This document shows, piece after piece, positions 1 through 37,496 of a stretch of DNA of 37,496 nucleotides (its first letter is position 1; each line of letters starts with the position of its first letter). This stretch comes from Desulfuromonas sp. (GTDB lineage Bacteria; Desulfobacterota; Desulfuromonadia; Desulfuromonadales; Geopsychrobacteraceae), in the NCBI GenBank assembly GCA_002869665.1, contig PKUG01000091.1:1-37496 (forward strand), read 5' to 3'. Below the pieces are notes generated by a model. That model searched no databases, was not told the origin of the DNA, and saw nothing but the letters and a program-made list of their open reading frames with translations. The position numbers and the translations under genes were made by a program.

Positions 1-732
1 CCGCTGTCCCGCCAAAGCTTCAGGGGCCTGCTTGCCATGCACCTGCACTTCACGGATGCGGGCCTGCACACCCGCAGGAAGCAATTCGAGGCTGTCTCCC
101 GGAACGATCCGACCGCTGTTCAAGGTGCCGGTAACAACGGTACCGAAGCCACTGATCGAAAAGCAGCGATCGACCGGCAAACGCACAGCGCCGGTTATTT
201 CCCTTACCGGAACCTGTTGCAGCTGCTCGCAAATGGTTTCCAGCAATGTATCAAGACCTTCACCGGTCAGCGACGAAACCCGGCAGCAGGGAGCGTTAGC
301 CAAAAAGCTGCCGGAAACCTGTTCGCTGATCTCTTCTTCGACGATATCGAGCCAGTCCGGCTCGACCAGGTCACACTTGGAAATGACCAGGATACCGTTC
401 TGCAGCTGCAGCAATTCCATGATCTGTAGATGCTCACGGGTCTGCGGCATGACTCCTTCGTTGGCGTCGACAACCAGCAGGACCAGGTCGATCCCGGCGA
501 TCCCGCTAAGCATCTGAGGGATGAATTTCTCGTGACCAGGCACGTCGACAACCCCGGCGATCTGCCCGTTACCGAGATCGAGCTTGGCAAATCCCAGCTC
601 GATGGAAATCCCCCGCGTCCGCTCCTCGGCCAGCCGGTCAGTCTCGGTTCCAGTCAGGGCACGGATCAACGCCGACTTACCGTGATCGACATGCCCCGCC
701 GTACCGATGATGTAATGCTTCTCTTCCGCCAC
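1..732 (-). CDS. selB: Selenocysteine-specific elongation factor SelB (N-terminal part, runs off the left edge)
   Basis: SelB is the GTPase that brings Sec-tRNA(Sec) to ribosomes at UGA codons with a SECIS element. The reading frame is open for 244 codons to the window edge, so the C-terminal winged-helix domains are not seen. Visible motifs are the G1 loop AGHVDHGKS near residues 12-20, the TRGISIELGFA stretch typical of SelB, the DVPGHEKF G3 motif, and a start of the second beta-barrel domain. The start is a GTG at 732, chosen because AAGGAT lies just upstream and the motifs begin at once (AEEKHYIIGTAGHVDHG). It follows selA on the same strand, but an unusual 318-bp gap holding an inverted-repeat unit separates them. 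The identification is secure. Confidence 0.95.
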   Translation of the reverse strand, partial: MAEEKHYIIGTAGHVDHGKSALIRALTGTETDRLAEERTRGISIELGFAKLDLGNGQIAGVVDVPGHEKFIPQMLSGIAGIDLVLLVVDANEGVMPQTREHLQIMELLQLQNGILVISKCDLVEPDWLDIVEEEISEQVSGSFLANAPCCRVSSLTGEGLDTLLETICEQLQQVPVREITGAVRLPVDRCFSISGFGTVVTGTLNSGRIVPGDSLELLPAGVQARIREVQVHGKQAPEALAGQR

Positions 733-770
733 AATTATCCTTTGTCGTTTCTGATCTTAAAAGCTGCTTA

Positions 771-1023
771 CCACTAAGGCACTAAGGACACCAAGAAAAC
801 ATGAAGATTATTGTTTCAGCCTCAAGACAAAGGCCTCGATAACGTCAGATGAAACAGATAAAGCCATTGAGATCCCCCAAAGGCCTTACACTCTGCTTTT
901 ATCCGCATTTGATCGTGAAGTCATCATGAAGAAAAAAATAGTTATCGATTTTATTTCTAAACTGAACGGCAAACAGTCCTTCAAGATATTTGCCTTTACT
1001 TCGTGTACTTAGTGCCTTAGTGG
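771..1023. repeat. MITE-like unit with terminal inverted repeats between selA and selB
   Basis: CCACTAAGGCACTAAG at 771-786 is exactly inverted at 1008-1023, and pairing continues inward with mismatches (ACAC, AAG) to about 25 bp per end. The 253-bp unit has no coding capacity that I can recognise. It fills almost the whole selB-selA gap (733-1050). The ends resemble the 'cactaaggacacaaag' family of dispersed repeats known from many bacterial genomes; that resemblance is from memory. Confidence 0.6.
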
Positions 1024-1050
1024 TGAAAAAATAGTGGTAAAAAAACTCTT

Positions 1051-2460
1051 CTACTCCGCCGCCCGGATCGCCGCAATCAGGATCTGCGCCAGCAGGTCCT
1101 CTTCCTGGTCGAAGACGGCGCGCAGGTTGACCAGCAGGCGGTCATTGCTGGAGCGAACGACCACTGCCGGCTCATAACCGCGCAGACGCCTGGCCAGATC
1201 CTGAATCCGCTCGTTCAGCGGGTTGATCTCGACCGCCCAGTCGGGCAGTTCAGTCAACGGCATCGCCCCACCGCCGACGCGCGACACATCCTCGATCAGC
1301 CGCACCTCAATCGGCAACTCCTCGTCACTAAGCCGCTGGAAGAGCTTCTCGCAGCGTTCCTTCTGCACGGCGGGATCGGCCGCGAACATGCGCAGCACCG
1401 GCAATTCCTCCTGCGCCCGCTCCGGCTTCAGGTAGAGGCGCAGGGTCGTCTCAAGGGCCGCGAGAGTGAGCTTGTCGATCCGCAGCGCCCGCGCCAGCGG
1501 ATGTTTGCGCATTTTGTCGAGCAGATCGGCACGACCGACGATGATTCCGGCCTGGGGGCCACCGAGCAGCTTGTCGCCACTGAAAGTGATAACATCGACA
1601 CCGGCCTGAACCACTTCCGGAACTGTCGGTTCCCGTTCCAGGCCGAAGCCGCTGAGATCGATCAACAGGCCGCTGCCGAGGTCTTCCATCAGCACCAGGT
1701 TATGCTGGCGGGCCAGCGGCAACAGGTCGCGGGCCGGGACGTCGCGGGTGAAGCCGACGATGCGGTAATTGCTGGTGTGAACCTTGAGCAGAATCGCGGT
1801 GTTCTCGTTGATCGCCGCTTCGTAATCGCGCAGATGGGTACGGTTTGAGGTGCCGACTTCGCAGAGTTTCAGCCCCCCGGCCTCCATGACGTCGGGGATG
1901 CGGAAAGCGCCGCCGATTTCGACCAGTTCACCGCGTGAGACAACCCCTTCCTTGCCGCGCCCGAGGGCGGTCAGAGCAAGGAGAACGGCGCCGGAGTTAT
2001 TGTTGACCACCAGCGCCGCCTCGGCGCCGGTCAGCCGGGTGATGATACTCTCGACGTGACTGTAGCGATGTCCGCGGCAGCCGCTGTCGAGTTCGAATTC
2101 AAGATTGGAATAGCCTTCGGAGACCATCTGGATGGCCCGCACCGCACTGTCGGCAAGCGGAGCTCGGCCGAGGTTGGTATGCAGCAGGGTGCCGGTGGCA
2201 TTGATGACCTTGCGCAGCGAGGGCTGGAGCAGGGCCTGGCATTTTTCAGCTGCGGCTGCGGCCACGCTCGCGGGGACCAAGCGGTCCGCGGTAACCGCAC
2301 CGCCGGCAAGAATCTCCTGGCGCAGCGCCATCACCGTATCCTGCACGGCGCCGGAAACCGCCTCCTGCGGCAGGAGGTCGACAAAGTCATTCAACACTGC
2401 TTCGCGCAAAACGCGATCGACGGCAGGCAGGTTTCTCAGCAGGTCCTGTCGGTCACTCAT
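1051..2460 (-). CDS. selA: L-seryl-tRNA(Sec) selenium transferase SelA
   Basis: SelA converts Ser-tRNA(Sec) to Sec-tRNA(Sec) with selenophosphate, as a cytosolic PLP-dependent decamer. The protein (469 aa from the chosen start) has the family signatures INATGTLLHTNLGRAPL near residue 86, NNNSGAVLLAL near 153, and the PLP-lysine motif TFSGDKLLGGPQ with the lysine at about 297. Length is normal for the family. Two upstream starts exist (GTG at 2472, ATG at 2466); the ATG at 2460 has GAGG six bases before it and gives the usual N-terminus. It lies upstream of selB on the same strand, so the two together make the selenocysteine insertion machinery. No selenoprotein gene is evident in the window. 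Confidence 0.95.
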   Translation of the reverse strand: MSDRQDLLRNLPAVDRVLREAVLNDFVDLLPQEAVSGAVQDTVMALRQEILAGGAVTADRLVPASVAAAAAEKCQALLQPSLRKVINATGTLLHTNLGRAPLADSAVRAIQMVSEGYSNLEFELDSGCRGHRYSHVESIITRLTGAEAALVVNNNSGAVLLALTALGRGKEGVVSRGELVEIGGAFRIPDVMEAGGLKLCEVGTSNRTHLRDYEAAINENTAILLKVHTSNYRIVGFTRDVPARDLLPLARQHNLVLMEDLGSGLLIDLSGFGLEREPTVPEVVQAGVDVITFSGDKLLGGPQAGIIVGRADLLDKMRKHPLARALRIDKLTLAALETTLRLYLKPERAQEELPVLRMFAADPAVQKERCEKLFQRLSDEELPIEVRLIEDVSRVGGGAMPLTELPDWAVEINPLNERIQDLARRLRGYEPAVVVRSSNDRLLVNLRAVFDQEEDLLAQILIAAIRAAE

Positions 2461-2668
2461 GGCCATCCTCACTCGTGGTCGTTAAGGGTCCGGATTTTTC
2501 CGCCCGCGACTATAGCATGTCATTCTGAAAATGGCTATGCCTTCAATATGATAAGATTCCCGCGTTTTTTCGCGCGCCTGGAGCGATTTCATTTGTGCAG
2601 TCACCCCGTGGCCACAAGCCGGTTTGACGAAAAAGAAACCACCGGCCTTCACAACGGCGTTTTTCCTG

Positions 2669-2698
2669 TTGACACCCAAATCGCTGTTTTGCTATAAC
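2669..2698 (+). promoter_or_regulatory. Sigma-70 promoter of tRNA-Ala
   Basis: TTGACA at 2669-2674 and TATAAC at 2693-2698 with an 18-bp spacer; the mature tRNA begins 11 bases after the -10 box. Confidence 0.75.
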
Positions 2699-2709
2699 TC
2701 GCCACCTAC

Positions 2710-2785
2710 GGGGCTGTAGCTCAGTTGGGAGAGCGTTTGACTGGCAGTCAAAAGGTCCGCGGTTCGATCCCGCGTAGCTCCACCA
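2710..2785 (+). tRNA. tRNA-Ala (anticodon GGC)
   Basis: A 76-nt cloverleaf with encoded CCA. The acceptor stem carries the G3-U70 pair that identifies alanine tRNAs; the anticodon stem TTTGA/TCAAA closes the loop CTGGCAG, giving anticodon GGC; the T-arm has GGTTCGATCC. The last 48 bases are duplicated perfectly at 14206-14253, so this gene is the insertion site of the adjoining 11.5-kb element and remains intact after integration. Confidence 0.97.
2738..2785 (+). repeat. Left attachment site (attL), within the tRNA-Ala 3' half
   Basis: 48 bp identical to 14206-14253, from the anticodon stem (TGACTGGCAG) through the CCA end. The tRNA stays whole because the element supplies or restores the same 3' half. 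Confidence 0.95.
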
Positions 2786-2794
2786 TAGAAAATT

Positions 2795-2828
2795 AAGCAC
2801 TTAGCGATTTATCGTTAAGTGCTTTTTT
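2795..2828 (+). terminator. Rho-independent terminator after tRNA-Ala
   Basis: AAGCACTTAGCGAT pairs with ATCGTTAAGTGCTT (13 Watson-Crick pairs and one G-T), followed by a run of T. It lies inside the element, just after attL. Confidence 0.85.
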
Positions 2829-2844
2829 CTTTTCAAACCCTTTG

Positions 2845-2867
2845 GGTGCCAAGATAGGTGCCAAGAT
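2845..2867 (+). repeat. Arm-type repeats near attL (2 x GGTGCCAAGAT)
   Basis: GGTGCCAAGAT occurs at 2845-2855 and 2857-2867 with a 12-bp period. The same 11-mer occurs three times next to the other att site (14069-14112). Paired repeats inside both ends of an element are what tyrosine integrases bind with their N-terminal domain; the role is inferred. Confidence 0.65.
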
Positions 2868-2999
2868 TTATTTTTCTGCCATGTTTTTGTTACCTTAGAA
2901 CCTCGATTTTCTAATCTTGACGACTCCCCCATTTCTTCAAATTTCAGATACCAAATAAAGTAACAACTAGGCTGTTTTGAATGGTTTTTGCATTCTTGC

Positions 3000-3412
3000 A
3001 CCAGTTCCCTAAAAATCAAACGGAGCCACAAACCGGGGCTTGCATTCCCGCACAGGGGGACAGACCTAGAAGGACCCGTCGCGCCGTATCACTTCCGGAT
3101 GCTTTCCAGCTATCCAACCGGCAACAGAGGCTAGGACGGGGGAATTTTTCGCGGATGTTTGAACAGTTCAAGGGGCGCGGGGTCCCAAGATATAGGCGGC
3201 GGGGTGATCGTCGCTTGTGCGGGCGTTCAGGCGGCGGAATGATCCCCCCGGCGGATGTCTCGCCATTCGCCGGGGGTGCTGTTCGATGGGTTTGCTGTTT
3301 TAACCGGCGGGCAGCAGAAACGTCTGATTTATCCTAAGGTGATCCAGGAAAGAGTTACAGTAGGACTTACAGGAAAGCCCCGACACTGAAAAAATGTTGG
3401 GGCTTCATTTTT
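3000..3412 (+). ncRNA. Candidate structured noncoding transcript (unidentified)
   Basis: A GC-rich segment in AT-rich surroundings, between 2786 and 3523 where I find no convincing gene. It ends in a strong plus-strand terminator with no plus-strand gene in front of it. Possible helices are CCCCCGGCG (3245-3253) with CGCCGGGGG (3268-3276), CGTCGC (3209-3214) with GCGGCG (3231-3236), TTGAA/TTCAA around 3150, and CCCGTC (3075-3080) with GACGGG (3135-3140). One 118-codon frame (2981-3337) crosses it but is Arg/Gly-rich and unlike a real protein. I do not recognise a known RNA family (not tmRNA, not group II domain V). GC-rich sequence forms chance helices easily, so this is a lead only. Confidence 0.3.
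3375..3412 (+). terminator. Rho-independent terminator
   Basis: AAGCCCCGACA pairs with TGTTGGGGCTT (one G-T) around a 9-base loop, followed by CATTTTT. The T-rich side is on the plus strand, where no gene precedes it. Confidence 0.75.
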
Positions 3413-3523
3413 ACTGAAAATGGTGATTTGTAATATAGGAGACGTTTTGTCTTTTTGAATTACTTAAGAGCGTCCCCCTTTCCATGCACGTAAATTCCTA
3501 TCTCCAGGGAGGAGTGTATTCAA

Positions 3524-3571
3524 ATGAGAAAGATCAGTTTGACTATTCGCCTAAAGACATTGGTTTGTTAG
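3524..3571 (+). pseudogene. 15-codon remnant with a strong ribosome binding site
   Basis: GGGAGGAG stands nine bases before an ATG that reads MRKISLTIRLKTLVC and then stops. The peptide resembles the first residues of methyl-accepting chemotaxis proteins (M-K-x-L-x-x-R-L-x-x-L-V pattern), and the frame ends inside the inverted repeat that opens the next unit at 3567. It may be the 5' stub of a gene cut by that insertion, or a leader peptide. Weakly supported. Confidence 0.25.
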
Positions 3572-4349
3572 GCATCATTATTAAACATTAGACAAGATGC
3601 CAATGCTGGGCTTAAGTGTTAGACCCAGTTCTCGTGCAACCGCCCAGTAAAGAGCAGTGTCGGCTGCAACAATTGGGCGTTGGATCTTGGTTTCAAGTTC
3701 AGAAATAATGTCGAGAGTTCTTGCTCCTGCCCCTGTTACTACAATTGCTTCCGCGCTGGAAGCGGCCCCAGCAGAAAAAGCGATCGAATTGCTTGTCAGT
3801 TCATTTGTCATGGACCAGCCAAAATCTTCGATCTTTATTCCTGGGCCAGCAACTCCTTGGTCTGAAAGCGACGAAACATGCACCACGTCAAAACCACACA
3901 GATTCATAAAATATGAGAAGCCGTCACGCCAGACATTGTCGTAGTACGTACAATTTACAGCGATTTTATTAACACCTAGTTCCCTAAGGGCATCAACCAT
4001 AGCAAGGCTTGTCATGAGGGCAGGAAGTTCTGTAGCGCTTGTTATGGCCTCTTCTCTGTAACGTGCCTCTGCTTCCGACTGAGCGCAAGCCCACGCAAAT
4101 GGGCTGCCAACCTGCGCAATGAGTTCGCAACCCATTGCTTTTAAACTTCTTGCACATAAATTGAGTTCATTCTGAGTGGTTGCGATAGTCTCCAGCCGAT
4201 AGTCAAATTCTGGAAGAAGAAGAGGCGCTTGCTGAGTTAGAACACATTCTTCAACCACTGTGGGGAACTCGGAAGGAGCCGGATCAAACCAAGCTGGTGC
4301 GCTGATAAAACCAATTTTGGTTTTGTTGTTCATAGTTCAGATGCCTAAC
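3567..4349. repeat. 10-bp inverted repeats boxing a single gene (cassette-like unit)
   Basis: GTTAGGCATC at 3567-3576 and its exact reverse complement GATGCCTAAC at 4340-4349 sit 4 bp after the stop codon and 6 bp before the start codon of the enclosed gene. Their outer seven bases fit the integron core consensus GTTRRRY/RYYYAAC, in the correct orientation for a gene cassette read on the minus strand. No full-length attC (55 bp or more) is visible next to them, so this is a cassette-like box, not a proven cassette. Confidence 0.5.
3581..4333 (-). CDS. Asp/Glu racemase-superfamily protein (arylmalonate decarboxylase / maleate isomerase-like)
   Basis: 250 aa, the usual size of the arylmalonate decarboxylase / maleate isomerase branch of the Asp/Glu racemase superfamily. 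Family-like segments are CELIAQVGSPFAWA (69-82), VNCTYYDNV (126-134) and VVTGAGARTLDIISELE (198-214), followed by RPIVAADTALYW (219-230). Enzymes of this fold use one or two cysteines; arylmalonate decarboxylase keeps one, in an SCGG motif. Here the first position is Gly76, as in the decarboxylase, but the second aligns with Gly201, so no obvious catalytic cysteine remains. The gene is alone, on the minus strand, tightly enclosed by 10-bp inverted repeats. Fold assignment is fairly sure; activity and substrate are unknown and it may be inactive or differently catalytic. Confidence 0.75.
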   Translation of the reverse strand: MNNKTKIGFISAPAWFDPAPSEFPTVVEECVLTQQAPLLLPEFDYRLETIATTQNELNLCARSLKAMGCELIAQVGSPFAWACAQSEAEARYREEAITSATELPALMTSLAMVDALRELGVNKIAVNCTYYDNVWRDGFSYFMNLCGFDVVHVSSLSDQGVAGPGIKIEDFGWSMTNELTSNSIAFSAGAASSAEAIVVTGAGARTLDIISELETKIQRPIVAADTALYWAVARELGLTLKPSIGILSNV

Positions 4350-4463
4350 TAGTTAATAAGAAGCGATTGCCTTTATACCACTTTGTAAGATTCAGTTCAC
4401 CAAGGGAAATCCAGAGTTTTACTGTCCACCAAGACAAATAGGAAACTGTAGCCAAGTTTGAAA

Positions 4464-4491
4464 CAAAAAAACGGCCACCTGGATGACCGTT
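4464..4491 (-). terminator. Rho-independent terminator of the upstream minus-strand gene
   Basis: On the minus strand AACGGTCA pairs with TGGCCGTT (one G-T), six-base loop, then seven T. It follows the small gene ending at 4627. The rest of 4350-4626 shows no gene. Confidence 0.7.
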
Positions 4492-4626
4492 ACTATTTAT
4501 CCTGTTATTTCTATTCTTGGGTCAAAATACCCTCAATCTTCAGGTCTCTTATAAGGGCTGCAATATGAGAAAAGTCCCTCCAGTGCAAAAGGGTCGAATA
4601 TCTTCAAAAACCATTTAATTACCACT

Positions 4627-5010
4627 TTATTTTACAAAAGAGGATTCATCTCTTCTGATTAATTTTTCCACCTCTTCTCTGCTGCTTACAATAATTAATG
4701 GAACAGAGTTTACGATAATTTTAGAAAATGAATGTAGAAATGCTTTAAGAATATTATCATTTGTAACAATATAATGAGTGACGTGAGGAGCACGACTCTT
4801 AACATCGGCACACATTTCAGCGCTTCTTATTGCATCTTTTGCTTGATAGGTGAATTTTTGACAATTAGTAAAATCTGAAAGAATATAACGATAATTCTTA
4901 AGGGCGACTAACTCGAAAATTTCTTTCTGTACAGAATGAATATCCGTGCTGTGTACGTTGCCAGAATACTCTATAATAATTTTATTGTCCTCTAGTGAAA
5001 TTATATACAT
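4627..5010 (-). CDS. SpoIIAA/STAS-like small protein, function unknown
   Basis: 127 aa with no signal peptide or membrane segment. The pattern resembles SpoIIAA/STAS-like domains: an N-terminal strand (IIIEYSGNVHSTDIHS), a helix (VQKEIFELVA), then YRYILSDFTNCQKF, where the conserved 'ilsDf' strand would be, another helix, and a strand pair near HYIVTND. Such domains serve as anti-sigma antagonists or membrane-associated regulators, but no partner kinase, sigma factor or phosphatase lies nearby. Very AT-rich compared with the replication genes to the right. It stands alone and has its own terminator. The gene call is good; the domain assignment is tentative. Confidence 0.6.
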   Translation of the reverse strand: MYIISLEDNKIIIEYSGNVHSTDIHSVQKEIFELVALKNYRYILSDFTNCQKFTYQAKDAIRSAEMCADVKSRAPHVTHYIVTNDNILKAFLHSFSKIIVNSVPLIIVSSREEVEKLIRRDESSFVK

Positions 5011-5217
5011 CGCTGTCCACTCCGACCATAAAAGTTATTTTTATTACATTTACTTTCCTGAATGAACAAATATTGATGAGTTTTATCTTGTCGATTTTCT
5101 TCATAGCGTAAGAATGATTATACATTATTTTTCCGATTTCACCCCCCCTGCAATCTGAGAATCGCCTGCGCATTCGGTACATTTTTATGAACTCACTATC
5201 GAAGAAAGGAGAGGATC

Positions 5218-5790
5218 ATGGTAATGAAAATTGGTTATGCGCGGGTCAGTACCTCTGGGCAAAATCTTGATCTTCAATTGGATCGTCTGGCTGACTGTGA
5301 CCGCATCTACAGAGAAAAGGTCTCGGCAGCTTCTACGAAAAACCGACCTGAGCTAAAGAACGCTCTCGACTTTGTCCGAGAGGAAGACGTGTTCATAGTG
5401 ACGAAGTTGGATCGGCTAGCTCGGTCAGTTGTTGATCTGTCCAACATCGTTCAGCGGCTGGAAGATAAAAAAGTTGATCTTGTCGTTCTTGATCAGGGAA
5501 TCGACACCACAACAATCTATGGCAAGCTGCAGTTCAACATCCTTGCTGCTATAGGCGAATTTGAACGGGGCCTGATTCGTGAACGCTCACGGGAGGGTCG
5601 AGACAAAGCAAAATACAGGGGTGTGAAGTTCGGTGCGAGACCAAAACTCTCGTCAGGGGATACCCAGTCACTCGTGCAGGATTTTATGACACCCGGATTG
5701 AGTAAGCGGGAATTAGCCGAACTCTATGGGATCAGCATATCCTCAGTATACCGATTGTTTGATGAAAACAGACCTGCCGATGCAGCTTAA
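5218..5790 (+). CDS. Serine recombinase (resolvase/invertase family)
   Basis: 190 aa, normal for small serine recombinases. The N-terminal catalytic domain has YARVSTSGQNLDLQLDRL with nucleophile Ser11 and Arg9, and KLDRLARS (63-70) with the conserved arginines. The long E helix follows (LQFNILAAIGEFERGLIRERSREG), and the C-terminus holds a helix-turn-helix (SKRELAELYGISISSVYRLF, about 160-180). Such enzymes resolve cointegrates or invert DNA. No transposase or invertible segment is recognisable around it, so the target is unknown; a res site could lie in the 5011-5217 gap. ATG 5218 has AAGGAG six bases upstream; ATG 5224 is a possible alternative. It is the only plus-strand gene of the element and is closed by a strong terminator. 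Confidence 0.9.
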   Translation: MVMKIGYARVSTSGQNLDLQLDRLADCDRIYREKVSAASTKNRPELKNALDFVREEDVFIVTKLDRLARSVVDLSNIVQRLEDKKVDLVVLDQGIDTTTIYGKLQFNILAAIGEFERGLIRERSREGRDKAKYRGVKFGARPKLSSGDTQSLVQDFMTPGLSKRELAELYGISISSVYRLFDENRPADAA

Positions 5791-5795
5791 AGACA

Positions 5796-5829
5796 AAGGC
5801 CACCCGTAATAATCAGGTGGCCTTTTTTC
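5796..5829 (+). terminator. Rho-independent terminator of the recombinase gene
   Basis: AAGGCCACC pairs with GGTGGCCTT, followed by a run of six T. The next 230 bp (to 6058) show no gene or clear signal. Confidence 0.85.
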
Positions 5830-6058
5830 TGAGTAAAAAGTCTCCGAAATGTCTCTATCTATCAGAAACCACTTATCAGCTGACACGAGGGGGCTTTCCC
5901 ATGTTAAAACCCGTGATTTTTTGAGAATCATCTTCCTCAGTTTTGACAGATTCTTTGGACGTGTTTTAGAGCGCTTTCAACCAACCTTTGCAGCATTCAT
6001 TGTTGTATATTCCATCAGATTTGTTCGTTCTCTTCCTTCCTGATAAGAGCCGACAAAC

Positions 6059-6946
6059 TTAACGGCCCTGTCTGGACCAAACCTTCTTCTCTTCTACATA
6101 CTTTTTTGAAGGGTCCGCAAATTCGGGGTAAAACCCTTCTTTTGGCAATAAACCCTCTCTGCTTCTGTGCTTTCGGACATTAGCATAATAAACAGTTTGT
6201 GCAGGGTGATGAAATGAACGGCTCAAGAAGGATCTATAAATACCATATTTAAAATAACTAGTTTTATCGCTCAAAGTATGTCCTTTGATATTTACTTTCT
6301 GTCCTCCATTTACCCAAACCTTGAAAAAACCATCTCGAGAACGAGACCAGTGGGCGTGAACTTCTATTTTGTGCCAACGTCCACGTAGATCTGACTCACT
6401 AATCAAGGGATAATACCTCTTCGTCAACTGGTTATCTAACCACAACCCGCCTTTGTGATTTTGAAACATGAAAGCAGGATTTCTGCCGTTCAGTTGATGG
6501 AATTGGCCAAGAGCTACTTTTGCAGGATAGATATTTGGGTAATCTTCGGGGACAAACATATGCCACCCATACCACCAGGTTTCACCTTCTTCGTTTGGGT
6601 ATGACAAGGCATCTTCAGAAAGTTCTGATCTTTCCCGATCATTTTTGCAGTCGCTCCAACCCATTTCTTGGCCACAATCGCCAGGGCGAACTTCAAATCT
6701 TTCGACCACAGAAACGGGAGCATAGCCAGTTGGATCATTAATTGCCAAATAACCGTATGTTTTTGTATTTAGTGATCGATGAAAATTAAAAAATCCCTTA
6801 TTGAAATCAGAGTCTTCAACAATTTCGTATTCCTGAGAATTGAGATTGGCTACAAATGGAGGCAACACTGATGGAGTCAAATCGTCCAGAGTTGGAGCAC
6901 AACCCCAAAACGCAAACAATACAAGGCTTAAAATGATCAAACGCAT
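6059..6946 (-). CDS. Polysaccharide-lyase-like lipoprotein (heparin lyase I-like family)
   Basis: 295 aa from the chosen start; an upstream ATG at 6991 is open, but ATG 6946 has a perfect GGAGG and begins a signal peptide (MRLIILSLVLFAFWGC) with a lipobox-like cysteine at residue 16. The mature part matches the heparin lyase I-like jelly-roll family (Pfam Polysacc_lyase): RSEL at 106-109, YGWHMFVPEDYP at 126-137, LGQFHQ at 146-151, WHKIEVHAHW at 191-200 and WVNG near 211. The protein would be exported and lipid-anchored, and could cleave or bind an acidic extracellular or capsular polysaccharide. It is low-GC, faces the same way as the core operon, and is likely cargo. Family assignment is from motif memory; the substrate cannot be told. 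Confidence 0.72.
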   Translation of the reverse strand: MRLIILSLVLFAFWGCAPTLDDLTPSVLPPFVANLNSQEYEIVEDSDFNKGFFNFHRSLNTKTYGYLAINDPTGYAPVSVVERFEVRPGDCGQEMGWSDCKNDRERSELSEDALSYPNEEGETWWYGWHMFVPEDYPNIYPAKVALGQFHQLNGRNPAFMFQNHKGGLWLDNQLTKRYYPLISESDLRGRWHKIEVHAHWSRSRDGFFKVWVNGGQKVNIKGHTLSDKTSYFKYGIYRSFLSRSFHHPAQTVYYANVRKHRSREGLLPKEGFYPEFADPSKKYVEEKKVWSRQGR

Positions 6947-7016
6947 TTGTCCTCCTTTTTTGTGTCTTACTGGATTTTTAAATCTTCTCATAAGTTTTGC
7001 TGAATTTCAATTTAAG

Positions 7017-7045
7017 AGAAATTTCGGACAAAATTTGAAATTTCT
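7017..7045. promoter_or_regulatory. 9-bp inverted repeat upstream of the lipoprotein gene
   Basis: AGAAATTTC at 7017-7025 and GAAATTTCT at 7037-7045, 70-100 bp before the start at 6946. Possible operator or 5'-UTR hairpin; AT-rich, so chance is possible. Confidence 0.35.
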
Positions 7046-7075
7046 AGAAACTCTGACTTCTGAGAAACCATTGGA

Positions 7076-7366
7076 TCAGGCACAGTATTGCGCGTTGTTG
7101 GCTCCTGGGCTAATCCCGATCAGATAACCACGTTCATGAAACGGTGATTCCGTGCGACCGCGGCGGGCCGTATCGAAGCAATGGCACACTCGGTGTTCAA
7201 GGTGGTTCGGGTCGGTAGTGCGGTTCAGCCAGCCGTGAATATGATTGCAGCGACAAAAGGGACAAGGGATTGTAATTTGACAGCATTCGGAGTCGTTGCA
7301 AGAGATACGTCCCCGCAGGATAGCCAGGCCAGTTTCAGGGTCAGTCATGGGTGTTGTTTTGCTCAT
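7076..7366 (-). CDS. Small Cys/His-rich protein, probable zinc ribbon, unknown function
   Basis: 96 aa. The centre has CPFCRCNHIHGW and, later, HRVCHCF, a spacing that suggests a zinc-binding ribbon, followed by a Gly-rich tail (GYLIGISPG). Small proteins with a CPxC...HGW...H/C pattern are common next to replication genes of prophages and satellites; that is general recollection, not a named family. ATG 7366 has AAGGA nine bases upstream; a second ATG lies six codons in. It sits just beyond the iteron array, transcribed away from it, which suits an accessory replication or regulatory role. Likely a real gene; function unknown. Confidence 0.6.
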   Translation of the reverse strand: MSKTTPMTDPETGLAILRGRISCNDSECCQITIPCPFCRCNHIHGWLNRTTDPNHLEHRVCHCFDTARRGRTESPFHERGYLIGISPGANNAQYCA

Positions 7367-7401
7367 AGCTTCACGTCCTTTTTCTATGTTCCGTTATTTG
7401 T

Positions 7402-7560
7402 GGGTTACACGGGTTACACGGGTTACAAGGGTTACAGCTTTGATATTATTATGTTTTTACGTAACCTCTACTGTAACATTTTTTTGAATTTGGGTTACAC
7501 TTGGGGTAACGGAATTATTCAATAATTCCGGGCCTGTAACCCGGGTAACCCATGTAACCC
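7402..7560. other. Candidate replication origin: inverted arrays of 9-bp iterons around an AT-rich palindrome
   Basis: Four tandem 9-mers GGGTTACA(C/C/A/G) fill 7402-7437 without gaps, and a single GGGTTACAC lies at 7492-7500. Three tandem copies in the opposite orientation (CTGTAACCC, GGGTAACCC, ATGTAACCC) fill 7534-7560. Between the arrays is AT-rich DNA and the perfect palindrome GGAATTATTCAATAATTCC at 7511-7529. The array ends two bases before the stop codon end of the DUF927 helicase gene. Staphylococcal satellite (SaPI) origins have the same plan: iterons flanking an AT-rich stretch just after the rep gene. Origin function is inferred. Confidence 0.65.
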
Positions 7561-7562
7561 TT

Positions 7563-9458
7563 TTAAAATGGATGTTCTATATTTTCCAGTGACGCAGGGG
7601 GTCCCGGCTCCGGCTCTTCCGTCTGTTCAATGGGCGGAAAATGATAGCAGCGGGTCGGGCCTAAACCGGGCAGCCGGTGGAGTGCTTGCGGCTTGCCGTC
7701 GGTGCCGGGTTGCAGCAATCCCTTTTCGATCAGGACCTGAACCGCCCAGCGGGGTTCAAACCCTCCGGCAAGTTCGGTTCTGAAGATGCTTGGCAGAACG
7801 AAATATTCAAAGGTGCCGTTCTCGGTGTCCAGCACTTTGACAACGGCGCGGCGGAATCCCGCCCGGTTCGGGGTCGGCTGCTTGCTTTTCGATCCCATAA
7901 GGACAAAGCGGCTGTCTCCGTGACGTTCGAAAAACTCCGCGACCTGCCGCAAGAGCTGTTCGACTTCCCCCTGCCCGGCGGTGCCGCGACGTTGCAGCCA
8001 GGAATTAAAGCAGATCAGGGCCGCGTCGGTGGCCTCCCCTTTGCTCCAGCCGGTCAGGCCGTACAGGCTCGCCAGCTCGCCCCCGGCGGCAACCAGAGCA
8101 AAGCGTTTAGCGACGCGGTGAACCTGCCCGGCTGCGGCAGGCGGCAGGGCGAAGGTCAAAAACTTTTCCTGTTCGCCCGCGATCCAGCGCAGCCGCTCGG
8201 CTTTGGCGGCGGGGTCGTTGACTTCCGCAACCAGCCGGGTCAGATAACCGTGCAGCACAGTTCCATGATAGCGCCCGGCGGCGTCCTTCAGGTGATCCGC
8301 CAGAGCGGCGGCGTTGTCCATGTCGTGCAGGACTTCAAAAATCCCCAGGTTCTGCCCGGCGTCGGCTTCAATGTCGGCAAGCCTCAACTCCTGCCCGGTA
8401 AAGCTGCGTTTCCCTGCCGTCGCCATCATGGTTGCCTGGTCGGTTTCTCCGGTGGTGAGAAACAGGATTCGCCATTGTCGCCGCTCGCGGGCGTTACCGT
8501 GCTGGTCCGCCCGTCCCCGTCCGATCCCCCCGGCCAGTTTATAGACAACCTGCCCGATCTGTTCCGGGTGGGCCTGCCCCAGCTCATCCATGAACAGGCA
8601 GGCGTCGTTATGCTGTGCGGCAGTCGATTCAAAGGCGTTGGCGGTGTTGTCGCAGGTCTTGACCTGCCCGGTGGGGGGACCGGCGACCGATGCCGCGACA
8701 TGCAGGGCGGTGGTCTTGCCGTCGCCGGAGCGGCCAACAAGATTGAAGCCTCCCCCCTCTCCCCCGCTGAGGGGCAAAAGCGGCGCAGCCAGAGACAGGC
8801 AGGCGGCGAACAGCAGGCGACTGTTGCCGCTGCAATAGCGCCCGATCTGCTCTTGCCAGTCGCTCAGGGTGCCACTTATTGAATAGTCGGGCGCTCCGTC
8901 GCCGGGGTCGGGGAGAATGACCGATTCTTTGCCGATGCTGCCGATTGTCTCGCCGGGCAGGACAAAAGCGTGATGATCCCCTTTAATAAGCCAGCCGGTA
9001 CGGTCCGCCAGGATGATCCGGGGCAGGTTGAGCGGGTGAAGGATAAGGCTCTTCAGCAGGTCGGTGAATTGCGACCGTTCGCGGGTGCCGGGGCCGAAGC
9101 TGCCCCCAAGATTGACGAATTGAACGCGGGCCTCATCCCCGCCGCTGCGATAAACAAGCTCTTGCGCCAGGGTCCATATCTTCGTTTTCCGGTCCAGGTC
9201 GGTCAGTTCCAGAATGAGGGTGAACTTGTCGCCGCCGCTGGTCCGGGCGATCCCCAGCGGGGCCAGCCGGGTTGAAAAGAAACTCTCTTCGATGATCCCC
9301 TCTTTGTCCTCGGTTTGTAGATAAACGCCATTCGGCTTGACGATATAGCGACCAAAGGGAATGCCCTTTTCCGCGTCCAGCACAGCGTCTATTTTCGCCT
9401 TGACCGGGGCCAGCCCCCGACGTTCGGCCAGGTCGTTAAAGTCGGTATGTTTCGCCAT
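7563..9458 (-). CDS. DUF927-type replication helicase/ATPase of the element
   Basis: 631 aa. The N-terminal 200 residues (YIVKPNGVYLQTEDK, later RIILADRTGWL) fit the DUF927 domain found in helicases of prophages and integrative elements. A P-loop ATPase follows: Walker A GRSGDGKTT at 242-250, preceded by the helix LLFAACLSLAAPLLPL, and Walker B ACLFMDELGQ near 286-295. The C-terminal third is a helical region with a Pro/Glu-rich tail. It would unwind DNA at the element's own origin, and the iteron array begins right after its stop codon. Translation is coupled to the primase gene (TAATG, one-base overlap). Family call is good; the DNA-binding determinant for the iterons is not located. Confidence 0.85.
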   Translation of the reverse strand: MAKHTDFNDLAERRGLAPVKAKIDAVLDAEKGIPFGRYIVKPNGVYLQTEDKEGIIEESFFSTRLAPLGIARTSGGDKFTLILELTDLDRKTKIWTLAQELVYRSGGDEARVQFVNLGGSFGPGTRERSQFTDLLKSLILHPLNLPRIILADRTGWLIKGDHHAFVLPGETIGSIGKESVILPDPGDGAPDYSISGTLSDWQEQIGRYCSGNSRLLFAACLSLAAPLLPLSGGEGGGFNLVGRSGDGKTTALHVAASVAGPPTGQVKTCDNTANAFESTAAQHNDACLFMDELGQAHPEQIGQVVYKLAGGIGRGRADQHGNARERRQWRILFLTTGETDQATMMATAGKRSFTGQELRLADIEADAGQNLGIFEVLHDMDNAAALADHLKDAAGRYHGTVLHGYLTRLVAEVNDPAAKAERLRWIAGEQEKFLTFALPPAAAGQVHRVAKRFALVAAGGELASLYGLTGWSKGEATDAALICFNSWLQRRGTAGQGEVEQLLRQVAEFFERHGDSRFVLMGSKSKQPTPNRAGFRRAVVKVLDTENGTFEYFVLPSIFRTELAGGFEPRWAVQVLIEKGLLQPGTDGKPQALHRLPGLGPTRCYHFPPIEQTEEPEPGPPASLENIEHPF

Positions 9459-10279
9459 TATGGTTGCTCACTTTCGGAAAAGTCGGGTTCGATCCATGCG
9501 CCTTGTACAGCGTCGGCGGCTTCAGCGGCTGCCGCTCGCCCTACCGGGTCCGCGTCGGCACAGATAAGGATATGAACCTTCGGGTATTGTTGGCGCAGGG
9601 CCAGGGCAACCGGCTTCAGGTTGCCCGCGAAAAAGGCGACGGCGCAGGGGTGGCCGGTTGCTTCATGCAGGGTGGCGGCGGTGGCATAGCCCTCCGCGAT
9701 CAGCAGCGCGTCGGCAGGCTCCGGGCCGATCAGGTGGAAAGCTCCCCCGGCGGCGGTGCCGCTCAAAAATCGCTTGCCGCCGTCCGGCTCGATGAATTGC
9801 AGTCCGGTCAACTCCCCGGCGCTGTTGCGAACCGGAACAGCCAGGGATTGCCCCAGCTGCTTGACCCCATGAACCTGAACCTGCTTGCGGGTCAGATAGG
9901 GGTGATCCGGCGCGGCAGGCTGCGCCCGCTGCCATAACCGCCGGGCCTTGTCGGCTGCTGCGGCGTGGTGTTTTCGCTGTTCCTCTTCCTGTTTGGCGCG
10001 GGCTTCGGCCATCTTGCGGGCATACTCGCGGCGCTCTTCCCTGGTCAGCTCGCGGTGTGGCCTGCCGGAGAACCAGCTTTCTTTCACTCCGGTTTTCCAG
10101 TTGCCGAAACTCGCGCCGTGGGTGCCGTCGCCGTTGTCGAACAGGGTAATAAAGCCGTTGCGCGATTGCCGGGAATCCTCCGGCAATCGAAAGCGGCGCA
10201 GCTTCCCGTCAGCGATCAGGGGCGCGTGGGCCGGGTCGATCCCGGCGGCCTGCATGGCGCTGATCAGCTCTTCGAACAT
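9458..10279 (-). CDS. TOPRIM-domain primase of the element
   Basis: 273 aa from ATG 10279 (MFEELISAMQAAGID); the frame is open to 10327, but the family usually begins like this. N-terminal part: GFITLFDNGDGTHGASFGNWKTG, typical of phage and plasmid primases with a degenerate zinc-binding or PriCT-like start. A charged helix of Ala/Lys/Arg/Glu follows, then HPYLTRKQV. The TOPRIM domain comes last: LLIAEGYATAATLHEA holds the catalytic glutamate (EGYATAA), and ILICADADPVGRAAA the DxD. It would prime replication together with the downstream helicase. Its first codons overlap the end of the preceding small gene and its stop overlaps the helicase start, so the set is one translationally coupled operon. 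Confidence 0.85.
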   Translation of the reverse strand: MFEELISAMQAAGIDPAHAPLIADGKLRRFRLPEDSRQSRNGFITLFDNGDGTHGASFGNWKTGVKESWFSGRPHRELTREERREYARKMAEARAKQEEEQRKHHAAAADKARRLWQRAQPAAPDHPYLTRKQVQVHGVKQLGQSLAVPVRNSAGELTGLQFIEPDGGKRFLSGTAAGGAFHLIGPEPADALLIAEGYATAATLHEATGHPCAVAFFAGNLKPVALALRQQYPKVHILICADADPVGRAAAAEAADAVQGAWIEPDFSESEQP

Positions 10280-10533
10280 TGGCAGGGCTTTCGAACCGAC
10301 CATTGAAGCCGAACAAAATTTTCGCAACTGTCGGCAAAGTCTAGCCCGATGTCGCTTGCCCCCAGGGCGCGAACGTCGCGTTCCGTCCCGCCTAAGCCAT
10401 CGTCAACAGCAACCAGGGCCAGGGCTGCGACCGGCTCGCAAAACTCTTTGCTCTCTTCTGAATCCAGGTACACGGCGCGAAGGTTCGCCGGGGCCGGGAT
10501 GATTTGAATAATGTCGTTGAAGGTCGGTTTCAT
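10264..10533 (-). CDS. Small acidic protein of the replication operon, unknown
   Basis: About 89 aa starting MKPTFNDIIQIIPAPANLRAVYL at 10533, with a G-rich stretch a few bases upstream and a one-base TAATG overlap with the stop of the AlpA-like gene. Its end overlaps the primase start by about 16 bases in another frame. Acidic and without recognisable motifs; LALVAVDDGL and RDVRALGASDIGLDF look like strand and helix elements. Tight coupling on both sides argues that it is real. Function unknown. Confidence 0.6.
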   Translation of the reverse strand: MKPTFNDIIQIIPAPANLRAVYLDSEESKEFCEPVAALALVAVDDGLGGTERDVRALGASDIGLDFADSCENFVRLQWSVRKPCQCSKS

Positions 10534-10769
10534 TATTCGCCCCCCTTCCGTGTGCGATTCCGCAGCCATGCCGCAAGACTAACAGCCACGTAGGCGCGTT
10601 TTGTGCCGACCTTAATTGACTCCGGGACTGGCTGTTTAAGGCTGGCGAGATTCTGAAGAGTTTTGCCGGTGATGATACCGCCGGAGAACTTCTTGACTTC
10701 CGGGGCGGCGACCAGGGGGGACGGCCATTTTTCGGCCATGTCGGTGAAAATGTCTTGTGCGGTGTTCAT
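10533..10769 (-). CDS. AlpA-like DNA-binding regulator
   Basis: 78 aa from ATG 10769 (MNTAQDIFTDMAEKW), which has GGAG eight bases upstream; a GTG start at 10832 would add 21 residues. The C-terminal half has the layout of AlpA/excisionase winged-helix proteins: GGIITGKTLQNLASLKQPVP, then the basic KVGTKRAYVAVSLAAWLRNRT. In P4-like and PICI elements AlpA proteins activate excision and replication genes. Here it is the first gene of the alpA-small protein-pri-rep operon, as expected for a switch. A GTGTCCGACAC palindrome lies about 55 bp upstream. Functional label is by analogy. Confidence 0.65.
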   Translation of the reverse strand: MNTAQDIFTDMAEKWPSPLVAAPEVKKFSGGIITGKTLQNLASLKQPVPESIKVGTKRAYVAVSLAAWLRNRTRKGGE

Positions 10770-10821
10770 GCTTTTTCTCCGTGTCTGTGAAAGGATTTGA
10801 CCTAGCGTCCTAGGGCTTTTT

Positions 10822-10832
10822 GTGTCCGACAC
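10822..10832. promoter_or_regulatory. Possible operator palindrome before the replication operon
   Basis: GTGTCCGACAC is a perfect 11-bp palindrome in the short gap between the unknown 343-aa gene and the AlpA-like start at 10769. Short enough to be chance. Confidence 0.3.
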
Positions 10833-10851
10833 GGGAAAATTCTACAAGATG

Positions 10852-11883
10852 TTAGAAAAGAACTTTTCCGGAACAGTGAACGGTGCTACTTCTGAAAGAA
10901 TTAATTAATAATTCCAACAGGTTATTTTTTTGATGGGATGATTTTTTATTTTTTTTGGGGGGGCGTGGAAACCAGCCGCGTGAGACATGGTCGAGGGTTC
11001 GTCCTGCTTCACTTGAGCAAGTTAGAGCCCATTTTCGGAAGTCGGCAATATCACGCTGCCGTTGTCGGGCGGCGCGCGTGTACCGGTGGCGGATCGTGCT
11101 CTCAGGTGGTGGGGACTGTGCCCAGCGGTCAGCAATGATCCGCTCCACAGGTGTGTCGGTGAAATTGACCGACCCTGAAAACACCGGCTCATAGGTCCAG
11201 GCTTCACCATCCGGCAGCCAGTAGCGGACCTGGCGTCCATCGTAAAGGTTGGACCAGTCTTCATCGGTTTTCAGTCCAAGACTCAAGACGTACCAGGTCA
11301 AGTTTTTTTTCAGCGTGTTGAGGCTGCCTGGTCGAGTGGCATTGTGACCAAGATGCGTCGGCAAATGAAAGCGTATCGGCTTGGGGGTGCCGTCAAGCCT
11401 TGGCTCGCCATCATCAGGAAGTAGCTGTTCGATCTGCCACAGGGCGTCCGCCTTATCCATGCGGCGCGGGATGCAAAAGATTTGTTCAGCGGTGATTAGT
11501 GCGGCGGCCTGCTCGGGGTTCAGGTCCCCATGCTGGACTCGGTGAAGGATATTGCTTAAGTGTCGCTTGAAAAATTCAGTTTCTGTTGCAATGTTGTGGT
11601 TCCAAACCCTTGCCAGAACTTCAACGCGGTGCCAAACTCGCGGGAAATCGGCCATAGTGGGGTAGCGATTGAACAGGTCAGGAAGCAGGCTGTGTATCCA
11701 TGGATCACTGTAGTTGCTCGCTCTCATTGCGGGCCTGGTCAACTCTCGCAAGCGGCGACCTTGATGCAGGCTGACGCGAATCACCTCGCGGAAGGGCTCG
11801 CAGTACAACAGATACGCCCACCAGACCCGATAGGTCTCTTCCAATCCAAGAAGTCTTTCGCGGGGGGTGTCCGCTGTCGGCAT
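10852..11883 (-). CDS. Unknown 343-aa protein of the element
   Basis: No family recognised. The protein is rich in Trp, Arg and His, with WWAYLLYCEPFREVI near residue 22, PRVWHRVEVLARVWNHN near 80-97, and RHRYTRAARQRQRDIADFRKWA near 265. It has no signal peptide or clear membrane span and looks like a soluble, basic, possibly nucleic-acid-binding protein. Start ATG 11883 gives MPTADTPRERLLGLEE. Near the 3' end the coding strand has seven C, eight A, T, six A (PPKKNKK), a homopolymer tract prone to slippage; in another frame a stop follows at once, so the last 35 residues may not be native. It lies between fic and the AlpA-like gene, the accessory-gene position of satellites. Confidence 0.6.
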   Translation of the reverse strand: MPTADTPRERLLGLEETYRVWWAYLLYCEPFREVIRVSLHQGRRLRELTRPAMRASNYSDPWIHSLLPDLFNRYPTMADFPRVWHRVEVLARVWNHNIATETEFFKRHLSNILHRVQHGDLNPEQAAALITAEQIFCIPRRMDKADALWQIEQLLPDDGEPRLDGTPKPIRFHLPTHLGHNATRPGSLNTLKKNLTWYVLSLGLKTDEDWSNLYDGRQVRYWLPDGEAWTYEPVFSGSVNFTDTPVERIIADRWAQSPPPESTIRHRYTRAARQRQRDIADFRKWALTCSSEAGRTLDHVSRGWFPRPPKKNKKSSHQKNNLLELLINSFRSSTVHCSGKVLF

Positions 11884-11992
11884 ATGAGCACTCCCTCAAG
11901 TGCGATCCCTCAATCTCGAAAGTTTGCCGGGCAGGGCGGGGAGGGGGTCTCCGCCTTTTCGGGGATCAGCCTAGCCCGGCAAGGTGAAAAGT

Positions 11993-12796
11993 TTATTCCT
12001 CCTGCAAGCTTTGAATCAGCCGCAGATATTCCCGCTGCGCTTCCCAGACCATGTTTGTCAGCAGGATGTTGAACGGCACATTATCCCCGCGATTGCTGGC
12101 TTGCAGGGCGGCGATATAGTCCCCCCGGACAAGCGGGGGAATGATCGTGACCGGATAGCCCGCCTGCATCAGGGCCAGATTCATCAGCAGCCGGGCGGCT
12201 CTGCCGTTGCCGTCGATAAAGGGGTGAATCGTCGCCAGGCGGATATGCAGCCAGGCGGCGAACAGGACCGGGTGCAGGGCGTCCCTTTGCTGTGGGATTT
12301 GGGCGACAAAGGCTTTCATCTCTGCGGGAACTTTAGACGGCGACGGCGGGACAAAAGTTGTCCCGGTGATAATGACCGGCTTGCTGCGGTAGCGCCCGGC
12401 GTTGTCCGCGTCGATCCGGTAATAAAACAGCCGGTGCAGGTCGAGAATGTCTTTCTCTGCGATGGATTGCGACTGCGCCAGCTCGTAAACCCTGTTCAGG
12501 GCTTCGCTGTGCCCTATGGCTTCCAGGTGGTCCCGCAGCGGCTTGCCGCTGACCGTGATTCCATCCTCAAGAACAACCTTGGTTTCGCTTTCGGTCAGGG
12601 TGTTCCCTTCCAGGGCGTTGCTGGAATAGGTCAGGCCGATCCGGTAATAAGCCCGCAGTTGCAGCAGGGCGTCCCGATCCAGGGGGCGAAGCTGGTTGAT
12701 CTGCTCTTGCAGCGCGTCTACCTGCTTCAGCTTGTTTTCGTAGGTCATGGGGGCTCTCATGGTGTCTGGTTTCTGACAGTCTATAGAATTTATCAC
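11993..12796 (-). CDS. Fic-domain protein with internal inhibitory helix (probable AMP-transferase)
   Basis: 267 aa. The catalytic motif HPFIDGNGRAAR (191-202) is canonical, with His191, Asp195 and Arg202 for ATP-dependent AMPylation. An N-terminal helix has SNALEGN (Ser59, Glu63, Gly64), the [S/T]xxxE[G/N] inhibitory motif of class II Fic proteins, so the enzyme carries its own brake and needs no separate antitoxin. A flap region (PVIITGTTFVPPSP) is also visible. GTG 12796 overlaps the integrase stop as GTGA, suggesting coupling; ATG 12760 or 12748 are alternative starts. Co-expression with integrase fits a mobile-element gene acting on host or competing phage, but the target is unknown. Confidence 0.92.
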   Translation of the reverse strand: MINSIDCQKPDTMRAPMTYENKLKQVDALQEQINQLRPLDRDALLQLRAYYRIGLTYSSNALEGNTLTESETKVVLEDGITVSGKPLRDHLEAIGHSEALNRVYELAQSQSIAEKDILDLHRLFYYRIDADNAGRYRSKPVIITGTTFVPPSPSKVPAEMKAFVAQIPQQRDALHPVLFAAWLHIRLATIHPFIDGNGRAARLLMNLALMQAGYPVTIIPPLVRGDYIAALQASNRGDNVPFNILLTNMVWEAQREYLRLIQSLQEE

Positions 12797-14040
12797 CTTC
12801 GGCTATCCAGCGGGATAACCTTTGTTGTTTTTTCTTTGCCGGTGATGCTGAGAACGTGCCGCTCCCATGCCAGCCAGGCGCGTTTCTTTTCGTCGTCCTG
12901 GTTATGGCGCAGATAGTGGGCGGCGGTGACTCCGTGCAGTTTATGAGACAGCACGGCGGCGATATGGTCCGACGTGGTCCCCCGCAGGGCAAGGCCGCTG
13001 GCTATGGTCCGGCGCAGGTCGTGAGCGCAGAATTTTTCAACGCCATAAAAATCATTGCGGCGCAGGTTATGATTCAGGGCTTGGGCGCTCAGGGCTTGGC
13101 GCTTCTGCTTGCCGTCCTTCACAACGACATTAAAAAACGGGTAGCGCTCTTCGATCAGCAGGGCGCGGGCGCTCTCGGTCAGATAGACCCGGTGCGGGCG
13201 CTTCGATTTCGTCCGACTGCCGGGGATCGTCCACCAGTTGTTTGTTTCGTCGATCTCGCGGCGATCCAGGTTGATTGCTTCGCTCAGGCGGACCCCGGTC
13301 AAAAGCAGGAACTTCAGCAGGCGGTGAAGGGTGTCGCCATCGTCCAGGTTGTGCCAAACGGTGACAATCTCGGTATCGGTCAAGGTTCTTTCGCGGGGCG
13401 TGTTGGCTTTCGGTTTCGGAATCGCGGGAACCGGGTTGACCTCGACATATTCCCGGCCAGGGTGTGACAGCCAGGTGTAAAAGGCGCTCAGGGATGACCG
13501 GACAGCGACGGCAAGAGACGCGGACCTTTTCTTCGAAACATATTCTATACACTGTGCAAGGTACTTTTTGGGGATCTCAAAAATCAGGGTTTCGCCCAGG
13601 GTCGGCTTGCCCTTGGCGGGCTTGTAGGCAGCGGCAATTTCCAGGCAGTCTCTATAAAAGCGGGCCGTAGTCGGGCGGACTGTCAGGCCATCCAGGTATT
13701 CAGCGGCCAGGTCTGAAAAGGTACGTTCCCGCTCGGCTGCCAGCTTGGCGGCCTCTTCGGCTTCAAGCTCTGCCTGTTCTTTCAGCTCCCGCTCTTCGGT
13801 CAGGGACGTGGGGCCGCTGCCCTTTTTAGCATTGGCGCGAAACGCGGCTAGCTTGCGTTCGGCGTCCAACTCCGTCAGCCCTTCGGACAGCCACCCAAAA
13901 GATTCAGTTCTGGTCTGTCCGGCAATGGTATAGCGCAGGATCAGCAACCGATCCCGCTTGACCCCGTGACGGCGGGTTTCATGTTCCTTGAAGAATATCC
14001 CCTTGCGCCCGGTCGGTTTCAAATCGTCTCTGAGTGCCAT
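12793..14040 (-). CDS. Tyrosine integrase of the tRNA-Ala element
   Basis: 415 aa. The N-terminal domain (1-75) is a beta-rich arm-type DNA-binding domain (KEHETRRHGVKRDRLLILRYTIAGQTR), followed by a Glu/Ala-rich helix, then a SAM-like core-binding domain (105-205) and the catalytic domain. Catalytic residues: Arg251 (LLTGVRLSEA), His340-x-x-Arg343 (HDLRRT), His366 and nucleophile Tyr376 (AAHYLRH). It lies 165 bp from attR with arm-type repeats between, and would integrate and excise the element at tRNA-Ala. ATG 14040 starts the family-like N-terminus. The fic gene overlaps its stop codon. Confidence 0.95.
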   Translation of the reverse strand: MALRDDLKPTGRKGIFFKEHETRRHGVKRDRLLILRYTIAGQTRTESFGWLSEGLTELDAERKLAAFRANAKKGSGPTSLTEERELKEQAELEAEEAAKLAAERERTFSDLAAEYLDGLTVRPTTARFYRDCLEIAAAYKPAKGKPTLGETLIFEIPKKYLAQCIEYVSKKRSASLAVAVRSSLSAFYTWLSHPGREYVEVNPVPAIPKPKANTPRERTLTDTEIVTVWHNLDDGDTLHRLLKFLLLTGVRLSEAINLDRREIDETNNWWTIPGSRTKSKRPHRVYLTESARALLIEERYPFFNVVVKDGKQKRQALSAQALNHNLRRNDFYGVEKFCAHDLRRTIASGLALRGTTSDHIAAVLSHKLHGVTAAHYLRHNQDDEKKRAWLAWERHVLSITGKEKTTKVIPLDSRR

Positions 14041-14068
14041 AGCTTGACCTTCTGATTAGTCCATCTTG

Positions 14069-14112
14069 GGTGCCAAGATGGGTGCCAAGATTTTTCGGGA
14101 AGGTGCCAAGAT
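14069..14112 (+). repeat. Arm-type repeats near attR (3 x GGTGCCAAGAT)
   Basis: Copies at 14069-14079, 14081-14091 and 14102-14112; the first two keep the 12-bp period seen at the left end. The first also forms the inverted repeat CATCTTGG-GTG-CCAAGATG. Likely integrase arm sites, also covering the integrase promoter region. Confidence 0.65.
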
Positions 14113-14205
14113 TTGCGGGAACCTTCGGGAACTATAATATTTCTAATCTATTGATTTTGCAAGAGTAAAAGGAAAGAACGGGAATTCGCAGGAGTGCAAA
14201 AAACC

Positions 14206-14253
14206 TGACTGGCAGTCAAAAGGTCCGCGGTTCGATCCCGCGTAGCTCCACCA
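14206..14253 (+). repeat. Right attachment site (attR), tRNA-Ala 3' fragment
   Basis: Perfect 48-bp copy of 2738-2785. It lacks the 5' half of a tRNA, so it is not a second tRNA gene. Confidence 0.95.
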
Positions 14254-14263
14254 AAAAAAATCT

Positions 14264-14297
14264 AGGGTCATGTCAAACGACGTGACCCTTATTTTTT
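14264..14297 (+). terminator. Ancestral terminator of tRNA-Ala, now separated from it
   Basis: AGGGTCATGTC pairs with GACGTGACCCT (one G-T), loop AAAC, then a T run. It follows the tRNA fragment as a terminator would have followed the tRNA before insertion. The remaining 14298-14521 gap shows no gene. Confidence 0.8.
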
Positions 14298-14521
14298 GCT
14301 CTATTCAGACGAAAGGCCTCACCCTTTTACCGGTTTTCTTAGCGCTCCTGCGCTTCTACACCAGTTAAGCTTTTCAGCATTTTCTCCGCGCCACCCTCCC
14401 CGTTTTTCTTGCATTATTTTCCACCGCCATTGTTTCTGTCCCGCTTTTAAAGTGGTATATAAATTCTTTACTGTCACAAAAACTCTACTGTCGCCATACA
14501 TTGTCCGCGGGGGAGAATCAA

Positions 14522-17500
14522 ATGCGAAGAACCTTGTCTCAACTATTCATTCTATTTGTCACCATCACCGCCCTGCTACTTTCGGGATGTGGGGAAAGCC
14601 AGCAACCCACCACACCCGAAAAACAGGTGCCTGCCGTCAAGCAGGAACAGCCCAATTGGGAAAGTTACATTTACCAGCACACCAGCGGGCTGATCGGCAA
14701 GGACGCCAGCCTGCGTATCCGCTTCGTCAACGACGCGATCCCAACGGACCGGGTCGGCCAGGAGTTCACCGATCTGATCACCTTGGAACCGGCAACAGCG
14801 GGAACGGTCCATTTCGAAAACCCGCGCGAACTTGTCTTCACCCCAGCCGCCCCCCTGAAATCGGGACAGGACTACCGGCTGACCCTGAAAACCAGCGGCA
14901 TTCAAGGCTTCCCTGATGCGATCGGTCCCTACACCTTTGCATTCACTGTCATACGTCAGAACTTCGTTGTCGATGTCGCCGGTCTGAGCGTCGATCCCGC
15001 TGACAAACAGAAGATGTTCCTCACCGGCTCGATCGAAACCGCCGACGCGGCGGCCACGGAACCTGTTGAGCAGATCCTTTCTGCCGCCTATCGCGGTACC
15101 GACCTGGCAATCGACTGGTGGCACCGAAACGATAACCGTCGGCATGAATTTTCCGTGCGTGACATCCCCCGCCAACAGCAGGCCGACAGTTTGACCTTGA
15201 CCTGGAACGGCGCCCCCCTGGAGTTGAAAAACCAGGGCAGCCGGACGATCGAGGTTCCGGCGCGGGACAGCTTTATGGTCACTGGCGTTCGCACCGTGCA
15301 GAGTGACCGTCAGGCGATCAGGATTCTCTTTTCCGATCCCCTCAGCCGGACGCAGAACCGGCGCGGCCTGATCACCCTGAGCAGCGGCCGGCACACCGAA
15401 ACCCTGAGCGGCAACAGCCTCGAAATCTACCCCGGCAGCCAGATCAGCGGCGACGTGACCGTAACCATCGACGCCAGCCTCAGAAACAGCGATGGCCGGG
15501 CGCTGGGAACCGCCGTCACCCGCACCATCACCTTCGAACCGCTCAAGCCCGAAGTGCACTTCGTCGGCAGCGGTGCCATCCTGCCGCACAGCGAGCGCTT
15601 AACCATTCCCTTTGAAAGCGTCAACGTCCATTCCGTCCAGGTGACCGCGTTCAAAATCTACAACAACAACCTCGGCCAGTTCCTTCAGGACAACAACCTC
15701 GACGGCGACAGCAGCCTGAACCTGGTCGGCCGCAACATCTGGCGCAAGACCATCCGCCTGACCGATGTTGAACGGGACAAGTGGCAACGCCACCTCCTCG
15801 ACGCCACCGAACTGCTTGAACGTGAGCCTGGCAGCCTCTATCGCCTGACCCTCTCGATCAACCGGGGGGATTCCATCTATGCCTGCAGCGACGCCGACAA
15901 CGCCGTCCCGGTGCCGAAAGAGAGCCCGCTGAGCAATTGGGAGCTGAATGAGTACAACGAGAGCAGCAACTGGGACTGGTACGAAAACAGCTATAACAGC
16001 GGCAACTACAAATGGGAAGACCGCCGCAACCCCTGCAAGGACAGCTACTACAACTATGCAGACGGTGTCAGCGACGCCCGTAACTTCGTCGCCTCCAATA
16101 TCGGTATTATCGCCAAGCAGGGCTCGGACAAGCGCTTCCGCTTCATCACCACCGACCTGCAGAGAGCCGAACCCCTGGCGCAGACCCTGCTGACCCTCTA
16201 CAACTTCCAGAACCAGCCGATCGCCGTCGTTTCGACCGACGCCCAGGGGCTGGCCGAGCTGGAGGTCGACGAACAGCCCTTCTACCTGGTCGCTGAGCAG
16301 GGGCAGCAGAAAGGTTACCTTAAACTCAACCCGGGGAATGCCCTCCCGGTCAGCCATTTCGATGTCGGCGGCCAGAAGGTCAAGCGCGGGGTCAAGGGGA
16401 CGCTCTACGGCGAGCGCGGGGTCTGGCGCCCCGGCGACGATATCTACCTGACCTTCGTTCTTCAGGACAGCGAAGATGTGATTCCGCCGGAGCACCCGGT
16501 GACCCTCGAACTCTTCAACCCGCTCGGGCAGTTGATGCAGACGGTCACCAACACGACCCCGGTCGGCGACTTCTACGCCTTTCACCTGAAAACCTCGGCG
16601 GAAGATATCACCGGCAACTGGACGGCCAAGGCGCGCCTGGGGGGGATGACCTTCACAAAGAAACTGAACATCGCGACCGTCGTCCCCAATCATCTCAAGC
16701 TTGAACTCAATTTCGGCGCCACCCCCCTGCGCAAAGGGGCGATGCCGCTCCAGACCGAACTCTTCGCCCAGTGGCTGCACGGCGCCAAAGCCGGGGGCCT
16801 GGCCGCCGATGTCAGTGCGGAACTCTCGTCCACGACAACCCGCTTCGAGCGCTACGGCGACTACAGCTTCGACGATCCGGCGCGCGAGTTCTACGGTGAG
16901 CCCCAACGGCTCTTCGACGGGACCCTCGACAAGGATGGCTATGCCCGCTTTGCCGAGAACCTGCTCTACGACAGCAAGCCCGCCGGAGCGCTGAAAGCCC
17001 GCTTTACCAGCCGCGTCTTTGAACCGGGGGGCGCCTTCAGCACCGCCACACAGACCGTCCCCTTCTACCCCTACGATAATTACATCGGCATCAAACTGCC
17101 CAAGGGGGACCCGGCGCGCGGCATGCTGCTGACCGACACCGCCCACAGAGTCGACATTGTCAGTCTCGACCCGACCGGTCAGCCGACCTCGACCCCGAAG
17201 ATCGATGTCACCCTCTACAAAATCGACTGGAAATGGTGGTGGGACAAGTCGGGCGAGTCCCTGGCCAACTTCGCCAGCGCCAACCATACCGAGGCGGTCG
17301 CTTCAGGTACGGTAGCGACCAAAGATGGCAAAGGGAGCTGGGAATTCGAAATCAAATACCCGTCCTGGGGGCGCTACCTGGTACGCGCCTGCGACGCCGA
17401 CGGCGATCATTGCACCGGCAAGATCATCTACGTCGATTGGCCCGGTTGGGCCGGACGCGCCCAGCAGGAACGCGGGATCGGGGCTACCGCCCTGACCCTC

Positions 17501-20089
17501 TACAGTGACAAGCCGTCCTACCAGGTCGGCGAGACCGCCACCATCAACCTGCCCCAGGCGAAACAGGGGCGCGCGCTGCTGAGCGTCGAAAACGGCACAG
17601 GTATCCTCGAACAGCGCTGGCTCGAACTGGCCAAAGGGGAAACCAGCTTCGCGCTGCCGGTCACTGCGGCCATGAGCCCGAACGTCTACGTCAGCGTCAC
17701 CCTCGTTCAGCCGCACGACGACCGCGAAAACGATCTGCCGATCAGGATGTACGGCATCATTCCGATCAACGTCGAAAACCCGCAGACGCGGCTTAACCCG
17801 CAGCTCAAGGTTGCCGACGAGCTGCGCCCCGAAAGTACGGTCGAGGTCGAAGTCGCCGAGGCCGACGGCCGACCGATGACTTACACCCTGGCGCTGGTTG
17901 ATGAAGGGTTGCTCGGCCTGACCAACTTCAGAACCCCGGACCTGCGGAGCTATTTCTACCGCAAGGAAGCCCTCGGTGTGAGCACCTGGGACATGTTCGA
18001 CGAGGTGGTCGGCGCCTACAGCGGCGAACTGGAGCGCCTGCTCGCCCTCGGTGGTGACGAGGACGCCGGCGACAAACAGAACGACAAGGACAAGCGCCGC
18101 TTCCCGCCCGTTGTCCGCTTCTTCGGTCCCTACCAGCTGGCCGCCGGGGAGAAGGTCACGCACCAGATCGAGCTGCCCCAGTACATCGGCGCGGTGCGCC
18201 TGATGCTGGTCGCCGGCCGCGACGGAGCCTATGGTCGGGACGAAAAGACCGTGCCGGTACGCCAGCCGCTGACCCTGCTGCCGACCGTGCCGCGGGTACT
18301 CGGTCCCGGCGAGGAAGCCACCCTGCCGGTCTCCATCTTCGTCATGGACGACACGATCAAGGATGTCGAACTCGCCGTCACAACGGATGACCACTTTACT
18401 ATCGTCGGCGCCAATCCGATCCATGTCCCCTTCAGCGAACCGGGCGACCAACTCGGCACCCTGGCGCTGAAAGTCGGAGAGGCTACCGGAACCGGTGAAA
18501 TAAACTTCCGGGCCCAGAGCGGGACAGAGCAAGCCACACAGACTATCTACGTTCCGGTGCGCTCGGCCAATCCGAGCACGCTCCGCCAGCAACGCACGGC
18601 CATCGCCGGTGGCGAAAGCTGGCAGGCCGAACTGACCCCGCACGGGCTGCCGGGAACCAACCGGCTGTTCCTTGAACTGTCGCGGATCCCGCCGCTCAAC
18701 CTCGAACAGCGCTTGCGCTACCTGATTCAGTACCCCCACGGCTGTATCGAGCAGACGACCTCGAGTGCTTTTCCGCAACTCTTCCTCCCCGGTCTGGTCG
18801 AACTCGACAGCGAACAGCTGAAAGAGGTCAGCGGCCACATCGAAGCGGCAATTGAGCGCCTGCACCTGTTCCAGCAGGGGAACGGAGGCTTCTCCTACTG
18901 GCCCGGTACGGGTGAAATCAGCGCCTGGGGCACCTCTTACGCCGGTCATTTCCTGCTTGAAGCGAAACGCTCCGGTTACCAGGTGCCGAGCACCCTGCTC
19001 AACAACTGGATCAGCTACCAGAGTGCCGCCGCCCAGCGCTGGGACGCCAACAGCCGCACCTCAAGCCTCGACCAGGCCTATCGTCTCTACACCCTGGTCC
19101 TCGCCGGAGCGCCGGAACTCGGGGCCATGAACCGCCTGCGCGAATACAGCAAACTCGACAACATGGGGCTCTGGCAGCTCGCTGCCGCCTACCAGCAGCT
19201 CGGGCTGAGCGATGCGGCTCGCGAGTTGGTGGCCCGGGCGGCCCTGACGGTCGGCGACTATCGCCGGGCCGGGATCACCCTGGGTTCGGCGTTACGTGAC
19301 CGGGCGCTCATTCTCTCCACCCTGTCCGCGCTCGGTGACGACCAACGCGCTATGGAACTGGCGGAAATCATCTCCGCAGAGCTGTCCTCGGACAACTGGC
19401 ACAGCACCCAGGCCACGGCCTGGGCCCTGCTCGCCATGGCCCGTTTCAGCGGCACTGCGGCCGATACGAACTCGTCACTGGCATTCAGTTACCGAATCGG
19501 GGACGCAGCCGAGGAGGCAGTCGACTCCGACAAGCCGGTTTATCGTGTCGAACTGATGGACATTCCCGCCAGCGGTGCGCCGGTGACGATCACCAATCCG
19601 GGAACGGGCAAGCTCTATGCCTGCCTGAGTGCCGAAGGGGTGCCGCCCATCGGCGAAGAACAGGCAAGCGCCAACGGCCTCGCCCTCAAGGTCGAGTTCC
19701 TCGACCTCGCCGGCAAGGTGCTGAATATCGAGCAGCTGCCCCAGGGGCAGGATTTCCAGGCCCGGGTGGAATTACGCAACCTGACCCCGCGCGATTTCGA
19801 AAATCTCGCCCTGACACAGATCATGCCGTCGGGCTGGCAGATTCATAACCCCGATTATGCCGACGAGGAATCCACTGCCGATTTCGATTACCAGGATGTT
19901 CGTGACGACCGGGTGTTAACCTACCTGGGACTCAAGTCCGGTGAGCGGAAAACCTTCAGCGTCCTGCTGAATGCCTCGTTCCGCGGCCGCTACTACCTGC
20001 CGGCCTGGTCGGTCGAGGCCATGTACAACGCCAGGTACCAGGCGCGCAACAAGGGTCGCTGGGTCCGGATCACCAGGGATGGCGAATAG
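14522..20089 (+). CDS. yfhM: Bacterial alpha-2-macroglobulin lipoprotein (YfhM type)
   Basis: 1855 aa, somewhat longer than E. coli YfhM. ATG 14522 has GGGGGAG upstream and opens a lipoprotein signal ending LLLSGC (Cys23). Macroglobulin-like beta domains fill the first 1000 residues, and an Asn/Tyr/Trp-rich acidic segment lies near 475-520. The thioester motif GCIEQTT is intact, with the reactive Cys at 1408 and the expected following helical domain (GNGGFSYWPG, then an alpha/alpha toroid). Such proteins trap incoming proteases in the periplasm. The stop overlaps pbpC by 11 bases, the conserved arrangement in which the macroglobulin guards while PBP1C repairs peptidoglycan. Confidence 0.93.
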   Translation: MRRTLSQLFILFVTITALLLSGCGESQQPTTPEKQVPAVKQEQPNWESYIYQHTSGLIGKDASLRIRFVNDAIPTDRVGQEFTDLITLEPATAGTVHFENPRELVFTPAAPLKSGQDYRLTLKTSGIQGFPDAIGPYTFAFTVIRQNFVVDVAGLSVDPADKQKMFLTGSIETADAAATEPVEQILSAAYRGTDLAIDWWHRNDNRRHEFSVRDIPRQQQADSLTLTWNGAPLELKNQGSRTIEVPARDSFMVTGVRTVQSDRQAIRILFSDPLSRTQNRRGLITLSSGRHTETLSGNSLEIYPGSQISGDVTVTIDASLRNSDGRALGTAVTRTITFEPLKPEVHFVGSGAILPHSERLTIPFESVNVHSVQVTAFKIYNNNLGQFLQDNNLDGDSSLNLVGRNIWRKTIRLTDVERDKWQRHLLDATELLEREPGSLYRLTLSINRGDSIYACSDADNAVPVPKESPLSNWELNEYNESSNWDWYENSYNSGNYKWEDRRNPCKDSYYNYADGVSDARNFVASNIGIIAKQGSDKRFRFITTDLQRAEPLAQTLLTLYNFQNQPIAVVSTDAQGLAELEVDEQPFYLVAEQGQQKGYLKLNPGNALPVSHFDVGGQKVKRGVKGTLYGERGVWRPGDDIYLTFVLQDSEDVIPPEHPVTLELFNPLGQLMQTVTNTTPVGDFYAFHLKTSAEDITGNWTAKARLGGMTFTKKLNIATVVPNHLKLELNFGATPLRKGAMPLQTELFAQWLHGAKAGGLAADVSAELSSTTTRFERYGDYSFDDPAREFYGEPQRLFDGTLDKDGYARFAENLLYDSKPAGALKARFTSRVFEPGGAFSTATQTVPFYPYDNYIGIKLPKGDPARGMLLTDTAHRVDIVSLDPTGQPTSTPKIDVTLYKIDWKWWWDKSGESLANFASANHTEAVASGTVATKDGKGSWEFEIKYPSWGRYLVRACDADGDHCTGKIIYVDWPGWAGRAQQERGIGATALTLYSDKPSYQVGETATINLPQAKQGRALLSVENGTGILEQRWLELAKGETSFALPVTAAMSPNVYVSVTLVQPHDDRENDLPIRMYGIIPINVENPQTRLNPQLKVADELRPESTVEVEVAEADGRPMTYTLALVDEGLLGLTNFRTPDLRSYFYRKEALGVSTWDMFDEVVGAYSGELERLLALGGDEDAGDKQNDKDKRRFPPVVRFFGPYQLAAGEKVTHQIELPQYIGAVRLMLVAGRDGAYGRDEKTVPVRQPLTLLPTVPRVLGPGEEATLPVSIFVMDDTIKDVELAVTTDDHFTIVGANPIHVPFSEPGDQLGTLALKVGEATGTGEINFRAQSGTEQATQTIYVPVRSANPSTLRQQRTAIAGGESWQAELTPHGLPGTNRLFLELSRIPPLNLEQRLRYLIQYPHGCIEQTTSSAFPQLFLPGLVELDSEQLKEVSGHIEAAIERLHLFQQGNGGFSYWPGTGEISAWGTSYAGHFLLEAKRSGYQVPSTLLNNWISYQSAAAQRWDANSRTSSLDQAYRLYTLVLAGAPELGAMNRLREYSKLDNMGLWQLAAAYQQLGLSDAARELVARAALTVGDYRRAGITLGSALRDRALILSTLSALGDDQRAMELAEIISAELSSDNWHSTQATAWALLAMARFSGTAADTNSSLAFSYRIGDAAEEAVDSDKPVYRVELMDIPASGAPVTITNPGTGKLYACLSAEGVPPIGEEQASANGLALKVEFLDLAGKVLNIEQLPQGQDFQARVELRNLTPRDFENLALTQIMPSGWQIHNPDYADEESTADFDYQDVRDDRVLTYLGLKSGERKTFSVLLNASFRGRYYLPAWSVEAMYNARYQARNKGRWVRITRDGE

Positions 20090-22457
20090 TCGGCGGCGCC
20101 TGAATATTTTCCGGCGTTGCCGCCTTCCGCTCGCGCTGTTGCTCTTTACCGCACTGGCGCTGTTCTGGAACGCGCTGCCGGCGCAACTGTTCGACGCGCC
20201 CCTGGCCACGGTCATCTACAGTCGTGACGGCGAGCTGCTCGGCGCCCGCATCGCTGCCGATGACCAGTGGCGTTTTCCGCCGGTGGCCGAGGTGCCGGAG
20301 AAATACGCCGCCGCCCTGGTGGAGTTCGAGGATCGCCGCTTCTACACCCATCCGGGGGTCGACCCGCTGGCGGTATTCCGTGCCCTGGAGGACAACCTCT
20401 CCAGCGGCCGGATCGTCAGCGGTGCCAGCACCCTGAGCATGCAGGTGATCCGCCTGGCACGGCGCAACCAGCCGCGCACTTACGGCGAAAAGATCCGGGA
20501 AATGTTCCTCGCCCTGCGCCTTGAGTTGAGCCACAGCAAGGCGGAGATCCTCGCCCTGCATGCCGCCTACGCCCCCTTCGGCGGCAATGTCGTCGGCCTC
20601 GAAGCAGCGGCCTGGCGTTACTTCGGCCGCAGCGCCGACCAGCTCTCCTGGGCCGAGAGCTGCATGCTCGCGGTGCTGCCGAACAGCCCGGCGCTGGTTC
20701 ATCCGGGAAAGAATCGCGAAATCCTCAAGCAGAAGCGCGACCGTCTGTTGCAGCGCCTGCATGACAGCGGGGTCTTGAGCGCAGTCGACCTCAAACTGGC
20801 CCTGCTTGAACCCCTCCCTCTCGCTCCGCAACCGATGCCGCAGCTTGCGCCCCACCTGCGCGACAGCCTGAGCGAAGGGGAACCGGGACGCTTCCGTTTC
20901 GCCACCACAATCGACGCCCGGCTTCAGCGTCAGGCTATCGCCGTGGTCGAACGCCACGCCCGCCAGCTGCGGCTCAAGGGGATCCGCAACTGTGCTGCAC
21001 TCATCATCGACAATCGTAGTTTCGACGTGCTCGCCTACATCGGCAACAGCGGCACATCCGGTGATGACGAGATAATCCCCGGCCACGCCGTCGACATCGT
21101 CCGGCGGCCAAGGAGTACCGGCAGCATCCTCAAGCCGTTGCTCTTCGCCCTGATGCTCCAGGGGGGGGATATTCTGCCGACCACCCTGGTTCCTGATGTC
21201 CCGACCCACTACGACGGCTACGCGCCGCTCAACTACGACCAGTCCTACCGCGGTGCCGTCCCGGCCCGCGAAGCGCTCGCCCGTTCGCTCAATGTTCCGG
21301 CCGTGCGCATGCTCCATAGTTATGGTCTCGAACGCTTCTACGCCGCGCTCAAGAATATGGGGCTGAGCACCCTGTTCCGTACGGCCGACGGCTACGGCCT
21401 GACCCTGATCCTCGGCGGCGCCGAGGCGACCCTGTGGGACATGGCCGGTGCCTATGCCAATCTCGCTGCCGGAGCGCGCGATCAGTTGCAGGCCGCAGAG
21501 GATCATTACCGCGCCCTGAAACTTCTCAGTGCCCAGGACAGTATCACCAATGTTCCCCGCGATTACGGCCCGGCGGCGGCCTGGCTGACCCTCGATGCTC
21601 TGGTCGAAGTCGGCCGGCCGGGGAACGACAGCTACTGGCGCAATTTCTCCAGCGCCCGCAAGATCGCCTGGAAGACCGGCACCAGCTACGGCCTGCGCGA
21701 TGGCTGGGCACTCGGCAACACCGCCGCCTACACGGTCGCGGTCTGGACCGGCAACGCCGACGGCGAAGGGGTCCCCGAGCTGACCGGGATCAACGCCGCG
21801 GCCCCGCTGATGCTCGACCTCTTCGACCTGCTGCCGGACGCAGACTGGTTCACCCCGCCCTACTCCGCGCTGAAACAGGTGGATATCTGCAGCGACGACG
21901 GCTATCTCGCCAACGAATCCTGTGCCAGCCAGTCCCAATGGGTGCCGAAGGAGAGTCACTTCGAGCAGATCTCCCCCTATCATCGCAGTGTCCACCTCGA
22001 CCCCGGCGGCAGCTGGCAGGTTCACAGCCGCTGCGAGGAGATCGACCGGATTGTCACCCGCGACTGGTTTGTCCTGCCGCCGGGGCAGGAGACCTTCTAC
22101 CGTCGCCATCACCCCGAGTACCGCACGCTGCCGCCGTTCCGTTCCGATTGTCGCCAGCTCGCCGGCAGCAACGATCCTGACGGACCGCTCGGCCTGCTCT
22201 ATCCACCGGCCGGAGCGCGTCTCTATATTCCGACCGACCTCGACGGCCAGCCGACCAGGATCGTCTTCGAAGCCGTTCACCGCGAGCCGGACACCACCCT
22301 CTTCTGGCACCTCGACGACCGCTTTCTCGGGACGACCAGAACCTTTCACCAGCAGTCCCTGTTCATCGAACCCGGGCGGCATACCGTCACCATCGTCGAT
22401 GAAGCGGGGAACAGCCTCAAACGCCGGTTCGAGATTTTAGCCAGAGAGGGGAGCTGA
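20079..22457 (+). CDS. pbpC: Penicillin-binding protein 1C
   Basis: 792 aa from ATG 20079 (MANSRRRLNIF), near the 770 aa of E. coli PBP1C. A basic N-terminus and one membrane segment (about 14-32) anchor it in the inner membrane. The glycosyltransferase 51 domain has the catalytic Glu84 in EFEDRRFY and SGASTLSMQ (114-122). The transpeptidase-fold domain has Ser349-Ile-Leu-Lys352, Ser403-Leu-Asn405 and KTGTS at 532-536. A BiPBP_C beta domain closes the protein. It polymerises or repairs peptidoglycan glycan strands. Start lies inside the macroglobulin gene, so translation is probably coupled. Confidence 0.93.
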   Translation: MANSRRRLNIFRRCRLPLALLLFTALALFWNALPAQLFDAPLATVIYSRDGELLGARIAADDQWRFPPVAEVPEKYAAALVEFEDRRFYTHPGVDPLAVFRALEDNLSSGRIVSGASTLSMQVIRLARRNQPRTYGEKIREMFLALRLELSHSKAEILALHAAYAPFGGNVVGLEAAAWRYFGRSADQLSWAESCMLAVLPNSPALVHPGKNREILKQKRDRLLQRLHDSGVLSAVDLKLALLEPLPLAPQPMPQLAPHLRDSLSEGEPGRFRFATTIDARLQRQAIAVVERHARQLRLKGIRNCAALIIDNRSFDVLAYIGNSGTSGDDEIIPGHAVDIVRRPRSTGSILKPLLFALMLQGGDILPTTLVPDVPTHYDGYAPLNYDQSYRGAVPAREALARSLNVPAVRMLHSYGLERFYAALKNMGLSTLFRTADGYGLTLILGGAEATLWDMAGAYANLAAGARDQLQAAEDHYRALKLLSAQDSITNVPRDYGPAAAWLTLDALVEVGRPGNDSYWRNFSSARKIAWKTGTSYGLRDGWALGNTAAYTVAVWTGNADGEGVPELTGINAAAPLMLDLFDLLPDADWFTPPYSALKQVDICSDDGYLANESCASQSQWVPKESHFEQISPYHRSVHLDPGGSWQVHSRCEEIDRIVTRDWFVLPPGQETFYRRHHPEYRTLPPFRSDCRQLAGSNDPDGPLGLLYPPAGARLYIPTDLDGQPTRIVFEAVHREPDTTLFWHLDDRFLGTTRTFHQQSLFIEPGRHTVTIVDEAGNSLKRRFEILAREGS

Positions 22458-22479
22458 TTTCGTCCTCCCTTTTCCCAAA

Positions 22480-22559
22480 CGGTATCGCTATCGGCATCGT
22501 TATCGGATTTTCCACTTTTTTGAGAACTCTTTGATCCCGATAGCGATTCCGATACCGAC
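22480..22559. repeat. Dispersed ATCG-rich inverted-repeat element, copy 1
   Basis: A left arm of repeated tatcg/gcatcg units (CGGTATCGCTATCGGCATCG onward) and a right arm CCCGATAGCGATTCCGATAC form an imperfect hairpin around a 25-bp AT-rich centre. A related unit lies at 30066-30148, so this is an interspersed REP-like family. It sits in the gap after pbpC. Confidence 0.6.
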
Positions 22560-22683
22560 TCTGAAGGAGAGTTAGGTCTTTGCGCTGACCTTTTCTTCCG
22601 CCAGCGACAGCTGCGGGCTCGCCGAGACAGACATATATGTTAAGCTATATATCTTCACCCAAACAGACACAGGAGACGAACTG

Positions 22684-23559
22684 ATGGCACATTACGGATT
22701 TCTCGGGCTCGGAATCATGGGGCGGGCGATGGCGGCGAACCTGCTGAAGGCGGGGCATAAGGTGACGGTCTGGAACCGCTCGGTCGACAAGTGTGCTCCG
22801 CTGGTTGAACTCGGAGCCACTGTCGGTGACACCCCGCGCCAGATCACTGCGGAGTGCGAGATCACCTTTGCCATGCTCGCCGACCCGGACGCTGCGCGCG
22901 CAGTCTGCAGCGGTGCTGACGGCGTGGCCGCCGGGATCGGCGGCGGACGCGGCTATGTCGATATGTCGACAGTAGATGATCTGACCGCGCAGGAGATCGC
23001 CGCGGCAGTCACTGCAGCAGGGGGGCGCTTTCTCGAAGCACCGGTCTCGGGCACCAAGAAACCGGCCGAGGACGGCACCCTGATCATCCTCGCCGCCGGT
23101 GATGAAAGTCTCTATCGCGATGCCCTTCCGGCCTTTGAGATCATGGGCAAGATGAGTCCCTTCCTCGGTGCTGTCGGTCAGGGGGCGCGGATGAAGCTTG
23201 TCGTCAACATGATCATGGGCGGCATGCTGACCGCCTTCGGCGAAGGGGTGGCCCTCGCCCTGGAAAGTGGTCTCGACGGGGAGAAGCTGCTCGAAGTTCT
23301 TGCCAACGGCGCCCTCGGGAACCCGATGTTTGCCAGCAAGGGTGCGCTGCTGCTCAAGGAAAACTACCCGACCAGCTTTCCGCTGAAACACATGCAGAAG
23401 GACCTGCGTCTGGCCCTGCAGCTCGGCGATCGGCTCGGGCAGCCGCTGGTCACTGCCGCGACTGCCAACGAAATTTTCAAACGCGCCCGGGCGGCCGGCC
23501 ATGCGGACGATGACATCGCCGCTGTGTATACGGCCATTCATGAGAAAAAGTGCAAATGA
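22684..23559 (+). CDS. NADPH-dependent glyoxylate / succinic semialdehyde reductase (beta-hydroxyacid dehydrogenase family)
   Basis: 291 aa, full length for the family. Rossmann motif GLGIMG at 8-13; NRSVDKC at 31-37, where Asn-Arg after the second strand suits NADPH; DMSTVD at 93-98; the substrate motif APVSGTKKPAEDG at 119-131; and the catalytic lysine Lys171 in RMKLVVNMIMG. The SGTKKPAEDG and PMF...PLKHMQKD segments are closer to the Geobacter-type glyoxylate/succinic-semialdehyde reductases than to 3-hydroxyisobutyrate dehydrogenases. AGGAGA precedes ATG 22684 by seven bases. Stand-alone gene; exact substrate inferred. Confidence 0.85.
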   Translation: MAHYGFLGLGIMGRAMAANLLKAGHKVTVWNRSVDKCAPLVELGATVGDTPRQITAECEITFAMLADPDAARAVCSGADGVAAGIGGGRGYVDMSTVDDLTAQEIAAAVTAAGGRFLEAPVSGTKKPAEDGTLIILAAGDESLYRDALPAFEIMGKMSPFLGAVGQGARMKLVVNMIMGGMLTAFGEGVALALESGLDGEKLLEVLANGALGNPMFASKGALLLKENYPTSFPLKHMQKDLRLALQLGDRLGQPLVTAATANEIFKRARAAGHADDDIAAVYTAIHEKKCK

Positions 23560-23563
23560 GCGC

Positions 23564-23623
23564 TTGACAAAAGAAGTCACCCCTCTTAAGTTGACTGACT
23601 GATCAGTCAGTCAACTTAAGAGG
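23564..23623 (+). promoter_or_regulatory. Efflux-operon promoter with perfect 42-bp palindromic TetR operator
   Basis: TTGACA at 23564-23569 is followed by a 17-bp spacer and a weak TAAGTT -10 box. A perfect palindrome spans 23582-23623; its core TGACTGACTGATCAGTCA resembles TetR-family operators of efflux operons. It covers the -10 region and ends six bases before the regulator's start codon, so the regulator most likely represses its own operon. Confidence 0.8.
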
Positions 23624-23628
23624 CATCT

Positions 23629-24198
23629 ATGGGTAACGAAAAAACCGATAAACGCACGGCGCTGATGCAGGCAGCTCTGGAGCTGTTTGCCGAATTCGGC
23701 TTCAACGGCTCCTCAACCGCTCAGATCGCCAAACGCGCCGGTGTCGCCAGCGGCACGCTCTTCTTCCACTTTAACAGCAAGGATGAGCTGATTCTCGAAT
23801 TGGTCGAGACCATTCGCAGCAAGGTCGAAAAGCGCCTTGCAGAAGCTTTCAACACCGACCTTCCGGTGCGCACCCGCTTCCTCCAGACCTTTTCCATGCT
23901 CCTGCATTACGCCCTGGAAAATCCCCAGGAGTTCAAACTGCTGGAGCTTTATCATTTTTCCCCCTACTGCAAACGGGTCGACGGCCTCTGTGACAAGGAC
24001 AACCTGCTGCGCGCGCTGTTGATCCAGGCCAAGGAGCAGGGGCTGGTCAAGGATGCGCCGCTGCTGTTCCTGGAAGCGGTGGCCTTCGGTCCAATTACTT
24101 CACTGGCTAAAGAACATGCCAACCACGACACCCCGATCAGCGACGACATCGTCCGCATGACGGTCGAAGCCTGCTGGGATGGCCTGAAAAAAAGTTGA
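23629..24198 (+). CDS. TetR-family repressor of the RND efflux operon
   Basis: 189 aa. The N-terminal helix-turn-helix is clear: ALMQAALELFAEFGFNGSST, AQIAKRAGVASGTLFFHFNSKDELI (about 12-53). The C-terminal ligand domain is all-helical and divergent, with FSPYCKRVDGLCDKDN. It lies first in the operon, 30 bp before the adaptor gene, right behind the palindromic operator. Most likely it releases the operator when a toxic ligand binds. AGAGG six bases before ATG 23629 supports the start; part of that site lies inside the operator palindrome. Confidence 0.92.
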   Translation: MGNEKTDKRTALMQAALELFAEFGFNGSSTAQIAKRAGVASGTLFFHFNSKDELILELVETIRSKVEKRLAEAFNTDLPVRTRFLQTFSMLLHYALENPQEFKLLELYHFSPYCKRVDGLCDKDNLLRALLIQAKEQGLVKDAPLLFLEAVAFGPITSLAKEHANHDTPISDDIVRMTVEACWDGLKKS

Positions 24199-24228
24199 CG
24201 TACAACCCCGCACAGAATTGAGGACACC

Positions 24229-25395
24229 ATGAAAATGACCACCAAATCCTTGCTGACATCAGCCCTGCTCGCCTGCGGGCTGATTCTCTCCCTCGGCGCA
24301 GTTACCACCCTGGCGGCAGGCCCCGGCCAACGCCCCATGCCCGTCGTTTCGGTCATCGAGGTTGCAGCCCAGCCGTTGACCCTGACCACCGAGCTCTCCG
24401 GGCGCACGGCCCCCTATCTGGTTGCCGAAGTCCGGCCCCAGGTCGGCGGCATTCTGCAGCAGCGCCTGTTCACCGAAGGGAGCGAGGTCAAGCAGGGGGA
24501 ACTGCTTTACCAGATCGATCCGGCGACCTTCCAGGCCGCTTATGCCAGCGCCAATGCCGTACTCGCCAGGGCGGAAGCCAACCTGGTCCCGACCCGCAAC
24601 AAGGCGGAACGCTACCGTGAACTGGTCGAGGTCAAAGCGGTCAGCCAGCAGGAATATGATGACGCCGTCGCCGCCAAGCTGCTCGCCGAAGCCGATCTCG
24701 CAGCGGCCAGGGCGGCGCTTGAAAGCGCCCGTATCCACCTCGCCTATACCGGCGTCAAGGCACCGATTTCCGGCAATATCGGCCGTTCGTCGATGACCAC
24801 CGGTGCCCTGGTGACCGCCAACCAGGCTCAGGCGCTGGCGACCATCCAGCAGCTCGACCCGATCTATGTCGACGTTACCCAGTCATCCAGCGATCTGTTG
24901 CAGCTCAAACGCGGCATCGCCAGCGGCGTCCTGAAAGGGGCCGGTGATGGCGCGGCCACGGTCACCCTGCAGCTCGAAGATGGCACCCCCTATCCGCTTG
25001 AAGGGACCATGAAATTCTCCGAGGTCACCGTCGACCAGACCACCGGATCGGTCACCCTGCGTTGCCTCTTCCCCAACCCCGACGGGTTGCTGCTGCCGGG
25101 AATGTTCGTCCGTACCCGGATTGCCGCGGGGAGCAACGATCAGGCGATCCTCATCCCGCAGCGGGCCGTCACCCGCGATCAGGCCGGGAAAGCTCTGGTC
25201 ATGGTTGTCGATAACGAAGAGAAGGTTGCTGCCCGGCCGATTGATGTATTGCGCACCGTCGGCGATAACTGGCTGGTCAGTTCCGGCCTCGCCATCGGTG
25301 ACCGCGTGATCATGGAAGGGACCCAGAAGGCCCGGCCCGGGACTGCAGTCAAGGTCATTCCGTTCGCTGCCGAAGCCCAGGCTTCAAATAACTAA
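24229..25395 (+). CDS. RND efflux periplasmic adaptor (AcrA/MexA type)
   Basis: 388 aa. Signal sequence ([20 protein letters not shown]...TLAAGPG); the Cys at 16 lies inside the hydrophobic core, so it is unclear whether this is a lipoprotein, as AcrA is, or cleaved near TLAA. Next come the first barrel-sandwich half ([32 protein letters not shown]), an alpha-helical hairpin (about 100-160), the second lipoyl half ([15 protein letters not shown]) and beta-barrel ([14 protein letters not shown]). It joins the inner-membrane pump to the outer-membrane channel encoded downstream. GAGG six bases before ATG 24229. Confidence 0.93.
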
Positions 25396-25406
25396 GGAGA
25401 TCGACC

Positions 25407-28400
25407 ATGGCCCGCTTTTTTATCGATCGCCCGATCTTCGCCTGGGTTATCGCCATCATCACCATGCTCGGTGGTCTGCTGGCGATCAAGACCCTGCCGG
25501 TTTCGCAATACCCACGTATCGCGCCGCCGCAGATTTCGATCAACGCCACCTATCCGGGAGCCTCGGCCCAGACCGTTCAGGACACCGTCACCCAGGTCAT
25601 CGAGCAGAAGCTCAACGGCATCGACAACCTGCTCTACATGTCCTCGACCAGTGAGTCTTCAGGCGCGCTGAGCATCAGCCTGACCTTCAAGGCCGGGACC
25701 GATCCGAACCTGGCCCAGGTCCAGGTTCAGAACAAACTGCAGCTGGCCGTACCGCTGCTGCCGCAGGTCGTCCAACAACAGGGGATCTCGGTCGTCAAAT
25801 CGACGCGGAACTTCCTGATGATCGCCGCCTTCGTCTCCGAGGACGGGTCGATGACCCGCTACGACCTGTCGGACTACGCAGTTTCGAACGTCCAGGATAT
25901 CATCAGCCGCGTCCAGGGGGTCGGCGAGGTCACCATGTTCGGTTCCCAGAACGCCATGCGCATCTGGCTCAACCCGGACCAGCTGAAGAAATACGCCATG
26001 ACCCCGGCTGACGTCACCAGCGCCCTCAAGGCCCAGAACGCCCAGGTCTCGGCCGGCCAGCTCGGCGGTCTTCCGGCCGTCGAAGGGCAGCAACTCAACG
26101 CCGCGGTCACCGTGCGCACCCTGCTGCAGACTCCCGAGGAGTTTGCCGCCATCGTTCTGCGTACCGGCGCCGATGGCTCCTCGGTTCGGCTGGATGATGT
26201 CGCCCGCATCGAGGTCGGCACCGAACGTTACGGCACCAAGGCGCGCTTCAACGGCAACCCGGCAGCCGGTCTGGCGATACGCCTGGCTTCCGACGCCAAC
26301 GCTCTCGACACCGCTGAGCGGGTCAAGGACAAGCTCGCCGAGCTGTCCGAGTTCTTCCCGGCCGGGATGAAGGTCGTTTACCCTTACGACACCTCCCCCT
26401 TCGTCAAGATCTCGATTGAAGAGGTTGTACGGACCCTGATCGAAGCGGTCTTCCTGGTCTTCGTGGTTATGTTCGTCTTTTTGCAGAACTTCCGCGCGAC
26501 CCTGATTCCGACCATCGCCGTGCCGGTCGTTCTGCTCGGCACCTTCGGTGTCCTCTCCGCCGCCGGTTATTCGATCAATACCCTGACCATGTTCGCCATG
26601 GTCCTGGCCATCGGCTTGCTCGTTGACGACGCCATCGTCGTCGTCGAAAACGTCGAACGGATCATGAGCGAAGAAGGATTATCGCCACGCCAGGCGACGA
26701 TCAAATCGATGAGTCAGATCACCGGCGCCCTGTGGGGGATCGCCCTGGTTCTCTCGGCCGTTTTCGTGCCGATGGCCTTCTTCGGCGGCTCGACCGGGGT
26801 TATCTACCGCCAGTTTTCGATCACCATCGTCTCGGCAATGATCCTCTCGGTGCTGACGGCGATGATCCTCACCCCGGCCCTCTGCGCCACTCTGCTCAAA
26901 CCGGTCCCCAAGGGGCACCGGGCAGCCGACAGCGGCTGGTTCCGCTGGTTCTTCCGCGGATTCAACAAAAGCTTCGACTGGGGCGTGTCCAAATATCAGG
27001 GCGTGGTCGGACACATGCTGCGCAAAAGTTTACGTTACCTGGTAATTTACGGGGCGATTGTCGCGGTCATGGCCTACTACTTCATTCAGATGCCAACCTC
27101 CTTCCTCCCCGAAGAGGACCAGGGGTTCATCATCTGTTCCGTCCAGCTACCAGCCGGGGCCACCGAAACCCGGACGTTGCAGATTCTCGAACAGATCGAG
27201 GATCACTTCCTCAACAAGGACAACGCGGCGGTCGATTCGCTGATCTCCGTCGCCGGCTTCAGCTTCGCCGGTCAGGGGCAGAACATGGGTCTGGCTTTCG
27301 TCAAGCTCAAGGACTGGGATCTGCGCAAGACCCCGGAGCTGCGCGCTCCGGCAGTGGCCGGACGGGCGATGGGCGCCTTCTCGCAGTACCGTGACGCCCT
27401 CGCGTTCGCCTTCGTCCCCCCGGCGGTTCTGGAATTGGGGACGGCGGGTGGTTTCGACTTCCAGCTCCAGGATCGCGGCGGCCTCGGCCATGCACAACTG
27501 ATGGCGGCCCGAAACCAGCTGCTCGGCATGGCGGCCCAGAATCCGAACCTGGTCGCCGTCCGCCCCAATGGCCAGGACGACACCCCCCAGTACCGGGTCA
27601 AGGTCGATGATGTCCGCGCCGGTGCCCTGGGGATCTCCCAGGCCGATATCAACAGCGTCATCTCCACCGCCTGGGGCAGTTCCTACGTCAACGACTTCAT
27701 CCAGGACGGGCGCGTCAAGCGCGTCTACGTCCAGGGGGACGCGCCCTTCCGCATGCAGCCGGAAGACATCAACCGCTGGTATGTACGTAACGGCAACGGC
27801 GAAATGGTCCCCTTCTCGGCCTTCAGTACCGGGGTCTGGAATTACGCTTCGCCGCGCCTTGAACGTTACAACGGCATGCCCTCGCGTAACATCAAGGGGC
27901 AGGCGGCACCGGGCTTGAGTTCCGGTCTGGCGATGGATGAAATGGAAAAGATTGCAGCGCAGCTGCCGGCGGGGATCGGTTTCGAGTGGACCGGACTCTC
28001 CTACGAGGAGCGTCTGGCCGGCGCCCAGGCCCCGGCTCTTTACGCCATCTCGTTGCTGGTCGTCTTCCTCTGCCTCGCCGCTCTCTACGAAAGCTGGGTG
28101 GTGCCGATCTCGGTCATGCTCGTGGTCCCGCTCGGGGTTGTCGGCGCAGTCCTGGCAGCGACCTCACGCGGTTATGCCAACGACATCTATTTCCAGATCG
28201 CCATCCTGACGACCATCGGTCTGTCGTCAAAGAATGCGATCCTGATCGTCGAGTTTGCCAAGGAGCAGATGGAACAGGGGATGGGACTGATCGAGGCAAC
28301 ACTCGAAGGGGCGCGCCTGCGCCTGCGGCCGATCCTGATGACCTCACTGGCCTTCTTCTTCGGCGTTCTGCCGCTGGCCCTTAACAAGGGGGCCGGTTCA

Positions 28401-28577
28401 GGTGCCCAGAATGCCATGGGTACGGCGGTCAACGGTGGCATGGTCACGGCGACGGTGCTGGCAATTTTCCTCGTGCCGGTGTTCTTCGTCGTGATCCGCC
28501 GCCTCTTTCCGGCCAAGAAAATGCGCGACGGCAAGATCGTCGCAGCGGACAGTACTGAGCAGGAGGTTGCAGAATGA
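25407..28577 (+). CDS. RND multidrug efflux pump, inner-membrane subunit (AcrB type, HAE1)
   Basis: 1056 aa, standard for AcrB-type pumps. [14 protein letters not shown] opens TM1; the proton-relay pair Asp407-Asp408 in [18 protein letters not shown] has the same numbering as E. coli AcrB, and the relay lysine is in [18 protein letters not shown]. Two large periplasmic loops follow TM1 and TM7. It would export drugs or hydrophobic compounds using proton flow. AAGGAG lies eight bases before ATG 25407, 11 bp after the adaptor stop. Confidence 0.96.
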
Positions 28578-29986
28578 AAAAATTCCTGATGGCAGGATTA
28601 CTGATGGCGCTGCTCGCCCTGAGCGGCTGCGCCTCGATGGCTCCCGATTACCAGCGCCCCGCTGCCCCCGTACCGGGCACCTGGCCGACAGCTGCGGCAA
28701 CCGACAACGCGACCAGCGCAGCCGAGCTGCCGTGGCGCGAGTTCTTTACCGATGCCCAGCTCCGGCAGGTCATTGAACTGGCACTGGAGAACAACCGCGA
28801 CCTGCGTGTCGCTGCGCTCAATATCGAGCGTGCCCAGGCGCAATACCAGATCCGCGAAGCGACACTGGTGCCGCAGGTCAGCGCGACCGGCGCAGGCAGC
28901 GGCCAGCGTACCCCGGCCGATCTCAGCAGCTCCGGCTCAGCGATCGTCTCGCACAGGTACAGCGTCGGCCTCGGGGTCAGCTCTTACGAACTCGATCTCT
29001 TCGGCCGCGTCCGCAGTCTCAAGGATCAGGCTCTGGCACAGTATCTCGCGACGGAAGAAGCACGCCGCAGCGTGCAGATCGGCCTGGTTGCTGAGACCGC
29101 CCTCGGCTACCTGACCCTGGCTGCCGACCGTGAGCATCTGGCCATTGCCCGTGCCACCCTGGCCAGCCGCCAGTCCTCCTTCGACCTCAGCGAACGTCGC
29201 TATGCCGCCGGGGCGGCCTCCGCCCTCGATCTCAACCAGGCACGCAGCGGAGTCGAAGCCGCGCAGGTCGAAATCGCCCGCTACGAAGGGCAGGTTGCCC
29301 AGGACATCAACGCCCTCAACCTGGTCGTCGGTTCGACACTCCCCGATGATCTGCTCGCTCCCGACTGGGCCACACTGCGTCAATCCCTGCACAATCTGTC
29401 GCCGGGGCTGCCGTCCGATGTTCTCTTGAACCGCCCGGACATTCTCCAGGCCGAGCAACTGCTACAGGCGGCCAACGCCAACATCGGTGCCGCCCGTGCA
29501 GCCTTTTTCCCGCGGATCACTCTGACCGGTTCACTCGGGACAGCCAGCGCCGAACTGTCCGGCCTGTTCAAGGGGGGCTCGGGAACCTGGTCCTTCGCCC
29601 CGCAGGTCTCCGTGCCGATCTTCGACGCCGGCACCAACAAGGCCAATCTGAAGGTTGCCGAGACCGACCGCGAAATCGCCCTGGCCCAGTACGAAAAGGC
29701 AATTCAAAGTGCCTTCAGTAACGTTGCCAATGCCCTCGTCAACCGCGACACTATCCGCCGCCAGCTTGACGCCCAAATGGCCCTGACCTCGACCACTGCT
29801 GAGAGCTACCAACTGGCCCAGGTCCGCTTCGACAAGGGGATCGACAGCTACCTGGTTGTTCTCGATTCCCAGCGCGCCCTCTACAGCGCTCGCCAGAACC
29901 TGGTGACAACCGATTACGCCCGGGTGAGCAACCTGACCACCCTCTACCGTGTACTCGGCGGCGGGTGGGACGAAACACCGGAGTAG
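28574..29986 (+). CDS. Outer-membrane efflux lipoprotein (OprM/NodT family)
   Basis: 470 aa. Lipoprotein signal [19 protein letters not shown] with Cys19, then the family's [17 protein letters not shown]. Two TolC-type repeats follow ([21 protein letters not shown] and [29 protein letters not shown] in the first). The start overlaps the pump stop as ATGA, so the pair is coupled and the operon encodes a complete tripartite exporter. Confidence 0.94.
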
Positions 29987-30022
29987 AACTCGCTTGACAG
30001 AATCGTCAGGCAAAGATATCCA

Positions 30023-30052
30023 AAGGGGTCAGCGAATGCTGGCCCCTTTTTT
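30023..30052 (+). terminator. Terminator of the efflux operon
   Basis: AAGGGGTCAGC pairs with GCTGGCCCCTT (one G-T), loop GAAT, then a run of T. Confidence 0.9.
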
Positions 30053-30065
30053 GTTCACGAACAAC

Positions 30066-30148
30066 AATCGGTATCGACATCGCTGTCGGAATCGGTTTTT
30101 TTCGGGTTAATGACGTATAAATTCCGATTACGATAACGATAGCGATTC
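30066..30148. repeat. Dispersed ATCG-rich inverted-repeat element, copy 2
   Basis: Left arm AATCGGTATCGACATCGCTG onward, right arm ATTCCGATTACGATAACGAT onward, with an AT-rich centre. Related to 22480-22559 in unit sequence and plan. It ends 26 bp before the pabB start. Confidence 0.55.
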
Positions 30149-30174
30149 AGAGAAATATCATCGACACGACTGAC

Positions 30175-31545
30175 ATGCCGATTACGACACTCAGTTTCCC
30201 GTTAGCTTCATTCGACCCTCTGGCCTGCCACCTGGCGCTCTGCCCGGACGGCCCCGGATTTCTCGAATCCCTCAACCCCGGCCCGAAAACCGGGCGCTAC
30301 AGCATTCTGCCACTGCGCTGGTGCGAACGTTACCGCCTGACTTCGGACGGGTTGGAGCGTTTTGTCGGGGATAAAGCATACCGGCTGGACGGCGCGCCCT
30401 TGGACGTCCTCGCTGGCATTCTCGCCGAACGGAGTATCGAACCCCATCCGAAGACCCCTTTTCCCGGCGGCTTCTTCGGCTATTTTGGCTATGACCTCGC
30501 CCGGCAGATCGAGGAGTTGCCGCAGCAAGCCCGGCGCGATCTCCCCATACCGATACTCAATCTCTACTGGATCGACGTCAGCGCTGTTTACGACCACGCC
30601 GGCAAAACCTTGACCCTCGCAAGCCTCGATCCACAGGTCGACCTGGAATGGTTTGCCGACCGCATCAGGAAATGTTCGCATGAACCGCCTGCGGCAGATC
30701 TGCACCTGCTCGAACCGCCCAAAGCGTTGCTGAGCGAAGAAGAATTTGTTGCCATAGTAAAGCGCGGCAAGGAGTATATCGCCGCCGGAGATATCTACCA
30801 GGTCAACCTCTCCTGCCGCTTTGACGCCCGGATCAATGGTTCGGCGAGCGAGCTGTACCGCCGCCTGCGTACGATCAACCCCTCCCCCTTCGCCTGCCTG
30901 TTAAAGTTCCCGGAGGTGGAAATCATCTCCAGTTCACCGGAACGGCTGGTTTCACTGCGCGCTGGACAGGCCGACACGAGACCGATTGCCGGAACCCGTC
31001 CACGCGGTTATAATCCCTCCGAGGATCAGCTCCTGGGGCGGGAACTGCTCTGTCACCCCAAGGAACGGGCCGAGCACATCATGCTCCTTGACCTCGAACG
31101 CAACGACCTCGGCAAGGTCTGTCAAAGCGGTACGGTCACGGTCGACGAACTGATGGTGCTGGAGCGCTATTCCCATGTGACCCATATCGTCTCCAACGTC
31201 AGCGGCCGGCTGAAACAGGAGTGCGGCCCCTTCGACCTGCTGCGCGCCACCTTCCCCGGCGGAACCATTACCGGGGTGCCGAAAAAGCGCTGTATGGAGA
31301 TCATCGACGAACTCGAACCGGTCGGTCGCGGGGTTTACACCGGTAGCGCCGGCTACATCAGTGCCTGCGGAACCATGGACCTGAACATCCTGATCCGCTC
31401 CTTTCAACGCGTCGGCACAACCCTCAGCTACCAGGCCGGGGCGGGAATCGTCGCCGATTCAGAGCCGGAACGGGAATGGCGCGAATGCCTGCATAAGGGG
31501 GATGCTTTGAAAACCCTGCTCGACTCTCTCGCACAAGGGGACTAG
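30175..31545 (+). CDS. pabB: Aminodeoxychorismate synthase component I
   Basis: 456 aa, the size of PabB, with GGFFGYFGYDLAR near 98-110 and the chorismate-binding domain from about 190: GDIYQVNLS, ISSSPERLV, TRPIAGTRPRG, HIMLLDLERNDLG, SHVTHIVSNV, FPGGTITGVPKKR, GSAGYI, QAGAGIVADS. It turns chorismate plus ammonia into aminodeoxychorismate for folate. Residue 272 is Ala (PIAGT) where E. coli PabB has a lysine (PIKGT), as in TrpE; with pabC directly downstream (2-bp gap) and no trp genes, PabB is still the better call. No clear ribosome binding site precedes ATG 30175. The glutaminase subunit is not in the window. Confidence 0.85.
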   Translation: MPITTLSFPLASFDPLACHLALCPDGPGFLESLNPGPKTGRYSILPLRWCERYRLTSDGLERFVGDKAYRLDGAPLDVLAGILAERSIEPHPKTPFPGGFFGYFGYDLARQIEELPQQARRDLPIPILNLYWIDVSAVYDHAGKTLTLASLDPQVDLEWFADRIRKCSHEPPAADLHLLEPPKALLSEEEFVAIVKRGKEYIAAGDIYQVNLSCRFDARINGSASELYRRLRTINPSPFACLLKFPEVEIISSSPERLVSLRAGQADTRPIAGTRPRGYNPSEDQLLGRELLCHPKERAEHIMLLDLERNDLGKVCQSGTVTVDELMVLERYSHVTHIVSNVSGRLKQECGPFDLLRATFPGGTITGVPKKRCMEIIDELEPVGRGVYTGSAGYISACGTMDLNILIRSFQRVGTTLSYQAGAGIVADSEPEREWRECLHKGDALKTLLDSLAQGD

Positions 31546-31547
31546 CG

Positions 31548-32381
31548 ATGCTCGTCTGCCTCAACGGACACTTCATTCCACGCGAAGAGGCCACCGTCGC
31601 CATCAGCAACGGCGGATTTCTCTACGGCGACACCCTGTTCGAAACCCTCAAGGCGCGGGGGAAGAAAATCCTGCTCGTCTGGCAGCATCTCGACCGCCTC
31701 GAAGATGCCGCCCGGCTGCTCGATTTTCCCATTGATCGTGAACGGATCGAACGTTCCCTTCACGAGCTGGAAGCCGGGCTCAGCGCCCCCGTATCGCGCA
31801 TACGCCTGACCTTAAGCCGCGGCAATTTCTCCACTCTCACCTGGCCCGCTACCGAGGAAGCACACTACCTGCTCACCGCAGTCCCCTACACGGAACCGGA
31901 TGACGCCCGCCGCGAAACCGGGGCAACCTGCGTTCTTGCGCCGAATCGCCGCGTCAATCCACTCAGCCACCTGCCACAGGTCAAACGTGGGAACTACGCC
32001 GACTGCCTCTACGCCTATAATCACGCCCACACGGCAGATGCCGACGAAGCGTTGTTCAGCGACGAAGAGGGCAACCTGCTCGAAGGGAGCACCAGCAACA
32101 TCTTCGCCCTGATCGACCAGCGCCTGGTCACCCCCCCCTGCACCGGGTTGGTGCTCGACGGCATCATGCGCCGCCAGGTGATCGCCGCCGCCGCCGAGTT
32201 GGGAATTCCGGTCAGCGAACGGCCGCTCCCCGTCACCGAGCTTCTGACCGCCGACGAAGCCTTCCTGACCAACTCGCTCATCGACATCCTCCCTCTCGCA
32301 ACCCTCGACGGCCAGCCGCTTAACCGTGGAGACGGGTGGAAATCGTTACTGAAAACGCTAAGGGTCAGGATAGAGACTTGA
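31548..32381 (+). CDS. pabC: Aminodeoxychorismate lyase (class IV aminotransferase fold)
   Basis: 277 aa. Class IV PLP fold: VAISNGGFLYGDTLFETL near 18-34, PLP lysine Lys146 in LPQVKRGNYADCLYA, and ALFSDEEGNLLEGSTSNIFAL, EAFLTNSLIDILPL in the C-terminal half. It releases p-aminobenzoate and pyruvate from aminodeoxychorismate. AAGGGG lies just upstream within the end of pabB, so the genes are co-translated. Branched-chain or D-amino acid aminotransferases share the fold, but the neighbour decides. Confidence 0.88.
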   Translation: MLVCLNGHFIPREEATVAISNGGFLYGDTLFETLKARGKKILLVWQHLDRLEDAARLLDFPIDRERIERSLHELEAGLSAPVSRIRLTLSRGNFSTLTWPATEEAHYLLTAVPYTEPDDARRETGATCVLAPNRRVNPLSHLPQVKRGNYADCLYAYNHAHTADADEALFSDEEGNLLEGSTSNIFALIDQRLVTPPCTGLVLDGIMRRQVIAAAAELGIPVSERPLPVTELLTADEAFLTNSLIDILPLATLDGQPLNRGDGWKSLLKTLRVRIET

Positions 32382-32405
32382 CAAACAAAGCCGGCGAACT
32401 ATAAT
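32378..32405 (+). promoter_or_regulatory. Consensus promoter of tRNA-Leu, overlapping the pabC stop
   Basis: TTGACA at 32378-32383 contains the pabC stop codon; perfect TATAAT at 32400-32405, 16-bp spacer; the tRNA begins 12 bases later. Confidence 0.85.
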
Positions 32406-32417
32406 CATCGCTCGCAT

Positions 32418-32502
32418 GCCGAAGTGGTGGAATTGGTAGACACGACGGTCTCAAACACCGTTGCCTCGCGGCGTGCCGGTTCGACTCCGGCCTTCGGTAC
32501 CA
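32418..32502 (+). tRNA. tRNA-Leu (anticodon CAA)
   Basis: 85 nt with the long variable arm of class II tRNAs, encoded CCA, and acceptor GCCGAAG/CTTCGGT. Stem ACGGT/ACCGT closes the loop CTCAAAC, anticodon CAA. A P4-type integrase gene follows, so its 3' end is probably the attachment site of the next island. Confidence 0.96.
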
Positions 32503-32514
32503 TAAAAGAGAAAC

Positions 32515-32540
32515 AGCCTCCGATTCGTCGGGGGCTTTTT
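32515..32540 (+). terminator. Terminator after tRNA-Leu
   Basis: AGCCTCCGA pairs with TCGGGGGCT (one T-G), loop TTCG, then T5. Confidence 0.85.
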
Positions 32541-32693
32541 CTTTGTCCAAATTCGTCCATACCCTTCCACACAAATCTATTTTCTTCTTTATATACAGAT
32601 ACTTGAAACATTTATTCTTTTTGTATACAATATTCAAAAAGCAACAGAACCCGACCAAAGAAATCCACATGCAGCTACCGGAAGCCAACGTTA

Positions 32694-32747
32694 TTGGGGG
32701 TACTAGACAGGGGTATCCTCTCTCAAGTTGCGCTACGGGTACCCCAA
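32694..32747. promoter_or_regulatory. GGGGTA-type repeats before the P4-type integrase
   Basis: TTGGGGGTAC (32694-32703), GGGGTATCC (32710-32718) and the inverted GTACCCCAA (32739-32747). Similar G-rich repeats occur before P4-type integrase genes (recollection) and would be arm sites or an autoregulatory operator. Confidence 0.45.
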
Positions 32748-32757
32748 AGGAGCACAG

Positions 32758-33969
32758 ATGGCCCGTTTGACTAAGCCACTCACTGCCACAGAAGTAAAGA
32801 ACGCTAAACCAGCTGCTAAACAATATAAGCTCTTTGATGGTAAGGGCTTATACCTGTTGATCAAGCCCAGCGGGAGCAAAGGATGGCGTCTCAAATATCG
32901 CTTTGGCAGCAAAGAAAAGCTTCTCTCTCTCGGCCCTTACCCCACTGTCAGCTTATCGGACGCACGAGACAAGCGCGAAACAGCCTTAAAGCAACTGGAT
33001 AAGGGCATTGACCCATCTTTAGCAAAAAAAACTGAGAAGCAGGCACTAATAGCTCAGCAAGCCAACACGTTCAAGAAACTGGCCGAAGAATGGTTCAGCC
33101 AGCAGGACTCTTTGGCTGATTCAACCAAATATCTCTTGTGGCGACGCCTTAAGCTTGATGTTTTTCCAGTCATTGGAAACTTTCCAATCAGCGAACTCAC
33201 TCCCAAAATAATTTTAGAAGGGGTGTTACGTCCGATGGAAAAACGCGGCGTAAATGAAATGACCCATCGTACTAAGAGTCTTATTTCGAGAATCTGTCGT
33301 TATGGGGTTGCTTGTGGTTATCTTGATCGGGATATTACCGTCGATCTGCGTGGAGCACTGAAACCAGTCAAAAAAGAGCACCATTCAGCTATCACAGATC
33401 CAGGCAAAGTAGGACAGCTATTGCGATCTATAGACGACTATGATGGTTCCCTTGTCGTTAAGTATGCTTTACAACTTGCGCCTCTGCTTTTTGTACGACC
33501 GGGCGAGTTACGTTCTGCAGAATGGTCTGATATTGATTTCAAAAAATCTCTATGGACAATCCCGGAGGGGAAAATGAAGATGAAACAATCACATATAGTT
33601 CCATTGCCAAAACAGGCTCTTGCAATACTCTGGAAACTTCAACCACTAACAGAGCGAAGTAAATATCTCTTTCCATCCCATCGCTCGAATACTCGCCCCC
33701 TAAGTAACAATGCCATCAACGCTGCCTTGCGTCGCATGGGATATGAAAAAAACGAAATGACGGGGCATGGATTCAGGGCAATGGCAAGAACCCTGCTCGA
33801 TGAGGTCCTGCAATTCCGACCAGACTTTATTGAACATCAGCTCGCCCATGCAGTACGTGACCCTTTAGGGAGAGCCTACAACCGCACAACGCACCTTGCT
33901 GAACGAAAAAAAATGATGCAGGAATGGGCTAATTATTTAGATGAATTGAAGAAGTATCTCAAAAAGTAA
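32758..33969 (+). CDS. P4-type tyrosine integrase (DUF4102 arm domain)
   Basis: 403 aa from ATG 32758, which has AAAGGAG upstream; an in-frame ATG 30 bases earlier has no such site. The N-terminus is the DUF4102 arm-binding domain: KLFDGKGLYLLIKPSGSKGW, then LSLGPYPTVSLSDAR (57-70). The core-binding domain spans about 105-195. Catalytic residues: Arg247 (FVRPGELR), His337-x-x-Arg340 (HGFRAMAR), His364 and Tyr374 (RAYNRT). This family usually inserts into tRNA 3' ends, here tRNA-Leu just upstream. It serves the island that carries hsdM. Confidence 0.95.
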   Translation: MARLTKPLTATEVKNAKPAAKQYKLFDGKGLYLLIKPSGSKGWRLKYRFGSKEKLLSLGPYPTVSLSDARDKRETALKQLDKGIDPSLAKKTEKQALIAQQANTFKKLAEEWFSQQDSLADSTKYLLWRRLKLDVFPVIGNFPISELTPKIILEGVLRPMEKRGVNEMTHRTKSLISRICRYGVACGYLDRDITVDLRGALKPVKKEHHSAITDPGKVGQLLRSIDDYDGSLVVKYALQLAPLLFVRPGELRSAEWSDIDFKKSLWTIPEGKMKMKQSHIVPLPKQALAILWKLQPLTERSKYLFPSHRSNTRPLSNNAINAALRRMGYEKNEMTGHGFRAMARTLLDEVLQFRPDFIEHQLAHAVRDPLGRAYNRTTHLAERKKMMQEWANYLDELKKYLKK

Positions 33970-34097
33970 TTCTACTGCAACAATGAAAAAGCTAACTCTA
34001 ACATTAGCTGATCTAATTCAACACTTTTTTCAAAACATAAAGGATTTATATCAGCTCTACCACGAAAAAGAATTTTACCGTGCAAATCGAGAAACCT

Positions 34098-34428
34098 TTA
34101 TTCCCCTGAACTTGATAAACTACAAATCTTCTGGAAGGCATCAATAGGCAAAGAGCCTAGATATTTTCTTGTATTTCCACGAACTGAAAGAGATCCTATA
34201 CAGTGCTGGATAAAATCATCATCTATATCGGAATCATTTAGCTCTAAACACAATGTCACGTTGCCCGATGATATAAACTTCAATATCCTTCCCTGAAATA
34301 TTATCAGAGCGAACGAACGCCCTCTGTATTTTGAGACAAGCGTGTTCCCAATATGACCACGTATTATATTTTAAACAATTTTCGAAGGGGTGGGTGAGTA
34401 ATGAGAAAAGTGTATCTTTTGAAATCAA
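34098..34428 (-). pseudogene. Frameshifted remnant of a small gene, unknown
   Basis: Two overlapping minus-strand frames read like one protein broken by a frameshift: 34428-34234 gives MISKDTLFSLLTHPFENCLK...FVRSDNISGKD, and the frame ending at 34098 continues LKFISSGNVTLCLELNDSD...LPIDAFQKICSLSSSGE. The junction lies near 34285-34300. Together they would make about 110 aa. I recognise no family. The rest of 33970-34582 holds no other gene that I can support. Confidence 0.35.
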
Positions 34429-34582
34429 CAGTCTAAACGGGCGAAATCAGCTAAAATCGTTTGATATTTGCCTTGAAATATTGCATCCTTAGGGAGTTTT
34501 TATGATGGGAGGGGGTCCCTTCATTTTACCCACCATCTATGAAAAGCACTTGCTCTTCCACATTCTATTTGGAGCAAAGAGA

Positions 34583-34792
34583 ATGTCGGAAACGGAAGAC
34601 CGCTGGTTATCCATACGTGAGATTTGCGAACATCTGGGAGTTATCAGCGACACTGTTTATAAATGGATTGACAAATATGCGATGCCCGCCCATCGCATGG
34701 GGCGTCTTTGGAAATTTAAGAAAGACGAAGTTGACGAGTGGGTTAAAGCTGGAGGTGCGAGATCTCTCAGTAATAGCGATAAAAAAGAATAA
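34583..34792 (+). CDS. Helix-turn-helix (excisionase/MerR-type) DNA-binding protein
   Basis: 69 aa from ATG 34583 (MSETEDRWLSIREICEHLGV), with GGAG nine bases upstream; a longer frame from 34502 is open but adds an unlikely hydrophobic start. The pattern LSIREICEHLGVISDTVYKWIDKYAMPAHRMGRLWKFKKDEVDEW, given here by its main parts, is the helix_turn_helix_17/excisionase domain. It ends 27 bp before hsdM on the same strand, so it may regulate the restriction-modification operon or act as the island's excision factor. Confidence 0.85.
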   Translation: MSETEDRWLSIREICEHLGVISDTVYKWIDKYAMPAHRMGRLWKFKKDEVDEWVKAGGARSLSNSDKKE

Positions 34793-34819
34793 TCACTTTG
34801 AAAACGGAGATTGGTATAG

Positions 34820-37496
34820 ATGGCCATCAAAAAATCTGAATTATATTCTTCGCTTTGGGCCTCTTGCGATGAGCTGCGTGGCGGCATGGATTCCAGCCAG
34901 TACAAGGACTATGTCCTGTTCATGCTGTTCATCAAGTATATCTCCGACAAATACGCCGATTCCGACGACTTCGCGCCGCCGGTTACCATTCCGCCGGGAG
35001 CTGGTTTTAAGGACATGGTCCGGCTCAAGGGGAGAAGCGATATCGGTGACAAGATCAACACCCAGATCATCCAGCCGCTGATCGACAACAATTCACGCCT
35101 GGCCCGCAGCGATTTTCCCGACTTCAATGATCCGAACAAGCTCGGCGAAGGCAAGGCGATGGTGGATCGCCTCACTAATCTGATCAGCATTTTTCAGAAG
35201 CCAGAGCTGGACTTTTCCAATAACCGCGCTGATCACGACGACATCCTGGGCGATGCATACGAATACCTGATGCGACATTTCGCCAGCGAGAGCGGCAAGA
35301 GCAAGGGGCAGTTCTATACCCCCTCCGAGGTCAGCCGGATTATTGCCAAGGTCATTGGCATCTCGCCGAAGAACGCCATCGCGTCAACCACGGCCTATGA
35401 CCCGACCTGTGGATCGGGGTCGTTACTCTTGAAGGTGGCCGCCGAGGCGGGCAAACACATTACCTTGGAAGGTCAGGAAAAGGACGTGACTACTGCCGGT
35501 CTCGCCCGCATGAACATGATCCTCCATGATTTCCCGACGGCCAACATCTTGAACGGCAATACCCTGGCTGCGCCCAAGTTCAAGGATGGCGAAAAGCTTC
35601 GCACTTACGACTTTGTCGTCGCCAATCCCCCGTTTTCGGACAAGACCTGGAGCACTGGCCTCACGCCGTCTAGCGATCCATTCCAGCGATTTGAATGGGG
35701 AGAGCCGCCCGCCAAGCAGGGAGACTACGCCTACCTGCTGCATATCATCCGCTCGATGAAGAGCAAAGGAAAGGCGGCCTGCATCCTGCCTCACGGAGTT
35801 CTCTTCCGGGGCAATGCCGAGGCCGTTATCCGTAAGAAGCTCGTGCGCTCCGGGTATCTGAAAGGGATCATCGGGCTACCCGCCAACCTGTTTTACGGCA
35901 CCGGCATCCCGGCCTGCATCCTGGTGCTCGACAAGGAGAACGCCCCGGCCCGCAAGGGCATTTTTATGATCGACGCCTCCAAGGGTTTCATCAAGGACGG
36001 CAACAAGAACCGTCTCCGCGAGCAGGACATTCACAAGATCGTGGATACCTTCAACAAGCAAGCCGAAACGCCACGCTATGCCCGCGTGGTGCCCTTCGAA
36101 GAGATCGCCGACCCGAAGAACGACTACAACCTCAACCTGCCGCGCTATATCGACAGTGCCGAACAGGAAGACCTTCAGGACATTGATGGACACCTGCGCG
36201 GCGGAATCCCTGACCGGGATATTGACGCATTAGACGCCTACTGGCAGGTGGTTCCGGGCGTTCGTGACTCCCTGTTCCAAAGCGCTGGCCGCCCCGGCTA
36301 CTGCAAGTTGCGCCTGCCGATTCCGAAGGTCAAGCCCGCCATTCTGAATCATCCCGAGTTCTCTTCCTTCAAGATTTCCGTGACCGGAATCTTTGATCAA
36401 TGGCACTCCATCAACACGCCAATTCTTAAGGAGTTTGACAAGGAAGGCCATCCAAAGGAGCTGATCGAGACCATTGCTGAGGATCTGCTGACAACCTTCC
36501 GCAAGGCCAGACTCCTTGATGCCTATGACGTCTACCAACACCTCATGGATTATTGGGCCGAGACCATGCAGGACGACTGCTACCTGATCGCGGCAGACGG
36601 CTGGGTGGCCAAGACACATCGGGTCATGGAAGAGGTCAAAAGCGGGAAAAAGAAGGGCGAGATGAAAGACAAGGGCTGGGCCTGCGATCTGATCCCCAAG
36701 CCCTACATCGTTGCCCGGTATTTTGCCAAGGAGCACGCTGAGCTCGACGCCTTGCAGGCCAAACTGGATGGCGTGACCGCCAGCCTGGAGGAACTGAAAG
36801 AGGAACATGGCGGCGAGGAAGGTCCGCTCAAGGATGTCTCCACCAAGGGCGATGCCCTGGAGGCCTATACCCAGGCTCTTGTCGCCGCGTGGAACGAGGA
36901 GGACAAGGCTGCCAGTAAACTATACACCGCCCTGATGGAGGCGGCCGGGGAACACGCGGCGCACCTCCGCCACCTTGCCGATCACCACCAAATTTCCGTG
37001 CTGAAGAACACCAAGGGTACTCTCACCCTCAAGGCGGTCAAGGACCGCCTGGCCAAGACCAGCAACCCGGAAGAGAAGGCGACCCTCACCAGCTACCTTG
37101 AGGCGGATGCAGCCCAGAAGGCCGAGACCAAACAAGCTGTCGAACTACTGACCAAGATCGAGAAGCAGTACAGGAAACGGTTAAAGGCTGTTCCCCTGCC
37201 TGAGAATTTGGCGGATCTCCATGCCACCGTCTGCTACCTGGAATTGCTCGATGAGCAGAGTATCCTCAAGAGCAAGGTCAAGGAAGCCGATGCCGCGCTA
37301 GACAAGCTTGCCTATGACAAATACCCGCAGCTCAGCGTGAAGGAGATCAAGATCTTGGTGGTGGACGACAAGTGGCTGGCCACCCTGGCCATGGCCCTGC
37401 AGGGTGAGCTGGATCGAGTCTCACAAACCCTTACCACCCGCATTCGTCAGCTTGCCGAACGCTACGATACGCCGCTACCGCAATTGGTGGACGCAG
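34820..37496 (+). CDS. hsdM: Type I restriction-modification DNA methyltransferase subunit HsdM (open at the right edge)
   Basis: At least 892 codons without a stop. The N-terminal helical domain (MAIKKSELYSSLWASCDELR, YVLFMLFIKYISDKYA) is the HsdM_N type. The adenine methylase domain has GQFYTPSEV at 163-171, motif I DPTCGSGSL at 194-202 and motif IV NPPF at 269-272. The C-terminal part, after about residue 480, is long, charged and helical with probable coiled coils, as in the large HsdM subfamily. With HsdS and HsdR, expected to the right, it would methylate host DNA and guard against foreign DNA. GGAG lies 11 bases before ATG 34820. GC content is higher than in the integrase, suggesting a separate source. 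Confidence 0.93.
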   Translation, partial: MAIKKSELYSSLWASCDELRGGMDSSQYKDYVLFMLFIKYISDKYADSDDFAPPVTIPPGAGFKDMVRLKGRSDIGDKINTQIIQPLIDNNSRLARSDFPDFNDPNKLGEGKAMVDRLTNLISIFQKPELDFSNNRADHDDILGDAYEYLMRHFASESGKSKGQFYTPSEVSRIIAKVIGISPKNAIASTTAYDPTCGSGSLLLKVAAEAGKHITLEGQEKDVTTAGLARMNMILHDFPTANILNGNTLAAPKFKDGEKLRTYDFVVANPPFSDKTWSTGLTPSSDPFQRFEWGEPPAKQGDYAYLLHIIRSMKSKGKAACILPHGVLFRGNAEAVIRKKLVRSGYLKGIIGLPANLFYGTGIPACILVLDKENAPARKGIFMIDASKGFIKDGNKNRLREQDIHKIVDTFNKQAETPRYARVVPFEEIADPKNDYNLNLPRYIDSAEQEDLQDIDGHLRGGIPDRDIDALDAYWQVVPGVRDSLFQSAGRPGYCKLRLPIPKVKPAILNHPEFSSFKISVTGIFDQWHSINTPILKEFDKEGHPKELIETIAEDLLTTFRKARLLDAYDVYQHLMDYWAETMQDDCYLIAADGWVAKTHRVMEEVKSGKKKGEMKDKGWACDLIPKPYIVARYFAKEHAELDALQAKLDGVTASLEELKEEHGGEEGPLKDVSTKGDALEAYTQALVAAWNEEDKAASKLYTALMEAAGEHAAHLRHLADHHQISVLKNTKGTLTLKAVKDRLAKTSNPEEKATLTSYLEADAAQKAETKQAVELLTKIEKQYRKRLKAVPLPENLADLHATVCYLELLDEQSILKSKVKEADAALDKLAYDKYPQLSVKEIKILVVDDKWLATLAMALQGELDRVSQTLTTRIRQLAERYDTPLPQLVDA

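What the first reader, a model, noticed from the sequence alone, without database searches (positions are those of the whole stretch)
7402..7560. Iteron array with the plan of a satellite replication origin
Seen: four gapless direct 9-mers (GGGTTACAN), one single copy, then three gapless inverted 9-mers, around AT-rich DNA and a perfect 19-bp palindrome. The array ends two bases from the end of the helicase gene. Known: SaPI origins carry iterons flanking an AT-rich stretch just after rep. Inference: this is the element's own origin, recognised by the DUF927 helicase or the primase, and the 9-mer may be a new specificity.
Basis: partly seen in the sequence, partly recalled or inferred. Interest (0 to 1): 0.78.

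Follow-up and report, generated by a model that had tools for sequence, protein, structure and literature searches.

The report
Replication origin of an integrated element
A run of short repeats behind a helicase gene is almost certainly the start site where this DNA parasite copies itself, and comparing about 200 relatives shows that each has its own repeat word and hints which helicase residues read it.

Summary
GGGTTACA occurs 7 times in the window, all within 7402-7560 (0.45 expected in the whole window), in a direct/single/inverted layout that stops two bases from a DUF927 helicase gene. The array lies in an 11.5-kb element inserted in tRNA-Ala, bounded by a 48-bp perfect att repeat.

Of 109 related helicase loci, 81 have a repeat cluster in the same place. 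The words differ, but most fit one frame, abGxyACA, usually at 9-bp spacing. The helicase is homologous to SaPIbov1 Rep (PDB 8tch) and SCCmec Cch (5dgk). I conclude the array is the element's replication origin, bound by the helicase's C-terminal winged helix. The plan is that already published for SaPI and Gram-negative PICI origins, so the window's array is a new member of a known kind.

Word switches accompany changes in residues around 589-594. Two Proteus helicases, 97.6% identical, differ there only by P/T at 590, and nearly all their iterons differ GGGTAACA/GTGTAACA. Residue 589 versus first base survives a between-clade permutation (p=0.025). The rest of the code is suggestive only. 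No binding or replication was tested.

The parts
7402..7436 (+). four tandem iterons GGGTTACAN, 9-bp pitch (distal arm, seen from the helicase gene)
7492..7499 (+). single iteron GGGTTACA
7535..7560 (-). three tandem inverted iterons (GGGTTACA, GGGTTACC, GGGTTACA), proximal arm, two bases from the helicase stop
7460..7478 (-). two degenerate iterons (GGTTACG 7460-7466, TGTTACA 7472-7478); the second is a full iteron in the aligned relatives
7437..7491 (.). AT-rich stretch between the arms, candidate melting site
   Evidence: sequence; arrays are on average 52% AT against 40% in the preceding gene
7441..7450 (-). AATAATATCA; AATRATATCA lies 110-112 bases behind the helicase stop in the window, G126 and the second copy, and in or near the array of L007 and L012; function unknown
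7511..7529 (.). perfect 19-bp palindrome, not conserved in relatives
7563..9458 (-). DUF927 MCM-like initiator helicase, 631 aa, C-terminal winged helix; homologous to SaPIbov1 Rep and Cch
7677..7694 (-). codons of helicase residues 589-594 (KPQALH), segment leading into the wing hairpin; proposed word-reading residues
9458..10327 (-). Toprim primase, directly upstream of the helicase
11907..11981 (-). int-alpA RNA (RF02996)
12793..14040 (-). tyrosine integrase of the element
2738..2785 (+). att copy 1: 3' end of tRNA-Ala(GGC)
14206..14253 (+). att copy 2: 48-bp perfect direct repeat of 2738-2785; element is about 2786-14253

Best explanation
The array is the replication origin (ori) of the 11.5-kb integrated element. 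After excision the DUF927 helicase binds the two inverted arms of iterons through its C-terminal winged helix, loads (probably as two facing hexamers) on the AT-rich stretch between the arms, unwinds it, and the adjacent Toprim primase primes synthesis. The word GGGTTACA is the element's own initiator specificity. Shown here: array, place, conservation, homology of the helicase, element boundaries, correlation of word with wing residues. Inferred: binding, melting, loading as two hexamers, priming, replication.
For: Array statistics. 81 of 109 related loci have a >=5-fold 7-mer cluster within -350..+420 of the helicase stop, against 2 of 109 sets of 20 shuffles; it is the locus-wide top cluster in 84 of 109, where 10% is expected. 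63 distinct consensus words align to [G/T]GxyACA; same-strand spacing is 9 bp in 360 cases, 10 bp in 48. Homologous sites in the window and three relatives have the same positions with TT replaced by TA in most copies. Circular plasmid of Legionella fallonii: DUF927 is the only annotated product recognisable as a replication initiator, and 9 iterons start 6 bases behind it. The helicase is homologous to SaPIbov1 Rep and Cch. Published: SaPI and Gram-negative PICI origins lie 3' of rep with two iteron sets flanking AT-rich DNA, and EcCICFT073 rep plus ori maintained a plasmid (PMC6092414); the C-terminal domain of Cch2 bound its putative origin (PMC7581432). PT1028, a SaPI-like record, has GGGAACT repeats in the same place.
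Against: No binding, melting or replication data exist for this element. 28 of 109 loci have no cluster of 5 in the expected zone; some of those arrays lie elsewhere (L043, L112). Many elements are known only integrated, so an array could serve another role there. GC skew gave no usable origin signal.
Confidence: 0.88

Rival explanations
1. The array is an operator: an element protein binds it to control transcription of the helicase operon or of the small Cys-rich ORF at 7076-7366.
For: The array lies between two genes transcribed in the same direction; one promoter-like match on the - strand inside it.
Against: In the relative G126 the same array is kept with no counterpart of the small ORF in the first 240 bases behind it. 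The array stays behind the helicase across families whatever gene follows. Promoter-like matches are near chance. The word tracks the helicase wing segment.
Confidence: 0.06
2. The array is a partition or incompatibility site rather than the origin.
For: Direct iteron arrays also serve as centromeres in plasmids (general knowledge).
Against: No ParA/ParB-like gene among the element proteins scanned; homologous initiators use this position as the origin (PMC6092414, PMC7581432).
Confidence: 0.03
3. The symmetric array acts as RNA or single-stranded DNA: a terminator or structural element.
For: The strand folds far better than shuffles (z -7.8).
Against: Inverted iterons alone produce that fold; no terminator-like T run inside the array; copies are tandem at fixed 9-bp pitch and orientation within each arm.
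Confidence: 0.02

Closest known systems
SaPI rep-ori (SaPIbov1 Rep, PDB 8tch; SaPI-like PT1028)
   Same: Homologous helicase (E 1e-39 by sequence profile, fold hit E 1e-19); iterons in the region directly 3' of the initiator gene; the word of PT1028 (GGGAACT) fits the same frame except the last base.
   Different: Different word; host is a Gram-negative desulfuromonad; primase separate; helper-phage induction and packaging not shown.
Gram-negative PICI pri-rep-ori (EcCICFT073)
   Same: Two iteron sets flanking AT-rich DNA immediately 3' of rep; integrase with att site; int-alpA RNA in the window element.
   Different: No helper phage, terminase or capsid gene known here; word differs; I could not see the published iteron sequences because figures are not held.
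SCCmec Cch (5dgk) and Cch2 origin
   Same: Cch is a DUF927 MCM-like homologue; Cch2, of another helicase family, binds repeats next to its gene through its C-terminal domain.
   Different: Integrase is tyrosine type here, not Ccr; the origin of Cch itself was not examined here.

Membership tests
SaPI/PICI-type rep-ori origin | iterons immediately 3' of the initiator helicase gene | tested here: met
   conserved in 81 of 109 relatives
[quoted passage not shown]
   stretch 7437-7491
SaPI/PICI-type rep-ori origin | initiator homologous to Rep (self-loading helicase) | tested here: met
   8tch E 1.2e-39, 5dgk E 4.7e-33; fold hits
SaPI/PICI-type rep-ori origin | initiator binds the iterons | not testable with these tools
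   only correlation of word with wing residues
SaPI/PICI-type rep-ori origin | fragment drives autonomous replication | not testable with these tools
   related arrays sit behind DUF927 genes on circular plasmid records
Phage-inducible chromosomal island (PICI) | integrase with specific att site, element of about 10-20 kb | tested here: met
   48-bp att repeats bounding 11.5 kb, integrase
Phage-inducible chromosomal island (PICI) | AlpA/Xis-type regulator | tested here: inconclusive
   int-alpA RNA found; no family hit for ORF 10533-10832
Phage-inducible chromosomal island (PICI) | induction and packaging by a helper phage | not testable with these tools
   no terminase or capsid hit among the element ORFs scanned

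The most novel reading that the evidence does not exclude
DUF927/SaPIbov1-Rep initiators share a readable origin-recognition code: a short segment of the winged helix (window residues 589-594) reads the variable bases of a constant frame abGxyACA, so single residue changes re-specify the origin and all iterons follow in concert. K589 goes with a first base G and R589 with T (or another base); with K589, P590 gives GGG and T/L590 gives GTG; residues 592-594 bear on x and y.
Probability: 0.5. Interest if true: 0.75.

Novelty: new member of a known kind. Interest (0 to 1): 0.6.

Why it matters
It identifies the probable origin of a whole class of integrated elements (DUF927 islands, PICIs, small plasmids) from sequence alone. 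It also turns the question of how self-loading initiators choose and change their origins into a test with natural near-minimal pairs: two 97.6% identical helicases with different iteron words. If the wing code is right, origin specificity and possible incompatibility groups of satellites could be predicted from the initiator sequence.

Tried and rejected
Single-protein scan of viral contigs: no relative confirmed. Co-resident elements as a test of incompatibility: most co-resident pairs have different words, including two in the window's own genome, but one Xenorhabdus genome has two elements with the same word GGGATAA (L498, L499) and different words are expected anyway, so inconclusive. GC skew of circular relatives: amplitude mostly within block shuffles, extreme explained by gene direction, uninformative. 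Localising the specificity change by counting changed columns in word-switch pairs: 18 of 197 changes fall in 589-594 (7.0 expected), but the neighbouring hypervariable linker 583-588 scores higher and same-word pairs are also enriched (40 of 666, 23.8 expected), so that test alone does not single out the wing. Base x versus residue 593 across clades: p=0.14 after correction, not significant. Palindrome 7511-7529 as part of the origin: absent from relatives. AATRATATCA as a general origin motif: only in the window's relatives and a few others. Orientation of words with x=T is ambiguous (NGTyACM reads as another such word on the other strand), so TT/TA labels rest on last-base preference and layout.

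Full report
OBSERVATION. The array is as described. GGGTTACA occurs seven times in the window, all in 7402-7560: four tandem + copies, one + copy at 7492, and two - copies that with a one-mismatch copy form three gapless inverted 9-mers. Expected number in the whole window 0.45, none of 100 shuffles reaches seven. The tandem pair occurs nowhere else in the genome. The palindrome at 7511-7529 is perfect. Two bases separate the array from the helicase stop codon.

SURROUNDINGS. The array lies in a bounded integrated element. The last 48 bp of tRNA-Ala (2738-2785) are repeated perfectly at 14206-14253, next to a tyrosine integrase; short repeats GGTGCCAAGAT at both ends resemble integrase arm sites. 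The element, 11.5 kb, carries integrase, Fic protein, int-alpA RNA, Toprim primase, DUF927 helicase, a resolvase, a polysaccharide lyase-like protein and a decarboxylase-like protein. No structural phage gene was recognised among the ORFs scanned.

RELATIVES. I collected related helicases from 395 genomes of the phylum, 80 genome contigs, plasmids and phages and viral contigs. With no motif assumed, 81 of 109 loci with a full C-terminus and enough downstream DNA have a 7-mer repeated at least five times within 260 bp, in the zone -350 to +420 of the helicase stop; only 2 of 109 sets of 20 dinucleotide shuffles reach five. The top cluster of the whole locus falls in that zone in 84 of 109 cases, where 10% is expected. 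Each clade has its own word: GGGTTACA (window), GGGTAACA, TGGTAACA, GTGTAACA, GTGGAACA, TGGGAACA, GGGGACA, TGGTGACA, TGGCGACA, GTGCTACA, GTGGTACA and others. Sixty-three distinct consensus words align to one frame, abGxyACA, where G, A and C (and to a lesser degree the last A) are conserved and the other positions vary. Same-strand copies are mostly 9 bp apart. In the window, its family relative G126, a second element in the same genome and a Desulfuromusa element (helicases 62-78% identical to the window's), sites occupy corresponding positions. The relatives use GGGTAACA in most or all copies; the Desulfuromusa array is a mixture of both words.

WHO BINDS. The array follows the helicase whether the primase is fused to it or separate and whatever gene comes next. 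The helicase profile matches SaPIbov1 Rep (8tch, E 1e-39) and SCCmec Cch (5dgk, E 5e-33); the AlphaFold2 model (mean pLDDT 84.6) gives the same two as best solved structures. The model ends in a winged helix: helices 556-563 and 569-578, hairpin strands 592-596 and 600-607. Homologues use this arrangement as the origin: published work places SaPI and Gram-negative PICI origins directly 3' of rep, with two iteron sets flanking AT-rich DNA, and tested EcCICFT073 rep and ori in plasmid maintenance (PMC6092414). The C-terminal domain of Cch2, a helicase of another family, bound its putative origin, next to its gene (PMC7581432). A SaPI-like record, PT1028, has nine GGGAACT repeats in the region behind its DUF927-like gene.

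SPECIFICITY. Columns with the highest mutual information with the variable bases include residues 590, 593 and 594 of the window helicase. Near-minimal pairs: Proteus vulgaris and P. terrae helicases differ at 22 of 900 residues, and within 589-594 only by P/T at 590; nearly all their iterons differ GGGTAACA/GTGTAACA while most flanking DNA is identical. Two Xenorhabdus helicases, 96.3% identical, differ by R/K at 589 and S/T at 593, with TGGTAACA/GTGTAACA. Two Pantoea/Enterobacter-type helicases, 90% identical, differ in the segment by T/S at 593, with GTGGAACA/GTGTAACA. In the viral contigs, scanned after the rule was written down, K589 goes with first base G in 17 of 22 distinct wing/word combinations and R589 in 1 of 16 (Fisher p 1.4e-5; first set 18 of 22 and 1 of 19, p 7e-7). 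The new set overlaps the first set's clades, so these p-values are not phylogenetically independent. A stricter test that compares only pairs from different clades (38 clades) leaves residue 589 versus first base significant (family-wise p 0.025) and residue 593 versus x not (p 0.14). A neighbouring hypervariable linker, 583-588, also changes in word-switch pairs. I therefore regard the code as a testable proposal at about even odds, not a result.

MECHANISM. Most likely the helicase binds both arms through its winged helix, loads on the AT-rich interior as a self-loading initiator, opens it, and the neighbouring primase starts synthesis after excision. Binding, melting and replication are inferred. 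Rivals (operator, partition site, RNA or structural element) fit less well.

NOVELTY. The origin plan is known from SaPIs and Gram-negative PICIs; the window's array is a new member in a desulfuromonad. GGTTACA-type words occur in other clades (L183, L090, L197), so the word itself is not unique. In the held literature I found no report of the shared word frame or of the residue-to-word relation; most subscription papers are not held, and the key SaPI origin papers could not be read.

Noticed in passing
L125 (own genome, contig C175, 5763 bases): A second DUF927 element in the same genome (helicase 62-63% identical) has the same array layout with the word GGGTAACA.
   Followed up: partly
window 2842-2868 and 14066-14112: Repeats of GGTGCCAAGAT near both ends of the element, likely integrase arm-binding sites.
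   Followed up: no
L045, L118, L493: Two iteron clusters kilobases apart in the same locus, one of them directly behind the helicase, recalling P4 ori and crr.
   Followed up: no
L120, L491, L493, L495-L499, L501: A second DUF927 branch (E. coli/Klebsiella PICI-like) has words of another shape (TTGGTTCA, TCGGTTCA, TTGTCTCA, TTGGGATAA) in the same place.
   Followed up: partly
L119 (Photobacterium toruni plasmid pCECT9189-4, linear record): DUF927 helicase gene with GTGTAAC repeats behind it on a plasmid that also encodes a protelomerase and a ClpP-like head protease.
   Followed up: no
window 7441-7450: AATAATATCA just before the distal arm, in aligned position in close relatives and in or near the array of L007 and L012; part of it resembles the core of an IHF site, which is only a lead.
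   Followed up: partly
window 3581-4333, 6059-6991, 5218-5790: Cargo of the element: arylmalonate decarboxylase-like protein, polysaccharide lyase-like protein, serine resolvase.
   Followed up: no
L054, L043, L112: Related helicases without a cluster behind the gene; in L043 and L112 iteron-like clusters lie 1.8-3 kb further downstream.
   Followed up: no
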